Shown here: one piece after another, positions 1-64,000 of the stretch
Position numbering within the stretch: the first letter of the stretch is position 1
Layout of the letters: the number at the start of each line of letters is the position of its first letter
Assembly: GCF_000970305.1 (NCBI RefSeq)
Contig: NZ_CP009517.1
Coordinates: 682,001 to 746,000, forward strand
DNA: 64,000 nucleotides
Reading direction: 5' to 3'
Source of the DNA: Methanosarcina barkeri 3
GTDB taxonomy: Archaea > Halobacteriota > Methanosarcinia > Methanosarcinales > Methanosarcinaceae
The notes under the pieces: generated by a model
Databases searched by the model: none
What the model saw: the letters and a program-made list of their open reading frames with translations, nothing else
What the model was told of the DNA's origin: nothing
Position numbers and translations under genes: made by a program

Positions 1-57
1 TGTCCAAAGTATTAAAAGAAGAATTATGAGAATAATCTGAACTGGTTTCCTTTTCAT
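1..57 (-). CDS. N-terminus of a membrane or secreted protein, cut by the window edge
   Basis: Only the first 19 codons lie in the window. They start at an ATG (complement of 55-57) preceded by a G-rich ribosome binding site (GGGGG, complement of about 69-73). The visible residues are a basic start (MKRKP) followed by an unbroken hydrophobic run, as in a signal peptide or first transmembrane segment. Nothing more can be said about function. Confidence 0.5.
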   Translation of the reverse strand, partial: MKRKPVQIILIILLLILWT

Positions 58-200
58 GAACCAATAACCCCCTGATTACTAAAGTTGTTCCAGCAAAAGA
101 GAAGTTTTGCTTTTCTAACAACTCGTAAGAGGAATAATTGGAATAAAAATCATTATGAAATATATGTTCTGAAAAATATCCCTTAAATATTAAAGTTTCC

Positions 201-378
201 TGCGTTTTTCACGCCTCTCAGTAATATCCAGAACTAGCACTATTTCCAGTACTCTGTTGATACATCCATTTAACGCCGGTATGTCGTTTTTTAGTTTAGC
301 ATCTACCTTGAACCGAGAATTTCCTGGATCAGTAGCCAGGACCAAAGCTATCTGGATCCAATGAAACTCTAAAACTTA
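201..378 (-). pseudogene. possible remnant of a PAS-domain sensor protein
   Basis: An open stretch of roughly 59 codons without a start codon ends at a TAA at about 201. Its last residues read LDITERREKRRKL, which resembles the DITERR-type end of PAS domains that precede histidine kinase modules in Methanosarcina. A stop lies immediately upstream and no kinase follows. I read it as a decayed fragment; the resemblance is short, so chance is possible. Confidence 0.25.
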
Positions 379-386
379 AGAAGTTT

Positions 387-1223
387 TCAATCAAGAGATT
401 CGGCTTCGTGTATATATTCAGACCCGTTTAGAGTATCAAGGGCTAGTTTTGTCATGAGCATATGGCTTATTAAAAACTTTTCTTTAACTTCAAAAATCAT
501 TGTTCCTAGAGAATTTGTAGTTCTTATGATTAGATTTTCAAAGTCGGTAAAACCCGAATACGAAGATTCGTTTTCCGAAAGAACAGGAATCTCCTCAAGG
601 GAGTTTATTTCTCCTCCCTGTTGAACAAGCAGGCTAAAACTACCCGGAAACTCTCCGGAGAAGAGAATAGCCTCTTTTCCAGGAGGGCGAGATAAGAGGA
701 TATATGACTTTGGAGGAAGAAATCCTCCGTTTTCCGGTATCTGGATACTCTGCTGCCCGAAAGTTTCCTTTCCTATGGATCCTATAGCAAGAGTCGCAGC
801 AATCGCCTCTCTTTCCGTTTTCTGAAGCGAGGCGGAGTTTGCGATTTCTCCAAGATATGCGACTGCGATCCTGACTGCGGACTCCATATTTTGCCCAACA
901 GCTGCTTTCCCGATTGTACAGAGCGAGTAAAGGATGCTTAGACCGGTATCAGTCATTTTCTGTTCTCTTGCAATTTCAGCCATCTTTCCAAGTGAAAAAA
1001 GCGACAAAAATACCCCAATTTCCATTTTTTGGAAGACAGCTGCGCTACCTATATCTCTTATACTGATAACAGTTTTTTTTGCATCGGGTTCAAGTTTTCG
1101 GTTTATATATTCGGTCCCCCGTTCTGTAAGGAAATCTATGGATCTTAATACACCAAGCTCATCGTTATCCTTTACTGAAGTTAACCCGAGATCCGTTGCC
1201 CCGGTTTCGTTCAAAATAGACAT
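387..1223 (-). CDS. alpha-helical repeat protein, paralogue of the gene upstream
   Basis: 278 aa, no signal peptide or membrane segment. Residues about 45-160 hold degenerate helical repeats of some 33 residues with a recurring IGKAAVGQ/LGKMAEIA pattern, the same signature as in the gene at 1428-2369, so the two are paralogues in tandem on the same strand. The C-terminal third (from about residue 160) is not repetitive and looks globular. The ATG is preceded by GGGGTGTT, a good archaeal ribosome binding site. HEAT/armadillo-like repeats usually mediate protein binding; no catalytic motif is visible and the function is unknown. Confidence is high that it is a gene, low for any role. Confidence 0.75.
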   Translation of the reverse strand: MSILNETGATDLGLTSVKDNDELGVLRSIDFLTERGTEYINRKLEPDAKKTVISIRDIGSAAVFQKMEIGVFLSLFSLGKMAEIAREQKMTDTGLSILYSLCTIGKAAVGQNMESAVRIAVAYLGEIANSASLQKTEREAIAATLAIGSIGKETFGQQSIQIPENGGFLPPKSYILLSRPPGKEAILFSGEFPGSFSLLVQQGGEINSLEEIPVLSENESSYSGFTDFENLIIRTTNSLGTMIFEVKEKFLISHMLMTKLALDTLNGSEYIHEAESLD

Positions 1224-1372
1224 TCAAAACACCCCACTAAAAATTTTTATGTCGGGAAAAGACACCTCAAAGTCAGATAATTCTTCCTGCATTCTTTTCC
1301 CTTTGAGGAACGCAGGAGTTGAGACTTAATACCGAATTGACTAACTCAGTACGAATAATCATCAAACTGAGC

Positions 1373-1445
1373 GGAAAAGTTCATAAATCTGTACCTGGAA
1401 AAGTTAATAGATCTATACCTGGAAAAGTTATAAATCTGTACCTGG
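1373..1445. repeat. three tandem copies of a 24-bp unit
   Basis: Three head-to-tail copies (24, 24 and 23 bp) starting with ggaaaagtt and ending with tacct. They lie between the two helical-repeat genes and run into the last codons of the upstream gene. Confidence 0.85.
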
Positions 1446-2369
1446 TATTCTCTTCTTTCCCCTGGAAATTTTATTCAGCTTATCTTCCAGTCTCTCAATT
1501 TTCAATCTTTCAAAGTGCAGGAGAGCTACTTCAGCAATTATGGATGCACTCATAAGATAGCGGTCATCGGCATTGAATTTAATTGCCTCGAGCGAATAGG
1601 TTGCCTGGAGTAAAACCTTATTAAGCCCCTGACTGTCTGCAGTTTTTCCGATATCCTGGATAGAACGCACACTCATGTCTGCAGTTTCTTTTAAGTTCTT
1701 TTCAATTGCCCCAGTTCCGATCTCCTGCAGCAACAGCTCAGCGTTTAATGCCGCGTCCTCAAATTTCTGGCTTGCTGCAACCTTCCCTGTCTCCCCGAGA
1801 AGAGCAACTGTGCTGCTTGCAACATCACCCAGCTTTTGTGATGTAACACTTTTTCCGATCTCTCCAAGAGCGAAAATAACTGCAATCGTTCCTTTTTTAT
1901 CTCTTCTAGAAGCTGCGGTATTTCCCATCTCACCAAGGCAGAAGGCTGCGATCTTTGCAGGAGTTTCCATTTTTTGTCCTGCTGCGACTTTTCCAAGCTC
2001 TCCTAATGCAAGTGCTATACTCACAAGTGCATTTTCCATATTTTGCTTGCGTGCTTCTGTGGCAACCTGTGGAAAAATCAAAAGCGTACTAACAACTACG
2101 GGTTCAAGTCCGGAAATAGCTGCCGCTCTCCCTATTTTTTTAATATATTCGATTAATCTTTTTGTGTCGTCTTCCTGTCCTTCTTTCGCATATTTCAGTG
2201 CAAGCTCGAAGAAGTAGTTAAGAACTTCTTTGGTTTCGGTTTCATTCTTTTCATCAACCAGATTCAGTCCAAGTTCCAAAGCTTCATTCTCATCGAGCGG
2301 TAGAATCCTTCGTGCCCCCAGGTTCTCTCTTAAGTAAGTATGGATATGTGAGAATATGAGCTTTATCAT
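1428..2369 (-). CDS. alpha-helical (HEAT-like) repeat protein
   Basis: 313 aa, soluble. From about residue 85 to 250 there are at least five helical repeats of about 33 residues, each with a core like LGELGKVAAGQKME or LGETGKVAASQKFE. The N-terminal 80 residues are charged and helical and the C-terminus is a basic tail. The repeats resemble HEAT/PBS-lyase helical pairs, which are scaffolds for protein interaction. It is the first gene of a probable two-gene unit with 387-1223. The ribosome binding site is weak. No enzymatic motif is seen and I do not recognise a named family. Confidence 0.75.
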   Translation of the reverse strand: MIKLIFSHIHTYLRENLGARRILPLDENEALELGLNLVDEKNETETKEVLNYFFELALKYAKEGQEDDTKRLIEYIKKIGRAAAISGLEPVVVSTLLIFPQVATEARKQNMENALVSIALALGELGKVAAGQKMETPAKIAAFCLGEMGNTAASRRDKKGTIAVIFALGEIGKSVTSQKLGDVASSTVALLGETGKVAASQKFEDAALNAELLLQEIGTGAIEKNLKETADMSVRSIQDIGKTADSQGLNKVLLQATYSLEAIKFNADDRYLMSASIIAEVALLHFERLKIERLEDKLNKISRGKKRIPGTDL

Positions 2370-3027
2370 GGGAAAAAAGCACTATTAAGAAATATTTAAA
2401 ACTTCTACACCTGAATTAACTTGGAAATATTTGACTAAAAGTATCAACAAGGAAAATTATTTATATCATACATAGGTAATAAGAATCCGGTTGCTTACGA
2501 CGGGAAATATTAAAGCCTCATTTCACACACCAGAAACAAAACGGTTATTATGAAAGATAAGTTTCACTCCCTTCTTCTTATCCATTTATGACCGTTTTCT
2601 CGTAAGCAGCTATCCTTTTTATCTTTACAAATTTTAAAGAATTCAGTATCGATAGTGGGAAACTCACTTAAGTAAACCTATTTGAGTCATTGAATACCTT
2701 TTTCCTATCAAAATTGACCAGCTTGGGTTATGTACTGGTATTTAAATAGAAGTACTTAAAAAGGATATCACTTTCATAAAAATATACAGTATTGTGAAGG
2801 ACTGCGAAGGAAAGTATAGAATATTTCGCAGGAAAATTCACGATGACTGTGAAAGAAGGTAAAAAACACTTTGAGAAGTATCCGAAATGTATCCCAAAAA
2901 TACTCAAAAAATATTACAAAAGTCCGAAAGCCTGGACTAAAAGCCCAGACCAGTCGGAGAATTAAGCGACTTCTTAACTGGCTTCTATTTTGAGAAGTAA
3001 CTTCAGTTTTAACAAACTATTTTTATT
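2370..3027. other. gene-poor spacer before mtmB
   Basis: About 660 bp, AT-rich. It holds the divergent promoter area of the helical-repeat protein, one possible 40-codon ORF on the plus strand (2843-2965, listed separately) and the 3' flank of mtmB. I see no RNA gene. Confidence 0.5.
2843..2965 (+). CDS. possible 40-aa basic small protein
   Basis: Open frame of 40 codons from ATG to TAA, lysine- and tyrosine-rich (it contains KKYYKSPKAW). An AGGAAAA sequence lies about 9 bases before the ATG, and AT-rich TATA-like sequence (aatatac) lies about 60 bases upstream. It points away from the helical-repeat gene and converges on mtmB. No similarity is recognised. It could be a chance frame in AT-rich DNA. 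Confidence 0.3.
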   Translation: MTVKEGKKHFEKYPKCIPKILKKYYKSPKAWTKSPDQSEN

Positions 3028-4404
3028 TTAGAATACAAGCCCTAATTCTTGGAGCTTCTTTCTTGCTCCGTCGTATACCTGCATGTACTCATCAGTTGGT
3101 GTTACTGTCTTTACGTCGTAGCATTCCTGGAATGTCTTTCCTGCCGGAGCGTTTGCATAATTCTTCTCGTAGAGTGCTACAAGCTTGTCAAGGATCACAT
3201 TTACTTCAGAGATTTCGACTCCTGCGGTTGCCCTTGCCACTTCTCCCATCATCCTGGCTTCCATACCAGTAGTCTTGTCTGTAACTACACCCTTTGCGGC
3301 TGCAACACCTGAGAGAATTTCTCTTCCAGAAGCTGTGTCAGTAATTGATTGGGCTGAAGCCTCAAGCAGACACATCTCAGTGCATGGGCCTGCACATGGG
3401 TAGTACTGGTTGCCTGACAGTATGTCTGTAAATTCTGAAATTGTTGCACATGCCCAGCCTGCAATCATCAGGGTTTCCCTGGTGTTGGTTGATCCCCAGC
3501 GTATGTGGACAGGACCGTCCAGATGCCAGCTTGCGGTGCTCATTATCACGGCGTTTATGTGGGTTGCAACGTCTACAATTGTGGTTTCTTCAATTCCACC
3601 CGCGTATCCGCCGAAAATCGGCATCTGTTCGTCCATTATGATGTCGCTATTTGCAGTGTAGTGGGCAATAACCGAGATTGCATCCAGGTCGATCTTGAGT
3701 TCACAGAGTTGCGAGACCTCGTGGCTGTCCGTACAGGTCATTCCGCCAGCACAGTCGGCGGAAATGTTTCCCTGAGCGGACAGGGAGGTCTCTGGGCCCT
3801 AGACAGCCATGCCAGGCCTACCAGCCATGGCGCAAGCATTTTTAATGAGTCTTGTTTCTGTCTTTGCAGCAAGAACTTCGTAAGGGCTCTTTGGAATAGG
3901 CGCTTTCCCGCGTACTGTAGTCATTACACCATTGACGATAGTGTCGACTTCTTTTTCCAGGGCATAGCTCATGTGAACGGGCATAAACACATTTTCGGAA
4001 ATCGGAGAACCAGTAGGTCCACCCTGCACTATTGGCTTTTTCTTGTCACCAACGTTTCTTTTCCTAACATTTACTGCTTCCCTGCCTGTACCAAGCACGA
4101 ATTCTTTCTGCACGTTGTTAATTGCATCCCAGATTTCATCTTCAGTGTACTTTACGATCCTGTGTGTGTCTGTACAGTAAATTCCGCAGTCAAGGAGCAT
4201 CTCAAAGCCTGCGTTGAAGAGTTTTTCCATCATTTCCTTGTCTGTCGGAACAAACTCTCCCTTGAAGTCAAGCCCGTATTTCTGCTTGAGTTCCATTGCC
4301 TTCATCGGGATCCTCATGAGGTCCCAGTCGTCCAGAGTACATTTTTCCCCTACTTTTGCCCTGTCATAAAAGTCATAGCAGTCAAATGATTTTCTAAATG
4401 TCAT
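3028..4404 (-). CDS. mtmB: monomethylamine:corrinoid methyltransferase MtmB (pyrrolysine protein)
   Basis: Transfers the methyl group of monomethylamine to the Co(I) corrinoid of MtmC, the entry step of methanogenesis from methylamine in the cytoplasm. Read through the amber codon (complement of 3799-3801), the frame gives 458 residues, the usual length of MtmB, and both halves match the family closely (start MTFRKSFDCYDFYDRAKVG, end YDGARKKLQELGLVF). Residue 202 is the amber-coded pyrrolysine, in the context GRPGMAV-O-GPETSLSAQGN; it binds and activates the amine in this family. Translation needs tRNA-Pyl and PylS, not encoded here. The ATG has a GGAGG ribosome binding site, and the gene lies 19 bp behind mtmC on the same strand. 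Simple gene finders will split it in two (3028-3741 and 3799-4404). Confidence 0.97.
3700..3801 (-). promoter_or_regulatory. in-frame UAG and downstream PYLIS-equivalent segment
   Basis: The amber codon is the complement of 3799-3801. The roughly 100 bases that follow correspond to the PYLIS stem-loop proposed in mtmB mRNA to assist pyrrolysine insertion. The position is certain; the structure was not folded here, and the need for PYLIS is disputed in the literature. Confidence 0.5.
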
Positions 4405-4423
4405 TTTCTTTTGCCTCCCAGGA

Positions 4424-5077
4424 TTATTTCATAACCTCAAGTGCAACTTTTGCAGCTTCAGCAGCATTTTCTGCAGTTGCATCTGCTCCAATTTCGGAAA
4501 TCCATTTATCAGATACAGGAGCTCCTCCGAACATGCACTTTACACTGTCCCTGAGGTTTTCTTCTCTAAGCCTGTCCATCAGGTCTTTCTGACCGAGCAT
4601 AGAGGTGGTCATAAGGGCTGAGCCTACTAAGAGGACCTTTTCTCCTTTGTGCTTTGCAGCCTCTTCTACAACATCTTCATTCTGGACGTCAACTCCCATG
4701 TCAACGATCTGGAACCCGTTTGCTCCTAACATGGTGGTAACAAGCCTGTGACCAATGTCGTGAATATCTCCTTCTGCAACAAAAGTAATTGCAAGTCCAG
4801 CTTCTTCTCCTTCTTCCTTGCTCTTTTCAAGTTCGGGGGTAAGGACTTCCATTGCATTGCTCATTGCTTTTCCAGACATCATGATCTGGGGCAGGAAAAT
4901 CTCGGCGGCTTCGAACTTGTCACCGACGATTTTCATTCCGACGGAAAGGCCCTTCGTAATAATATCAAGCGCCGGAATTCCTGCAGCCAGGGCCTCCTTG
5001 CATAGCTGTGCAGTACCTGCGACGTTCTGATTTACGATTGCGTCGCGTAACTTATCAAATATCTCTTGATTTGTCAT
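4424..5077 (-). CDS. mtmC: monomethylamine corrinoid protein MtmC
   Basis: 217 aa cytoplasmic corrinoid carrier. It accepts the methyl group from MtmB and passes it to coenzyme M through MtbA. Residues 1-85 form the helical cap typical of the family. The B12-binding domain follows with D104-I-H106-D-I-G109, where His106 is the lower axial cobalt ligand, then a GSALMTT segment (the S of the DxHxxG-SxL-GG signature) and FGGAP near residue 185. It is the first gene of the mtmCB unit with a 19-bp spacer to mtmB. The start has GTGAT about 10 bases upstream. The upstream region is long (465 bp) and AT-rich, in keeping with the long leaders known for methylamine operons. Confidence 0.96.
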   Translation of the reverse strand: MTNQEIFDKLRDAIVNQNVAGTAQLCKEALAAGIPALDIITKGLSVGMKIVGDKFEAAEIFLPQIMMSGKAMSNAMEVLTPELEKSKEEGEEAGLAITFVAEGDIHDIGHRLVTTMLGANGFQIVDMGVDVQNEDVVEEAAKHKGEKVLLVGSALMTTSMLGQKDLMDRLREENLRDSVKCMFGGAPVSDKWISEIGADATAENAAEAAKVALEVMK

Positions 5078-5542
5078 CCCATTATCACTTCTTTTTGTTT
5101 TTTACGTTTGGCCGGTCAGGAATTAGCTATTCACTTGCCGGATAACGGAAGCTCATTACCTCTTGATTTAATATAAATCTTTTCCTTGGGTGTTGGGATT
5201 ATATATATTTTGTGCCATAAAATTTGCGATTGATTAAAATTTATATAAGTATTTTTCGATTGAATTTTTTTGAAAAATCTGCCAGAAAAATTAACAGCAA
5301 ACATGAAAAATGTTAGGTTAATTGCACCTCCACACAAAAAGAAAGAAAAAATGCATTATTCCGTAAAAATCAAAAACAATAATTAAAGGCCGCTTTCACA
5401 ACTTCATCTTAGAATTCTTTCAGCCAGGAGTTGGCCAGGTTGCCACAAAAAGGAAAAAATGTTTCAAAAGGGTTGAAATATCTTTCCAATTCCTAAAAAT
5501 AAATGCAATTATGTCTGTTATATAATCAATATAGCAGACACT
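5078..5542 (-). promoter_or_regulatory. mtmCB upstream region with candidate TATA boxes
   Basis: 465 bp without a convincing gene. Archaeal TATA-like sequences on the minus strand lie at about 5171-5179 (TTTATATT), 5201-5211 (AATATATATA) and 5239-5250 (TTATATAAAT). Any of them would give an mRNA leader of about 60-140 nt. A GGAGGTG stretch (complement of 5329-5335) is not followed closely by a start codon. Which TATA is used cannot be told from sequence. Confidence 0.4.
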
Positions 5543-6997
5543 TTAATGAAGATTTCCATCTTCGTTAAGAATCTTCAGGAGCTCGATAATCGAATATGAA
5601 GCTCGAGTAATTCCCATACTGCGTTTATCAGTGTCCGTGCCCGCAACGTACAGATTCCGAACAGGAGTTCGAATATCTGCGAATTTCCCGTTAATGGTAA
5701 CTGCGGCTTTTTCTGGAACCGTTATCTGTTCGTGCTGCATATCGATATATTTCTCAATGTTTGGATGGGCACGGAAAATCGTATCGTAGGCTTTTTTTAT
5801 CTCCTCTTCTTCGTTTTTATTTTCGTCGACCACGAAAGAAAAGCCTATAAGCTGTTTATCCTTTGGAGCAAGCGAAGGATCATAGTTACTTATGGGTGTT
5901 GCCCAGTAGGCGAAATCCTTGAACCAGATCTCTGATCCCGTGTAATTAAAATCGGAAAATTCTTTTTCCAGTCCAAGCCAGATTGTCAGGCTTTTGCTGT
6001 GGACTATATCTTCCAGATTTGCCTTATACTCCTGAGGGAGATCCATTATAAGTCTGGGAAGCTCGGTTGCAAAACCTGTGTAGATAACGAGGTCAGAGTT
6101 ATATACTTCATCGGCTTCCACGCCTGAAATCTTTCCGTCCTGTACAAGGATGGATTTGACCTCACATCTCGTTTTGATCTCAACGGTTTCCGGAAGTGAA
6201 TAAAGAACAGCGTTGAGCAGGGCTTTTAAGCCTTTTCTGGGATAACCCTGAGAATAGTTTACATTATTTGTTGCAAGCCTTTCCAGAGAGGTAAAAGGCT
6301 GGGTGACCCTGGTCATCCTGGCCTGAAGGGAGGCATGGAGATGGTACGGGAGGACTGAGGCAAGGATAGACTCTGTAGACTGTGACTTTTTGGGTTCCAG
6401 TCTTCCGATCATTGCATCAAACTGTTCCTGGGTAATGCTGTCTCTGACAAAACTGCTTCCTGACAGAACCCGTTGGGCAGAGGTTTCCTTCATTGACTTA
6501 CCTGAGAGGAAAGCTGATATCGTGTCCACAAAATCGTAAGTTTCTTTTGAAAGGCTTTTTGGCAGAAAATCATATACTGACTGGTCGGACAGATCTATTC
6601 CAAATGAAGACAGAGTAAAGGCTTTTGTAAGAGTCTGGGAAAGTAGTAGTCTGTCCTTTCTTGGAAGCACATCAAAGGTCACGAAATCTTTGAGGTTGGA
6701 AGGAACTTTGACAAGAGTATTTTCAGTCCGAACGTAATAATGCCCATATTCCTCAAACACAGGCAAAAAGTCAAAGTAATTATCCATCAACCTCTTCAGA
6801 GGTCCTTCAATCAGATGAGTAATTGCGTGTGCTCCTGTATCTACCTGATAGCCATCTACCATGTAGCTGTTGCAGTTCCCGCCCAAATGCTGTCTTTTTT
6901 CAAGAACAAGGACTTTTTTTCCATGCTTTGAAAGCGTAAGTGCTGCAAGAAGCCCGCTTATGCCCGCCCCGACGACAATTACATCGTATCTTTTCAT
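5543..6997 (-). CDS. phytoene desaturase-like FAD/NAD(P) oxidoreductase
   Basis: 484 aa, cytoplasmic or membrane-associated. The N-terminus carries a dinucleotide-binding fold with VVGAGISG (GxGxxG at residues 10-15) and the acidic end of strand two (VLVLEK), followed by the GGNCNS segment that packs on FAD in CrtI-type enzymes. The C-terminus has the second FAD motif (NLYVAGTDTDKRSMG). Length and arrangement match the phytoene dehydrogenase/CrtI and prenyl-reductase-related families. In methanogens without carotenoids such genes probably act on isoprenoid lipids, but the substrate here is unknown. The start has a GAGGTAG/AAGGT site. It precedes mtmC on the same strand but 465 bp away, so co-transcription is doubtful. 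Confidence 0.8.
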   Translation of the reverse strand: MKRYDVIVVGAGISGLLAALTLSKHGKKVLVLEKRQHLGGNCNSYMVDGYQVDTGAHAITHLIEGPLKRLMDNYFDFLPVFEEYGHYYVRTENTLVKVPSNLKDFVTFDVLPRKDRLLLSQTLTKAFTLSSFGIDLSDQSVYDFLPKSLSKETYDFVDTISAFLSGKSMKETSAQRVLSGSSFVRDSITQEQFDAMIGRLEPKKSQSTESILASVLPYHLHASLQARMTRVTQPFTSLERLATNNVNYSQGYPRKGLKALLNAVLYSLPETVEIKTRCEVKSILVQDGKISGVEADEVYNSDLVIYTGFATELPRLIMDLPQEYKANLEDIVHSKSLTIWLGLEKEFSDFNYTGSEIWFKDFAYWATPISNYDPSLAPKDKQLIGFSFVVDENKNEEEEIKKAYDTIFRAHPNIEKYIDMQHEQITVPEKAAVTINGKFADIRTPVRNLYVAGTDTDKRSMGITRASYSIIELLKILNEDGNLH

Positions 6998-7638
6998 ACC
7001 TTAAACTACCTCAGTTTTTTCCAGCGAATTAAGTTACAGTTAAATACAATTATTTGCCTTATTCTTTCAACTTACAAATTAAAATCATATTGTCAGAGTT
7101 CTAAATTAGTGGAAGGGTTGAGTGAAATATCTGAAAATTATAATAAATTACTTTAGATCCAGGATGTTATTAAAATCATACTGTACGATTATGATTTATC
7201 CTCTTTATATTTGATCCCTGGCTTACATTTGCAGAGTAACATAGAGAAAAAAATAGTATTTATAATTAACAGTCAATTGGTAAATAAGGTGCAGATTACA
7301 ATAATTTGAACTTATCCTGTATTCATATTTTATACAAAAGGAGTTGGCTGGTGACTCCAAAACTTATTAATCGCATTGAAATTATAAAGAACACATTTGT
7401 AATCCTTTGACCAAACAAACTAATTCATGAACTGATTTATAAGTAAATACCTTACTTAATATTATACTTAATACTATACTTAATACTATACTTAATACTA
7501 TACTTAATACCGTACTTCTTATTGTTGTTTAAACAGCAGTTCTCTTTTAATAAAAAACGCTTTTTAGAGCGATTTACTCTTCAAATTGCCGTACAGAAGA
7601 ACTTGCTGCACTGGATTACATAGAGAGCTCAATAATTG
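6998..7638. other. gene-free AT-rich spacer
   Basis: 640 bp containing only the upstream region of the oxidoreductase and a 12-bp minisatellite (7463-7510). No ORF with a ribosome binding site is seen. Confidence 0.5.
7463..7510. repeat. four perfect tandem copies of tatacttaatac
   Basis: Four exact 12-bp copies, with one degenerate copy before them from 7452. The repeat is TATA-like and lies in the spacer downstream of the zinc-ribbon gene. Confidence 0.9.
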
Positions 7639-8382
7639 TTAAACAATTCTGAACCTTTTACTTAGTCTGATTTCGTGGTAGCCGCAGTTTTTACATTTAA
7701 AATACCTTATTTTCTTCTTTAGAACATAGTTTAATACGTCAATATCTCTGTATTCTTCCATTGCATGCTCTTTCCCACATTCCTCGCAGGTGTCTTCTTT
7801 TAAATCATCCTGCCTTTTCTCTTGATGGTGGTCTATGTATTGAGGTTCAACTTTTATATCCTCATGCCCGCAGTTTTTACAGTGCCAGTACTGTGTCAGG
7901 GTTTTTGTATAAGTATCAATTTTGCTTTCTTCTTTTATGAGTGGAGCCTGAAACTCTTCAAAAACTAGGTGCTTCCCGCATTTCTCGCAATATGAATCCG
8001 CACAATAGTTCGTTATTGCCCTGTAATAACCAAACATATAAAGGAAAATAATTTCTGACACAATTGTTAGGAATCTCCCGGCTGATAAAAGAAAGCTTTC
8101 GGATCTTACAGAAAAATGAGCAGAGACAAACATCAAAAATAGGAATATCAGTACTGAAAGAAGAAGGAGTTTTGAGAATAATCTGGCTCTTTTTTGAATT
8201 CTTTTTACTCCAAGCTTATTTGCCAGATTAACAGCTTCTTCCCTGCTTTCAGGGCTATATCTTGGATTAAGTTTCTGAGTCATTTCCACGATATCATTTT
8301 CAGGATCTATTTTGTAGCGGATGCCTTTATAAAAAGCCTGATATGAACCTGATGGAAACCTTATTCGTTTGTCTTTTGCCAA
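7639..8382 (-). CDS. membrane protein with four CxxC zinc-ribbon-like pairs
   Basis: 247 aa. Two hydrophobic segments (about residues 69-89 and 104-120) follow a basic N-terminal region. The C-terminal half holds four CxxC pairs at 132/135 (CEKC), 168/171 (CKNC), 199/202 (CEEC) and 230/233 (CKNC), spaced as two treble-clef or rubredoxin-like zinc sites that seem duplicated. The start appears to be TTG, since no in-frame ATG exists before the conserved part. The topology suggests a cytoplasmic zinc domain anchored by a hairpin of two helices. The family is not recognised; a role in metal-dependent binding of protein or nucleic acid is only a guess. Confidence 0.65.
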   Translation of the reverse strand: MAKDKRIRFPSGSYQAFYKGIRYKIDPENDIVEMTQKLNPRYSPESREEAVNLANKLGVKRIQKRARLFSKLLLLSVLIFLFLMFVSAHFSVRSESFLLSAGRFLTIVSEIIFLYMFGYYRAITNYCADSYCEKCGKHLVFEEFQAPLIKEESKIDTYTKTLTQYWHCKNCGHEDIKVEPQYIDHHQEKRQDDLKEDTCEECGKEHAMEEYRDIDVLNYVLKKKIRYFKCKNCGYHEIRLSKRFRIV

Positions 8383-8498
8383 TTGATCAGCGGCCCGTTT
8401 CTGATTACATTAGCTGTTATTCGTGAGTAATTTTATATCATAAAGCATGATAAATGTTTTTCCAGCAGAGTTATGCCTCTACAGCTCGAATTCTGCAG

Positions 8499-8640
8499 GT
8501 CTTTTCAAAAAAGGCTTAACCGCAACCCTTTTGGAAAAAGGCTTGACCGAAAACCCCAGTAAAGTTTGGACTTGAGGAGCTTATCCCCAAACCCTATAGG
8601 CGTGATCAACCGGCGCAACGGTTGCAGCACAACGGTTGCG
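8499..8640. repeat. dispersed two-hairpin repeat, copy 1
   Basis: Contains a diverged AAAAAGGCTTGACCGAAAA segment, the link 'cttatccccaaaccctat' and the second hairpin motif around CAACCGGCGCAACGGTTG. Related copies are at 9302-9534 and 45850-45976. Confidence 0.75.
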
Positions 8641-8705
8641 CTCAAGATGGTAAGCTATAGTTAAGATACTGAGCTACGTTCAAGGAAGGCAGGTTTTTTA
8701 TAAAT

Positions 8706-8802
8706 GAGCCTGTCCCAAAACCTTGAATTTGGAATAATCACTCTAATTTCTAACGTAAAAATAGTATAGATTTGGGAATAAAATTGGTTTTGGGATGAGC
8801 TC
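8706..8802. mobile_element. MITE-like element, family A, copy 1
   Basis: 97 bp with terminal inverted repeats beginning GAGCCTGTCCCAAAACC on the left and GAGCTCATCCCAAAACC on the right, flanked by the 3-bp direct repeat AAT (8703-8705 and 8803-8805). It has no coding capacity. Relatives are at 43308-43395 and 58439-58605. Confidence 0.8.
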
Positions 8803-9301
8803 AATTAGTATCACTTTTGCTCAAACGGATCGGTTTGAAGGAACGAGACAGTTATATTGTTAGCTGTGAATTGTTTTTGAAATCAGTAGATTTTATATCC
8901 TGAGTTTCTCTTCAAGCTCACAGGAAATCGGATTTATCAGATACTTATTTCATAATTACAACACGCGATATCCTTTCCGTTCCTTTCGACCCTACTAAAA
9001 GGGACTTAAAAAACCCGTTTTAGAGTTAATTTAGAAGCCCTAGCAGCAAATAACTTATGGTTTTCTTGGGGGAACTTCGAGAATAATTTTATAAACTTTA
9101 ATTATATATATCATGAGGTAAAGTAGGATGTGGGCATCTGGGAAGGTCATAAGAGACCTTTCAACTGTTTTTAATAACCCCCCAACACCCCCACTCCCCA
9201 ATAACCGGATGCCCAATTTCCCTATTATCAGTTTTCTAATTCTGTTTCTGGAACACAGCCAAAGTTTCGCTTCGGCAACATGTGGTTCATTTCGGTTCAA
9301 G

Positions 9302-9534
9302 CCTTTTAAAAAAACTGCTTGCCCGCAAGCCTTTTTAAAAAGGCTTGAGCGAAAATCATTACTAAATCTAAAACATCATAACGGCTGCTCACAAGCCTTT
9401 TTAAAAAAGGCTTGAGCGAAAATCCATACCTAATCGAAAAACCCTAAGACATTAGAGTTTGATGAACTTATTCCAAACCCTATCCGGCGTGATAAACCGG
9501 TGCAATGGTTGCGGGTCAGCGGTTGCAGCACAAC
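9302..9534. repeat. dispersed two-hairpin repeat, copy 2 (first hairpin doubled)
   Basis: Carries the first motif twice (AAGCCTTTTTAAAAAGGCTT at about 9327 and again at about 9393), each followed by gagcgaaaa, then the link sequence and the CCGG..GGTTGCGG hairpin region. Sequence is shared with 8499-8640 and 45850-45976. Confidence 0.8.
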
Positions 9535-9635
9535 ACTTCCAAGTAGATTAAAAATGAAGAAAGTTAAACGATATCAAAAACAGAGAATCAAAATTATTTA
9601 CAAGGGATGGAGAGTCTATTTCAAATATTAAAAGA

Positions 9636-9707
9636 AGCCAAGGTCCGGATTTGAACCAGGACTGAATCGCTCTGCTGGCGATTGCGTGACCGCTCCGCCA
9701 CCTTGGC
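9636..9707 (-). tRNA. tRNA-Cys (anticodon GCA), atypical
   Basis: The 72-nt cloverleaf has acceptor stem GCCAAGG/CCTTGGC with U73 (the Cys discriminator), a 3-bp D stem GCG/CGC, anticodon stem ATCGC/GCGAT with loop CAGCAGA (anticodon GCA, complement of 9673-9675) and T arm CCTGG-TTCAAAT-CCGGA. Odd points are A at position 33 instead of the near-universal U, U at 48, and a C49-A65 mismatch in the T stem. CCA is not encoded. In Methanosarcina Cys-tRNA can be made both by CysRS and by SepRS/SepCysS, and several tRNA-Cys copies exist. This copy may be a specialised or decaying one. Confidence 0.85.
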
Positions 9708-10796
9708 AATCTGTAGAACTTTATACAGCATAGAAAATATATAAATTTTTAGGTTAGTAGGTATCAAGCATGCTGTAAGGTCTTCCCTAAAATAAGACTA
9801 AAATTAATTTCAATATTTTATTATAAGTAAGAAAAGTCCATTGACTCCTATCTTTAAAAATCTTTTCTTTTTGTTTTCTTCTTTTCAGACGGATCCAGCA
9901 TTCTATTCTCTGGAAAATAGGCATTTAGTATATTTTTCTTGGGCAAACTTAAAAAATTTATAGTTTTGATATTCAAAAATTTCTTCCTTCATTTTTCTTT
10001 TTCAGACTTTTCCGGTTGTTGCTTGTTACACACGCAGTGAGGCCTTTTCTTTAATGAGTTGAAAAAGTTTCTTTAGTGCTCTTGTTATTAAACGAGCAAA
10101 AATTAACTAATTCTTTTCTGAAAGACCTTTTGTTTTTTGTTCTTTTCGGACTGGCCCGAGCTTTGCTCGGTGAAAGACAGGTTATAGACGAGGAATGCGG
10201 TTTTTTGCGGATTTTACTACATCATTTTTATTTTTGTTACATTTGGACCTAAAAAAGCTCTTTTCCTTTTAGAAAATTCTGACATTCCTAAGAAATTCAC
10301 AAACGCCAGTAAGACTTCCCATCGTAGAGTCTGGATTGAGAAGGTTTTTCCGTATTTTCTATGTCTACATAAAGGAGTTTTCTCTCCTAAAATCCGTTTT
10401 TAGTAACGTTTTGTGCTCTAATTACAGGAATATTTACAGTTTCTTGATATTTTACAAATTTGTGAACTCAGAACCAGCTAATTTTTTTACAAATCCAAGA
10501 TTTTCAATTGTTGTCCAGCACTAATAACTCAAAGGGAGCGTCGATAAATTTTTAATAAACCGTCTGGGGTTCTCCACGCGTTTTTAAAAGAATTTAATTT
10601 ATATAACAGAGTTCTCTTTTGGTCTTGGTATAAAAGCAGAAGAAGGTTATTAGTGTTTTTAAAGGAACTTGTCATAATGCTACATTCCCACAATATTTAT
10701 TTATACTTATTTAAGTAATAATAGATGCTACGGTTTTATTTTTTGGATAAATTCTATTTTAAGCCGTAACTGCAAACCAAAAGAAGGAGCCTTTTT
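9708..10796. other. gene-free spacer between tRNA-Cys and a small ORF
   Basis: 1.09 kb, AT- and T-rich, without a supported gene. One perfect short hairpin (CCGAGC-TTT-GCTCGG, 10157-10171) stands out and has no T-run after it. TATA-like sequence (atttatacttattt) lies near 10699-10712, upstream of the next gene. Confidence 0.45.
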
Positions 10797-11081
10797 ATGG
10801 GAACTTTTAAAGGACTTGTTTATGTAAAACATGGAAGGGTCGGAAGCAAATCTGAAGGCCCGGATTACTATCTGCAGACGTGTGACGGTGAGCATCTGCT
10901 AAAATATGCGGACAGGTGCTTATGGAAACCGGATTATTATCTTGAGTTTTTCTGCCGTAAATTTGTTGAAATTAATGGAGAGTTTGATAAGGAAATAAAC
11001 ACAATAAATGTAAAATGTGTAAGCGAAATCTTCACGGGGCTTATCCCTCGAAATGAAGCACTGTTGACTACAAAAGTATAA
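10797..11081 (+). CDS. small conserved-looking protein of unknown function
   Basis: 94 aa, soluble, no signal peptide. The ATG follows AAGGAG at a good distance. The sequence starts MGTFKGLVYVKHGRVGSKS, is rich in aromatic residues (PDYYL occurs twice, once as GPDYYLQTCDG and once as KPDYYLEFFC) and has four cysteines without a clear metal motif. The compact beta-rich composition suggests a single small domain. It stands alone between long spacers. I do not recognise a characterised family; composition and start signals make a real gene likely. Confidence 0.7.
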   Translation: MGTFKGLVYVKHGRVGSKSEGPDYYLQTCDGEHLLKYADRCLWKPDYYLEFFCRKFVEINGEFDKEINTINVKCVSEIFTGLIPRNEALLTTKV

Positions 11082-11914
11082 ATTTACTAATGTTCTTAGT
11101 TTTTTTACTTTTACTTTAATTTTTTAACTTATCTAAAAGGTATTAAACATCAATATCGAATGTTCGAGATACTTTTTATAATTTTTAGGTTCTTCAGGAA
11201 GCGACAATGTATACGGATTAATCATCCGGTTTCTCTGTGTTTTTTGATATAACTGGACTTATAATAATCGTTTCCTACTAGTTTTTATTTTAATACAATA
11301 GCATAGAATAAATTTGATAATAAACCTAAGAAAAAAACATCAAAAATAAATTTGAAGTTATATTCTTACATTAATATAATTTTAAGCCGCCTAGACTTAT
11401 AGGATGTCCATTATGCTGGTAACATAACGTTAAATCAATGGACTAAAGTTTACAATATTCACTAAGATTATATCAGTAAAATAACATTATACACTAAAAA
11501 TATTATATAAGATGAGCTCATGGTATAATTTGCGTTCCCGTCTATCCAAACAAAACTCCACTAGCAACATCTACTCCATAAAAATCTGCAGTATACAAGT
11601 GAAGGGATTAAAATTCAGATCCAGTAACGAGTTTCATTCCAAACCTCTTTTCAGACTAAGAAGCTAGAATTTTAATGTCTACCAATAAATCCGGGCTTTC
11701 AGATGGGAACGTAATCTTCCTTTAGATAAAGTGTTCTCTCCGTTTTTTCACTTATCATCACTTTTTTCTGTTTATCAGCTTATTCCTCTCTTTTTTCTTT
11801 AATTTCAAGCTATTCTTCTTTTTTTCCGTTAATTCCAGTTTATTCCTTTCATTTTTCTTTAATTTCAGTTATATTTTCGCTTCTACTCATTTTTAGCTTA
11901 TTTTCTTGCCCCTG
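11082..11914. other. gene-free spacer with a possible decayed coding trace
   Basis: 830 bp. On the minus strand at about 11645 a GAGGTTTGGA site is followed by an ATG and the codons MKLVTGSEF, then a stop. More open sequence (YTADFYGVDVASG) follows past the stop. This may be the remnant of a binding protein, but the evidence is thin. The rest is AT-rich with T-rich near-repeats (ttttttctttaatttcag) at about 11790-11870. Confidence 0.3.
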
Positions 11915-13372
11915 TCACTCTCTTGATTCTGCTTCTATTTCTTTCTCCTCTTTGACCATTTTCATTATTCCTTCAGCTGCCAAAATTCCGGTAGCAGCGG
12001 CGTTGACTATGTCCCTTGAGAGCCCTGCTCCGTCTCCGGCTGCAAAGAGGTTTTTGATGCTGGTTTCCATTTGCCTGTCGACTCTGAGGTGCATTGCATA
12101 AAACTTGACTTCAGGAGCATACAAAAGGGTCGAGTCTGAGGTGACACCTGGAATGATCTCGTTTAAGATCTCAAGACCTTCAATTATATCCATAACTATC
12201 CTGTGGGGAAGAGCCATTGAAATATCACCCGGAGTGACGTCTTTGAGCGTATTTACAACAAGGTTTTTTGCAAGACGTTCTTTTGTAGAGCGTCGTCCCC
12301 TTCTAAGGTCGCCCATCCGCTGAAGAACTGGCTTTCCTCCTCCTATCGTGGTTGCAAGTTTTGCGATTGAACGAGCATATTTTGTAGTATTTTCAATTGG
12401 CTCGGTAAGCTCGATTCGGACAAGAAAAGCGAAATTTGTGTTTTCAGATTCCGCATTTGCCAGGGAGTGGCCGTTAGTTGCGATAAAGCCCTCATATTCT
12501 TCTTTTACGACAAATCCGTGCATATTCGTACAGAAAGTCCGGACAAAGTCATCATAACGGCGGGTCTGGATATGGAACTTGGGATCGCGGTTGATTTTCG
12601 TCACAGGGTCCATAACAATTGCAGGAACTTCTACCCTTACCCCGATGTCAATCCCGCCATATCTGGCTTCGATGCTGTGTTTTTCAATCATCTCTGAAAC
12701 CCAGTTGCAGCCCCGCCTTCCGGGTGACAAAAGTACATAACTGGCTCGGAGTTCTTGCCCGTCGGAAAGTATAATGCCTTTGCAGGTCTCTTCCTCAATC
12801 AGCAGATCTTTTACCTCGGTTTCAAGCAGAAAGTTCACTCCTTTGTTAACAAGGTTCTGTTTGAAGCGACCTATAACCGCAGGGGCATTATCCGAACCTA
12901 TGTGCCGCTGCTTTATCTCTATAAATCTGGCTCCCACCGAGGCCGCCCTGCGTTTAAGCTCCTCTATTTCCGGGCCTTCTGTTAGCAGAGCTCCCTGTGG
13001 GGCTCCAAACTTCAAAAAGACCTCATCCACTCTTTCTACCAGTTTCCAGGCTTCGGTCTGGTCACCTGTCAAATTTGCAAGGTCACCTCCAACATCAGGC
13101 CGCAGGTTTAAGGTTCCGTCCGAAAAAGTACCACAACCCCCTACTCCGCACATAATATCGCAGGGTGTACAGTGCATGCAGTACGTCTGAGTTTTCATAG
13201 GGCAGAAGCGTTCATTTATATCCCTGCCCATGTCCACAACCAGAATTCTCAACTGCTTTAGCTCCGCAAGCTCGTAAGCTGCAAACATTCCAGCAGGCCC
13301 TGCCCCTACAATTATTATATCATAGTCTAGGTTTCTCTCCCCTTCCTTCGAAAATCTGTTTCCATCATCCAT
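11915..13372 (-). CDS. FAD-dependent dehydrogenase (COG2509-like)
   Basis: 485 aa from the ATG at 13372, chosen because GGGGTG lies six bases before it; a GTG nine bases further upstream is the alternative. Residues about 17-30 form the FAD Rossmann motif (IIIVGAGPAGMFAAYEL). A cysteine-rich segment near residue 65 reads CMHCTPCDIMCGVGGCG and may bind a metal or cluster. The C-terminus has the second FAD contact (LFAAGDGAGLSRDIVNAA). The family is annotated as uncharacterised FAD-dependent dehydrogenases. The substrate is unknown. The gene is monocistronic, with long spacers on both sides. Confidence 0.8.
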   Translation of the reverse strand: MDDGNRFSKEGERNLDYDIIIVGAGPAGMFAAYELAELKQLRILVVDMGRDINERFCPMKTQTYCMHCTPCDIMCGVGGCGTFSDGTLNLRPDVGGDLANLTGDQTEAWKLVERVDEVFLKFGAPQGALLTEGPEIEELKRRAASVGARFIEIKQRHIGSDNAPAVIGRFKQNLVNKGVNFLLETEVKDLLIEEETCKGIILSDGQELRASYVLLSPGRRGCNWVSEMIEKHSIEARYGGIDIGVRVEVPAIVMDPVTKINRDPKFHIQTRRYDDFVRTFCTNMHGFVVKEEYEGFIATNGHSLANAESENTNFAFLVRIELTEPIENTTKYARSIAKLATTIGGGKPVLQRMGDLRRGRRSTKERLAKNLVVNTLKDVTPGDISMALPHRIVMDIIEGLEILNEIIPGVTSDSTLLYAPEVKFYAMHLRVDRQMETSIKNLFAAGDGAGLSRDIVNAAATGILAAEGIMKMVKEEKEIEAESRE

Positions 13373-13532
13373 GCGTAGCACCCCTTACGATTTATTTGAA
13401 CATTTAAATAATTCAAAGTTTCCAGTCTCAAGAATTTCTTTTTTCAGAAATCTTAATTTCACTAATTGAAATCTCCAGAAGTTGTTGACAATTTAAAACA
13501 AAAGTCATGGGCAATTTAAAACAAAACTTGTT

Positions 13533-13634
13533 CTAAGTCTCTTCTTTAAAAATCTCAAAGCCTAAATAAGGCTCATATGCGGATTCTAAATCATCTTTCA
13601 CCTGATCCTTAACGTTGCAAATGTACTTCCACAT
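13533..13634 (-). CDS. possible 33-aa small protein or gene remnant
   Basis: Open frame from ATG to TAG with a balanced, protein-like composition (it contains DDLESAYEPYLGFEIF). No ribosome binding site is visible upstream, so it may be a leaderless small gene or the tail of a decayed one. Function unknown. Confidence 0.2.
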   Translation of the reverse strand: MWKYICNVKDQVKDDLESAYEPYLGFEIFKEET

Positions 13635-13983
13635 TCAAATTTATTTTAAGTTCTTCTATATTTCTTAGACGTGCCCGGTAATAGGAAACCGGAAAATTCA
13701 AGCTATGAAAGACAAACAAAAGCCTGTAACATAGGTAATCTTTGAAAGCAGTTTTGTTTCCTCTGGGAATTCTTCCCCTATAATATTATAAAGTATGAAA
13801 TGTCGTATAAAAAACTTCCATTTAGTCTGAATCTAGCTTGAAATACCATACCTCTGGATCAAGTACCGTAATAGATATTTTAAGAACTTAAACATATTAG
13901 AATAAGAAACTTGAGAATTCATTGCCTTTAAATCGCAAATAATCCTCTAACCTGCTTTATTTTTACTGAGAAAGCACAAAAGA

Positions 13984-13991
13984 TTATATAA
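13984..13991 (+). promoter_or_regulatory. TATA box of surface-protein gene 1
   Basis: TTATATAA, about 100 bp before the start codon. The same box followed by related leader sequence (ATTCTTA, then TTTCTGGTTTAACGGGGGAA) occurs before the twin gene at 17171-17178. Confidence 0.6.
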
Positions 13992-14092
13992 TGCCTGAAA
14001 TAAGTTCTTTTAATTCTTAGATCATATATCCTTTTTTGAGGACTTTAGATCTTATTAATGTGATATTTCTGGTTTAACGGGGGAAGTTACAG

Positions 14093-16990
14093 ATGTGGGT
14101 GAATAAACTAATCGTTTTTTTATTAGTTGCTGTTTTTCTTATAACTTCGGTTCAAAATTCTGCATTTGCCAGGGAAATTGTGGTAGATGCTAATAATTCA
14201 AGTGCAGATTTCCGATCGATTCAGGAAGCAGTAAACAATTCGTCCTCAGGAGATGTAATTCTTATTTATCCAGGCTTTTATAATGAAAGCGTAGACATTG
14301 GGGTACAGAACATAAGTATCCTTTCTGAATCTGAAAATCCTGAGGATACTACTGTTCGGGCTTTTAAACTGGGTGAAAATAATATTACTGTAAGCGGGTT
14401 TAGTGTACAGGAGAGTTTGACTTTACAGGGATATATACTCCCTATTGGCTATAACAGTCATTATCCGATTGAAAATTGTACTATTAAAAGTAACATTTTG
14501 GAATCAGATATTTATGCCGATGAATGTTACAATTCCACTATTGAGAAAAATGTAATCGTTAATGGAGGCATTGGTGTATCCAGTTTTGACTATCACCCAG
14601 GTTCTAGTTTTACAGTTTCTGACAACCTAATTGTTGAGGGAAACATTAATGTTCATCAAGGACCAAACGATTGTATTTTGCTTAATAATACTCTTTTAAA
14701 TGGTAGTATAAGGCTGACTGAATGCGCTGACCAGAAAGTTTTAGGTAATTATATTTCAAATAGCCCAGACTCTGGAATTAATCTCTGGGAATCTAGTGGC
14801 AGTGAGATAGAAGATAATACGATTGTGAATTGCAGTAAAGGCATCGTTATGGAATATCGCTCACAGCAGAACACAATTAATAATAACACCCTTATTGGCA
14901 CTGATAGGGGAATTTCGGTTGAAGGGATATCAGGAGGAGACTTAATTTCAAATAATAAGATCTCAAGCAGCAATATAGGAATATTGTTAAGCGGTTCAAG
15001 TTTGTTTGGAGATCCTGCAGGAGAGAACTCACTTTTAAATAACACCATTTCAAACAACAATATCGGGATATTGTTCGAAGGTTATTCTTCTGATAATATA
15101 GTAACCAATAACAAGGTAGAACTAAACAGGCAATGCGGAATATACATAAACAATCTTGGATGTGGAGCGCAATATGGTGCAACTAATCAGTTCTACAACA
15201 ATATGTTTAATAATACAGTCAACTTTTTTAACGACACGAGCAACTATAAAAATGATTACACGAGCATCTATACAGGCAATTCCTATACCGCAGAACCAAT
15301 AGATAATGTAACCGGAGTAATCCCTATCTCCCTGAATACTACAAAAACCTCAGGTACTAACATTGTAGGTGGACCTTACCTTGGTGGCAATTACTGGGCA
15401 AAACCTGATGGAACTGGTTTTTCTCAGATCTGCGCTGATTCGGATGGGAATGGGATTGGTGACCTGCCTTACAGTATAACCGATAATGATACTGATTATT
15501 TCCCTCTTGTGTCTGCATCCAGATCACAGGAATCAATAATTCCTATTGCAAACTTCACCACCAATATCACGCATACTCTTGTCCCACTCGCAGTTCAGTT
15601 TACGGATCTTTCTCAGAATGCAGTTGCATGGAGCTGGGATTTCGACAGTAATGGAATACCGGATTCCATAAACCAGAATCCAATTCATACGTATACAGCG
15701 CTGGGAACCTATATTATCAATTTAACAGTAAGCAACGGAAAAGAGATATCTTCGAAAAGTTTAAAAATGAATGTTCAGGAAGCTAAAGTTCCTCCCGTAG
15801 CAGATTTTAGTACTAATGTGACTGGCGGACGGGTTTCTCTTTCTGTCAAATTTACAGACTTTTCAAAAAATGCAACAGCAGTAATATGGGATTTCAACAA
15901 CGATGGAATTCCTGACTCTACCGAAAGGAATCCGGTTTATGTATATACTTATCCTGGAAACTATACTGTTAATCTGACAGTAAACAATACAAAAGGTATG
16001 GACTCAAAATCATCTACGGTAACAGTATCTCCTGCGCAGCGTCTGAAAGGTAAACTTGTCCTAACGGAATATCAGATTACTACCAGTAAATCAGATGAGA
16101 CGCAACCTGCAATTTATGAAGACAGAATAGTGTGGCAAAGTAACAATCATAATGATAATTATACTCTACACCTATACAACATATCCACGTCTTCTGAAAC
16201 TCAAATTGCTAGCAGCAACATTTCTGAGTTTTGCCCCGTTATATATAATGACAGGGTTGTATTGCGTGAATACGGGAAGATATACCTGCTCAATCTCTCA
16301 ACTTCTACCAAAACGCTGGTCTCAAATCAATTGGGAATATATCTTGCTATTTATGGTGATAAGATTGTCTGGCAGGGTGAATGTAATGGAATCTGTGTAT
16401 ATATGTATGATATCTCCAGCTCAAAGCAAATTCGGTTAACAGATAACAGATCAATCTCATATCTGCCTGCGATCCACGAGAACAGAATAGTGTGGGAGAG
16501 TCGCTTAAATATCAATGAATCTTCTAAAATCTTTATGTATGATCTCTCGACTGAAAGGGTAACTCAGGTAATTACGGATAAATCCAATCAGGAGCGTCCT
16601 GCAGTCTATGGAGACAGGATTGTCTGGGAAGATTATCGCAACGGAAACCTGAATATCTACATGTACGATCTATCTACTGCTAAGGAGATCCAGATAACCA
16701 CTAGTGGATCGTCACATGACCCTGCGATTTACGGAGATAGAATAGTATGGCAGGATGATCGCAATGATAAGGAATACATAGAGAACTCAGATATCTACAT
16801 GTACGATCTTTCCACTAAAAAGGAAACCCAAATTACCACTAGTGGATTAGCAAGCTCTCCAGTTATTTATGGGGACAAGATAGTGTGGGAGGATAGACGC
16901 AATGGAAAGGCCGATATCTATATGTGCATTATCTCAGAACAAGGGAAAGGATCACCTGATGCAGGTTTTTCTGCATCTCCCGTTTCTTGA
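14093..16990 (+). CDS. exported surface protein: beta-helix, two PKD domains, seven-bladed propeller
   Basis: 965 aa. Residues 1-27 are a signal peptide (LLVAVFLITSVQNSAFA). Residues about 30-440 are NosD/pectate-lyase-like right-handed beta-helix repeats (many NNT, SNN and SGI turns). Two PKD domains follow at about 485-565 and 570-650 (WSWDFDSNGIPDS, VIWDFNNDGIPDS). Residues about 660-955 hold seven propeller blades with the motif YGDRIVW..RNGN..IYMYDLST. Such proteins belong to the Methanosarcina cell envelope and are thought to bind carbohydrate or neighbouring cells. The gene ends where the twin has a third PKD domain: a TGA replaces the Gly codon found in the twin. GGGGGAAG serves as ribosome binding site. 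Confidence 0.88.
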   Translation: MWVNKLIVFLLVAVFLITSVQNSAFAREIVVDANNSSADFRSIQEAVNNSSSGDVILIYPGFYNESVDIGVQNISILSESENPEDTTVRAFKLGENNITVSGFSVQESLTLQGYILPIGYNSHYPIENCTIKSNILESDIYADECYNSTIEKNVIVNGGIGVSSFDYHPGSSFTVSDNLIVEGNINVHQGPNDCILLNNTLLNGSIRLTECADQKVLGNYISNSPDSGINLWESSGSEIEDNTIVNCSKGIVMEYRSQQNTINNNTLIGTDRGISVEGISGGDLISNNKISSSNIGILLSGSSLFGDPAGENSLLNNTISNNNIGILFEGYSSDNIVTNNKVELNRQCGIYINNLGCGAQYGATNQFYNNMFNNTVNFFNDTSNYKNDYTSIYTGNSYTAEPIDNVTGVIPISLNTTKTSGTNIVGGPYLGGNYWAKPDGTGFSQICADSDGNGIGDLPYSITDNDTDYFPLVSASRSQESIIPIANFTTNITHTLVPLAVQFTDLSQNAVAWSWDFDSNGIPDSINQNPIHTYTALGTYIINLTVSNGKEISSKSLKMNVQEAKVPPVADFSTNVTGGRVSLSVKFTDFSKNATAVIWDFNNDGIPDSTERNPVYVYTYPGNYTVNLTVNNTKGMDSKSSTVTVSPAQRLKGKLVLTEYQITTSKSDETQPAIYEDRIVWQSNNHNDNYTLHLYNISTSSETQIASSNISEFCPVIYNDRVVLREYGKIYLLNLSTSTKTLVSNQLGIYLAIYGDKIVWQGECNGICVYMYDISSSKQIRLTDNRSISYLPAIHENRIVWESRLNINESSKIFMYDLSTERVTQVITDKSNQERPAVYGDRIVWEDYRNGNLNIYMYDLSTAKEIQITTSGSSHDPAIYGDRIVWQDDRNDKEYIENSDIYMYDLSTKKETQITTSGLASSPVIYGDKIVWEDRRNGKADIYMCIISEQGKGSPDAGFSASPVS

Positions 16991-17170
16991 AGCTCGCTGT
17001 TAATAGTTAAAGTCAAAGGTATACTGAACAAACTTTTAACGTTATTTCCTTTTATTAATGCAAAGAACAAGAAATGAAAACCATTAAAACTCTAAATTAA
17101 CTACTTTTAACTATTTAAACATAAAATAATTTATCAACCCTCTGCATTTTCCTCGAAGAAAAGATTAGGA

Positions 17171-17178
17171 TTATATAA
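17171..17178 (+). promoter_or_regulatory. TATA box of surface-protein gene 2
   Basis: TTATATAA, about 90 bp before the start codon, in a region that copies the upstream sequence of the first twin. Confidence 0.6.
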
Positions 17179-17265
17179 AGCTCCTGAGATAAGGCCTATT
17201 AATTCTTAAACAGCTGAATTTTAGGGGTTTGGTTTAATATTTCTGGTTTAACGGGGGAAGTATAG

Positions 17266-20200
17266 GTGTGGGTAAATAAATTAATCGTTTTTTTATCAGT
17301 TGTTGTTTTTCTTATAACTTCGGTTCAAAATTCTGCATTCGCCAGGGAAATTGTGGTAGATGCTAATAGTTCAAGTGCAGATTTCCGATCGATTCAGGAA
17401 GCAGTAAACAATTCGTCCTCAGGAGATACAGTTATCGTCATGCCTGGGACATATAACGAAAATATAATTGTTAACGTTACCTCGCTGACTATCAGGTCGA
17501 AATCGAAAAACCCTGAGATACTGGTAAAATCTCCAGAAGAAAACAAAAGCATTTTCCTTATAACAGCTAATAATGTAACTCTGAGCGGCTTCAATATAAC
17601 AGGAGCTAAGGGAAATTATACTTACTATCCATCTGGGATTTGCCTTAAGAATGCTAAAAACTGCGAAATTACAGGTAATACTCTATTTGAAAACTATCTG
17701 GGAGTGTGCCTTGTTAACGCCGACTATAATAAAGTTTCGAAGAACTTCCTTTTCAACAGTTCTATTTCTCTGAATGAAGACAGTAATATGAATAATCTGA
17801 GAGACAATGCGCTTGAAGAAGGGTCCATTTCTCTGTCATACTCCAGTTATAACACAATCTCAGAAAACTCTCTCTTCAATGGTTCTATTTCTATGGGTGA
17901 AAGCAGCAGGAACAACCTGACAAACAATATCATTGAAAAAGGCTCTATTCATCTGGCAGTATGGTGCTCGCTTAACCTGATATATAAAAATAAGATCTCA
18001 AACGGCTGGGGTATAAGTATTGCCTGTTGCGGGGGAGGAGATGAAATATCTGATAACATAATTTTGAATAGCTCTCACGGGGTCAGTACATATGATCATG
18101 GGATAGATATTAGAAATAATACGATCATGGATTGCTTTAACGGGATAGATATTTCTCAGTCGCCTTCCAGAATTCATAATAATACAATCCTGAACTGCAG
18201 CACTGGAATTGCTGTGATGGACTCTAGTACTGATATATCAAATAACATAATAGTCTCCAGTACAGAATGCGGGCTCTCTATTCCAGACCGGGAGTTTGAT
18301 GAACGAGTCTATAATAACTATTTTAACAACACTATAAACGTAAGGCTGGGAAATCATAGTGAATATACCTGGAATAATTCACGTATCTCAGGCACTAATA
18401 TTGTAGGCGGGCCATATTTGGGCGGTAACTATTGGGCAAACCCGAATGGAACCGGTTTTTCGGAAGCCTGTACGGATTCAGATGGAGATTGGATTTGCGA
18501 TTCGCCTTACAATGTTAATGGAAGTAATGGAAGTGATTTTGATTTTCTTCCTCTCGCATCAATATCCAGGACACAAAGTCCACCTGTTGCAAACTTCAGT
18601 ACCAATATCACACAGGGGCTTGCCCCTCTTTCAGTCCAGTTTACAGATTTTTCACAATATGTACTTTTATGGAACTGGGATTTTGACAATGACGGGATCT
18701 CAGACGCTGCGGAAAAAGACCCGGTTTACGAGTATAAAGCTCCAGGAAATTATATTGTTAATCTGACAGTAAGCAACGTAAACGGTAAAGCATCAAAAAC
18801 TCAGGAGATTACCGCACAGGAGGCTAAGAGTCTTCCAGTAGCCAATTTCAGTGTCAATTCTACGAAAGGCCAGGCTCCTCTTACTGTCACTTTTACAGAT
18901 CTTTCGCAAAACGTAGCAAAAAGAATGTGGGACTTTAACAATGATGGAGTTACCGATTCTACAAACAAAACTGCGGTTTATATCTATACTTTTCCGGGAA
19001 CTTATATTGTTAACCTGAACGTAATCAATTCAAATGGAACTTCCTCAAAGTTATTTCCAATAACAGCATCTCCTGTACAGCGTGTAGATGGGCAACTTAT
19101 CCTCACTGAACATCAGGTAACTACCAATGGACTAAACCCGGGCGGGATTGCTATTTATAAGGACAGAATTGTGTGGTCGGACGATCGCAATGGAAATCCT
19201 GATATATATATGTATGATTTCTCCACTTCCAGGGAAACTCAAATAACCACCAGCGAATCATATGACTTTTCTCCCGACATCTGTGATGATAGAATTGTAT
19301 GGACTGATCTTCGTAATGGAAATGGAGAAATTTACATGTACAATCTTTCTACTAAAAAGGAAACTCGGATCACTACTAATGGGTCCGCCTCGAATCCTAA
19401 AATTTACGAAGACAAGATAATCTGGGTAGATTACCGCAATGGTGATGTTAAAAACTTCTCGAACCCCGATATCTATATGTACGATCTCTCTACTCATAAT
19501 GAAACTCAAATTACCAGTAGTATATCAGATGATTTAACTCCTGATATATATGGAGACAAGATAGTGTGGTGTGCTAAGCGTCATGAGTCTGAAAACTCAG
19601 ATATCTACATGTACGATCTTGCCACTTTAAAGGAAACAAAGATAACCACCAATGAATCACGATATATGCATCCTGTAATCTATGGTGATAGGATCATCTG
19701 GGAAGATTACCTTAATGGAAAAATCAGTATATGCATGTATAACCTCTCCACTTCTATAGAAACCCAGACTGCTACCAATCAAACAGACCATGCTTGGCCT
19801 GCTATTTATGAGGATAGAGTCGTGTGGGCAGATTATCGTAATGATCATACAGCCATCTATATGTATGATCTTTCCACTCAGAAGGAGACCAAGATAACCA
19901 CTAATGGATTATCATCTGCAGAGTCTGCTATTTATGGAGACAAGATTGCGTGGACAGGCAACATCAATGGAAATTTCGAGATCTACATATGCATTATTTC
20001 AGAGGAAGGACAGAGCCCAAAACTACCTGTTGCAGATTTTTCCGCATTTCCTACTTCTGGAATGGCTCCGCTAAAAGTATTGTTTACCGACAATAGCACA
20101 GGTGGACCGACTTCCTGGATCTGGGACTTTGGAGACGGTATTAATTCAAAACATGCTTTAAACGCAACTCATACATTTACTGAACCAGGAAAGTATAATA

Positions 20201-20280
20201 TAAGCCTTATAGTAACGAATGGAAATGGCAGTAGCACTAAACTCATATCTGAGTACATTACAGTCTTCAAAAAAGAATGA
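17266..20280 (+). CDS. exported surface protein: beta-helix, three PKD domains, seven-bladed propeller
   Basis: 1004 aa, a tandem paralogue of 14093-16990. The signal peptide is nearly identical, and the GTG start stands where the twin has ATG. The beta-helix spans about 30-395 and has diverged most. PKD domains lie at about 440-520 and 525-605. Seven propeller blades (RIVW..DIYMYD..ETQITT) follow at about 615-915, and a third complete PKD domain (WIWDFGDG, then a GNGSSTKL tail) at about 920-1000. There is no C-terminal anchor or sorting motif, so retention at the surface is unexplained. The shared promoter and leader suggest common regulation. Mosaic PKD/propeller proteins are typical of Methanosarcina envelopes. 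Confidence 0.9.
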   Translation: MWVNKLIVFLSVVVFLITSVQNSAFAREIVVDANSSSADFRSIQEAVNNSSSGDTVIVMPGTYNENIIVNVTSLTIRSKSKNPEILVKSPEENKSIFLITANNVTLSGFNITGAKGNYTYYPSGICLKNAKNCEITGNTLFENYLGVCLVNADYNKVSKNFLFNSSISLNEDSNMNNLRDNALEEGSISLSYSSYNTISENSLFNGSISMGESSRNNLTNNIIEKGSIHLAVWCSLNLIYKNKISNGWGISIACCGGGDEISDNIILNSSHGVSTYDHGIDIRNNTIMDCFNGIDISQSPSRIHNNTILNCSTGIAVMDSSTDISNNIIVSSTECGLSIPDREFDERVYNNYFNNTINVRLGNHSEYTWNNSRISGTNIVGGPYLGGNYWANPNGTGFSEACTDSDGDWICDSPYNVNGSNGSDFDFLPLASISRTQSPPVANFSTNITQGLAPLSVQFTDFSQYVLLWNWDFDNDGISDAAEKDPVYEYKAPGNYIVNLTVSNVNGKASKTQEITAQEAKSLPVANFSVNSTKGQAPLTVTFTDLSQNVAKRMWDFNNDGVTDSTNKTAVYIYTFPGTYIVNLNVINSNGTSSKLFPITASPVQRVDGQLILTEHQVTTNGLNPGGIAIYKDRIVWSDDRNGNPDIYMYDFSTSRETQITTSESYDFSPDICDDRIVWTDLRNGNGEIYMYNLSTKKETRITTNGSASNPKIYEDKIIWVDYRNGDVKNFSNPDIYMYDLSTHNETQITSSISDDLTPDIYGDKIVWCAKRHESENSDIYMYDLATLKETKITTNESRYMHPVIYGDRIIWEDYLNGKISICMYNLSTSIETQTATNQTDHAWPAIYEDRVVWADYRNDHTAIYMYDLSTQKETKITTNGLSSAESAIYGDKIAWTGNINGNFEIYICIISEEGQSPKLPVADFSAFPTSGMAPLKVLFTDNSTGGPTSWIWDFGDGINSKHALNATHTFTEPGKYNISLIVTNGNGSSTKLISEYITVFKKE

Positions 20281-20486
20281 ACATCTTCAAAAGAGAACTG
20301 ATTATCTGGAAAATAAATAGAGACGAAAATATAACTGGCTACAGAATTTGCTTGAATGTGGCGAAAGAGTTTGTTGAAAGGTTTTGTCTTGTCAGATTTA
20401 ATTGGTATCTCCTATTACCCTTTCGCCTTCAATTTCTGGCGTTTTCCATTATTTCAGTATAAAAGTAATTGTTCTGTTCCCTTTTT

Positions 20487-23225
20487 TCAGTTCACTTTTC
20501 TGATAATCAGTTTCTTAACAATCTTTTTTTCATTTTTTTCGTTATCAGTTTCGCTTCCTTCTTTTTCTGAAACTTCAATCCAGAGCTGGAAGCTATAATC
20601 ATTACCTGCTCCAAGGTCTCTAATGTAGATTTCAAGGGGTTTCTCCCTTGTAAGTTCTTTTTTTCTTCGGAATTTCTGGTGAAAAGTTTTTGCTGCAGCC
20701 TTTTCGGGGGTAGGAGCAGAGATTACTCCGATCATTCCTCCGTTTTCGTCCGTGGCAATAAAGGTTTTTTCTTTTTTCTCCTGCGCTGCTGGAGCTTCCT
20801 GTTTTATGGTTTCCCGCCTGAGCTGGCGCCTGACTCTGCTCAGAGCATCTTCTGTGCTCTTTTTTTCGGGAGCTGGTCTGGAAGCTCGGACTTCGGAGAG
20901 GTGCTTTTCTTTTCTCTCAGGCGGAATATAAGGAGCTTTTCCAAGGAGTTCGTGAAGAAGCATAATTGCAGCATGTTTATCCAGGGGTTCGTTATTGTTA
21001 CCGCACTTTGGTGACTGAATACAGCTTGGACAGCCGCTTTCGCATGGGCAGCTTTCTATTGCTTTTAAAGTGCCATCAAGCACCTCTTCTATAAGGTCGT
21101 AACCTTTTTCGGCATATCCAACTCCTCCCCTATGCCCGTCATAAATGAATATCCCGCTTTTGCCTCCGAGGTCAGGATGAGACGGTGTGGAAATTCCACC
21201 TACATCGTTCCTGTCCACAAGCAGGTGAAGAGGATACATTGAAATCATTGCGTGCTCGATTGCATGGATCCCACCTGCAAAATCCAGCTTGTGTTCTGTT
21301 ACCAGTTCTTGCAGCCTGTCAGGAAGCTTAAGCCATAGAGCCATTGTCTGAAGGCTTACCTGAGGCATATCAAGGGAGTGAGCGCTCATTACATCATTGC
21401 TCTGGGTCTGGATTTTCCTGTACCCTATAACTCTGTCAGTTACTTCGACTTCTCCAAGCCCGACTTCGACTTCCGATGCATGCAAAAGCAGCTTTACCGC
21501 ATAGGTTTCCTGCACAAGCACGGACGAGTCGATCATGGGTTTCGTATAATAGGTATCATGCGTTTTTAAGGCATGGATTTCTTTCTTTTCATGGTCGATT
21601 CTGTTTATGTAATATGATTCTCCCCTGTGTATATAAACCGCCCCTGGATGGCACTCCCTGAATGCGAGGGTTTCCTCAATGTCTTTTTCTATAGGGAAGC
21701 GCTTTTCTTCCTCAAAAACAAGGAGAGAGTAAGTATTATTATCTATTCCCCGAAGTGAAACGTGTTTGTACGGAAACGGGTCCGTAGAATACTTCAGATC
21801 GTCACCTGCAAGCAGGCCTTCGGCTTCCAGAAGTTCCACAACTCTTGGATACCCTTTACCGAAAAAATTCTCATCGGACGCCCGTAGAGGAATCTCTTTT
21901 GCGGCACAGAGCAGGTGCCCTGCAAGGATATATGGATTTTTGGGGTTGAGCACTGCATTTTCATTGCTTCTTGCAAAAAAATCGACAGGGTTTCTCATGT
22001 AGTACTGGTCAAGAGCATTTGTGCCTGCAACAAGGATAACAAGACTTTCTTTTCCACTCCTGCCTGCCCTGCCTGCCTGCTGTCTGGTATTCATTACCGT
22101 TCCTGGGTAACCATCCAGAATACAGGCATCGAGCCCTCCTATATCTATCCCCAGTTCGAGCGCATTTGTAGAAATAACCCCTCTAAGTTCCCCTGAATTC
22201 ATTTTCTTTTCGATTTCTTCTCTTTCCCTGTCAAAATAGCCGCTCCTGTACGAGCAGATTGCAGGAGAGAAATTTCTGCTTCTTAATATCTCCTTGCAAC
22301 TCTTATACATCCTCTCAACTCCCTGCCTGGATCGGGTAAAGGCCAGTGTCTGAAAGCCTGCCTGCACAGCCTTAGAAAAAAGCGAGGAAGCTTCGGAAAA
22401 ACTGCTTCTCCTTAGTGTACAACCCTTATTATTCAGATAAAGTGGTGGATTCCAGAAAACGAATTGCTGGCTGCCCTGTAAAGAACCGTTGTTCTCAACA
22501 ACCGAAGCTTTTCTCCCGATAAGAGTTTCAGTATGATCGTCCGGATTTCCGATTGTTGCGGAACAGCAGATGAACTGTGGAGAAGCTCCATAATACTTAG
22601 CTACGCGCAAAAGTCGCCTGAGCAGGTTTGCCATGTTACTGCCTATAACTCCCCTGTAGTAATGGCTTTCATCAACGACTATGAACCTGAGGTTTGAGAA
22701 AAAGCGCTTCCAGAGATGATGCCAGGCAAGAAAACTCATGTGAATCATTTCAGGGTTTGTTAAAACCACATTAGTTTGCCCTTCTCTTACCTTCCTTTTC
22801 TCGACCTCTGAAAGGGCGCCTGTATAACGGGCTATACCCGCACCTGATTTCAGTGCCTTTTCTAATTCCAGAAAAGACTTTAACTGGTCATTTACAAGTG
22901 CGTTTAAAGGAGATATATAAAGGGCAGTTGCTTCGGGTTCATTGAGAATAGTTTCAAAAACAGGAACCATGTAAGTAAGGGACTTTCCGCTTGCTGTAGT
23001 CGTGCAGAGTACAATATCCTTTCCTTCCCGAATTTTTTCTATAGCTTCTGCCTGGTGCACATACAGATCTTCGATTCCTATGCCTGAAAGAGCTGCTTTT
23101 ACCTGCTGTTTAAGGGGAAGAGGAGAATACAGAGCTTCCCTTGCAGGGATTTTTTCATTATGAACGATCTGGTTTTCATAGCGACTGGAAGCTTTTATCT
23201 GATTTAAAAAGTGAGTAATGTCCAT
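20487..23225 (-). CDS. MrfA/YprA-type DEAD/H-box DNA helicase with DUF1998 domain
   Basis: 912 aa superfamily 2 helicase, cytoplasmic. Walker A is TTTASGKS (residues 75-82), motif II DESH (185-188), motif III SAT (222-224) and motif VI QQAGRAGRSG near residue 390. The C-terminal part is a DUF1998 region with four cysteines (CPCESGCPSCIQSPKCG, about residue 740), the zinc site of the MrfA/Hrq1 group, which is linked to DNA damage repair and moves 3'-5' on DNA. A charged tail of about 150 residues (EKKSTEDALSRVRRQLRRE and on) extends beyond the usual end. The ATG follows an 18-bp minisatellite. Neighbours do not form an evident operon. Confidence 0.9.
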   Translation of the reverse strand: MDITHFLNQIKASSRYENQIVHNEKIPAREALYSPLPLKQQVKAALSGIGIEDLYVHQAEAIEKIREGKDIVLCTTTASGKSLTYMVPVFETILNEPEATALYISPLNALVNDQLKSFLELEKALKSGAGIARYTGALSEVEKRKVREGQTNVVLTNPEMIHMSFLAWHHLWKRFFSNLRFIVVDESHYYRGVIGSNMANLLRRLLRVAKYYGASPQFICCSATIGNPDDHTETLIGRKASVVENNGSLQGSQQFVFWNPPLYLNNKGCTLRRSSFSEASSLFSKAVQAGFQTLAFTRSRQGVERMYKSCKEILRSRNFSPAICSYRSGYFDREREEIEKKMNSGELRGVISTNALELGIDIGGLDACILDGYPGTVMNTRQQAGRAGRSGKESLVILVAGTNALDQYYMRNPVDFFARSNENAVLNPKNPYILAGHLLCAAKEIPLRASDENFFGKGYPRVVELLEAEGLLAGDDLKYSTDPFPYKHVSLRGIDNNTYSLLVFEEEKRFPIEKDIEETLAFRECHPGAVYIHRGESYYINRIDHEKKEIHALKTHDTYYTKPMIDSSVLVQETYAVKLLLHASEVEVGLGEVEVTDRVIGYRKIQTQSNDVMSAHSLDMPQVSLQTMALWLKLPDRLQELVTEHKLDFAGGIHAIEHAMISMYPLHLLVDRNDVGGISTPSHPDLGGKSGIFIYDGHRGGVGYAEKGYDLIEEVLDGTLKAIESCPCESGCPSCIQSPKCGNNNEPLDKHAAIMLLHELLGKAPYIPPERKEKHLSEVRASRPAPEKKSTEDALSRVRRQLRRETIKQEAPAAQEKKEKTFIATDENGGMIGVISAPTPEKAAAKTFHQKFRRKKELTREKPLEIYIRDLGAGNDYSFQLWIEVSEKEGSETDNEKNEKKIVKKLIIRKVN

Positions 23226-23286
23226 TTTTCGGCACCGTTTTATCCGGGAAATGTTATTTTTATAGTATTTTTCTTTTTTGTTTCCG

Positions 23287-23448
23287 TGTTTTCAGTTGTT
23301 TCTGTGTTTTTAGTTGTTTCTGTGTTTTTAGTTGTTTCTGTGTTTTTAGTTGTTTCTGTGTTTTTAGTTGTTTCTGTGTTTTTAGTTGTTTCTGTGTTTT
23401 TAGTTGTTTCTGTGTTTTCAGTTGTTTCTGTGTTTTCAGTTGTTTCTG
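23287..23448. repeat. nine tandem copies of an 18-bp unit
   Basis: Unit tgtttttagttgtttctg, with C in place of one T in the first and last copies, in nine head-to-tail repeats. It lies between the helicase start codon and the 3' end of the DUF2207 gene, so it would be in the transcript if the two are co-transcribed. Confidence 0.95.
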
Positions 23449-23482
23449 TGTTTTCAGAGTTGTTTCCCCTTGTTTTCAGCTA

Positions 23483-25378
23483 TTAGCTGCTACCGGTATT
23501 ATCGTCTTCTCGATTTATATCTCCAGAATAGGATAAAGAGGAAATATTTCCAGAACTATACTCAGATTGGTTATAGTTGGAACTTATGGGATAGAAGTTG
23601 CTCTCTCTTAACTGTTCTGACGGAACGATCAGAGACATATTTTGAAGTAATTCTTTTGCAATTCCCAGGGATATAGCATACACCAGATAAGAGTCCCAGG
23701 TCTTTATTGATTCAGGAGGAGATTCTTTAAGAGCAGAAAGGTCTGTAAGATATTTTTTGAAATTATCCCATTGCTTGTAGTAAAGACTTCCTTCGGGTGT
23801 CCAGCGCCCAAATATTGTTATGAACATACCTGAGCACCTTATCATAACGAACCCGAAAATCCCGATTAAACTGGTCACTACATTTATTTTTGAAGCCAGA
23901 GGAAAAGCCTTTGAAGGGAAAAATCCTGAAATCAGAATATAATAAGTAATTGAAGCTATTAGAATAGTTCGGGCAAACCAGTATATATATACATTTCCTG
24001 TAAATTGAAAATATTTATCAAATGTAGTGTATACTTGAACTTTTTTATTCCAGGAAGTTAGGAATTTATAGAAATTCTTTTCGCTTTGTAATTCCGTTTC
24101 AAGTTTTTTCCAGGAAATTTTTCTTTCGGGAGCATGAGTTTTTAACAGATGAAGTACATCTTTTTCAAAATCTTCCAGCTCGGATAATTTTCCTTCAGCC
24201 TCTAAATACATTTCATTGTTAACAAGTTCAACCATAAAATCTCTGAATCCGGATTCTGATGTATGGGACGAGTCCGACTCCGATTTATAGGGTAAGTCTG
24301 ACTCTGATCTATGGGATGAGTTTAATTCTGAAGTATAGATTGAGCCTATCTCTTCAGGTTTCAAATTTCGCAAAGAGATATAGCCGCGGTTAACAAGGTC
24401 CATAATCGTGGCGGTAAATCCGTCTATTGTGGGAGTACCCTTACTTCCCATTACAATAGCATTTACTAATACAGGTTTGGAATTCTCAGGCACTTTTATT
24501 TCAAAAGCGTTATCATAAACAATTTTTTGTTCTCTTCCATATCTATAGTATATAAGTAAAGGAAATACAAGAACAAATAGTGCAAACAGAAAAGTCTTCC
24601 TATAAAGGCTATTTAAGATCAAGTTTTTCTGTTGGTATACATTTTCAGTAGCTACTATTTTTTCAAGTCCTCTAACCTCATCTACCTTGACAGAACCGAA
24701 ACCTGAGGATGCAATCCTTGGAAAAACCACTCGGATTTCATACCATTGAGTAGATGGTATTTCTCCTGTCCTTAAACTGATTACATTGTTTTCCATATTT
24801 GCTTCCTGTGTATAAGCAACCGGATGAGTCCAGTATCGGATTTCACTTTCGTTTTTCACCGGAAGAATAACATTTCCTTTAAAACTCTTAAGAGGTTTCT
24901 CCCATTCGCCTCCCCACAGCTTATAACTTAATTCGGAGACATCCTTGTGAACTTTAACTGCACCATAATAATCGTAAGAAATAAAAAGTGTCACTTTTTC
25001 CGGAGTGGAATCTGGAAGCTCGCCTATTAGTCTGTACCCTTCTGAAATCGGTTCAACTTTGAGTTTACATGCTTTGTCCGAACAACGTCCCCTTACATTT
25101 CGAATAGATTCTCCAGGCAACGCTTTGAGTTCCCTGTGAATATCAGCATAGTCACCATCAAATGCGTATGAAATCGATTCTTCAACATGGACTACCCCGC
25201 TGGCATTAACAGTTATATCTGTCTTAGCTCCTTCCAATGAGTACTTTGCACTGGCTAAAGACACCAGGCATAGAGTAAGCAGCAAAAGGAGAATTATTTT
25301 CGATAAAATTGTTTTCAATAGCGCAGAATTAAGACTCACTCCTCTGGCAGCTTCACAAGAAGCATTTAAAAACTCCAA
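23483..25378 (-). CDS. DUF2207 membrane protein
   Basis: 631 aa. An N-terminal hydrophobic segment (about residues 24-43, ending LASA) acts as signal or anchor. It is followed by an extracytoplasmic beta domain starting YSLEGAKTDITVNASGVVHV, typical of DUF2207, up to about residue 250. A membrane segment lies near 263-281, a soluble region holds a Ser/Glu repeat (SESDLPYKSESDSSH), and two more hydrophobic stretches lie at about 465-515. The C-terminus is Ser/Asn-rich. The start appears to be TTG behind GGGGG. DUF2207 proteins are widespread predicted membrane proteins without a proven function. Confidence 0.8.
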   Translation of the reverse strand: MEFLNASCEAARGVSLNSALLKTILSKIILLLLLTLCLVSLASAKYSLEGAKTDITVNASGVVHVEESISYAFDGDYADIHRELKALPGESIRNVRGRCSDKACKLKVEPISEGYRLIGELPDSTPEKVTLFISYDYYGAVKVHKDVSELSYKLWGGEWEKPLKSFKGNVILPVKNESEIRYWTHPVAYTQEANMENNVISLRTGEIPSTQWYEIRVVFPRIASSGFGSVKVDEVRGLEKIVATENVYQQKNLILNSLYRKTFLFALFVLVFPLLIYYRYGREQKIVYDNAFEIKVPENSKPVLVNAIVMGSKGTPTIDGFTATIMDLVNRGYISLRNLKPEEIGSIYTSELNSSHRSESDLPYKSESDSSHTSESGFRDFMVELVNNEMYLEAEGKLSELEDFEKDVLHLLKTHAPERKISWKKLETELQSEKNFYKFLTSWNKKVQVYTTFDKYFQFTGNVYIYWFARTILIASITYYILISGFFPSKAFPLASKINVVTSLIGIFGFVMIRCSGMFITIFGRWTPEGSLYYKQWDNFKKYLTDLSALKESPPESIKTWDSYLVYAISLGIAKELLQNMSLIVPSEQLRESNFYPISSNYNQSEYSSGNISSLSYSGDINREDDNTGSS

Positions 25379-25987
25379 TCAAATTTCCCCCAATCCTGTA
25401 TTATTTCCCGAGAATTATATTATCCAGAATATTATTAATATTTGGGTCTAAACCGACTCTCAGATACTTACATTTTAGAAAGTAGAAGAAAGTAGAAGAA
25501 AGTAGAAGAAAGTAAAAGAAAGTAAAAGAAATGAAATAAGTAGAAAAAAAGTAAAAACAAGTGGAAAAAAGTAAAAATAAGTGGAAAAAAGTAAAAATAA
25601 CTGGAAAAAGTGGAAAAAAGTATAAAGAAGTAAAAATAAGTGAAAACAAGTGGAAGAAAGCAGAAGAAAGTATAAAAGGACAGATATAAGTCAGGATAAG
25701 TGCCTTTTATAAAGTGTTTATTCTTTTTACAAGGCACATCGAAATGTAGTTCCACAAACTATAGTCTATTGAATTAATCCAGATAAAAAGATAAAGATTA
25801 AGCTTCATTTTATGGCTTTTATCCTGGTCTGCATGAACTTCCTCTGCTCATGTCCGTAAACTAAGAAATGCTGAGATACTACATTTCTCGTAGCCGGAAG
25901 TGTCTCTAATCAGATAAAAACAAACCTTCTCACCAGTTTTGAAACTCGCGCTTTCGTTAGAGGCCATTTCATCATGTATGAGTCAAT
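25379..25987. other. spacer dominated by purine-rich simple repeats
   Basis: 610 bp. About 25470-25680 is made of degenerate 10- to 20-bp units based on agtagaaga and gtggaaaaaagtaaaaat. Frames across it are repeat artefacts. The rest holds the 3' flank of RIO2 and the upstream region of the DUF2207 gene. Confidence 0.6.
25474..25680. repeat. degenerate A/G-rich minisatellite
   Basis: Head-to-tail units drift from aagtagaaga (10 bp) into aagtggaaaaaagtaaaaat (about 20 bp). The plus strand is almost pure purine plus T at fixed positions. Confidence 0.8.
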
Positions 25988-27151
25988 TTACTCTTTATCT
26001 GAAGTCCTTTTTTCCGAGGCCGTTTTTTTGAGACTCTGTACTTTTCGATCTTCTGCTTCAGTTTCATCTGATTCGAATTCTTTAGCCTCAAATTCCTCAG
26101 CTTCAAATTCCTCAGCTTCAAATTCTTCAGCTTCGAAACTTTCGGTCTCAAATCTTTCGGTTTCAAAGCCTTCTTCCAGGGCTTCTTCAAGCTCCCATTC
26201 TTCCACAGTACCTCTTTCAACCCTGCTTTCTGTATTTTCTTTTATATCTTCTGCGCTTTTGCCTGTCTGGCTCTTAATTTCGCGGATTGTTTCATCAAGC
26301 TCCCTTTTAACTCCGTACTTTCGGAAAAAATGATTTAAAACGTTTGAAACGTCCCTCTCGAGAATTTCGTCGGCGTGGGGGTGTTCAGGAGTAACATACT
26401 GAGGCCAGTCAATTAACTGGACTCCATCTTCGGAAGCAAAAATATTATACTCACTTAGATCGGCGTGGATAATTCCCAGTGAATAGGTAATTTTTACCTG
26501 TTTGAGGATCTCATCGAGATACCATTCAGGGTCAATAAGTTTTGTTTTTGAAAGAAGGCTACCTTTTGCAAGTTCCATGACTATTGCATGCCTGTTATGG
26601 TCAAAGGGCTTCGGGATTGAGACCTCTGGATACAGGGTGGTCATGATGTCATACTCCCGCTGGGCGGCAAGTCTGGATGCATAGATCCAGGAAAAATGTT
26701 CTCTTTCCCCAAGGTGCTCACGCACACGTTTTATTTGCTTGAAACTTGTCCTCCCTTCCCTGTGAAACTTGATCACTACCGGAACAGGTTCGCCAATTGA
26801 AAGCTCAGGCGGGAGGATTGCTTCATAAATTACCGATTCTTTCCCTACTCCGACTTCGTCCCCTATTGCACTGATACTTTTTCGCTTGACAAAGGCATTA
26901 AGGGCAAGGACATCGTATCCCTCAAAGTAAATCTGAAAACCTTCGTAAGGCTGTGTGATCCTGACAACAAGCTTATTCCTCACAAGTTTTTTCAGTCTGT
27001 ATTCCAGCTTTTCAAAGGGCAGCCTGGTGTATTTATTCAGTTCTTCCATTGGCACCCATTCAAAATGCTTCATTCCGGTCTCAATACCAGTCAGGATCCT
27101 GAAATCCTTTGAGTCAAGATCTTTAAAAACCCTCAGCGCTTCGTCGATCAT
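25988..27151 (-). CDS. rio2: RIO2-type serine/threonine protein kinase
   Basis: 387 aa. Residues 1-90 form the winged-helix domain specific to RIO2. The kinase fold follows with a nucleotide loop (GVGKESVIYEA, about residue 97), ion-pair lysine in VVIKFHREG, catalytic loop IIHADLSEYN (about 223-232) and metal-binding DWPQ. RIO2 acts in maturation of the small ribosomal subunit. The last 90 residues are an acidic tail with repeated FEAEEFEAEEFEA units, longer than in most archaeal RIO2. A TATA-like sequence (atttaaat, about 27177-27184) sits roughly 25 bp before the ATG and no ribosome binding site is visible, so the mRNA is probably leaderless. Confidence 0.92.
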   Translation of the reverse strand: MIDEALRVFKDLDSKDFRILTGIETGMKHFEWVPMEELNKYTRLPFEKLEYRLKKLVRNKLVVRITQPYEGFQIYFEGYDVLALNAFVKRKSISAIGDEVGVGKESVIYEAILPPELSIGEPVPVVIKFHREGRTSFKQIKRVREHLGEREHFSWIYASRLAAQREYDIMTTLYPEVSIPKPFDHNRHAIVMELAKGSLLSKTKLIDPEWYLDEILKQVKITYSLGIIHADLSEYNIFASEDGVQLIDWPQYVTPEHPHADEILERDVSNVLNHFFRKYGVKRELDETIREIKSQTGKSAEDIKENTESRVERGTVEEWELEEALEEGFETERFETESFEAEEFEAEEFEAEEFEAKEFESDETEAEDRKVQSLKKTASEKRTSDKE

Positions 27152-27521
27152 CTTGATACTAGATATATCCCTCGATATTTAAATAATAGGTATCATACTC
27201 CAGTTTCACTGCCAGCGTTATGCCAGTCGAGTGTTCCTCATCAATTTTTCTCCGACTTTCGTATTCTGGAAGGTAAACACCTGTCTAGCATACTTTAAAT
27301 AGCAGGGCGAGAAGAAGGGTTTCTGCTAATTATTTTGCTCAATAATTGAAACGAAACAAAATAGCAATTTTAGAAGAATATATAAGGAAGTTAATATAAG
27401 ATATATGAGAAAAATGTGGGATGAGAAAATGTGGGTGACTCTGAGAGAACCCTGATATTAAAAGCATTTATCATTTGTCTAGGAGCTTGAGAAAACTACA
27501 TAAACTTTTTTCGAAGGGACT
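27152..27521. other. spacer between divergent genes
   Basis: 370 bp with the RIO2 promoter on the minus strand and the upstream region of the small ORF at 27522 on the plus strand. Nothing else was seen. Confidence 0.5.
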
Positions 27522-27734
27522 ATGAATAAAAAAACTGTCTTGGATAAAATAGATGAATTGTCTTTAATTTATGAAAATGGCATTTTATCACATCCCTACT
27601 GGTATATTCCACCGAATAAAAGATATTTAATTGCGATCCACGATGAACTATTTCAGGGGAAGTCCGAACTTAAACTAACATTAAATGAGGTCGCAGCCTT
27701 GTTATTGACCCATAATTTAATCGAATTGGATTAA
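27522..27734 (+). CDS. small hypothetical protein, 70 aa
   Basis: A soluble frame from ATG to TAA with a GAAGGGA site six bases before the ATG. Composition is protein-like, with a central PYWYIPPNKRYLIAIHDELF segment and a helical C-terminus (LTLNEVAALLLTHNLIELD) that could be a helix-turn-helix fragment. No named family is recognised. It is isolated from other genes. Confidence 0.5.
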   Translation: MNKKTVLDKIDELSLIYENGILSHPYWYIPPNKRYLIAIHDELFQGKSELKLTLNEVAALLLTHNLIELD

Positions 27735-28401
27735 CTGCAGGAAGAAATTAGTGCTAATAAGAGCTGTAAAAATCAGAATTAAACTGATGCGCACACCAAA
27801 GGAATTAGCGATATCTATTTTTGTACTACGACCCAACACATGCTCCACATACCTGATTACGAGCATATATCCGGAAGCTATTTACAATGATAATGACTGT
27901 CATCGCCCAGGATACTGACAGGTATTTAAGGGCATCCTGCGTGAAGGTCTTGTTTGTAGAAGTACTAGCTGCACATTAAATACAAGTTATGGGTATTAAA
28001 GACAAGATTAAGACATTAAAGACATAAATAAACGTTAAAAAAGGAAACAAGCGTTAAAAAAGGAAATAAGCGTTAAAAAAGGAAACAAGCGTTAAAAAAG
28101 GAAACAAGCGTTAAAAAAGGAAATAAACGTTAAAAAATAAACGGATATTAAAGAGAAGAAATAAGCATTAAGAGAAGCGATAAACTGAAAGATAAAGCAT
28201 AAATGTTACAGACAAGAAATGAACATTAAAGATAACTAGTAAATGTCAAAGATGAAAGATAGACGTTAAAGATAAGAAATAGAAAAGCTAAATGAAGTTA
28301 CACACATCAAGCTGTCAATATTAAGTGTTTTTTCCACTCCATAATAGTGGATTCCAAAATTGATTATCAACCATTATGGAGCGAACTCTGTTTGAAATCC
28401 T
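27735..28401. other. spacer with a coding trace and a 19-bp minisatellite
   Basis: On the minus strand about 27825-27990 is open and reads like one membrane helix (LKYLSVSWAMTVIIIVNSF), but it has no start site and ends in a stop. It may be the remnant of a transporter gene. The remainder is the minisatellite at 28033-28143 and similar AT-rich sequence. Confidence 0.35.
28033..28143. repeat. five to six tandem copies of a 19-bp unit
   Basis: Unit cgttaaaaaaggaaacaag, with aaataa in place of aaacaa in some copies. A looser form with 'cattaaag' or 'cgttaaag' continues to about 28275. Confidence 0.9.
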
Positions 28402-28800
28402 TCATTTTGATGGAATAGGAGACACTTGTTTGCTCATCGCTTTTAGTTTTTTGATTGCTGAGATAGTTGCCTGAGATTCTTTATAAACCCTGTCTTCGTA
28501 ATAACTAATGATCTCGTCGACCGGAACCGCAAGAGAATAGATCTTCATCGGTCGCCCTTTTCCGGGTTTTTTTTCCGAATGTATACTAACCCAGGATTGA
28601 TTGCACATTAGCCTCATTGCAAGACTGACTTCGGGTTGTCTTAATCCAGTACTTATTTCAATTTCCCGGGATGAAGCTTCGTCTACATTCATAAGATAAG
28701 CCACGGTTGTAGCGGCATTTTTTGACATCCCAAGATTATTTAACGCTTTAATAAAAATATAATCATTCTCATCCAACACTTTTACTTCAAAGTCTTTCAT
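28402..28800 (-). CDS. winged-helix transcriptional regulator
   Basis: 132 aa, cytoplasmic. Residues about 18-90 form a winged helix: LGMSKNAATTVAYLMNVDEASSREIEIST supplies the first helices, RQPEVSLAMRLM is the recognition helix, and KPGKGRPMKIYSLA is the wing. The C-terminal helix (EDRVYKESQATISAIKKL) probably dimerises. This arrangement matches the small archaeal TrmB/COG4738-like predicted regulators. GAGGTTATT precedes the ATG. No neighbouring target is obvious because spacers surround it. The ligand is unknown. Confidence 0.75.
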   Translation of the reverse strand: MKDFEVKVLDENDYIFIKALNNLGMSKNAATTVAYLMNVDEASSREIEISTGLRQPEVSLAMRLMCNQSWVSIHSEKKPGKGRPMKIYSLAVPVDEIISYYEDRVYKESQATISAIKKLKAMSKQVSPIPSK

Positions 28801-29426
28801 AATAACCTCTTAATATTTTGAGTTTATAGATAGTTTATCAACTTAAAAAAATTTTTTATATTACTTTATAAGTAGGTAATAACTTATAAACATTTTCAAA
28901 ATATATACATTTGCGTGATAAATGATGTATTGACATTTTGAAAATAATAAAAAGCGTTTTTCCTAATCTAATGGTTATTCTGATTATTGTGACACCTGCT
29001 CAACCGTTATATAGTAATCAGGCCAGTAATCACGTGAAAAAGCCAGGTTATCACTCTAGCCAGATGGATCCGGTGTACTCAGGAGGAGTCTTTAAAGCAA
29101 GAAACTGTTAAAGCAAGAAACTGTTAAAGCAAGGAACTGTTAAGGCAAAGAACTGTTAAAGTAAGGAACTATTAAAGCAAAGAACTGTTAAAGTAAGGAA
29201 CTGTTAAGGCAAAGAACTGTTAAAGTAAGGAACTGTTAAGGCAAAGAACTGTTAAAGTAAGGAACTATTAAAGCAAGGAACTGCTAAAGCAAGAACAAGT
29301 AATTTTTCATTTTCTAGATACCATATTGAAGGGTTCGAAAATAAAGTAAAAAATTATTAAGATGCAAGCCAGTAACATACTGATTATTATATGCTGGTTA
29401 TAGGAATTTTAAAAAGGTATCCCGGT
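28801..29426. other. spacer with a 16-bp minisatellite
   Basis: 625 bp. It contains the regulator's upstream region and, from 29092 to about 29295, twelve to thirteen copies of a 16-bp unit. No gene is supported. Confidence 0.5.
29092..29295. repeat. twelve to thirteen tandem copies of a 16-bp unit
   Basis: Unit ttaaagcaagaaactg with variants (ttaaggcaaagaactg, ttaaagtaaggaactg). Variant types alternate in pairs, showing that a two-unit block has been amplified. Confidence 0.9.
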
Positions 29427-29837
29427 TTATTTTTTGTCTTTTCTGTTCCATTCTATCAAAGCTTTTTCAATAGATATCAAAGTGAACATAGTAGTATTGA
29501 ATATCTCATCTGGATGTTGCGGCATCCAACTGATCTCATCGAGAACGTCTTTTGGGAGCCGAACAATGTCGTTCATCTCTTCTCCTATCTTCATGAAATA
29601 TTCGGTATATCGTGAACCGTATCTACTGTTATCACTTGCAGTGATAGAAATATACTGAGTAAATGACCCATCATTCAATATATCTCTTGAATACCTGTAC
29701 TGAATTTCTTCAATACAATCCGAATAGTCATTATGCAATCTTCGGACTGTATCTGGAATTGATTCTCCGTCTTTTTGCAAAGCTTTCAGGTCTGAAAATA
29801 CACTTTTTGAGAGTCGAATAGTTTTATACTGTTTCAC
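29427..29837 (-). CDS. ribbon-helix-helix-type protein with a long C-terminal domain
   Basis: 136 aa. Residues 1-35 (KTIRLSKSVFSDLKALQKDG, then ESIPDTVRRL) look like the ribbon-helix-helix DNA-binding unit of VapB/CopG-type proteins. The remaining 100 residues are not antitoxin-like and unrecognised. The start is GTG. A TATA-like TTTATATA (complement of about 29860-29867) lies only some 25 bases upstream and no ribosome binding site is present, so the mRNA is probably leaderless. A perfect palindrome (29841-29854) lies between TATA and start, as expected for autorepression. No toxin gene is adjacent. Confidence 0.65.
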   Translation of the reverse strand: MKQYKTIRLSKSVFSDLKALQKDGESIPDTVRRLHNDYSDCIEEIQYRYSRDILNDGSFTQYISITASDNSRYGSRYTEYFMKIGEEMNDIVRLPKDVLDEISWMPQHPDEIFNTTMFTLISIEKALIEWNRKDKK

Positions 29838-29840
29838 GCT

Positions 29841-29854
29841 ACTACATATGTAGT
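29841..29854. promoter_or_regulatory. palindromic operator candidate
   Basis: ACTACATATGTAGT, a perfect 14-bp palindrome starting 4 bp from the start codon of the ribbon-helix-helix gene and overlapping the region between TATA box and probable transcription start. Confidence 0.55.
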
Positions 29855-30011
29855 TAAGTATATAAATAGATTAATATACGGTACAGTGTTTCGCTAAAAT
29901 CTCTTTAATAATTCGTATTTCATTGTTTTTAGCGTTCACCTACTAATTCATTAACATTGCTTACGAATAATAAGATAATAAATAAGTATACAGTTTTATG
30001 GTCGATAATTT

Positions 30012-30287
30012 ATGGTTGATAATAACCCTAATAGTCCACACAATAATCCTGAAAAAAGAAAAAATCCTTTTAAGAAAATGCTAGATAATCTGAGAAATTT
30101 TGTAAAAAAGGATGGCGAAGATAATAAGCCGTCTTCTTTTGAAGCATTTGAAATTGAAAAAAATCAAGACTCAAACAACCAGAAACCTGAAACGTCTGAA
30201 ACAAAAAAAGCTAAGAGATCAACGCGTGAAAGAAAAGCTAATAGTAAGGAGCAAAAGCTTCCAAAGAAGTTTAAAAAAGGCTGGTAA
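30012..30287 (+). CDS. lysine-rich hypothetical protein
   Basis: 91 aa, highly charged and probably disordered: a polar N-terminus (NNPNSPHNNPEKRKNPF), a short helix (MLDNLRNFVKKDG) and a basic tail ending PKKFKKGW. No signal peptide and no clear ribosome binding site. The composition suggests binding to nucleic acid or acidic partners, but no family is recognised. Confidence 0.5.
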   Translation: MVDNNPNSPHNNPEKRKNPFKKMLDNLRNFVKKDGEDNKPSSFEAFEIEKNQDSNNQKPETSETKKAKRSTRERKANSKEQKLPKKFKKGW

Positions 30288-30299
30288 TTGAAATTATGA

Positions 30300-30445
30300 A
30301 ATATTAAAGAAATAAACAATTAAAGAAATAAACAATTAAAGAAACATTAAATAAATATTAAATAAGTAAACAATTAAAGAAATATTAAAGAAATATTTAA
30401 GAAGTAAACAATTAAAGAAACATTAAAGAAATAAACAATCAAAGA
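30300..30445. repeat. A-rich irregular repeat
   Basis: Irregular copies of aattaaagaaataaac and aaacattaaag, head to tail, between the lysine-rich gene and the DJ-1/PfpI gene. Confidence 0.7.
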
Positions 30446-30472
30446 AAGAGAAAAACAAATAATGCTTCCTGT

Positions 30473-30973
30473 TTATTTCAGTAGCTTAATCATTTCTCTT
30501 CCAAAGGCGTGAAGGTCATCTGGGCTTCTTGATGATACAAAATTTCCATCGATCACAACTTCTTTATCCTCATAAAGCGCTCCTGCGGCTATAATATCAT
30601 CCCTTATCCCTATCCAGCAGGTTGCTTTCCGGCCTTTTATGACGCCTGCAGAGACAAGAACCTGTGGGCCATGGCAGATTGCAGCAACCGGTTTATTCTC
30701 TTTAAAAAAGTGTTTTGCAATCTCAAGTGCACTCTCGTCAAGTCTCATCTTTTCGGGGCCTTTTCCTCCGGATATTACGAGGATATCATAGTCTGCAGGA
30801 TTTATGTCTTTAAATGCAAGATCTGCATTGATCTCATACCCATGCTTTCCTTTTATTGGTCCCTTCTTTATTGAGGCTACATGTGTTGTAATTCCCTCTT
30901 CTTTCAGGCGGTGGTAAGGATAGAAAAGTTCAAGATCTTCAAAACCGTCGGCTCCGAATACAAGTGCTTTCAT
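30473..30973 (-). CDS. DJ-1/PfpI family protein (glutamine-amidotransferase-like)
   Basis: 166 aa, the normal length for PfpI/YhbO. The nucleophile elbow is AAICHGPQ with Cys100-His101, and the acidic partner is Glu12 (GFEDLE). The family includes intracellular peptidases, deglycases and chaperones; which activity applies cannot be told from sequence. The ATG has GGGGGATTT upstream. A palindromic hairpin (30999-31012) lies just ahead of the gene. It is not in an obvious operon. Confidence 0.88.
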   Translation of the reverse strand: MKALVFGADGFEDLELFYPYHRLKEEGITTHVASIKKGPIKGKHGYEINADLAFKDINPADYDILVISGGKGPEKMRLDESALEIAKHFFKENKPVAAICHGPQVLVSAGVIKGRKATCWIGIRDDIIAAGALYEDKEVVIDGNFVSSRSPDDLHAFGREMIKLLK

Positions 30974-31297
30974 TTGAAATCCCCCGGGTTTTAGCTTTAC
31001 GGCTTTAGCCGTGCTTTTTGAATTTATCCAGAGTTAATTTTCTGGATTCAATTTCTAGACTTAGTTTTCTGGATTCAATTTCCAGACTTAATTTTCAGGA
31101 TTTAATTTCCATACTTAGTTTTCAAGATTTAATTTCCATACTTAATTTTTCCGGATTCACTTTTCCATACATTTCAAAATTGATTTATGAGTACAATTTC
31201 GAATACTTGATTTTGCAAATGAATGATTATTCCTACAGCACATATACCTTGTCTGATTTCAAAAATAAAATAGGTAAAGGTGGCTTGTCTGGCAGGC
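30974..31297. other. spacer with a 27-bp minisatellite and a hairpin
   Basis: Contains ACGGCT-TT-AGCCGT (30999-31012), followed on the plus strand by GCTTTTTG, and five copies of a 27-bp unit (31034-31168). An apparent frame across the repeats (31018-31323) is a by-product of the 27-bp periodicity. Confidence 0.5.
31034..31168. repeat. five tandem copies of a 27-bp unit
   Basis: Each unit begins ttaattttctggattcaa or a close variant. Changes accumulate from left to right. Confidence 0.9.
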
Positions 31298-32482
31298 TTA
31301 AATTGCTTCAAGGGCCTGTTTAAGATCTGCAATTATGTCTTCAGGATCTTCAATCCCTACCGAAAGCCTGACAAGCCCGTCAGTTATGCCTATACTGTTT
31401 CTTACTGCATGAGGGACACATGCATGAGTCATCGATGCAGGATGCTGAATAAGAGTATCCGTAGCTCCAAGGCTCACGGCAAGAGAGCAAAGCTTTACAT
31501 TGTCCATAAGTCTTTTTCCGGCTTCAACTCCGCCTTTTATTCCAAAACAGAGCATACCGCTAAATCCGCTCATCTGCCTGCGTGCAAGTTCGTACTGAGG
31601 ATAAGTTGGAAGTCCTGGATACCTGACCCATTCGACTTCGGGCCGGGATTCAAGAAATTCCGCAACCTTCATTGCGTTTTCAGCGTGCCTTTCCATCCGG
31701 ATATGCAGGGTTTTAAGTCCTCTTATGCAGAGCCAGGCTTCATGCGGGCCCATAATGCCTCCTGTGTATCCGATAACTACGGACATTCGGTCCATAAAGT
31801 CTTTATTTCCTGCAACGATTCCACCAAGCAGATCTGCGTGCCCACCTATATATTTTGTACAGCTACTCAGGGAAAGGTCTGCACCAAGCTCAAGAGGCCT
31901 CTGGAAGTAAGGAGTTGCAAAAGTGTTGTCCACTACGCATAGTGACCCATTTTCCTTCGATATCCTTGCTATTGCGGAAATATCGCATACAGTAAGCGTA
32001 GGATTGGCAGGACTCTCAAGAAAGACCATTTTTGTCTCGGGCTTAAAGGCTCGTTTTACATTTTCGGTTTTAGAGGTATCGACAAAACTGACCTCTATTC
32101 CAAGTCCTGGCAAAACCTGTGAAAAGAGGCTATAGGTGCATCCGTATATTACATCCGTTGAGATCAGGTGATCTCCCTGCTTCAGGGCAGTAAGCGCAAT
32201 TGCAGTTATCGCTGCCATTCCTGAGGCAAAGGTTTGCCCTGCTTCTCCGCCTTCAAGCACAGCAAATTTTTCAGCCAGGACCGCATGTGTGGGAGTGTTT
32301 GGAGGAATCCTGGCGTAAATGTACCCTGATTCCTCTCCTGCAAACCTTGCTGCTCCCTGCCTAACATTCTCAAAAATGAATGTTGAAGTCTGGAATATCG
32401 GAGTCGTATGCGCTCCGAAAACCGGGTCAGGCTTTTCTGCTGCATGTACACATTTTGTTGCGAACTTCACTTCTCTTTCCAT
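31298..32482 (-). CDS. methionine gamma-lyase-like PLP enzyme (Cys/Met metabolism family)
   Basis: 394 aa, cytoplasmic. Fold type I PLP enzyme with Schiff-base Lys210 in SSCTKYIGGHAD, phosphate-binding ASGMAA (residues 87-92) and PLP-ring aspartate in VVDNTFATP. The segment Y113-G-C115-T-Y has Cys where cystathionine gamma-synthases have Gly; this Cys is a hallmark of methionine gamma-lyases, which give methanethiol, ammonia and 2-oxobutyrate. O-acetylhomoserine sulfhydrylase remains an alternative. A GGGGAG site precedes the ATG. It is monocistronic. In Methanosarcina such activity could feed methanethiol metabolism or sulfur assimilation. Confidence 0.85.
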   Translation of the reverse strand: MEREVKFATKCVHAAEKPDPVFGAHTTPIFQTSTFIFENVRQGAARFAGEESGYIYARIPPNTPTHAVLAEKFAVLEGGEAGQTFASGMAAITAIALTALKQGDHLISTDVIYGCTYSLFSQVLPGLGIEVSFVDTSKTENVKRAFKPETKMVFLESPANPTLTVCDISAIARISKENGSLCVVDNTFATPYFQRPLELGADLSLSSCTKYIGGHADLLGGIVAGNKDFMDRMSVVIGYTGGIMGPHEAWLCIRGLKTLHIRMERHAENAMKVAEFLESRPEVEWVRYPGLPTYPQYELARRQMSGFSGMLCFGIKGGVEAGKRLMDNVKLCSLAVSLGATDTLIQHPASMTHACVPHAVRNSIGITDGLVRLSVGIEDPEDIIADLKQALEAI

Positions 32483-33173
32483 CTCCCCAAACCTCTATCA
32501 AAATGAATCTCCGGAATAAGTATTGCTTTTCCGGTAATTATTTGTTTGTCAGGGCTATTATTGTTGTTTTGAAAAAGTTTTGATTAACCTAATTTAAGAA
32601 AATATTCGAGAATTGTACATGTTCAGAAATCCAAAAATTAGCATTAAACAAAAGTAATCAGAGAATTCCGACATTTAAAATTGTCTTTTGTTATGTAAAT
32701 GATCAAGTGAGTTTACTAATTGAAGTAAAACCATATATATTCATTGTCAGCTTTCTAGTGGATTAAAAAGGGAAAATATCTCTTTTGGAATAGGTTTTAT
32801 TTAAAAGTTTGATTGTCAGTTTGATAAACAGACCTAATCTTGTATCTTATAATCATCTTTATGTCAATCTAGGGATAATTTCGGAAGATTTCAATATATT
32901 TAAACGTGAAATTCTAAGTTATACTTATACATATAATGACCTAGTGTTACTGTTTTTCAGCTTAAGTATTTAAGTCCTATTTAGAAAAGAGCTGTAATGA
33001 ATTTGAAACTTTTTATGTCAAACAATTTTTTGTTTTAATATAATTTTTCATATCATTTATTTAATATAGTTTATGCGATTACTCTATGCTAGAGTTGGGG
33101 AATGGATACCATTTCTCAATAAAGGATTTTGCATGGGTTGCTAATCCTTCTTCAAAATTCGAGGGATTTGTTC
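32483..33173. other. gene-free AT-rich spacer
   Basis: 690 bp between the lyase gene and small ORFs on the plus strand. Several TATA-like stretches (for example atatatt near 32734) but no supported gene or repeat. Confidence 0.45.
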
Positions 33174-33314
33174 ATGAAGCATCTAAAAACATGTCCTGAA
33201 TGCCATTCTAGACTGAAACTGCACTCAGATGGCGAGACACAGTACTGTACCATTTGCAAATACTGGACAAAAGTAGGTACTGTAAGACTCGATTCAATCA
33301 TGATTTACGGATAA
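33174..33314 (+). CDS. small zinc-finger-like protein, 46 aa
   Basis: The frame from the ATG at 33174, chosen because GAGGG lies eight bases before it, encodes a 46-residue protein with two knuckles, CPEC (residues 7-10) and CTIC (27-30), separated by a charged hairpin: a minimal zinc ribbon. Small zinc proteins are common in Methanosarcina. The target is unknown. A longer frame starting at 33129 lacks a good ribosome binding site. Confidence 0.6.
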   Translation: MKHLKTCPECHSRLKLHSDGETQYCTICKYWTKVGTVRLDSIMIYG

Positions 33315-33367
33315 GAAATCTACATGAAAGAAATCTGTACCAAAATCCGAGAAAGAGGGGGTTAACT

Positions 33368-33436
33368 GTGGAACACGAACTAGAAGAAGTCGAGAGAGAT
33401 TACATAGAATTTAGAAAAGAAATTGGAGAAGAATAA
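33368..33436 (+). CDS. possible 22-aa acidic small protein
   Basis: GTG start behind GAGGGGG, 22 codons to TAA. It encodes an amphipathic, strongly charged helix (HELEEVERDYIEFRKEIGEE). It lies 53 bp behind the small zinc protein on the same strand and could be its operon partner. Evidence rests on the ribosome binding site and composition only. Confidence 0.35.
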   Translation: MEHELEEVERDYIEFRKEIGEE

Positions 33437-33773
33437 GCATTATATTTTTTTATTATATTGCATATATTACTATTTTTTATAAATCGTTTAAAAATGACCC
33501 AGGTTCTGTAAATTCGGTCAGGATTATTAAAAATAATTATACGATTTCTCTATATGTTATAGATACTTCGATGTCTAAATTTAAGGGTTTCTAAAAGCAC
33601 TTATCGGTTTATTAATACTTGAATGTGGATATGGAATACTTAGATCTGGATATGGGATAGAATTTTCGGGAGAATATATTGTTGGCCAGTTAAGTTTACT
33701 TATTATGTCTTTACACTATAGGTAGCATTTTTTCAATTTATCAATATATCTTTTACACTATAGGTGGCATTTT
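33437..33773. other. spacer with a duplicated 27-bp segment
   Basis: A segment containing ttacactataggtagcattt occurs at about 33709-33737 and, with one changed base in the core, at about 33752-33779, at the 3' end of the methyltransferase gene. No gene is seen. Confidence 0.5.
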
Positions 33774-34424
33774 TCACATGGATTTCTGTGCCTTAAATCT
33801 TACAGTATAATTCCAGAGATTTCCTTCAACTTTATCCAGGAAAAAACCGGCTTCTTCTCCTAACCTAATAGTAGTAGATTTTAAAGGGTAATCCGGATCA
33901 GGTAAAAATTCTGATACTGCAAGAACTCCACCAGGCTTCAGAACCCTTTTCATCTCTTTTAGAGCTCTATTTTGATCCGGGAGTTCCTGAAGAACTGTTA
34001 CTGTATATACTACATCGAATGAGTTATCATTAAAGGGTAGTTTATGCGCGTCCCCTTCTACAAGCTTGATATTTTTTATATCTCTGTTCTCAGGTCTGGA
34101 TAGTTTCTTCTTTAATTGCATTAACATTCTTGGTTGAATATCAAGAGCGTATACTTCTCCTTTAATTCCACTAGTCCTTGCAGCGCAGATTGTAAACGCT
34201 CCACTTCCGCATCCAACCTCCAGAATATGCATTCCTTCTTTTATTCCGCTTCGCTTTATCAATTTATCCGGAGGCTGCAGTCTTTTTCTAAAATCGCTAT
34301 CTAAAAGAAATCCCATAGACGCTGGCGGTGAAAATGCATAAAATCTTTTTATAATTCTTACTGCAATTTGCAATAAAACAAAAAAACCTAAAATTTTCAG
34401 TAAAATTGTTGTAAATACCCGCAT
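33774..34424 (-). CDS. membrane-anchored SAM-dependent methyltransferase
   Basis: 216 aa. An N-terminal hydrophobic segment (residues about 6-24) precedes a class I methyltransferase domain with motif I LEVGCGSGAF (about residue 70), the acidic end of strand two (ALDIQPRM), motif II region FDVVYTVTVLQELPD and LKPGGVLAVSEF. It resembles ubiquinone/menaquinone-type and archaeal small-molecule methyltransferases; the substrate is unknown, but the anchor suggests a lipid or membrane-associated one. A GTGGTTAG site precedes the ATG. Confidence 0.8.
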   Translation of the reverse strand: MRVFTTILLKILGFFVLLQIAVRIIKRFYAFSPPASMGFLLDSDFRKRLQPPDKLIKRSGIKEGMHILEVGCGSGAFTICAARTSGIKGEVYALDIQPRMLMQLKKKLSRPENRDIKNIKLVEGDAHKLPFNDNSFDVVYTVTVLQELPDQNRALKEMKRVLKPGGVLAVSEFLPDPDYPLKSTTIRLGEEAGFFLDKVEGNLWNYTVRFKAQKSM

Positions 34425-35199
34425 ATCTAACCACTTTTAGAATATTTGTAGTTATTAACTCCTTTAGTTTTTGAAATATATTCTTACAAACAGAGACATT
34501 CTCAAAAAGGCATTGAAGATTATGGAATCATTCGTTATGGAATCTAAAAGTAATTCCATGTTTGATGTAGTGCAGCAAGGTTATTGGACATACTTCATAA
34601 ATTGTTTAGTATCATTAATATAAATTATTTATTATTAATATAATAGTTTTATCTGCGACATAGATTCTCGAATGTAACTAAAAAATAGTAAATTTGGCTA
34701 TTCTAAATTTTGTTTAGTTTGTTAAATTAACCGTTTAATTCTAAATAAAAGATAGCTATTAAATTTGAAAAATTATTTTTACTTCTATTTACCTGATTTT
34801 ACTTCTATTTAGGCAGTGTGCCAGTTTTTCTGTAAAATCGCAAATTCCAAGAAGCTATTGAGTAGAAGATTCCCTATCATAAGGTATATTTTCTCCATAG
34901 TACTCAAAAACTTGACTTCAAATTTACAGCAAATTAGCTACACTGCCTCTATTTACCTGAAAGATACAAGTTATTAATAGTTTAAATTAATAATTGATAT
35001 GAAAGGCTTTTATATTTTGTTACGATATGCTTATATTGTGGGGAAAATAATATGAGGCTGCTAAGTGATTTTTTCAACTTTCTTGAGGTTCTGTCAAGTC
35101 TATGGAAACTAAAGAACTTCTCAATTACATTTGAACCTATAAAATAACTAGCCCTCATATTTGAAAGTACAGTAAATTGTATAAAGAGGTGAGATCTTA
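34425..35199. other. spacer with an inverted-repeat insertion
   Basis: 775 bp with no gene on either strand that I would support. It contains a 138-bp MITE-like element (34811-34948) and an untouched copy of its target site at about 34779-34797. Confidence 0.5.
34811..34948. mobile_element. MITE-like element, family B
   Basis: 138 bp with imperfect terminal inverted repeats starting AGGCAGTGT on both ends (similarity continues for about 28 bases to CTGTAAA). It is flanked by the 6-bp direct repeat CTATTT (34805-34810 and 34949-34954). Removing the element and one CTATTT recreates TTTTACTTCTATTTACCTGA, which is also present intact just upstream. It has no coding capacity. Confidence 0.8.
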
Positions 35200-35373
35200 A
35201 TGAGTCACCAATCTCCTCCAAAAAAGAGAGGTCAGAAGCCAAAATTCGATCACGAAAAAATCGAAGAACTCCTTAAAGCAGGTGAGAAACCCTTTAAAAT
35301 TATGCTTCTGTTGGGTTGTTCTTATGGGGTTTTACGATACGTACGAAAGAAAATGGGACGAAAAAAAGTGTAA
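35200..35373 (+). CDS. 57-aa helix-turn-helix-like small protein
   Basis: ATG seven bases behind GAGGTGAG, an essentially perfect archaeal ribosome binding site. The first 15 residues are a basic arm (PPKKRGQKPKF). The rest looks like one homeodomain-like helix-turn-helix (HEKIEELLKAGEKPFKIMLL, then CSYGVLRYVRKKMGRKK), as in the C-terminal domain of resolvases or in RHH-free mini-regulators. Probably a DNA-binding protein. It is followed 118 bp later by a small ORF on the same strand. Confidence 0.65.
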   Translation: MSHQSPPKKRGQKPKFDHEKIEELLKAGEKPFKIMLLLGCSYGVLRYVRKKMGRKKV

Positions 35374-35491
35374 CTTTAAAAGATATTCATTTGTATTCAG
35401 TCAATATACGATCTGGAAGAAATTTGTTGCTTTTAATGCATTTCTCTTAACCAATTACTATTAAATTTATTGAGTCATTGAGGGTAAAAAT

Positions 35492-35800
35492 ATGACTAAA
35501 AGACTATTTGCAATTACTTGTACCTTCTTATTCATAATAAGTCATATTTTCAGGCGATGGAAACACATGCAAAAATCTGTTGTCTGGAGAGGATTTTTAA
35601 GCGAGTCTATGTGGGTAGAGGACTATGGAAATCTATCACCTTTCAAAAAGTTAGTTTTTTGGGTGAATTATCCTTTCTCTTATGCTAAATTTTTATGGGT
35701 TGTTGTATGGGATCGTATTGATAGATTATGCTGTAGGGACTCAAAAGCAAAGTATACTAAAACAAGGATGGAGTACGGAAATTTCTGTAAAACACAATAA
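35492..35800 (+). CDS. hypothetical protein with an N-terminal hydrophobic segment, 102 aa
   Basis: GAGGGT stands six bases before the ATG. Residues 4-19 are hydrophobic (LFAITCTFLFIISHIF) and a second, weaker hydrophobic stretch (LVFWVNYPFSYAKFLWVVVW) spans 54-73. The remainder is basic. It could be a small membrane protein co-transcribed with the helix-turn-helix protein at 35200. No family is recognised. Confidence 0.45.
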   Translation: MTKRLFAITCTFLFIISHIFRRWKHMQKSVVWRGFLSESMWVEDYGNLSPFKKLVFWVNYPFSYAKFLWVVVWDRIDRLCCRDSKAKYTKTRMEYGNFCKTQ

Positions 35801-36425
35801 TATGAAAAGTTATCATTTATGTTGTAAAGACTACTATTTTCCTTATTTTGTCTATTATTTATATGTAGAGATGATCTCAAAACTCGAAAGTACTTCTCTA
35901 AGTCCCGGACTCCAAATAATTAATCAATTACCTCTCTGAATCTCAGACTCCGAATAATCAATCAATGTCCTTATCATGAAAACAGTTTTAAGACAAAACA
36001 AAATAAGTTAAATATTTTTTGAAAAAATTGAAGATATTTAGGCATTATTTCGTCAGGTATTAAATAAGTTTTCTAATTTATTTATATTCGAGCTTACGGA
36101 GAAGAGTTAGGTTGGGTTAAAATAACTTTTTAGCGTTTCATAAGTTGATTTTGTGTCTTCTCAAATAACTGTCCTCTCAAATAACTGTCCTCTCAAATAA
36201 GTATGTAAAAATCTAAACTTTTAGGCTAAAACATACAAGTTTTAAAAGTTAATGACTTTATTTTTTGATATAATTAATAAAGCAAACTTGATTATATCCC
36301 TGAGATTTACACCCAGGTGTCAGAAATTTTAAAAATAAAACGACTATATATCTGGAGCAAAAGGTGTGATTGAATAAAAAGGTATTTGCTTTAGAAGCAT
36401 TTAAAACGATACAGGAAGACCTTCA
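35801..36425. other. spacer upstream of the NAPRTase gene
   Basis: 625 bp, AT-rich. It contains two and a half copies of the 16-bp unit tctcaaataactgtcc (36159-36200) and the promoter region of the next gene; no ORF is supported. Confidence 0.45.
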
Positions 36426-37631
36426 GTGATAAAATCCATACTTGACAACGACCTTTACAAATTCACAATGCAACTTGCAGTGCTTGAACTTTTTCCTAAA
36501 GCTGAGGCCGAGTACAGGTTTACTAATCGGGGTACCCAGCGCTTTTCGACAGAATTTGTAGAGCAATTGGAGAAGATAATAAGCGACGAGATCTCGAAGT
36601 TAGCATTAACAGAAGAAGAATACAACTGGCTTTCAGAGAACTGCCCTTACATGAAACCCATGTACCTTGAATACCTCAGGAACTTCCGTTTCAAACCAGG
36701 TGAGGTAAAAGTCTGCCTTACCGAAGAAAAAAATCTGGATATTCGGATAAAAGGACCCTGGCACAGCACAATCCTCTGGGAGATTGTACTTATGGCTGCG
36801 GTTTCTGAACTCTATTTCGCAACTATTGAAAAAAAGTGGAACGAAAATTCCCAGAAAGGCTGTGCTTCCAGATCAGTACTGGATGCTTATGAAAATAAGA
36901 TTCTTGAGATTGGAAAAGCCCTTGAGGAAAACGACTGCTTTTTTTCGGAATTTGGAACCCGCAGGCGAAGAAGTTCCGAACTTCATGACCATGTGATGAA
37001 AGCTCTGACCGGGATAAAAACCCTGACAGGAACAAGTAATGTGTATTTTGCAAAAAAATACGGCTTGAAACCCATCGGAACCGTAGGGCATGAATGGATT
37101 ATGGGTACCTCAGCGCTTGTAGGGTTAAGGTATGCAAACCGTTTCGCTTTTGAAAACTGGGTGGAGGTTTATAACGGGGATCTGGGAATTGCCCTTACGG
37201 ATACTTTCGGCTCAAAAGCCTTTTTTAAGGATATGGATCTGAAGTTATCAAAAATTTATGATGGGTTCAGGCACGACAGCGGAGATCCGTACGATTTTGT
37301 GGACGCTGTGATAGAGCATTACCAAAAAATGGGTATAGATCCCATGAAAAAGTTAATTGTTTTCAGTGATGCTCTTAATGCAGACACTGCAATCCAGCTT
37401 AAAAAGTACTGTGAAGGTAAAATCAACTGTAGTTTCGGAATAGGTACAAGTCTTACCAATAACTCCGATTTCTTCAGGGAAAGTCCTCCTCTTAATATGG
37501 TCATAAAGCTGCACAGCATTGACGGCATTCCTGTTGTAAAACTGAGCGATTCCCCGGAAAAAGAGACCGGAGAAAGAGACGCTATAAGGGTTGCAAATTA
37601 TATTTTCGGAAGAAAAGGACTTGATGACTAA
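36426..37631 (+). CDS. pncB: nicotinate phosphoribosyltransferase
   Basis: 401 aa, cytoplasmic. Joins nicotinate and PRPP to nicotinate mononucleotide for NAD salvage. Length and motifs match the bacterial-type PncB group: [19 protein letters not shown] at the N-terminus, [13 protein letters not shown] (substrate and phosphohistidine region), [33 protein letters not shown] and [11 protein letters not shown] in the PRPP-binding part. The start is GTG with AGGAAG upstream; no in-frame ATG precedes it. Flanked by long spacers, so probably monocistronic. Confidence 0.94.
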
Positions 37632-37933
37632 TTAAAACGGAAAGCAAAGAGTAATAGCTTGGCTGAGCGGATCAAAAAGATTCCGCCCATCCTCCAAAAC
37701 GGGTTTAGGATATCTAAACGGAAAAAATAGCTAATAAACTACTTAAGCTAAGTAAAAAGTAGACCACTTGATAAGTAAAAATAGACAACTTGAACGAAAT
37801 AAAAAGGATACGTCCGTCCTCCCGAGACGGGACTCGGACGAGGCTATATTCGAGTGCCAAAGCATAACTCCGACCAAAGATAACCTATCTAAAGATCTAA
37901 AGATAATCTGGCTAAAGATCAGGCGAAGAAGTA
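37632..37933. other. 3' region of pncB with two hairpins
   Basis: 302 bp. A short stem GCGGA/TCCGC (37667-37686) follows pncB by 36 bp. A stronger two-tier hairpin lies at 37811-37840 (CGTCCG/CGGACG outside, CCCG/CGGG inside, loop AGA). The two facing genes converge here. Confidence 0.45.
37811..37840. terminator. hairpin between convergent genes
   Basis: Outer stem CGTCCG (37811-37816) with CGGACG (37835-37840), inner stem CCCG with CGGG and a 3-nt loop. It lies between pncB and the convergent surface-protein gene. It lacks a flanking T-run, so a structural or processing role is equally possible. Confidence 0.35.
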
Positions 37934-40339
37934 TTAAGCTCGCTTTTTTGCCCCCAAATAAATTAGTAGCGCTAGAAGTGGTAAGAAGATTACTATAACA
38001 CTCTTAATTTTGCCACCAGATTCCTGTTTTTTTCCATTTTCGCCTTTTCCATTATCTGCTTCAACGCTCAAAGGCTCATTATCCTTGTTTTCGTATATTG
38101 AGCTATTCCTATAGGTTTCCTTAAGGCTATTCGTATCCTCAGGGTCTTTTTGCTCAATCTTCATCTCTTCAGACGTATTTTCTTCTCTGGTGTAAGCGGT
38201 TATCACAAACGATGAAAAGCCCGGAGTTTTGGCCTCAAAATAGGAGTATTGGTCATCTTCACTTATTTTCTTAACTTCAAGTTTGTTCCAGGAGGTATGG
38301 TTATATCGCCACATGCATATTTCGGATTTTTCGTCAATGTTTTCGCTAATCCAGGGTTTTTCTACTTTGAATCCTATACTTACATTCTCAATATTTTCTG
38401 ACAGGGGAGTTCCTGCATTTCCGACCTGAATATTCACGTTTTTGTATACTTTACCTAGAGGAAGTTGGGGAACCTGGGCAGATTTCTCTTTAAGCGTTTC
38501 GATGGTTGCAGCTGTTCTTTTAAAAGTTTTCTTCGGATCGAATTCAAGGTTCATTATACAGGTTGCACTCATAGGAAAATCAAACTTAACATGCGAACCA
38601 CTACTGATGTATCTTGACGCCGTTTCTTTGGCATCGATGTTTCTGGAAGGTTCAAGACTTGTGATTATCCCTCCTCCACTATGTCCGCCTGAAGAAGAAA
38701 CGCTTGATGGGTTCTCTGTATAAATCCCTTTATTAACCGAATCCCCGTTTACTGTAACAGCCATGTCATCGGGTTTCTTCCAGCTTGAGATTTCAGAAAA
38801 CTGGATTATGTAGTTTCCAGCAGTAAGATTGTTTATTGTATAATTGCTATGATGCCATTCCGTATCAGGTCCGGCAGTAATCTTCCATTTTGCTTCGGTT
38901 TCAACAGCTTGAGGTTCAATAATAACTTTCAGGGAAGATTTCGATACGTTAATAGAGTAATTGTAAACATTGAATCCCTCCTGGTCAATATCTTCGGAAA
39001 TTAGAGGATCCCTTTCATAAGTTCCTGTAAGGTCGTTTTTGAGGGAGGCCCGTATAAGAAATATAATTTTCTCTGCTCCGCTATTAGGCTTCACCGTAAT
39101 ATTAAGAGTTTCTTCCTGTTGCGTATTCCACTGGTATTGTAGCAATTCAACCGATGGGTATTGTACCGAGATTTCTCCGGTTTTCCCCTGTATCAGATCA
39201 CCTACTGCATATGTTTTAACGTTGCCGCCTGTGCCTTGCACTTTTTCAATTCTCTCACCATTTGGGAAGGAAACTGAAATATAGCCTTCACTTGCATTTT
39301 TGCCTTCATTTTTTAAGGTTACTGAAATATTTGCAACCTCTTTTTCAGAAATTGTACTAAGGGGTTCGATTTCAACATTTGTGATTTTTGGAGACGGAAC
39401 AATATCAGCTGAAGACACGAATTCTATTAAGGCAATATCTGAGCTATTACCCGAACTGTGTCCTGTAAACACTATTTTTGATCCATCAGGACTCCATTTC
39501 GGGTAAGCATCAAGTATTCCAAGATTTTCCGTAAGCTTGACCCTGTAATTTCCCTGTATGTCTCTTAGCCAGAGTTCGGGGCTTCCTCCTTCATCCGAGA
39601 CATATACAATCTGTTTTCCGTCAGGACTGAAGGCAGGATCCCACTCGCCATAAGGTGTATCAGTAAGCTGGGTCTGGTTGGTGCCATACCACTCTATTGT
39701 CCATAGATCTGGTTTCTCTTTTGAGTTGTTGGCGCTATATATTACCCTCAGTCCAAGTGGATACCAGTCTTTTCCTGTCCCAATATTTTCTGAGGTTCCT
39801 AGCCTGGTCTTATTACTTCCATCCCTATCAACTATCCAGAGCTGAGAAGGAGAGCCTGGTAATTCCTCAGTATGGATTATTTTTAGTCCAAGACGGCACC
39901 AGGCACCCCAGCCTTCGAACTTTTGAGGGTCATTTGTTATAGGGGTTGCGATTCCACTGTTCATATCTATTCTGTATAAATCGGACTGAGAGCCTTCCGA
40001 TTTTGTTACGATCAGTTCTGTCCCGTTAGGGTTCAGATCGTTAAAACTTGTAAGATTGCCCTCCCCTATTCCTGTTCTCACGACTTCGCTCCCATCTGCC
40101 TTCATCCTGTACGAACTGAGAGCTCCAGATTCATTATCTTTAACCGTATACAAAATATAGTTACCATCTGCAGTCCACACAGGAAATAGTTCCAGTTCAG
40201 GACTGTTGGTAAGAAACTTTATAGTTTTTACAGTAGTGTTTTCAGAAATATTTACTCCATACCCTTCAGCTGCTTCTACAGGCATAGAGAAAATTCCAAC
40301 AATTAATATTAAGCACACACATTTTAAATTACAGCTCAT
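37934..40339 (-). CDS. exported TolB-like propeller protein with PGF-pre-PGF domain and C-terminal anchor
   Basis: 801 aa. A signal peptide (residues about 5-24, ending VEAAEG) precedes a TolB/WD40-like propeller at about 35-305 with blades such as PAFSPDGKQIVYVSDEGG and PKWSPDGSKIVFTG. A CARDB-like beta domain (about 315-440) and a mixed region follow, then a Gly/Ser linker (SSSGGHSGGG) and a PGF-pre-PGF domain (about 570-715) ending TPGFSSFVITAY. After a charged linker the C-terminus is one transmembrane helix (SVIVIFLPLLALLIYLG) and KKRA. It is thus a surface protein anchored in the cytoplasmic membrane. A GGTGAGAA ribosome binding site is shared in form with the paralogue at 40693. Confidence 0.88.
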   Translation of the reverse strand: MSCNLKCVCLILIVGIFSMPVEAAEGYGVNISENTTVKTIKFLTNSPELELFPVWTADGNYILYTVKDNESGALSSYRMKADGSEVVRTGIGEGNLTSFNDLNPNGTELIVTKSEGSQSDLYRIDMNSGIATPITNDPQKFEGWGAWCRLGLKIIHTEELPGSPSQLWIVDRDGSNKTRLGTSENIGTGKDWYPLGLRVIYSANNSKEKPDLWTIEWYGTNQTQLTDTPYGEWDPAFSPDGKQIVYVSDEGGSPELWLRDIQGNYRVKLTENLGILDAYPKWSPDGSKIVFTGHSSGNSSDIALIEFVSSADIVPSPKITNVEIEPLSTISEKEVANISVTLKNEGKNASEGYISVSFPNGERIEKVQGTGGNVKTYAVGDLIQGKTGEISVQYPSVELLQYQWNTQQEETLNITVKPNSGAEKIIFLIRASLKNDLTGTYERDPLISEDIDQEGFNVYNYSINVSKSSLKVIIEPQAVETEAKWKITAGPDTEWHHSNYTINNLTAGNYIIQFSEISSWKKPDDMAVTVNGDSVNKGIYTENPSSVSSSGGHSGGGIITSLEPSRNIDAKETASRYISSGSHVKFDFPMSATCIMNLEFDPKKTFKRTAATIETLKEKSAQVPQLPLGKVYKNVNIQVGNAGTPLSENIENVSIGFKVEKPWISENIDEKSEICMWRYNHTSWNKLEVKKISEDDQYSYFEAKTPGFSSFVITAYTREENTSEEMKIEQKDPEDTNSLKETYRNSSIYENKDNEPLSVEADNGKGENGKKQESGGKIKSVIVIFLPLLALLIYLGAKKRA

Positions 40340-40692
40340 AAGTTCTCACCGTTAACATATTAAATTAATAATACATGTATGTCTTAAGATAAATAATCTG
40401 TGGAAGTTCAACTCAGAGAGCCTGTTCCAAATCAATTGACTAAAAACGAATAACCGAACAAAAGAGAGTAAAAACGGATGAAAACTGAAGAAAAAGAAAA
40501 AATAAATAAAAATGAAAATTCGAAAGTTACGTAATCGGTTATTTCGATTTTTTAATGTTACCTGCACAACGAATTTTATTCCTTCATTTTCATTATACAA
40601 CGTTGATAGCTGGAAGCATTGACAGATTCTCCTTCAAGGCTTCACGAACAAAAATCAACTTCGTTAGCCAGTAATTGTTGAAAGATAGGACG
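40340..40692. other. spacer between TolB-like paralogues
   Basis: 353 bp, AT-rich. It includes a sequence (gagcctgttccaaatcaa, about 40418) resembling one end of the family A MITE, without a matching second end. No gene. Confidence 0.4.
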
Positions 40693-42060
40693 TCAAAGGT
40701 ACTGGTTCAAGCTGTATAGAGCAATGTCTGAGCCGCTGTTTGTGGAATTAGTCGAGCCAGTCTCAAAAGTAGAATATGGAGTAGAATATGGACCGTTTAT
40801 CATAGAATTATTAACTGTAACAGAGCTATTTACTACCGAATTATTTGTCATTAAGTTATTTACTATCGAGTTGTTTATTACAGAGTTATTTACTACCGAA
40901 CCACCTATTGTCTCTGAATTATTTACTATTGAAGAGTTATCTTCTAATGTGGTGTTACCTGTAATTTCAGAGTTATTGTCAATTATTAAGTTAGAAATAT
41001 TGAGTAAAGCAATATCCGAACTATTTACTGTAGAATTGTTCGAAACGTTCTGTGGATTATGCGCTACAAAAACTATTTTTGACCCATCAGGACTCCATTT
41101 CGGACTCGAATCAATTATTCCGATATCGTTTGTAAGCCTGGTCTTATTGTTTCCTTTGGTATCCCGAAGCCAGATTTCAGGCCTTCCTCTTTCATCGGAT
41201 ACGTACACTATTCTTTTCCCATCCGGGCTATATGAGGGGTTCCATTCCCCATATGGGGTATCGGTAAGTTGAGTCTGGTTTGTACCATACCATTCTATTG
41301 TCCAGAGGTCTGGTTTATTTTTTGAATTATTAGCACTGTATATTATCTTCAGGCCAAGAGGACACCAATCTTTTCCAATTCCTACGTTTTCTGAGGTACC
41401 GAGCCTGATCTTATCGCTTCCATCCCAATTAACTATCCAGAGCTGAGAAGGTTCGTCTCCGGACTTCTGGGTGTATACGATTTTTTTCCCGAGGCGGCAC
41501 CACACGCCCCAACCTTCGGATTTGTCAGGACTATCCGTAACAGGTGTTATGCTTCCGTTTTCCAGGCTCACAAGATAAAGATCTGTTTGGGAACCGTTTG
41601 ATTTTGTTAAAATCAGTTCTGTTCCATTAAGATTTATATCACTAAAACCTGTAAGGTTTCCTTCACCAATGCCTGTTCGCTCGATTTCGCTTCCGTTTGC
41701 TTTCATTTTATACGATTCGAAACCATCGGATCCATCCCTGTGAACCGTATACAGGATGTAATTTCCATCCGCAGTCCATACAGGAAACAATTCTGATTCG
41801 GGAGTATCAGTGAGAAAAGTAATGTTTTCTACAGCGTTATCAGCATAAGTTTCTTCTTCATAACCTTCGACTTCTCCGGAGACATAAGTCCGGTTTGAAT
41901 CGGAATAATAGTAGTTCTGTGAGGCATTCTGGGTTCCATTCCATTCCAATACTTCCGTAAAATTGCCGTAGTCAGATACTACGCCCGGTTCTGCTCCTGC
42001 AGGTAACGTAAGAAGTACGAACGCTAAGAATAAAGAAAAGTATCTGTACGCGATTCTCAT
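40693..42060 (-). CDS. exported TolB-like propeller protein with Asn/Ser-rich tail
   Basis: 455 aa paralogue of 37934-40339. Signal peptide (about 7-23, ending PAGA), a short linker, then a propeller at about 75-345 with the same blades (SYSPDGKRIVYVSDERG, PKWSPDGSKIVFVAHN). Instead of the PGF and membrane-anchor region it ends in a low-complexity tail made of NNS/VNNS/INNS units, each a potential N-glycosylation site. A membrane anchor is missing, so it may be released or held by partners. The start has GGTGATAA. Confidence 0.85.
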   Translation of the reverse strand: MRIAYRYFSLFLAFVLLTLPAGAEPGVVSDYGNFTEVLEWNGTQNASQNYYYSDSNRTYVSGEVEGYEEETYADNAVENITFLTDTPESELFPVWTADGNYILYTVHRDGSDGFESYKMKANGSEIERTGIGEGNLTGFSDINLNGTELILTKSNGSQTDLYLVSLENGSITPVTDSPDKSEGWGVWCRLGKKIVYTQKSGDEPSQLWIVNWDGSDKIRLGTSENVGIGKDWCPLGLKIIYSANNSKNKPDLWTIEWYGTNQTQLTDTPYGEWNPSYSPDGKRIVYVSDERGRPEIWLRDTKGNNKTRLTNDIGIIDSSPKWSPDGSKIVFVAHNPQNVSNNSTVNSSDIALLNISNLIIDNNSEITGNTTLEDNSSIVNNSETIGGSVVNNSVINNSIVNNLMTNNSVVNSSVTVNNSMINGPYSTPYSTFETGSTNSTNSGSDIALYSLNQYL

Positions 42061-42382
42061 AATTTATCACCGTTAACTTAAAAAAATTAGCATTAGGGAT
42101 ATAAATAATTATTTATTAAATTAATTTGGAATATTGGTTTATTAAAAATTAAAATAATCAACTAATAATTATATTTATTTATTGAAAACGGGGTATATAT
42201 ATGCGGATAAAAACCCTTATTTTTATTAACAATGGACGAAATTTTAAAATAAAATAAAATTTTTGCCCGGAAAAGATAAATACTTAGTTCCAGGACAAAA
42301 TTTGAAGTCAAATAAGTTTCTGGTTTTAACCAATCGAATTTCTTTTTTGAATCAATTCTCTAATGTGCAAGTTCAATCTTAA
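42061..42382. other. spacer upstream of the TolB-like gene
   Basis: 322 bp, very AT-rich, with TATA-like sequences (ttatatttatt near 42169). Nothing else. Confidence 0.4.
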
Positions 42383-43132
42383 TTATGAGGCTTTATTATA
42401 TCCTTCGGCCAGGTGGACGTTTACATATACTACAGCTTCATTAGTATGTTTGTATGCATAATCATCAGTAATTTCCGGCAATTTATCCGCTTCGTCCTGG
42501 GAAGTAACAACCATGCCTGCTGGAATATACCTTCCATCAGGAACAGTTACGCCAATTGCTGCCGATGTGGGCTCAAGTACGCAGTTGTTTCCTATCTTTG
42601 ACTTAAAAACGAAAGCCTGCATACCAATGAAAGTATCGTCACCTACAGAAGCCGGGCCATGAACCTGAGACTGGTGGGCAAGTGAAACATTTTCTCCTAC
42701 ATAGACTGCATATTTTTTACCATCAACTTCAACAAGGTTCTTTTCTACAGGCTTGCCTTCCTCATCAAGTGTCTCAAGGGCGTGAAGTACAACACAGTCC
42801 TGGATATTACTCCTGTTTCCTACGAAAATAGGCATTCCTTCGTCGCTCCTAACAGATGCCATGGGGGAAACCATAACACTAGCACCTATTCTTACATTTC
42901 CTATGACCGAAGCCTGGGGATCAATATAGGCGGTGGAATCAATAACAGGGGCTGTAGGTACAGGATTCCATGGTGTTACCGGATTTTCCCTGATATTCGA
43001 AAACTCGCTTTCGGTTATTTCCTGTGTGACATTGTCCTTTGCTCCTTCACCCTCGGAGATACATCCGCTCCCTAAAAGGGCCAATGAAAGAGATAGAATA
43101 AGTATTGTAACAATCTGCTTGTTAAATCTCAT
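42383..43132 (-). CDS. cam: gamma-class carbonic anhydrase Cam
   Basis: 249 aa. Hydrates CO2 to bicarbonate outside the cytoplasmic membrane; in Methanosarcina it is induced during growth on acetate. Residues 1-24 are a signal with a lipobox-like LGSGC. The mature part is a left-handed beta-helix of hexapeptide repeats and matches M. thermophila Cam nearly throughout. Zinc ligands His117, His153 and His158 (mature 81, 117, 122) are present, as are Arg, Glu and the acidic loop (SDEGMPIF, HALETLDEEGK) that separates Cam from CamH. One change near the active site: QDC instead of QDG (mature residue 77). GGAGGACC precedes the ATG. Confidence 0.95.
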   Translation of the reverse strand: MRFNKQIVTILILSLSLALLGSGCISEGEGAKDNVTQEITESEFSNIRENPVTPWNPVPTAPVIDSTAYIDPQASVIGNVRIGASVMVSPMASVRSDEGMPIFVGNRSNIQDCVVLHALETLDEEGKPVEKNLVEVDGKKYAVYVGENVSLAHQSQVHGPASVGDDTFIGMQAFVFKSKIGNNCVLEPTSAAIGVTVPDGRYIPAGMVVTSQDEADKLPEITDDYAYKHTNEAVVYVNVHLAEGYNKAS

Positions 43133-43436
43133 AAAGGTCCTCCATTGACAGTAGGAAGATTATGAAATATATAGACATTTCTATTTTTATTTGAAAAAAG
43201 TTAAAAAAATAAATATAGGGAGATTTTATTTTAAAAAAGCTTCCGTAACAAGGCTTTGCAATCATAGATTCTTTTAAGATTTTGTTCAACAAAAATGACA
43301 ATATATTGAGCCTATCCCAAAACCAATATAATGCCAGAATAGGAGTTATAATATTGGCGGTAATAGTAGATTAGATAGTGTTTTGGGATAGGCTCATTCA
43401 AAAAAGTCTTATATTTATGGTAGATGGAACATATTT
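43133..43436. other. spacer with a MITE-like element
   Basis: 304 bp between divergent genes. It contains the Cam upstream region and the 88-bp element at 43308-43395. Confidence 0.5.
43308..43395. mobile_element. MITE-like element, family A, copy 2
   Basis: 88 bp. The terminal inverted repeat GAGCCTATCCCAAAAC is perfect on both ends, and the element is flanked by the 3-bp direct repeat ATT (43305-43307 and 43396-43398). It lies 41 bp before the truncated membrane-protein gene. Confidence 0.85.
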
Positions 43437-43793
43437 ATGGAGTCTGTACTTCATATTTCCTGGGAATCCATACTGGCAGACCTGCCCGTATTTATGGTAA
43501 TTACAATATGGAATCTGTTTGTGATTCTGTTTCTTTCAAAAAAAGTATATCAAATTTATCTACAAAAGGACAGATCGATTAGTTCTTCGATGTACTTTTC
43601 AAGAAAAGTAATTCACTTTCTGGCCGGTGGATTGACAGCAATGCTTCTCCCTTTTGTCGCTCATAAGCCTATTATACCAGCAGCTACTGTTTTTGGGTTT
43701 GCTCTTATAACCTACCTGCCGCATAAACTCAACAGGAGAATGTACTGGTTCCACAATCAAATCCGCATTTTTCTTTCAAAATATAGCTTTTAA
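43437..43793 (+). CDS. short membrane protein resembling the N-terminal part of dolichol kinase/CDP-diglyceride-type enzymes
   Basis: 118 aa with hydrophobic segments at about 15-34, 62-75 and 78-92. The stretch YFSRKVIHFLAGG, then AMLLPFVAHKPIIPAA, resembles the SRKxxH...G start found in polyprenol/dolichol kinase-like and phosphatidate cytidylyltransferase-like membrane enzymes, which are normally about twice as long. The frame stops soon after the MYWF segment, so it may be a truncated gene. The ribosome binding site is weak. The assignment is tentative. Confidence 0.45.
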   Translation: MESVLHISWESILADLPVFMVITIWNLFVILFLSKKVYQIYLQKDRSISSSMYFSRKVIHFLAGGLTAMLLPFVAHKPIIPAATVFGFALITYLPHKLNRRMYWFHNQIRIFLSKYSF

Positions 43794-44164
43794 ATATACC
43801 CTTAACCTTAGAGTAACCTGCCAAACCGCAAGGTAACCGAACTTACATATTATTTGGAACAACAATCTAAAAGTTCATATATCTTAAAATATAACATATT
43901 TTAAAATGTTGAATATCAAGAGCTTAGTTCAATGGTGTAAATAAGGGACATCTGCAACTTTTCAGGCTCGTTTAAACAGATGGGGTCAGTTACGTAAAAT
44001 CATACATACCGGGCTAGGAAACCAGGAATTAAAAACATCAATTTTAAAAATTAAAAGACTCGATGACATCCTATTAATTTTGAGCCTATTGGGCTGCATA
44101 CTCTAAAATATTTTATTTCATGACTGGTCCTGATAAGCTTATACTACTGGGGGATAGAAGGAAA
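43794..44164. other. spacer before the HEAT-repeat gene
   Basis: 370 bp. A TATA-like stretch (tatcttaaaatataac near 43880-43895) and no ORF with a ribosome binding site. Confidence 0.4.
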
Positions 44165-45805
44165 ATGGATGACAATATAAAGAATCTTATTAAAAAGTTA
44201 GAACGCTCAGTCTTTGCAGGAAACCGGGCAATTGCTGCTGAAGAACTTGGAAAGCTAGGAGATTCTTATGCTTTACCTGCGCTGATTGAAGCACTTAATG
44301 ACTCAAACCCAAAGGTGAGAGTTGCCGCCGCAGAAGCCCTGGGAAAGTTCAATATACCCGGAGCTGTTCCCGGCCTTATAAAAGCACTTAATGATCCTGA
44401 TAGTCCTGTGAAAAAGACTGCAATTACTTCCCTTGAAAAAATAGGTACATCTGAAGCTATCTCAGGCATTGTGAAATGTTTCGGGGACAGGGATAGGTTT
44501 GTCCAGAAAGAAGCAGTAAAATCCTTAATGAGGATAGGTTCAAAAGATGCTATCAGTGGCCTTGAAAAAGCTCTGGCATATCCAGATGATTCGCTTAGAA
44601 GGATTTCAATAATAGCCCTTGGGAAAATTGACACTTATGAAGCCGCTAACTGTCTTGTAAAGGCAATTGAAAACTCGGATCACAAAATAAGGCAGCAAGC
44701 CGCCGAAACATTGGGAAAAAGAGGGAAATCGGATGTGCTTGATGAGCTGATGGAAATCCTCAGGGACCCTAGACAATCTGTACAAGAAACTGCATCCGAA
44801 ACGCTTTGCAAAATTGTAAGTGTTTCAACTTCAGTGCCTGTGATTGTAAAGGCGCTCGGAGCTTCGAGCAGGGATGTAAGAAAAGTTTCAATTGAAGTCC
44901 TCTGGAAGATAGGAACGCCTGAAGCAGTTTCAGGGCTTTTGAGAGCTCTGGATGACCCCGACTGGTATCTGAGAAGCCGTGCTGCAGATGCCCTGGGAGA
45001 TATAGGTTCTCCTGAAGCAGCTCGAGGACTGGTTAAAGCTTTTGATATATATGAAAACTCTGTAAGGAAGGCGATTACCTGTGCTCTTGGAAAAAGCGGA
45101 ACGCCTGAAGCCATAGAAGGGCTGATTAAAGCTCTTAACGACCCTGATAGTTCGGTCAGAGAATCAGCAGTTCTGGGTCTTGGAAAAGCAGGCACCCCTG
45201 AGGCCATCTCAGGTCTTTTAAAAGCTCTGGATGACACTAAGGCAGCAGTGAGAGAAGCTGCAGCTTCCGCGCTTGGAGATCTCAAAGCGCAGCAAGCTGT
45301 TCCGAAATTCGTGGAAATTATTGAGAACCCTGACAGTCCGATGCAAAAAATCGCGATCTGTTCACTTGAGAAAATTGGTACCCAGGAGGCAGTTTCAGGG
45401 CTTATTAGAGCTACTGGAAGTCCAGATGCCTGCGTGCGAAGGGCTGCATTGAAAGCTCTTGAAAAAATTAATAAATTCAATTCCTCACCTGCAACTACTA
45501 ATGATAAAACCGAAACCCCTGGAAAGGAGCTTATTCTTAGTAATTGTTTGAAGGGTGATGATTCTGAAGTTCCGACTGAAACTTCAAATCTCTCAGATGA
45601 GATCTGTAGTATGAGTTCTCTAAAAGAACTTGAACTTTCAATTTCTGTTGAAGAAACCAAGGAGTCAAGAGCCCACCAAAGCGCAAGTTACAAGAAAGAG
45701 AAAGGAATCGGGATGACCTGCCCATACTGCTCCAGAAACCTGAATCTCCCCACTGCCCCCAACTTCTGTCCTTTCTGCGGAATGAAGTTGAAGTTGAAAT
45801 ACTAA
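44165..45805 (+). CDS. HEAT-repeat (PBS-lyase type) protein with C-terminal zinc ribbon
   Basis: 546 aa from the ATG at 44165, chosen for the GAAGGA before it (the upstream ATG at 44120 has none). Residues about 15-455 are some 14 HEAT repeats of 31 residues with the recurring pattern AVSGLIKALNDPD..VR..A..ALGKIGTPEA. A polar linker of about 60 residues leads to a zinc ribbon CPYC...CPFC (about 518-540). HEAT-repeat solenoids of this kind bind proteins or act as bilin-lyase-like scaffolds; in methanogens the partners are unknown. The zinc ribbon suggests contact with nucleic acid or a partner protein. Neighbours give no hint. Confidence 0.88.
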   Translation: MDDNIKNLIKKLERSVFAGNRAIAAEELGKLGDSYALPALIEALNDSNPKVRVAAAEALGKFNIPGAVPGLIKALNDPDSPVKKTAITSLEKIGTSEAISGIVKCFGDRDRFVQKEAVKSLMRIGSKDAISGLEKALAYPDDSLRRISIIALGKIDTYEAANCLVKAIENSDHKIRQQAAETLGKRGKSDVLDELMEILRDPRQSVQETASETLCKIVSVSTSVPVIVKALGASSRDVRKVSIEVLWKIGTPEAVSGLLRALDDPDWYLRSRAADALGDIGSPEAARGLVKAFDIYENSVRKAITCALGKSGTPEAIEGLIKALNDPDSSVRESAVLGLGKAGTPEAISGLLKALDDTKAAVREAAASALGDLKAQQAVPKFVEIIENPDSPMQKIAICSLEKIGTQEAVSGLIRATGSPDACVRRAALKALEKINKFNSSPATTNDKTETPGKELILSNCLKGDDSEVPTETSNLSDEICSMSSLKELELSISVEETKESRAHQSASYKKEKGIGMTCPYCSRNLNLPTAPNFCPFCGMKLKLKY

Positions 45806-45849
45806 AGCTAGCCACTTTTCCAGGGAAAAATAGTCGTTGTGATCACACT

Positions 45850-45976
45850 CCTTTTGAAAAATGCTTGCCCGCAAGCCTTTTCAAAAAAGGCTTGAGCGAA
45901 AACCCAAAAAGTATTTGGATTTGAGAACCTTATCCCCTAGCCCTATCGGCGTGATCAACCGGCGCAACGGTTGCGG
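45850..45976. repeat. dispersed two-hairpin repeat, copy 3
   Basis: Contains GCAAGCCTTTTCAAAAAAGG, then cttgagcgaaaa, the link cttatcccctagccctat and ggcgtgatcaaccggcgc, then aacggttgcgg. It is the most compact copy and shows the probable unit length of about 125 bp. It begins about 45 bp behind the HEAT-repeat gene. Confidence 0.85.
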
Positions 45977-45985
45977 TCAAACAAA

Positions 45986-46545
45986 CTAATTCAGAGACAA
46001 AAGGTGCTGAACTTTAATCAGGAGGTTTGGCTTTACAGAGGTACGTTCTTGAGCAGTTTCGGTCATCTCAGTCATGTTCTGGAGAGAATCCATGATAACA
46101 GCCTTAACGTCAGTAAAATTTTCCTCAGTTATATTTTCAAACAGGATAAGACAAAACCCATATTTTCCGTCAATCTCCGTTTGCATTTCATCAGGTTCAA
46201 TATGCCTTCCATTATTTTCCATGCTCTTATTTGCCTGCCTGTTTCCAGACAAAACCTTCTGGAGATCAGATGCATTCGAAACCTTACCGACCTCACTATA
46301 GAGAGTTTGAGGTTCAGTAATTCTCTTACTGGTTGAGTCAAGCATGTCTGCCTGAATGTCAGTAAAGTTTTCTTCGTCTATATTCCTTGCAGGATAAAAG
46401 AAGGACAAGATCCCGGATCATAACTCAGGTCCGTCAAGTTTGTCAGGTTTTCGTTTTCTGAAGCAAAAACCCCCGAAGGGATAATATTCGATATAATCAA
46501 CACCATCGCAAAACGGGAAATTAACTTTAATACTTTTACTGTTAT
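45986..46545 (-). pseudogene. broken gene for a small secreted protein
   Basis: AGAGG is followed by ATA where an ATG would be expected (ATA ACA GTA AAA GTA), then a signal-peptide-like stretch (FAMVLIISNIIPSGVFA) and a mature start SENENLTNLTDLSYDPG. Near 46385-46400 a one-base loss shifts the frame: the residues before (CPSFILQ) and after (NIDEENFTDIQADM) line up with an internal repeat further on (CLILFENITEENFTD, then VKAVIMDS). The rest stays open for about 130 codons to TAA. I infer a pseudogene with lost start and a frameshift; ATA initiation and programmed shifting are less likely. Confidence 0.6.
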
Positions 46546-47069
46546 AGATTGCCTCTGTTAATTACCGTGTTTTCCTGCTCTTTTGTCTCATCACTGTCTG
46601 ACCTGTTGACAGAGTTTCGAAATCAACCGGATTAAATATAAGTTTATTTCAGAAATTGGAAAAATTATAAGGATTAATTTAAAGAATAAACTTTTTTTAA
46701 CTTTATATCCTGAGAGAAGTTTTTGAATTTGTTGAGATTAACGCTTATCAGGATCCTTAAACACTTCGACCTTTAAATACTTCGTTTTTAAACAAAAGGA
46801 ATAATTCGTAATCAGGATTTCTTATAAGGACCTGCGCAGTTGAGCCGAGAAAAAGTTATATGAAATTCCAAGTTGTCTAATCAATAGTACTTATGATAGA
46901 CTGCTCATGTCTTATTTTGCTTCCCAACTGCGTAAGTCCAATCAAGAGAGGTTCTTTAAAACTGATTAAGTATTTTTTCGTTTTGAAATCCAACAGAGGG
47001 TTTTATGAGTCAGTCATGGTTTCACGAATCAACCTTAAGTATTCTCATATTAATTTTTTACCGTTTGTT
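46546..47069. other. gene-free spacer
   Basis: 525 bp, AT-rich, between two minus-strand genes. Short repeats of 'aaacacttcga' and 'aaatacttcg' near 46760-46785. An ORF at 46893-47099 on the plus strand lacks a start signal and a believable composition. Confidence 0.4.
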
Positions 47070-47447
47070 TCAACGGAATCTATTATTATATTCGTTTAAC
47101 CATTTCTTATGATTACCTTGCCATTTATTGTATCTGCTTTGCCATTTTTTATAGTTATCTTGCCATTTTTTATATTTATTTTCCCACTTCTTATAATCAT
47201 CACCGTATTTGTTATTGTTCCATCTTTGTTTTTCGTTATCCCAGTTTCTTTGTTCGTTATTCCAACTTTTCTTCTCTTTTTCCCAACTATTCTGTTCATT
47301 TTCCCATTGCTTCTTTTCACTGCCCCATTGCTTCTGAGTTTTTTGCGAAGCTGCACTTACTGATGCAACAGTTACTGACGATACAAAAAAGACCAGTATC
47401 AAAATGCATACTGTCTTCTTAATTTTATCAACGATTTTCTTTCCCAT
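47070..47447 (-). CDS. secreted tryptophan-heptad repeat protein
   Basis: 125 aa. AAGGAGTG precedes the ATG. Residues 1-33 are a signal peptide (CILILVFFVSSVTVASVSAA). The mature protein has no hydrophobic residues other than 11 tryptophans, placed exactly seven apart in two blocks: W41, 48, 55, 62, 69, 76 and W88, 95, 102, 109, 116. All other positions are Lys, Glu, Asn, Gln, Arg, Ser or Asp; the second block also has Tyr or His four residues after most Trp. This predicts a long helix with a tryptophan stripe, perhaps a coiled coil or a surface- or polymer-binding rod. I recognise no known family. It stands alone after a 1.1-kb gene-free region. Confidence 0.75.
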   Translation of the reverse strand: MGKKIVDKIKKTVCILILVFFVSSVTVASVSAASQKTQKQWGSEKKQWENEQNSWEKEKKSWNNEQRNWDNEKQRWNNNKYGDDYKKWENKYKKWQDNYKKWQSRYNKWQGNHKKWLNEYNNRFR

Positions 47448-48570
47448 ATGCCCACTCCTTATTTTTTCTACCTCTTTTCACTACCTTATTTTCTTCTAAT
47501 AGACTTTATTAATAGACATTTTTTATCTGTTTAATGTTGTTGTATCTGATTTGATGTAGTTTAGACTGTTTTTGATGTAGTTTAAACTGTTTTTGATGTA
47601 ATTTTGAACTGTTTATTTTTTGATTTACTTCCGTGAGATATCTGTTGCAGGACAATATTTCACCAGTTAAATACTCCAATTTACACTTATAGAGCTACTG
47701 GCGATTTTTTAGGCCTAAATAAGACTTACACGCTTGATAAGCGAAACAAAAAAACATAAGCAAGTTACATAAGCAAGTTTATTGCAAGTTTATTGCAAGT
47801 TTATTGCAAGTGACTTGGAGTTTTTGCAAGTGACTCATTAGATGTCTTATAGTTTCACTCTACTTTTTCTCAGCTCAATTGTGTAATTCTTTTTTGATTC
47901 AATTGTCATACCGGCTATCTGACGGTTGCCCATCCGCCGATTGACAATTTTAAATTATATTATATTGAATATAAAATTGCTTACAGATGTAACATGACTA
48001 ACAGAACTCACCTCGAAAAATAAGTATTTTTAAACCTTAAATTATATAAAAAAGCATAAATTTCATAATTAACACTTATTGGACGCTCTAGAGATCATAT
48101 TATTAAATAAAATAAATATTATTTATCTGTCATCTTGGAGAGTTCGACTTGGATTGATTCTGAATTAAGTTTCCTAAGTGTCCTTATTTAATTCTTTATA
48201 TAACTTTATAAAAGTATCAAATTATTATGTCGAAGCAAGAACAATTATAAATTTGAAAAGTAGCCCAATGTGAAAAAAATCTCAATTTGAGCTTTTAAAG
48301 GAAAATCAGCCTTTAAAACTAACTATTTAAGAGTTATAAAGGGTTAAATCCCAAAATATTCCTGTTTAAAGTGTGAATTGTAAATTTAATCTACTAATAC
48401 TCCTGAAATAGTAAGTATTCTTTTATTTTTAAATCCAGATATAGCACCTCTGTCAGGAACATATCGATCAGTAACATCCCACCCATAGACCCAGAGATAT
48501 ACTGTAATTTTGTGCGTAATCAAAAACGATCAAGTATTTACAAAACATCGAGGAAGATTACGAGGAAACC
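47448..48570. other. 1.1-kb gene-free region between divergent genes
   Basis: No supported gene. Two short minisatellites are present: gtttaaactgtttttgatgta-type copies (about 47563-47620) and gcaagtttatt copies (about 47764-47815). Several TATA-like sequences lie in 47950-48270. It is long enough for a small RNA gene, but no conserved signature could be recognised. Confidence 0.4.
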
Positions 48571-49017
48571 ATGTGTGTAAAGACCTGCAATATTAATTCG
48601 ATAGTTCCTGACTCTACTCTCTACGAGTTAATTAAACGGACTTTGAAAATACTTAAATATGAGAAAAATGTAGCAGGGATAAAAATGCCTGATAACCCGG
48701 AGGAAAAAATGCTGATTTTGCAGCTTTCCGAAGATTCCAGAAAAATTGCCAGGCTTCTTTCAAGTGAAACTTCAGTCAGAATTCTTAAACTGCTTAATAA
48801 GAAGTCGATGTCGGCAGGAAACCTTGCCGATGAGCTTGGAGTGCGCCTGAATACTCTCAAATACAATCTGGACTCTCTTCTGGAAGCCGGAATGATTAGA
48901 GTAAGGCATGTAAAGTGGAGTCAAAAAGGAAGGGAAATAAAAGTTTATGAGGCAGCGAAAAAAGTAATTGTTTTTCTGCCTGCAAAAGAGAGTCTGGAAA
49001 CTCCGATTTATTTATGA
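48571..49017 (+). CDS. ArsR-like winged-helix transcriptional regulator
   Basis: 148 aa, cytoplasmic. The ATG follows CGAGGAAACC. The N-terminal 60 residues are unlike classical ArsR. Residues about 65-130 form a winged helix: SSETSVRILKLLNKKSMSAG, then NLADELGVRLNTLKYNLDSL as the recognition region and VKWSQKGREIKVYEAA as the wing. There is no metal-binding cysteine pair next to the recognition helix. It precedes a lipoprotein gene (200 bp later) and a membrane-tethered winged-helix gene on the same strand, suggesting a shared envelope-related function. Confidence 0.8.
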   Translation: MCVKTCNINSIVPDSTLYELIKRTLKILKYEKNVAGIKMPDNPEEKMLILQLSEDSRKIARLLSSETSVRILKLLNKKSMSAGNLADELGVRLNTLKYNLDSLLEAGMIRVRHVKWSQKGREIKVYEAAKKVIVFLPAKESLETPIYL

Positions 49018-49216
49018 ATTTCTGGCAAGATATCCCGGAAAACTCGGAGAAGCAGGAAATCCCAAAACTGTCCTGAAGTTAACTACAGGCTTCAGAGTTT
49101 TAGAACGATTCTATTGTTTCTAAGAAAGATTTTTAAAATAACCAACTATTAATATACGAACTCGATTAAAAGATACAGTTCAGCAATGAGTTCTATTCCA
49201 TAGGACGTGGCCCAGT

Positions 49217-50293
49217 ATGAAAATCAAATTTCTGTCCTTACTCCTTATACTCGCAGCCATTATCGTGGTCGTAGGCTGCGTTAATGAGGGGACTCAGAGC
49301 TTTTACTGTAAAGCTCCAGAAGATCTAACTAGGACTATTTTTTTCCCTTATATCGGGCTTCTGAACCACGGGGAATCCGAAATACCAGGCCCTCACCCCA
49401 ATGGGCTCCCTCCAGACAGGTTTAATTCAGGCCCTGATTCCATTACTCTGAAAGATGCAACATTTCTTCTTGACAGAAACATCGAAAAAGCAGAAACGAT
49501 TTCGTTAAAGCTTAAAGCCGGGATTGAGCGTTATAAAGCAGAAGGGGAAGATGTTAGAAGACTTGAAGCCCTGCTTGAAGAGTATAACCGTCTTATAAAT
49601 GAAGCAAAGCAATATAGAGCCCTTGCGAATACAACTTCAGATGAGGAGAATAACAGCTCAATTGCGAATTCGAGTCAATGTAACAGTTCATCCGAAAATA
49701 TGAAAGTAGACTATTTGATCCGGTCTCAGAAGAGTATGATGCAAGCTAATCATGTCCTGAGAGATATTTTCGAGGAACTTAATTCTTTAATGGGAAGCGA
49801 AGAACTCAACAACACATCCCGGCTTACTTCGACAGGAGAAGGAAAAGCTATTCTTATGGGCAGTTTCACCCTGAATATGCACCTGAAAGACGGAGAAATG
49901 GTAATAATGGGTCTTTCCAGGGACTCCGAGATTGATATAAACGGGGATTATACATTTGAAGAGAATACCGATATGTATGATACGGTGCGCCTTTACCATA
50001 TAAATTCTGCTGATGTGAAGATCTCAGGTTCCCGCAAGACAGTAATGTTAAACAATGAAAATATTACCCTCACTGCGGATGGCGAGGGTTACGTAGCTTT
50101 CCAGGGAGACGGTACTTACAGTGTTGAAGAGGCAGGTAGGATAATGAAAGAAGATAAGTGGGCTAAACCTTTCTTTGAAGAAGGAATGAATTCCCAAAAG
50201 CACAAGCCTGACAGAAATGACAATAATACCGGGTATGAGCCGGATAAGAATGACAACGATAATAGTAATCGGCAAAGGAAGGGCATGAAGTAA
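49217..50293 (+). CDS. lipoprotein-like exported protein of unknown function
   Basis: 358 aa. The signal peptide ends in a lipobox-like VVVGC (about residues 17-21). A helical segment with coiled-coil character lies at about 95-145 (AETISLKLKAGIERYKAEGE and on), an N-glycosylation-rich linker at 145-160, another helix to about 200, then a beta-rich domain (about 205-300) with GSFTLNMHLKDGEMVIMGL and VKISGSRKTVMLNNENITL. The C-terminus is Asn/Asp/Lys-rich. It sits between two winged-helix genes on the same strand. It could be the exported sensor or structural partner in that group; no family is recognised. Confidence 0.7.
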   Translation: MKIKFLSLLLILAAIIVVVGCVNEGTQSFYCKAPEDLTRTIFFPYIGLLNHGESEIPGPHPNGLPPDRFNSGPDSITLKDATFLLDRNIEKAETISLKLKAGIERYKAEGEDVRRLEALLEEYNRLINEAKQYRALANTTSDEENNSSIANSSQCNSSSENMKVDYLIRSQKSMMQANHVLRDIFEELNSLMGSEELNNTSRLTSTGEGKAILMGSFTLNMHLKDGEMVIMGLSRDSEIDINGDYTFEENTDMYDTVRLYHINSADVKISGSRKTVMLNNENITLTADGEGYVAFQGDGTYSVEEAGRIMKEDKWAKPFFEEGMNSQKHKPDRNDNNTGYEPDKNDNDNSNRQRKGMK

Positions 50294-50385
50294 TACCATG
50301 CATCATGCTAACAGTGCTTATCCGAAAATAGAATGCAGGCAAGATTTTCTGGAGAAGCAGTGAACGTTCCAGGAGAATATTAAAA

Positions 50386-51777
50386 ATGCCTGGAAAAATA
50401 GAAAATCAATATAAAACTCTGGGTCTATCGAAGATGAATTTAAGGCTGTATATTATTTGTATCGCTGCCGTACTTGCTTTATTAGCAGGACCTGCTTTAG
50501 CAGATAGTACGGCCACAGTTCATGGGACGGCATACAGATGGGATACCTTCGAGCCTCTAGATAATGCAGTGGTCGAGGTAAATTCTACTCCCTCACAGTC
50601 CATGGTAGCAAAATATGGTGTGTATTCGTTTAATCTGATGCCCGGAGATTATAATATTACAGCTAATTACTATGAGAACAGCAGTATTAAATATTCTGCA
50701 AATGAGAATATTACAGTTAAAGATCAAGGAAAATATTTACTGGATCTCCTGCTCCTTCCGGTTTATTCGGAAGAACTCATGAGCGATTCCGAACTAAACG
50801 GCCTTTCCGAAAACCAGAACAGAACTGCAAAAAGCGCCTCTAACACAACAGATTCGCTAACAGACATATCCACAAGTCCGACGGCAAGCAAAGGTAATTC
50901 TAGCAGCATGTATCTGGCCAATCAAAACATCATTGGCAATATAAATTTAAACTATCTGTTAATAGCAGTCATTTTACTTCTTATCCTGCTTGCAGCAGGC
51001 TACCGAGTTTCCAGAAAGAATAAAAAAATAGAGGAATATCAGCCTTTTAAAAGTGCACATAAAATCTCAGGTATGGGAGCAGATGAAAAAGGACATACTA
51101 CAGGAGACTTTTTCAAACCAGTTAAGGTGCCCGAAATTTCGGTAGAAGTCTATGATGAAAGAGTAGGAGTTCCTCATGAGAGCTTAGAACCCGAGCTAAA
51201 ATGGGATTCTCAGGTACAGGAATCTAGGACAAAGTCCTTTGAAACTTCGCCTTTAATAGAACCAATAGCAGATCCTGCGAAAGAGCCTGTAAAAGAATCG
51301 ATAACGGAATCTCTGCAGGAGCCTGTAAAAGAATCAGTAAAAGAACCTGTTAATGAACATGTAAAGCCGATAGTAACAGAATTATCACCTGGAATCCCGG
51401 AACCGAAAGTTCAGGAGGACTTTGGAGGAATTAAAGCGGATTCTCAGGAAAATGAAATAAAACTACTTGAATCTGATCCGCAAAAAAAGAAACAGGGAGT
51501 CCCCTCTGAAGAAGCTGAGAATAAACCTGCAGAGAGTTCTGAAACTGAAACTCCTCTTTCCAGGAAGAAGCTCCCGCTTCCAGCAGACCTCCAGGAGGTC
51601 ATGGATATAATTCGAGGCCAGGGAGGCAGGATCACACAGAAAGATTTACGCAGTAAGCTGAAATATTCCGAAGGAAAGGTTAGCCTCATGCTTGCAGACC
51701 TGGAAAGAAGAGAACTGATCGAGAAGTTCAAGCGGGGACGTGGGAATGTTGTTATCCTGAGAGATGAGGAGCGCTGA
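50386..51777 (+). CDS. membrane-tethered winged-helix regulator with extracytoplasmic beta domain
   Basis: 463 aa. AGGAG stands about 10 bases before the ATG. Signal/anchor at about 20-39, then an extracytoplasmic carboxypeptidase-regulatory-like beta sandwich (about 42-120: VHGTAYRWDTFEPLDNAVVE, PGDYNITANYY), a Ser/Thr/Asn-rich linker, a transmembrane helix at 189-206 and a long acidic cytoplasmic linker with repeated EPVKES units. The C-terminal 70 residues are a MarR-like winged helix (DLQEVMDIIRGQGGRITQKD, KLKYSEGKVSLMLADLERR). This one-component layout would couple a signal outside the membrane to DNA binding inside. It is 92 bp behind the lipoprotein gene. Confidence 0.82.
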   Translation: MPGKIENQYKTLGLSKMNLRLYIICIAAVLALLAGPALADSTATVHGTAYRWDTFEPLDNAVVEVNSTPSQSMVAKYGVYSFNLMPGDYNITANYYENSSIKYSANENITVKDQGKYLLDLLLLPVYSEELMSDSELNGLSENQNRTAKSASNTTDSLTDISTSPTASKGNSSSMYLANQNIIGNINLNYLLIAVILLLILLAAGYRVSRKNKKIEEYQPFKSAHKISGMGADEKGHTTGDFFKPVKVPEISVEVYDERVGVPHESLEPELKWDSQVQESRTKSFETSPLIEPIADPAKEPVKESITESLQEPVKESVKEPVNEHVKPIVTELSPGIPEPKVQEDFGGIKADSQENEIKLLESDPQKKKQGVPSEEAENKPAESSETETPLSRKKLPLPADLQEVMDIIRGQGGRITQKDLRSKLKYSEGKVSLMLADLERRELIEKFKRGRGNVVILRDEER

Positions 51778-51985
51778 AACTCTGTGTTCTCATTTCTCAG
51801 TATTCATAATAATTTTTATATTCATATTTTGTAACTATTCAGGGTATAGTTATCGGCGCTCCTTTTATAATTATTTTTTACTTTTCTTATCAGGACAAAG
51901 AGGTATTTATTTTACTAGAAACTGACACATTGACACATTAAGTTTTTGATTGGTCTGAAGTAGAGTTCGATTATAATTGACAGTT

Positions 51986-52621
51986 TCAGTCAATAAACAG
52001 GATGGACATTGGTTCAGGCTGCCCTTTTATAGGAAATTCCAGAGGCATACCTGATTCCGCAGCCGTTTTCTTCATATTGATCCCGACAGCATGTTCCGGA
52101 ATTCTTGCCATATTTGAATGGATACAGATTCCCTTTTCCACATTACATTTTTCACATAGCCTGCACGAACCGTTAACAAATGCGACAGCAAAAGTAAAAC
52201 CTTCATTAAAAGCTGTTTTCTCAAGCTCCAGCATTGCAAACGCCATTTTCTTGCTATAGTCAAAATATTCTTCCCAGAACTTAGCGGCTTTTTCCCTTGT
52301 TTCCACAGGCTCTGCCGGGTCAAGCCAGGTTTTGTAAGGAGCTTTTGCAATTTCTTCATCTGCAACTGCAGGCGACCTGAACTTGACAAGCATAGCATAA
52401 CTGTATTCTTTGAGGATTTCCCGAAACTCGTCAACAGTGGGAACATGCGGTGGACATGTCAGTTTTTTTCCGTATCCTATACAGCCCCTGCATTTTAAAA
52501 CCACTCTTTTTTCTACAAAGACATTGTAAGTGGGAATTATCTTTGCGTCAATTGCTTCCAGTTCCATAGCTTTTTTCACAAGAAAGTCAAATTCCTCGGG
52601 TTTTATGTCTGTTGATGGCAA
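51986..52621 (-). CDS. DUF2284 cysteine-rich protein (predicted metal or Fe-S binding)
   Basis: 211 aa, cytoplasmic. Cysteine clusters CRGCIGYGKKLTCPP (about residues 40-54) and CRLCEKCNVEKGICIH (about 157-172) are the DUF2284 signature and probably bind metal or an iron-sulfur cluster. The start is TTG with AAGGAATT before it. The family is common in anaerobes and archaea; no reaction is established. Monocistronic by spacing. Confidence 0.82.
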   Translation of the reverse strand: MPSTDIKPEEFDFLVKKAMELEAIDAKIIPTYNVFVEKRVVLKCRGCIGYGKKLTCPPHVPTVDEFREILKEYSYAMLVKFRSPAVADEEIAKAPYKTWLDPAEPVETREKAAKFWEEYFDYSKKMAFAMLELEKTAFNEGFTFAVAFVNGSCRLCEKCNVEKGICIHSNMARIPEHAVGINMKKTAAESGMPLEFPIKGQPEPMSILFID

Positions 52622-53199
52622 GTTAATTCCTTCTGAAAACTTGTTTTAAATTAAAAACGGTTTGATAGTCGTTATTATGTTAGAAAATAAGTACTTTCAG
52701 TTCAGAATACTATTTAATTGTATGCAAATATTTCTATTAATTTTATCTTTATTTACAAAAGTTGCCAGGTTGAGTTTTTCTCGGATGAAACTCTTCATTA
52801 TTTTGTAAAAAATAGACTTGTAGCCGGTCTCAAGTTAAAATGCTCCCTTGTCCAAATGATCTTATTTCAATGAGATGCACTCTTTAGGTAAACTATATTA
52901 GTTAATCAGGTCTACCAAGTTCAGACTGTAATTGTAACATGCTGCTCTGATATTGTAGACATACTGTAGAGAATTTCGATAAACCCCTGTTTATGACTGG
53001 TTGCTTATAAATGGTATATAAGTAATTTCTTGAGATTAGAAGTTTATCGAAATTCTCTGTAATTTTTGGCATGCTACCCTGATATTGTAGACATACTGTA
53101 ACTTTTGACATGCATTACTAATTTTCTAAAAGGCTTTAAATGGGAGCTTCTTCAGAAAACGCAGGCATGAGGCGGAAAAAAATAGAGAATAAATCCTTT
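52622..53199. other. spacer with a tandem duplication interrupted by a MITE-like element
   Basis: 578 bp. Sequence ending gatattgtagacatactgta occurs twice (to 52968 and to 53100); the first copy is split from its continuation by the element at 52969-53057. No gene is seen. Confidence 0.5.
52969..53057. mobile_element. MITE-like element, family C
   Basis: 89 bp with perfect 16-bp terminal inverted repeats GAGAATTTCGATAAAC, flanked by the 4-bp direct repeat TGTA (52965-52968 and 53058-53061). Removing the element and one TGTA gives gacatactgtaatttttggc, matching the uninterrupted copy at about 53091-53110. It has no coding capacity. Confidence 0.85.
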
Positions 53200-53868
53200 T
53201 CACTCCTTCTTATGCTTTTTCGTTCTTCGAATCATATCAATAAAGTACTCAGTTTCTCTTTTTACATCGTCACTACATACAACTGCAGAAATTGCTACCA
53301 GGCTGTCAGCTCCGTTTTGAATAATACTTTCGCAGTTTTCTTTATTTATCCCGCCAATAGCAACTACAGGAATCTTTACTGCATCTTTAACTTCTCTTAT
53401 TTTGAGAGGGCCGATTCCGTCCCCTGCATCTTTTTTCGTGGCAGTATCAAATATTGGACCAAGACCTATGTAGTCAGCCCCTAATTTTTCCGCAAGGACT
53501 GCTTCCTCCCTGTCATTTACACTAAGGCCGATTATCTTATCACCAAGGAGCTTTCTTGCTATTTCAACAGGCATATCGTCCTGGCCTATATGGACTCCGT
53601 CCGCATCAACCGCTAAAGCAACATCAATCCTGTCATTTACCAGAAGTATTGCCCTGGTGCTGCAAATCCTTTTAATTTCTGAAGCTTCTTCGACCATCTC
53701 TTTCGTACTTTTATCCTTTTCCCGGTACTGAACAATCCTGCAGCCTGACTCGACTGCCTCCCTTACATCGGATAAAGTCCCTTTCTTTGAAAGTCCGGAA
53801 TCTGTCACGAGGTAGAAATCGATTTCTTTCAGAAGGGAACTTTTCCGGCTGAAGCCTTTCTGGTTCAT
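53200..53868 (-). CDS. thiE: thiamine-phosphate synthase
   Basis: 222 aa TIM-barrel enzyme, cytoplasmic. Couples HMP pyrophosphate with thiazole phosphate to thiamine phosphate. Family motifs in order: [18 protein letters not shown] (diphosphate contact), [50 protein letters not shown] and VVAIGGI. Length is normal for ThiE. It lies 170 bp behind thiM on the same strand, separated by a 13-bp minisatellite. Confidence 0.94.
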
Positions 53869-53934
53869 GATACTTAACCCATCCCTTACTCACATTTTTT
53901 AAAAATGTATCTTTATAAAACATTTATATAAGAT

Positions 53935-53986
53935 CTTTATAGAAGCCCTTTATAGAAGCTCTTTATAGAAGCCCTTTATAGAAGCC
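53935..53986. repeat. four tandem copies of a 13-bp unit between thiM and thiE
   Basis: Unit ctttatagaagcc, one copy ending in ct, plus a partial fifth. It lies within the putative thiM-thiE transcript and a TATA-like tatataaga flanks it. Confidence 0.9.
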
Positions 53987-54038
53987 CTTTAAAATTGAAA
54001 TTCTTCAGAACTTATTGTTTTTCTTTTTCTTTCTGAAT

Positions 54039-54824
54039 TTACTGTTCTTCAAAGTTCATCATACTTTTTACTTTTTCATCCGATAAATTGAATACTTCAT
54101 CATACAGGTTAATCTTGAAACTTCCTGGCCCGTTTGATTTCCTGGCTGCAAGTTCTCCTACAACTCCAAAGTAACATAGAGCTTCTCTGGACGCTTCGCA
54201 ATAATCCGGATTAACTGAAGCAAACAAACCTATTACAGATGCAGCCATACATCCTGTTCCGACAATCGACCCCATAAGCTCATGCCCGTTCTTAACAATA
54301 AAAACCTTCTTTCCATCACTTATAATATCTTCTTTTCCTGTCATCACGATAACTGAGGATCTTAGTTTTGCAAATTGCTTCGCAATCTTTGCAGGGTCCG
54401 CATTAATTGAAGTTGCCTCAACCCCTTTAGTTTCAGCGCTTTCGCCTGCCAGCTTTGCAATTTCCGAGTAATTGCCTTTTATGATATCGATACGGACAGA
54501 GTCAAGGATTTTTGCAGCCATTTCATCCCTGAACTTCGTAGCTCCGACCCCTACGGCATCAAGCACGACCGGAATTTTCTTTTTGTTTGCAGCGGCAGCA
54601 GAGATAAGCATGGAATCAATGATTTCCGAGGTCAGGGTTCCTATATTAAGTACAAGAGCCGATGAAATCCCTGTCATCTCAGCACATTCCTCAGGGGCAT
54701 GTGCCATTACAGGCAGCGCGCCAAAAGCTCTTGTCATATTTGCGCAGTCGTAGATAGTTACCCAGTTCGTTATATGATGTATGAGTGGTTTTGTTTCTCT
54801 TACTGTTTTTAATGGGTTGTTCAT
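54039..54824 (-). CDS. thiM: hydroxyethylthiazole kinase
   Basis: 261 aa from the ATG at 54824, chosen for GAGGAAT just before it; a TTG four codons upstream is the alternative. Phosphorylates the thiamine thiazole alcohol for salvage. Motifs: [17 protein letters not shown] at the N-terminus, [30 protein letters not shown] and the C-terminal anion-hole [13 protein letters not shown] with catalytic Cys. Ribokinase-like trimeric family; length normal. Probably co-transcribed with thiE. Confidence 0.94.
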
Positions 54825-54836
54825 AGTATTCCTCAA

Positions 54837-55767
54837 AAACGTTTAAAACATGATTCATCCGCATATTGGCACTTGTGCCAGTTTAGATCAACATTATATA
54901 ACCAGAAGTTATCTGCAATAAATTACTCATTTGTCATCTGCAGTAAATTACTCATTCGTCATCTGCAGTAAATTACTCATTCGTCATCTACAATAAATTA
55001 CTCATTCGTCATCTGCAGTAAATTACTCATTCCTTACCCTTTCAATCTTTTCTTTGGAAAGGTTGTGGTCGAAATTTCCGAAGGAAAGATTATGTTACTT
55101 TTTTCTTACTTTTTCCACGCCTGTGTAAATATTCATTCCGGCTCCGGATAAAGCCAATACTAGTAAGGCCTGCTTTTTTCTATGTGCAGTGATTCGATAT
55201 CCTCCGTTATAAATTGCGGATAATCCTCTCCATATATAAAAATTCTATTACAAACTCCTCAGGTAGCGTCGGAATTATCATAGCAGTTAGAGCATGGCGG
55301 CTGTTGATGAAGCGATATACCGAGTTTACATTTGTCCTTCGCCTGCATAAGCAGTCATTCTTCACTGGACAACGTTCGCTTTCTATAAATTTATACCACT
55401 CCTGGTTCTGAGCCGATTACTTTTTCTGGTTGTTTTCATTTGCCAGTGCCGTTAGTATTAAATTTTTAAGATAAATTTTTAAGATAAATTCACAATTGTG
55501 ACTGTTCTGAATAGGATTGTATTGGTAAAAATACTTTTTCCTGAAACTTGTAGTTCGAAATAATGGTAGGGTTGCAGGAAGACCGAACATACTCTTCACG
55601 GACTTCAAATGAAAAAATTAATAAAGTTTAACGTCGTTTAGTTCCTTAAATTTAAGAGTAAGTTCTCATCTACAGGCAAGCTGAGAAGTACTCGACTGAA
55701 AAAAGCACATGTGAAAACTATGGAATAGTATAAGTATCTTACTAAAAATAAATAGAAGGACAAACAA
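54837..55767. other. 930-bp spacer upstream of thiM
   Basis: Contains the 25-bp minisatellite (54909-55033) in the thiM upstream region and otherwise AT-rich sequence. ORFs here have no start signals. No TPP riboswitch core (CUGAGA/GAUGNR) was recognised near thiM. Confidence 0.45.
54909..55033. repeat. five tandem copies of a 25-bp unit
   Basis: Each unit contains atctgcagtaaattactcat with one or two variants. There are no unique spacers between copies. It lies 85 bp upstream of the thiM start, within reach of its promoter. Confidence 0.92.
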
Positions 55768-56145
55768 ATGGCACGGGTTATGATTGTAGAAAACGCCGAA
55801 TTTATGAGAATAGCAATCCGGGATACGCTTTTTAAGCACGGGCATGAAGTGGTTGCTGAAGTAACTGATGACGAGGAAGTCATTGAAAAATATCTGGAGA
55901 TAAAACCGGATCTCGTGTTAATGGACATAATGCTGCCGGATAACGTGCCAGACAACATGAATTGGAAAAAATTGCTGAACAAGTTTCTTATTATAGACCA
56001 AAAAGCAAAAATGGCAATGTTTTCATCTCTTGGCCAGCAGATCCTGATAACGGAATCTCTAAAGATAGGCGCTATGGGCTTTATGGTAAACCCTTTTGAA
56101 CCCGGGATGCTGAAAATAATTAGAATAATTGCCGAGCCAAACTAA
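55768..56145 (+). CDS. stand-alone receiver-domain protein, atypical
   Basis: 125 aa CheY-like fold and nothing else. The phospho-acceptor Asp53 is present (DLVLMDIMLPD) and Ser86 stands at the Ser/Thr position (MFSSL). The acidic pair is E8-N9 rather than two acids, and the normally invariant Lys before the cis-Pro is Asn (FMVNPFEPG, N108). Without that Lys, phosphorylation-driven switching is usually impaired. Such proteins in Methanosarcina may work with hybrid histidine kinases or as phosphorylation-independent adapters. No kinase is adjacent. GAAGGAC lies 10 bases before the ATG. Confidence 0.85.
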   Translation: MARVMIVENAEFMRIAIRDTLFKHGHEVVAEVTDDEEVIEKYLEIKPDLVLMDIMLPDNVPDNMNWKKLLNKFLIIDQKAKMAMFSSLGQQILITESLKIGAMGFMVNPFEPGMLKIIRIIAEPN

Positions 56146-56545
56146 CTTGAGAGTGAAAGTATGAATGAAAGTATAAATTGATTCCAAACTTTTGCAAGTT
56201 ATTCGCTCATTACATGTTTTTAGTTCAAACAAGTTACAGTAGATACCCAAACAGTGTTAATAAGGTTTCTCAATTCTTTACTATGGATCCTTAAATTTTT
56301 GAGTTCTTAAATCTTTAAATTATTAAGTGCTTAAATTTTTTAAGCACCTTTTGTCAGATATTTTATTAGATATTTATTAGATGTTTTGTTAGATGTTTTG
56401 TTAGATATATAAATTGGGAAATCTGCAAAAATGTCATCTTGGTTCTTATTCTCCGAATTTTTGCGGTAAGAACCATATAGGAAGAAATCAAGGAGATTCA
56501 TTAAAGTTCACTAACCCTAGAAGAAAGAAATTAGCAGGAAAATAA
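56146..56545. other. spacer with simple repeats
   Basis: 400 bp. Imperfect repeats of 'cttaaattttt' (56280-56345) and 'ttttgttagatg' (56350-56410). No gene is seen. Confidence 0.45.
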
Positions 56546-57523
56546 ATGACTGAGATAACAGACGAACTAGTAATTCGTGGAAATCACATTAAAAATCGAA
56601 TTGTGATGCCTCCTATGGTTACTTTTTCTTTCCACGGAGACAATGGATCTTACTATGGCAAGCAGCACATTGAGCACTATACAAAGCGTGCAAAAGGTGG
56701 TGCCGGCCTTATTATCGTGCAAGCGACCAGTGTTTTTGGGGCTGTAGATTCAACAGGTATGTGGTCAGCAGGTGATATCTCAGCTTTAAAGCAAATTGCA
56801 AGCAATTGCCATGAGTATAGTGTAATAGTAATGATGCAGCTTCATTGTGGTAATTTTGATATTAACGAGTTGTCAGCCGAAGACGTTCACTCAATGCAGA
56901 GAAATATGAAGCAGGCAGCCATTCGCGCCTGTGAGATGGATTTTGACGGCGTTGAGTATCATTTTGCCCACGGATATACCTTATGCAAATTTCTTGATGC
57001 TTCTTACAACCACCGAACAGACCAGTACGGAGGTGACGCCCTAAACAGGGCAAGGGTTTTAACACAAGTTCTACCGGAGATTCGAAACAATACTCATAAA
57101 AATTTTATTGTCAGCATACGCATGGGCGAGTATCTGCCTGAAAGTAAGGACGGCATTGAAGCAGCCAAAACCTTTGAGAAAGCGGGTATTGATTTATTGC
57201 ATATTTCATTTGGCATGCAGCCTCCAACAAACCCGGTTCCCGATGGTTTCATATGCAGTCCTATAACCTATAGCGGCTGTAAGATCAAAAAAGAAGTAAA
57301 AATTCCGGTTATTGCAGTCAATGAAATCCGCACTGAAGAACAGGTGCGGTTCTTAATTGAAAATGATTATGTGGATTTTGCTGCTGTTGGCAGGGGTATG
57401 TTAGTTGACCCTGATTTTGCCAATCATGTGATAAATGGAGCACCTGTAAATACGTGCTTGGGATGTGAGAGGTGTTTCTGGTTTACTGATAGTACGCTTT
57501 GTCCGGCAGAAAATAAAAAATAA
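56546..57523 (+). CDS. Old Yellow Enzyme-family NADH:flavin oxidoreductase
   Basis: 325 aa FMN-dependent TIM barrel, cytoplasmic. Motifs: RIVMPPMVTF at the N-terminus, AKGGAGLIIVQA, MMQLHCGN, DFDGVEYHFAHGYTLCKFL (active-site region, with HFAHGY instead of the common HGAHGY), YNHRTDQYGG and DFAAVGRGMLVDP for phosphate binding. The C-terminus ends CLGCERCFWFTDSTLCP, four cysteines like the Fe-S site that leads to the second half of 2,4-dienoyl-CoA reductases; here the protein stops at that point. The substrate is unknown. AGGAAAAT precedes the ATG. Converges with the NmrA-like gene. Confidence 0.88.
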   Translation: MTEITDELVIRGNHIKNRIVMPPMVTFSFHGDNGSYYGKQHIEHYTKRAKGGAGLIIVQATSVFGAVDSTGMWSAGDISALKQIASNCHEYSVIVMMQLHCGNFDINELSAEDVHSMQRNMKQAAIRACEMDFDGVEYHFAHGYTLCKFLDASYNHRTDQYGGDALNRARVLTQVLPEIRNNTHKNFIVSIRMGEYLPESKDGIEAAKTFEKAGIDLLHISFGMQPPTNPVPDGFICSPITYSGCKIKKEVKIPVIAVNEIRTEEQVRFLIENDYVDFAAVGRGMLVDPDFANHVINGAPVNTCLGCERCFWFTDSTLCPAENKK

Positions 57524-57546
57524 TAACCTTCAATGAAAAAGGTTAT
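57523..57546. terminator. hairpin spanning both stop codons of convergent genes
   Basis: Perfect 8-bp stem ATAACCTT (57523-57530) and AAGGTTAT (57539-57546) with an 8-nt loop, starting at the last base of the plus-strand stop codon and covering the minus-strand stop codon. It could end transcription in both directions or protect 3' ends. Confidence 0.5.
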
Positions 57547-58397
57547 ACAATATTTTTCAAATAAGTTTTGAAACCCGTAGAAAAACGAATGGGATTAAAT
57601 GCATCATTTTTAATTTTTCCTTCAATAACTGTTTTTGTCATAAGAATAAGATTATCTGCTGCGTCTTTTGAAAACCCGGCCTGTGTTAACGTACTCTCCC
57701 ATTCTTCAGGTAATATTTGCTGCAAAGTTACGTTTCTGTTTAATATTTCTCTAAATATTTTTGCTATATCTAGAGAATTGTAATCACGGGGGCCCATTAT
57801 TTCGTATATTCTTTCCTGTGGATTTTTACAGGTCATTACCTCAGCTAAGAATTTTGCAACATCAGGTGGAGCTATCATTGGCAACTCCATTTCAGGTGGA
57901 AAAAAAGTTGGCAGTATGCCGTTCTCCTGAACTAATTCTAAATATCCAAGCCAGTTACTGAAATAGTAAGCAGGCCGAACAAAAATCTGTTCAATTTCAA
58001 GATCGGAAAAGGCGTGTTCCAGCATGTAAGACGCCATCAGATTCCCAGTTCCTGCTTCGTGCTGTGCCCCCATGGAAGATAAACCAACAATTTTAGTGAT
58101 TCCGGATGAAAAAACAGCCTCTCTATAATTGTTTATAATCATCTGGATTTCTTTTAAGCAATTTTTACATTCCGGATTTTCAGGAGTTAGCAGGAAAACT
58201 GAACTTCCTCCCTGAAAGGCTCTTTTTAAGGTTTCTGCATCAAAATAGTCTGCAATAACAACTTCAGCACCTTTATTTTTTAACTCCTGTACTTTAGAAC
58301 TATCCCGAATAACGGCTCTTACCGGTTGACCTTTCTTTAAAAGATTCTCTGCAAGCATCGAACCTATCTGGCCTGTTGCTCCTAATATTATATTCAT
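57543..58397 (-). CDS. NmrA-like NAD(P)-binding oxidoreductase
   Basis: 284 aa from the ATG at 58397 (an in-frame TTG lies seven codons upstream). Rossmann motif MNIILGATGQIGSMLAENL at the N-terminus, the Arg of NADP-type enzymes (AVIRDSSK), GLSSMGAQHE and the substrate-side RPAYYFSNWLGYL match the NmrA/atypical short-chain dehydrogenase group, which includes quinone oxidoreductases and redox-sensing regulators. The catalytic Tyr-xxx-Lys of classical SDRs is absent, as usual in this group. Convergent with the Old Yellow Enzyme gene. Confidence 0.85.
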   Translation of the reverse strand: MNIILGATGQIGSMLAENLLKKGQPVRAVIRDSSKVQELKNKGAEVVIADYFDAETLKRAFQGGSSVFLLTPENPECKNCLKEIQMIINNYREAVFSSGITKIVGLSSMGAQHEAGTGNLMASYMLEHAFSDLEIEQIFVRPAYYFSNWLGYLELVQENGILPTFFPPEMELPMIAPPDVAKFLAEVMTCKNPQERIYEIMGPRDYNSLDIAKIFREILNRNVTLQQILPEEWESTLTQAGFSKDAADNLILMTKTVIEGKIKNDAFNPIRFSTGFKTYLKNIV

Positions 58398-58438
58398 CTC
58401 ATACCAACTCAGGTCCAAATTTATTATTTTTTATTTAT

Positions 58439-58605
58439 GAGCTTATCCCAAAACCAATTTTATCTTCAAATTAGTAAGGTCTCAAAATTATTTTCGTAAT
58501 CCGGAAATCGATTGATTATTTAGAGTACTTAATTTAAAGAAATAATCAATTGATTATTTGGAATCCCGAATTCAGAGAAGTAGTTTTGAGTTTTGGGATA
58601 AGCTC
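58439..58605. mobile_element. MITE-like element, family A, copy 3
   Basis: 167 bp, with terminal inverted repeats GAGCTTATCCCAAAAC on both ends and the 3-bp direct repeat TAT (58436-58438 and 58606-58608). Longer than the other copies because it carries an internal inverted repeat (attgattattt with aaataatcaat). Confidence 0.85.
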
Positions 58606-58747
58606 TATAATATCGTTTTAGGACCCCACATTGTCTGGAACTTCTGGTTTCCTAATGAAAAGCTTCTCTCAAACAGCTCCTGATAAGAATATCGTACTTG
58701 TAGATACATGAATTTGTTCAACCATACCCTCATCCTCTACTATCCTG

Positions 58748-58831
58748 TTACCGTAGATAGCAGATGTCTGATGAGTAACCACAGATAGCAGATGTTTGAT
58801 GAGTTACCACAGATAGCAGATGCCTGATAAC
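58748..58831. repeat. three tandem copies of a 28-bp unit
   Basis: Each contains agatagcagatg followed by tctgatgag or a close variant. Confidence 0.88.
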
Positions 58832-58975
58832 CTGGACTTTTTGGTGACCTGAGTTTCATTTTTAAGAAAAAGCAAAAAACGAAAATAAAAAGCCAAAGAA
58901 AAAATTTTAAAAAATGATATGAAAAGCAATAACGTCTTCGATGCTGTCTTCATTCGTTTTACATAAATTCCAGTT

Positions 58976-59824
58976 TTACTTCAGTTCTTTTGGCTGTTTG
59001 TGATCAGGCAGCACAGGCAGAGCCATGGTATTGATCAGAATTGGGCTCTGAATATCCTTTGCCCTCTCGATCACAAGTTCCTTTCCTTTCTGAGTAAGGG
59101 CAAAAAGCGGAACTGCAGTTCCTACCTGGGCAAGAGGCTTTACAATGTCTCTGATAGGCTTTGAAGCACAGCTGGTCACAATATCTGAATTTTCAACAAG
59201 GCTCTCTGCTTCTTCCCTGTTTAAACCTGTTACATGTACACCAATTACTATCAAATCAAGTCCAAGCTCGGCTTCAAGTTTTCTTAACTCTTTTGCGGTT
59301 TCAGCGAAAGCTGCTGTTACTGCAATCTTTTTGTACCCGAGTTCTGCTGCCTTTTTAACGCCTGCAACAGGGTCCATTTTTGCAGTTGAAGGGTCAAGCA
59401 CAATTCCGCCGCGTTCCTGGATACCGTTTATGATAGCATTGATTGGTTCGGTTTCAACAAGGCCTGACATCCTGCCGCCCATGCCCTGGACGAGAGTAGG
59501 GTTATTGGAAATTACAGTGCCTGCACCTTCACAGGCAGTAACGGTTGTGTCAAGCAAACCCCTGCTCAGGCCTGTCATCATGACTTCCGATGCTCCGAAA
59601 CCCACAAAGTCCTCGAGTTCCAACCTGCGTTTGTCAGTAAACATTCCGAAGTCGCTGATCCTGAATTCCATATTCTTCTTGACTTCTTCAGGGGTGATTT
59701 TCTTGATCCCACGGATTTTGGCAAAGAGAGGGCACCATTCGATTTCAGGCTCTCCGACTTCGATAACCTTTCCGTCTTTTACGACGACTCTCGTTTTTCC
59801 AAGCAATTCCATTATATGAGGCAT
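58976..59824 (-). CDS. methanogenesis marker protein 8 (DUF2099)
   Basis: 282 aa from the ATG at 59824, chosen because AGGTGGAAC lies directly before it; an upstream in-frame start at 59848 would remove that spacing. The order HIMELLGKTRVVVKDGKVIE, VGEPEIEWCPLF, FGASEVMMTGLSRGLLD, TACEGAGTVI, GMGGRMSGL and GYKKIAVTAAFAE matches the marker 8 family, found in nearly all methanogens. Its biochemical role is unresolved; co-occurrence points to methyl-coenzyme M reductase assembly, activation or modification. A 40-codon small gene lies 79 bp upstream on the same strand. Confidence 0.9.
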   Translation of the reverse strand: MPHIMELLGKTRVVVKDGKVIEVGEPEIEWCPLFAKIRGIKKITPEEVKKNMEFRISDFGMFTDKRRLELEDFVGFGASEVMMTGLSRGLLDTTVTACEGAGTVISNNPTLVQGMGGRMSGLVETEPINAIINGIQERGGIVLDPSTAKMDPVAGVKKAAELGYKKIAVTAAFAETAKELRKLEAELGLDLIVIGVHVTGLNREEAESLVENSDIVTSCASKPIRDIVKPLAQVGTAVPLFALTQKGKELVIERAKDIQSPILINTMALPVLPDHKQPKELK

Positions 59825-59903
59825 AGTTCCACCTTTAAAGCTGAGCAAAAATATGATTGTTAAGAAACTAAAATTAGGTAAAAATAACAGTTAAGGTTTG
59901 TGA

Positions 59904-60026
59904 CTATCCATATAATAGCTTTTGGTTTTCAACCGCGGGTTTTCCTGCAATGGACAGGGCAGACAAGGCAGGAATGAGAATATTTGTTGCTTGCTGGGCG
60001 AGCTGGGCGAGAGCGGCTGGATCCAT
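59904..60026 (-). CDS. 40-aa small protein with strong ribosome binding site
   Basis: GGAGGAG stands directly before the ATG. The 40 residues start MDPAALAQLAQQATNILIPA and continue as an amphipathic to hydrophobic helix, ending in a polar tail. The composition resembles the first helix of a membrane-associated protein, so it may be a genuine small protein or the surviving 5' end of a larger gene. It precedes the marker 8 gene on the same strand. Confidence 0.5.
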   Translation of the reverse strand: MDPAALAQLAQQATNILIPALSALSIAGKPAVENQKLLYG

Positions 60027-60471
60027 AAACTCCTCCAATTCTTTTTGGTATTGGAGGCAAATAAAATAAATTTTGTTATTTAGAACGACTGGAATGAAAA
60101 TTCCACAGGTTTTGACTTTATTAGGGTTCCGTTTGATAATATTCGAAAATTTCAGCTTTTTTGCAGACTTCGCGAGAAAGGCCGCTCTCCTTCGTCGAGC
60201 GTTGAGTACCCTGGATATTAGAAAGCAGTATTTACAACCGGCTGTTTGAATCTAAAATGAAAAATGCGCTTTAAAGTTTTGTTAGGTTTTTTTGGGTATT
60301 TCTGTGATATTATTTTTACAAATTTCAGATGAGTCAAAACAGAGTGGGAGTAAGGAATGATACGGACTGCTGAACTGATACGGACTGCTAACTGATTGAC
60401 TATCCAAATATAGTCAATGTCCTGAAAAAGTCTCTAATATATCAAATAATAAATTAACTTGGGGGTTATAT
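60027..60471. other. upstream region of the large secreted protein
   Basis: 445 bp between divergent genes. A segment at about 60160-60220 (gaaaggccgctctcc, gagcgttgagtacc) resembles one at about 62170-62210 behind the secreted-protein gene. No ORF is supported. Confidence 0.4.
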
Positions 60472-61968
60472 ATGAAAAATTATATATTAGTCATAATACT
60501 TGGCGTTTTATTCATGTCGTTAACAGAAATTGCACTCGCAGAGGATGCGAAAACATACGATGCGGAGGCTTTTCGACAGGCTTTGGAGCAGGACGGTTTC
60601 ACCGTAAAGGAAGGTGAATTGGGTTACTTTGATTTAATCGGGTTATTAGAGAAAGGAATAATACCTTCTGCATACGGAAACAATCCCACCACAAAATATG
60701 TAGCATATTTTGTTCCAGCGGCAACTGGCTCTGAAGTAGATGAACGTGTTTCCAGATTAACAAGTGCGCTCGGGATGAGCGGGAATACAACTCCAATCTG
60801 GAACCTTCGTCCTGATGAAGCTGTTGTTTTTGTAGGAAGAACACCGCCGGAATGCAGATACTTTAGCTACGATCACTACATAATGCACAGGACAATTGGG
60901 AATGAGAGGAGATGGCTCTTTTCCAACATAGCAGATACGGTGAACAACCTGGTTATCAAAACCGAAGGGACGCCAGATGGACAGTCTGGAAACCCTTTCA
61001 ATCAAACCACGGTAATAATTATTACGGCTGACAAAGGCATTGATCAACGCATCCGGGCTGCTGCCGAATCAGCAGGGTATTCAAATAGTATAATTAACAC
61101 TCAGGTACTTCCCTCAACCATATTAAACATGGGCCTGGAGAATAACTCCGATACGTTTGCTGCGTTTGTCCGCCCAGCCTTATTCAATGACACGCAGGCT
61201 GGCGACGATTACATCAACAATACACCTGCAACTGTTTTCCGAATTACTCCCAACAACACTACGGAGCTGGATCCTTATGCTTATCCGGAGCTAAGAGTTC
61301 GCGGAACTGGAAAAACAGAGTTCGAGCTTACGGATGATCTCAAAGAGCTAAGGACTGCAATTCTCAACAAATATAATGGGTTAAATGCTACAGAGCTTCC
61401 GACCAGTCAGGCAGTTCCGTTAGGGAGTGATGCTATTCAGAGAGGAATTAATGGTGTAGGGCCCAACAACGATGCAGTCTATCTATGGACAGCAAACCAA
61501 ACTGCTTCTTCGCCTACACCTCCCTTCTTTAACACTTCGCTGTACTATCCTTTCCTGCGAGATCCGGCAATTACTCTTGGCAAAAGTTCCAATGAATTCA
61601 TAATTGTCTATGGAGTTAACCATGTAGCTACAGGAAAGGCATCGTACTCGAACTTCGCAATATACGGAGCAGATGTGTGGAACGGTGTTAGAGCAATTAC
61701 AGATGCAGATTTCAATGGATCTGCTGAGGAATATCTCCCCAACAATCCCAACGCGAAATACCTTTATGTCTACAAGCTAGCCAGGAACTGCAGTGAAAGT
61801 GATCAATACTGCTATGAGGTTCCCTATAGTGTAGGAACTTATGGAATAGAATCGGATCAGCCGCTTTTCATTGGCTGGAGGGCCTACCTGGAGAACACTA
61901 CAAAAACCGGGCCAGCCTACTCAGAGATCGTATACGACCGGGCTATGAAGTTCGACCCAAAGAGTTAA
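60472..61968 (+). CDS. large secreted protein of unknown function
   Basis: 498 aa. GGGGGTT precedes the ATG. Signal peptide about 1-23 (YILVIILGVLFMSLTEIALA). The mature protein is a single globular chain rich in Asn/Thr glycosylation sites, without repeats, anchor or PKD domains. Recognisable segments include PPECRYFSYDHYIMHR, TVIIITADKGIDQRI, GVNHVATGKASYSNFAIY and four cysteines, two of which (CSESDQYC) probably form a disulfide. It looks like an extracellular enzyme, but no catalytic signature is recognised. Its G+C content and codon use seem somewhat higher than in the surroundings. Confidence 0.75.
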   Translation: MKNYILVIILGVLFMSLTEIALAEDAKTYDAEAFRQALEQDGFTVKEGELGYFDLIGLLEKGIIPSAYGNNPTTKYVAYFVPAATGSEVDERVSRLTSALGMSGNTTPIWNLRPDEAVVFVGRTPPECRYFSYDHYIMHRTIGNERRWLFSNIADTVNNLVIKTEGTPDGQSGNPFNQTTVIIITADKGIDQRIRAAAESAGYSNSIINTQVLPSTILNMGLENNSDTFAAFVRPALFNDTQAGDDYINNTPATVFRITPNNTTELDPYAYPELRVRGTGKTEFELTDDLKELRTAILNKYNGLNATELPTSQAVPLGSDAIQRGINGVGPNNDAVYLWTANQTASSPTPPFFNTSLYYPFLRDPAITLGKSSNEFIIVYGVNHVATGKASYSNFAIYGADVWNGVRAITDADFNGSAEEYLPNNPNAKYLYVYKLARNCSESDQYCYEVPYSVGTYGIESDQPLFIGWRAYLENTTKTGPAYSEIVYDRAMKFDPKS

Positions 61969-62375
61969 GGTAAAAACTTGATATTAAGGACAATTCAAGT
62001 TCTAGCTGATATGTGTTGCCTGCAAACACATATCTTTATTTTTTTGAAAAGCCAGAATATTTTTTATAATAATTTTATTATTTAGATATGTTAAAACGGA
62101 AATTTTCAGAGTTTGGCTGTTTTAAAATTCTGTCTATAAAATTAGGAATCCCAGTTTTTTCGCATATTATGAAAAGGCTGCTCTCCTGCGTTGAGCGTAG
62201 ATACGTTTACAGTCTAAAAAGTAAATCGACCTGTTTGCGGAAAGAAAATAAAAGCTATATTAAGCTAGAAAAGACTAGCTAGAAAGGACTGCTGAATAAG
62301 AGAGGTATTAAAAAGTTAAAAAAGGTCAGGGAATTAAGTTTCCCTGATTAATTACTGATATAGTGCTGCCAAACT
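61969..62375. other. spacer between convergent genes
   Basis: 407 bp. It contains a diverged relative of the 60160-60220 segment (gaaaaggctgctctcctgcg, then ttgagcgta) and a 64-codon frame (62088-62282) with basic composition and no ribosome binding site, which I do not accept as a gene. Confidence 0.4.
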
Positions 62376-63677
62376 TTAGAGCTGCGGCCGCCTGTCGATA
62401 ATTCTCTTTGCCTTTCCTGCGGTTCTTTCGATGCTGCCTTTCTCAAGGAGTTCGACATTTGTGCGGATATTCAGGACGGCTTTAAGTTCGTGCTGGACGT
62501 AGTTCTGGACGGCTTTAAGGTCTTTAAGGTCGCCTGTAAAGGCATTATCTTCAAGTTCGACCTCAATTGTGAGTTCATCGAGCATGTGGTTGTTCCGGTC
62601 AAGGATGAGCTGGAAGTGTTCGCCAACCTGTGGGATGCGGGAAATGACGTCCTGGATCTGCGAGGGGAAAACGTTGATGCCTCTTACGATCATCATGTCA
62701 TCAGCCCTGCCCATGAGGCGGGAAATTCTTGTGGTTGTCCGGCCGCATTCGCATTCGGATTCAAGAAGCCTTGTCATGTCGCCTGTGCGGTATCGAACAT
62801 TGCAGAAGCCTTCTTTGTTGATGGAAGTGAGAACAAGTTCGCCTTTTTCACCTTCTGAAACCTGTTCTCCGTTTTCATCAAGGACTTCGACAAGGAAGTT
62901 GTCGTTCCAGATATGCAGGCCGTCCTGTTCCTGACATTCGAAACCGATTCCTGGTCCGAACATCTCAGACAGGCCATAACAGTCATAGGCTTTGAGGTTG
63001 AGACGCTTTTCAAGCTGCTTCCGAGTGTTTTCCGACCAGGGCTCACCGCCAAAGACGGCGGCTTTTAAGGAGAGCTTGTCTATAAGGTCAAGTTCTTCGG
63101 CCGTTTCGGCCAGGTAAAATGCATAAGAAGGTGTACAGTGGATTGCAGTTACGCCGAAGTCGATCATCATCTCGAGCTGCCGGGCGGTATTTCCGGTTGC
63201 AGCCGGCACGACCATTGCACCCATTCTTTCGACACCGTAATGGAAACCTATTCCTCCGGTAAAGAGCCCGTAATTCATTGAGTTCTGAATGGTGTCGCCT
63301 TTTGAAAGTCCAATCATTGTAAGGTCCCGAGCAATCAGGTCAGACCAGGTCTCAATATCCTTTGCCGTGTACCCGACGACTGTGGGCTTTCCGCTGGTTC
63401 CGGACGAGGCGTGGATACGTACTATCTCTTCTTTTTTGGCAGCGAAAAGCCCGAAAGGATAGTTGTCCCGAAGATCGGTTTTCCGCGTAAAAGGCAATTT
63501 ACGGACATCTTCGAGAGTCTTGATGTCCTCTGGAGTGACTCCGGCGGCTTTATAATTTTGCCTGTAGAAAGGAACATTGTCATAGACCAGTTTTACGCTT
63601 TGTTGAAGGCGTTTTAACTGTAATTTCTTCAGTTCTTCGGGATTCATTGTTTCGTATTTCGGCTGCCAGTATTTCAT
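62376..63677 (-). CDS. phenylacetate-CoA ligase (PaaK) family adenylate-forming enzyme
   Basis: 433 aa, cytoplasmic. ANL-superfamily acyl/aryl-CoA ligase. Phosphate loop SSGTSGKPTV at residues 91-100, AYDCYGLSEMFGPG (A5 region), YRTGDMTRLLESECECGRTT (A7, with the family's CxC pair) and the C-terminal hinge RADDMMIVRGINVFPSQI. PaaK homologues in methanogens make indoleacetyl-CoA or phenylacetyl-CoA for amino-acid metabolism, and related ones were described as coenzyme F390 synthetases. No partner such as indolepyruvate oxidoreductase is adjacent, so the substrate is open. GAAGGTTC precedes the ATG. Confidence 0.9.
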   Translation of the reverse strand: MKYWQPKYETMNPEELKKLQLKRLQQSVKLVYDNVPFYRQNYKAAGVTPEDIKTLEDVRKLPFTRKTDLRDNYPFGLFAAKKEEIVRIHASSGTSGKPTVVGYTAKDIETWSDLIARDLTMIGLSKGDTIQNSMNYGLFTGGIGFHYGVERMGAMVVPAATGNTARQLEMMIDFGVTAIHCTPSYAFYLAETAEELDLIDKLSLKAAVFGGEPWSENTRKQLEKRLNLKAYDCYGLSEMFGPGIGFECQEQDGLHIWNDNFLVEVLDENGEQVSEGEKGELVLTSINKEGFCNVRYRTGDMTRLLESECECGRTTTRISRLMGRADDMMIVRGINVFPSQIQDVISRIPQVGEHFQLILDRNNHMLDELTIEVELEDNAFTGDLKDLKAVQNYVQHELKAVLNIRTNVELLEKGSIERTAGKAKRIIDRRPQL

Positions 63678-64000
63678 TAACAGAACCTTCTTTTTTATTT
63701 ATGAAACCGTTCTCAGGTTGTAATTTTTAATGCATGAATGCCATGTTTCTACATGTCATGATATATTAAATAATCTAATGAGTAATATAAAACATTCGGA
63801 AAAATCAGGTGTACTGTAAACTTTTACGCATATAAATATTGTTGAGGGAAGGTGTTTGAGTTAGGAGATTCGAGAAGCCTTGATATTTGTTTGTAAAGGG
63901 GAAAGATTGAATGAATGAATGAATGAATGAATGAATGAATGAATGAATGTGAATTGACTTAGAAATTACTTAAAACTTAAAGAATTTTCGGTATCCTCTG
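63678..64000. other. right-edge spacer with a GAAT microsatellite
   Basis: No gene. AT-rich promoter region of the ligase gene and the GAAT tract at 63909-63949. Confidence 0.45.
63909..63949. repeat. (GAAT)10 microsatellite
   Basis: Ten perfect copies of the 4-bp unit GAAT. Such tracts change length by slippage. Confidence 0.95.

Follow-up and report, generated by a model that had tools for sequence, protein, structure and literature searches.

Do three neighbouring genes on one strand, encoding a soluble winged-helix protein (g1), an exported lipoprotein (g2) and a membrane-anchored winged-helix protein (g3), make up one envelope-signalling system in Methanosarcina barkeri 3, and if so, which of the three belong together? 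A first-pass annotation of the window (the whole stretch of 64,000 nucleotides that was analysed) had described positions 48571-51777 as such a trio, with an ArsR-like regulator, a lipoprotein that might carry a ligand and a one-step sensor-regulator. On balance, we favour the reading that g3 senses the envelope and, from the membrane, directly controls the gene of its exported partner. The arguments for this reading, and for the alternatives to it, are set out below.

Gene starts, gene order and the soluble regulator g1

All three open reading frames were found on the + strand, as had been annotated, but the starts of g1 and g3 needed correction (Table 1). In relatives, frame-breaking indels occur across codons 1-38 of g1 as it was originally called, while a ribosome-site-like GGGAT/GGAGA together with AAAAATGCC is conserved at codon 39; g1 was therefore assigned the shorter frame of 110 codons. 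The start of g3 is probably M17. Selection on the three genes is purifying (dN/dS ~0.05-0.35 for pairs with finite dS; 0.05-0.26 for g1) and their order recurs across species, and we therefore conclude that the trio is not a chance arrangement.

Gene order was compared in 31 Methanosarcina genomes, consisting of the genome of the window and G001-G030. Conservation of this order had been chosen beforehand as a test of the trio, and g2-g3 proved to be retained in 24 of the 31 genomes, 19 of which also have g1 in the order g1-g2-g3. The other five (G006, G010, G015, G021 and G022) have a decayed g1 or none. Individual genomes show irregularities: g2 and g3 are ~1.8 kb apart in G027, g3 is split across two frames in G019, and g3 runs off the contig in G009. 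From these counts we conclude that g2-g3 is the core, and that g1 is an accessory, genus-level and dispensable gene. The idea of an indivisible trio thus has to give way to an ancient unit of a g2-like and a g3-like gene, to which g1 was added at the level of the genus. In addition, g1 and g2 likely belong to two separate transcription units, because the gap of ~200 bp between them contains a promoter-like sequence with a TATA-like box that is conserved in the genus.

The winged helix of g1 is well supported, with a match to PF12840 (HTH_20) of 49.0 bits at a gathering cut-off of 27, but the label ArsR-like does not hold in the strict sense of an ArsR/SmtB metal sensor, because g1 contains no Cys. 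Its score against the NCBIfam ArsR/SmtB model was likewise below the cut-off (27.4 vs 55), and we rejected this assignment; the score against the ArnR model NF041016 was 19.2, below the cut-off of 400. The closest paralogue of g1 in its own genome (L169 1649-2626, 325 aa) has a winged helix followed by two transmembrane regions, and g1, which has no transmembrane segment, ends just ahead of the point where the first of these begins in the paralogue. This points to g1 as a soluble, clipped relative of a winged-helix protein anchored by two transmembrane segments, specific to Methanosarcina.

Table 1. Features of the g1-g2-g3 locus, with positions in the window.
Feature	Position	Strand	Remarks
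CTTTATATAACTTTA, 10-bp-phased CTTTA pair like those of divergent relatives	48194..48208	+	same strand in 4/23 trio loci checked
Candidate operator block CTTTAAA...30 bp...CTTTATAA..CTTAA	48327..48379	-	the leader's TATA-like box follows after ~45 bp
Probable TATA box ATTTTTAAAT of the leader-g1 transcript	48425..48434	+	AT-rich and conserved, just ahead of the leader; inferred
Conserved structured leader RNA (candidate), stem GTCAGGAAC(A)TATCGA / TCGATAGTTCCTGAC	48452..48612	+	covarying arms, covariance model
g1, soluble winged-helix regulator (HTH_20), 110 aa	48685..49017	+	corrected start, HTH_20 match
Promoter-like TATTAATATA (TATA-like box) upstream of g2	49148..49157	+	conserved in genus
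g2, predicted exported lipoprotein, helical bundle + C-terminal beta domain	49217..50293	+	g2 family beside g3-like regulators
g3, transmembrane transcription regulator	50434..51777	+	probable start M17; earlier start 50386
g3 extracytoplasmic transthyretin-like / carboxypeptidase-regulatory-like domain	50512..50760	+	residues 43-125, predicted fold
g3 DUF7343 winged helix	51586..51759	+	residues 401-458; MarR Z 11.3

The tethered regulator g3 and its exported partner

The predicted structure of g3 agreed with the outside beta-sandwich, single membrane helix and inside winged helix of the first-pass annotation. Behind an N-terminal hydrophobic, signal-like segment lies a beta-sandwich (pLDDT ~97) that aligned over 80 residues with carboxypeptidase D domain II (Z 12.2, rmsd 1.6) and also, over 80 residues, with 6hif_Y (rmsd 1.8). 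At the sequence level, g3 was not found among the matches listed for CarboxypepD_reg (PF13620), and relatives scored 17.7-19.8, below the cut-off of 32.3. The sandwich is followed by a transmembrane helix (residues 188-214), a disordered linker of ~190 residues that is of low confidence in the predicted structure, and a DUF7343 winged helix (PF24034; 56.5 bits, gathering cut-off 27.6) that was predicted with a pLDDT of ~95 over residues 400-458 and whose fold matches MarR-type domains. Nearly all family members have the N-terminal hydrophobic segment, the ecto domain, the transmembrane helix and the winged helix. In an alignment of 70 sequences, G87, Y89 and D120 of the outside domain are invariant, as are S428, E429, K431, S433, K447, G451, R452 and N454 of the recognition helix and wing; the DNA-contact residues, whose absence from orthologues had been named in advance as grounds for giving up the proposal, are thus kept. 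This architecture supports the earlier view of g3 as a one-step sensor-regulator.

The linker of g3 is indeed long, but it is only mildly acidic (39 D/E vs 28 K/R in 187 residues), and its length varies from 25 to ~200 residues across the family. A single transmembrane helix followed by a long disordered stretch, as in Methanosarcina g3, would also suit a protein from which the winged helix is freed by intramembrane proteolysis to act as a free regulator, with the linker as the region of cleavage and reach. We consider this very unlikely, given that linkers are as short as ~25 residues in relatives (L064), so that the family does not depend on a long one, and that a metalloprotease-like ORF near the L066 pair is not a common neighbour in the locus maps.

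The partner, g2 (358 aa), is a predicted archaeal lipoprotein, as had been proposed, with a lipobox Cys after the signal peptide (VVGC, Cys21, in the window; SGC in other aligned copies) that is conserved across Methanosarcina. The predicted structure contains a helical bundle (residues 78-191) and a beta domain (194-314). No Pfam family reached its cut-off in g2, and a Foldseek search gave no confident relative (best E 2.3e-3, probability 0.11). In fold comparisons, cupin-like entries reached a Z of 5 or less, and helical bundles a Z of up to 11.5, which is within the range expected of unrelated bundles.

The association of the two genes extends beyond the trio. In a sample of 80 loci that were fetched using g3 alone, the regulator is accompanied in 60 by a g2-like gene no more than 700 bp away, either divergent (35) or in tandem (25). 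Full-length loci examined from other families of the phylum gave a similar picture: in 7 of 10, the regulator is divergent from the gene of an exported protein of the coil or coil/beta type, and one of these seven partners is split into two genes. The commonest arrangement is therefore the divergent one, with a candidate operator between the genes. Many of the divergent loci are alike in their downstream genes, which in L066 are an ACT-like gene, homoserine dehydrogenase and DNA ligase. In a tree of 70 regulators, a clade of divergent copies is set apart (97/95) from one that holds the tandem, trio and orphan copies, and in which the orphan Methanosarcina regulators fall within the trio lineage. 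The tandem g2 of Methanosarcina corresponds to a C-terminal helical part plus the beta domain. Taken together, the pair of a g3-like regulator and a g2-like exported coil/beta protein appears to be older than the trio. We found no description of it under COG2512 or DUF7343 in the open-access literature, subscription journals being outside the search.

What does the exported protein do in this pair? The suggestion that the lipoprotein is a ligand carrier is not supported as stated and becomes one option among others, because two tandem partners in L067 have no lipobox Cys (SGM/SGF), the tandem partners in Methanolobus are mostly not flagged as lipoproteins, and the layout is most often divergent. 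With a candidate operator between mostly divergent genes, a regulator and its target fit at least as well. A different possibility is that g2 is not a target but a sensory partner, i.e. an exported coil/beta protein that would bind a signal or report envelope damage and dock on the outside domain of g3, by analogy with the ToxS/TcpH-type partners of ToxR/TcpP in bacteria. Such a role would suit the long shared conservation of the exported protein and a regulator equipped with an outside domain, as well as the overlap of tandem genes (4 bp in several pairs, reminiscent of translational coupling). Against it, the divergent partner in Methanosarcina has lost the beta domain while its regulator keeps the outside domain, and coil and beta are encoded separately elsewhere, as in L172; we regard it as rather unlikely.

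Several related genes were seen in passing. The genome of the window encodes three further DUF7343-type proteins (L061 7256-8203, L062 6831-7892 and L170 1977-2585), the last of which has the winged helix and no outside domain. Upstream of orphan DUF7343 regulators in Methanosarcina, a gene for an exported protein of 111 aa is seen repeatedly (L116 4843-5178 and similar). Within the window, 47070-47447 (-) encodes a small exported Trp/Lys-rich protein of 125 aa that resembles genes beside an orphan DUF7343 regulator (L061 8687-9067), and 45986-46408 (-) is an apparent decayed remnant of an exported coil-protein gene, the intact counterpart of which (286-325 aa) lies divergently upstream of the trio in several relatives (e.g. 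L085 2462-3421). Positions 44120-45805 (+) encode a HEAT-repeat protein of 561 aa with a zinc-ribbon-like C-terminal end, a homologue of which is located upstream of the pair in L084.

Candidate operator repeats and a candidate leader RNA

The divergent intergenic regions, several of which are close to 200 bp, contain ACTTTA at a density of 7.9 per kb, vs 1.2 in control upstream regions. Of 45 divergent regions, 24 contained CTTTA pairs phased by 10/11 bp, as did 5 of 7 distant ones, vs 13 of 481 controls. Here it should be considered that the divergent regions are related by descent, so that the counts are not phylogenetically independent, and that the data used to discover the motif overlap with those used to count it. 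CTTTA was enriched 3-6 fold and ATTTA and CTTTT were not, which disfavours generic A-tract curvature as the origin of the repeats. The helically phased CTTTA repeats between divergent pairs are thus a candidate operator, and g3 would be the protein that binds them, because no genes other than the regulator and its partner are shared by all these loci. Orphan regulators have no phased CTTTA arrays upstream, and tandem copies outside Methanosarcina show the repeat weakly.

In the window, a phased CTTTA pair and a block with two CTTTA 30 bp apart were found upstream of the trio (Table 1). The phased pair is not enriched genome-wide (65 matches vs 76 for a reversed control). The block was present in 22 of the 25 Methanosarcina trio or pair loci examined; it is missing in L030, L032 and L088, which have either no g1 or a decayed one, and still present in L084 and L090 despite a decaying g1. 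Because it is lost together with g1, the block may serve the promoter of g1 rather than g2-g3. The same loss could be taken to mean that repeats and block alike serve as operators for g1 or a different soluble factor, with g3 and g2 as neighbours between which there is no direct regulation; this we deem unlikely, as none of the divergent loci with the repeats has a g1.

The stretch between the TATA-like box and g1 contains an element of ~130-215 nt that is closed by GTCAGGAAC.../...GTTCCTGAC and that we consider a candidate 5' leader or separate small RNA. In all 20 species tested its two arms pair, mostly over 15-17 bp, and the arms of the same species scored -160.5 vs -111.9 (sd 9.1) for permuted arms, with none as good in 20000 permutations, species relatedness being a confound in this comparison. 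Since the arms pair over such a length and covary, GTCAGGAA/TTCCTGAC is disfavoured as a plain protein-binding dyad. Applied to the plain alignment, RNAalifold gave only 9 pairs, two of them compensated, because the inner arm was misaligned. With a covariance model, a strong copy was detected in 18 of 40 genomes, once in each and invariably at this locus, and no match was detected outside Methanosarcina among these 40; a second match in G003 was weak (E 0.04). The leader is retained in genomes with a g1 pseudogene and, weakly, in G010 and G021, and some genomes have lost g1 together with both the upstream block and the leader.

No Rfam family matched the leader. Elsewhere in the window, Rfam matches above gathering score were sRNA154 at 2488-2622 (+) and PYLIS_1 at 3702-3801 (-). 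In M. mazei MM2441-MM2440, the second cistron encodes the regulator, and sRNA162 is located next to MM2442 in a gap of 739 bp (PMC3510493), whereas g1 comes first and has its own leader; identity of the two loci is thus not supported by gene order.

Proposed mode of action and related systems

According to the favoured reading, g3 would be a membrane-tethered one-component regulator whose transthyretin-like domain reads some envelope feature outside the cell, and whose DUF7343 winged helix would bind phased CTTTA-type repeats close to the promoters of g3 itself and of the g2-family partner. Production of the partner would thereby be tuned to the state of the envelope. In Methanosarcina, a duplicated tandem copy (the g2 lipoprotein, then g3) would have gained an upstream module made up of the repeat block, the structured leader RNA and the soluble regulator g1. 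We infer the binding of the repeats by g3, the direction of regulation, the sensed signal, and the roles of g1 and the leader. That the tethered regulator with its lipoprotein partner, the repeat block, the leader RNA and the soluble winged-helix protein all act together, as a three-layer envelope-sensing unit of Methanosarcina, is a possibility that we put forward tentatively.

In ToxR and CadC the DNA-binding domain is N-terminal, and in ArnR the winged helix precedes two transmembrane segments. The order is reversed in g3, with an N-terminal outside domain and a C-terminal winged helix; it further differs from ToxR, TcpP and CadC in its DUF7343 winged helix, transthyretin-like sensor and fixed exported coil/beta partner, and from ArnR in having one transmembrane helix. 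With its DUF7343 winged helix and transmembrane helix, g3 nonetheless falls within the transmembrane transcription regulators (ToxR, TcpP, CadC), defined in a census by a predicted DNA-binding domain and at least one transmembrane region in one protein (PMC10269533), and like them it combines DNA-binding domain, membrane helix and outside sensor domain for one-step signalling. It also resembles ArnR/ArnR1 of Sulfolobus as an archaeal membrane-bound one-component winged-helix regulator (PMC6396743). The ArnR-like order itself is found in the paralogue of g1, although g1 is without transmembrane segment.

Archaeal membrane-bound regulators have been counted in censuses, and few have been tied to targets or signals. 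In the g3 family, an exported partner and a candidate operator lie next to the regulator, a set-up that several families of one phylum have in common. A further element that may have a regulatory role is the leader RNA upstream of the trio. Since the family occurs in Methanosarcina, which is genetically tractable, it would be possible to test directly whether a tethered regulator senses the envelope.
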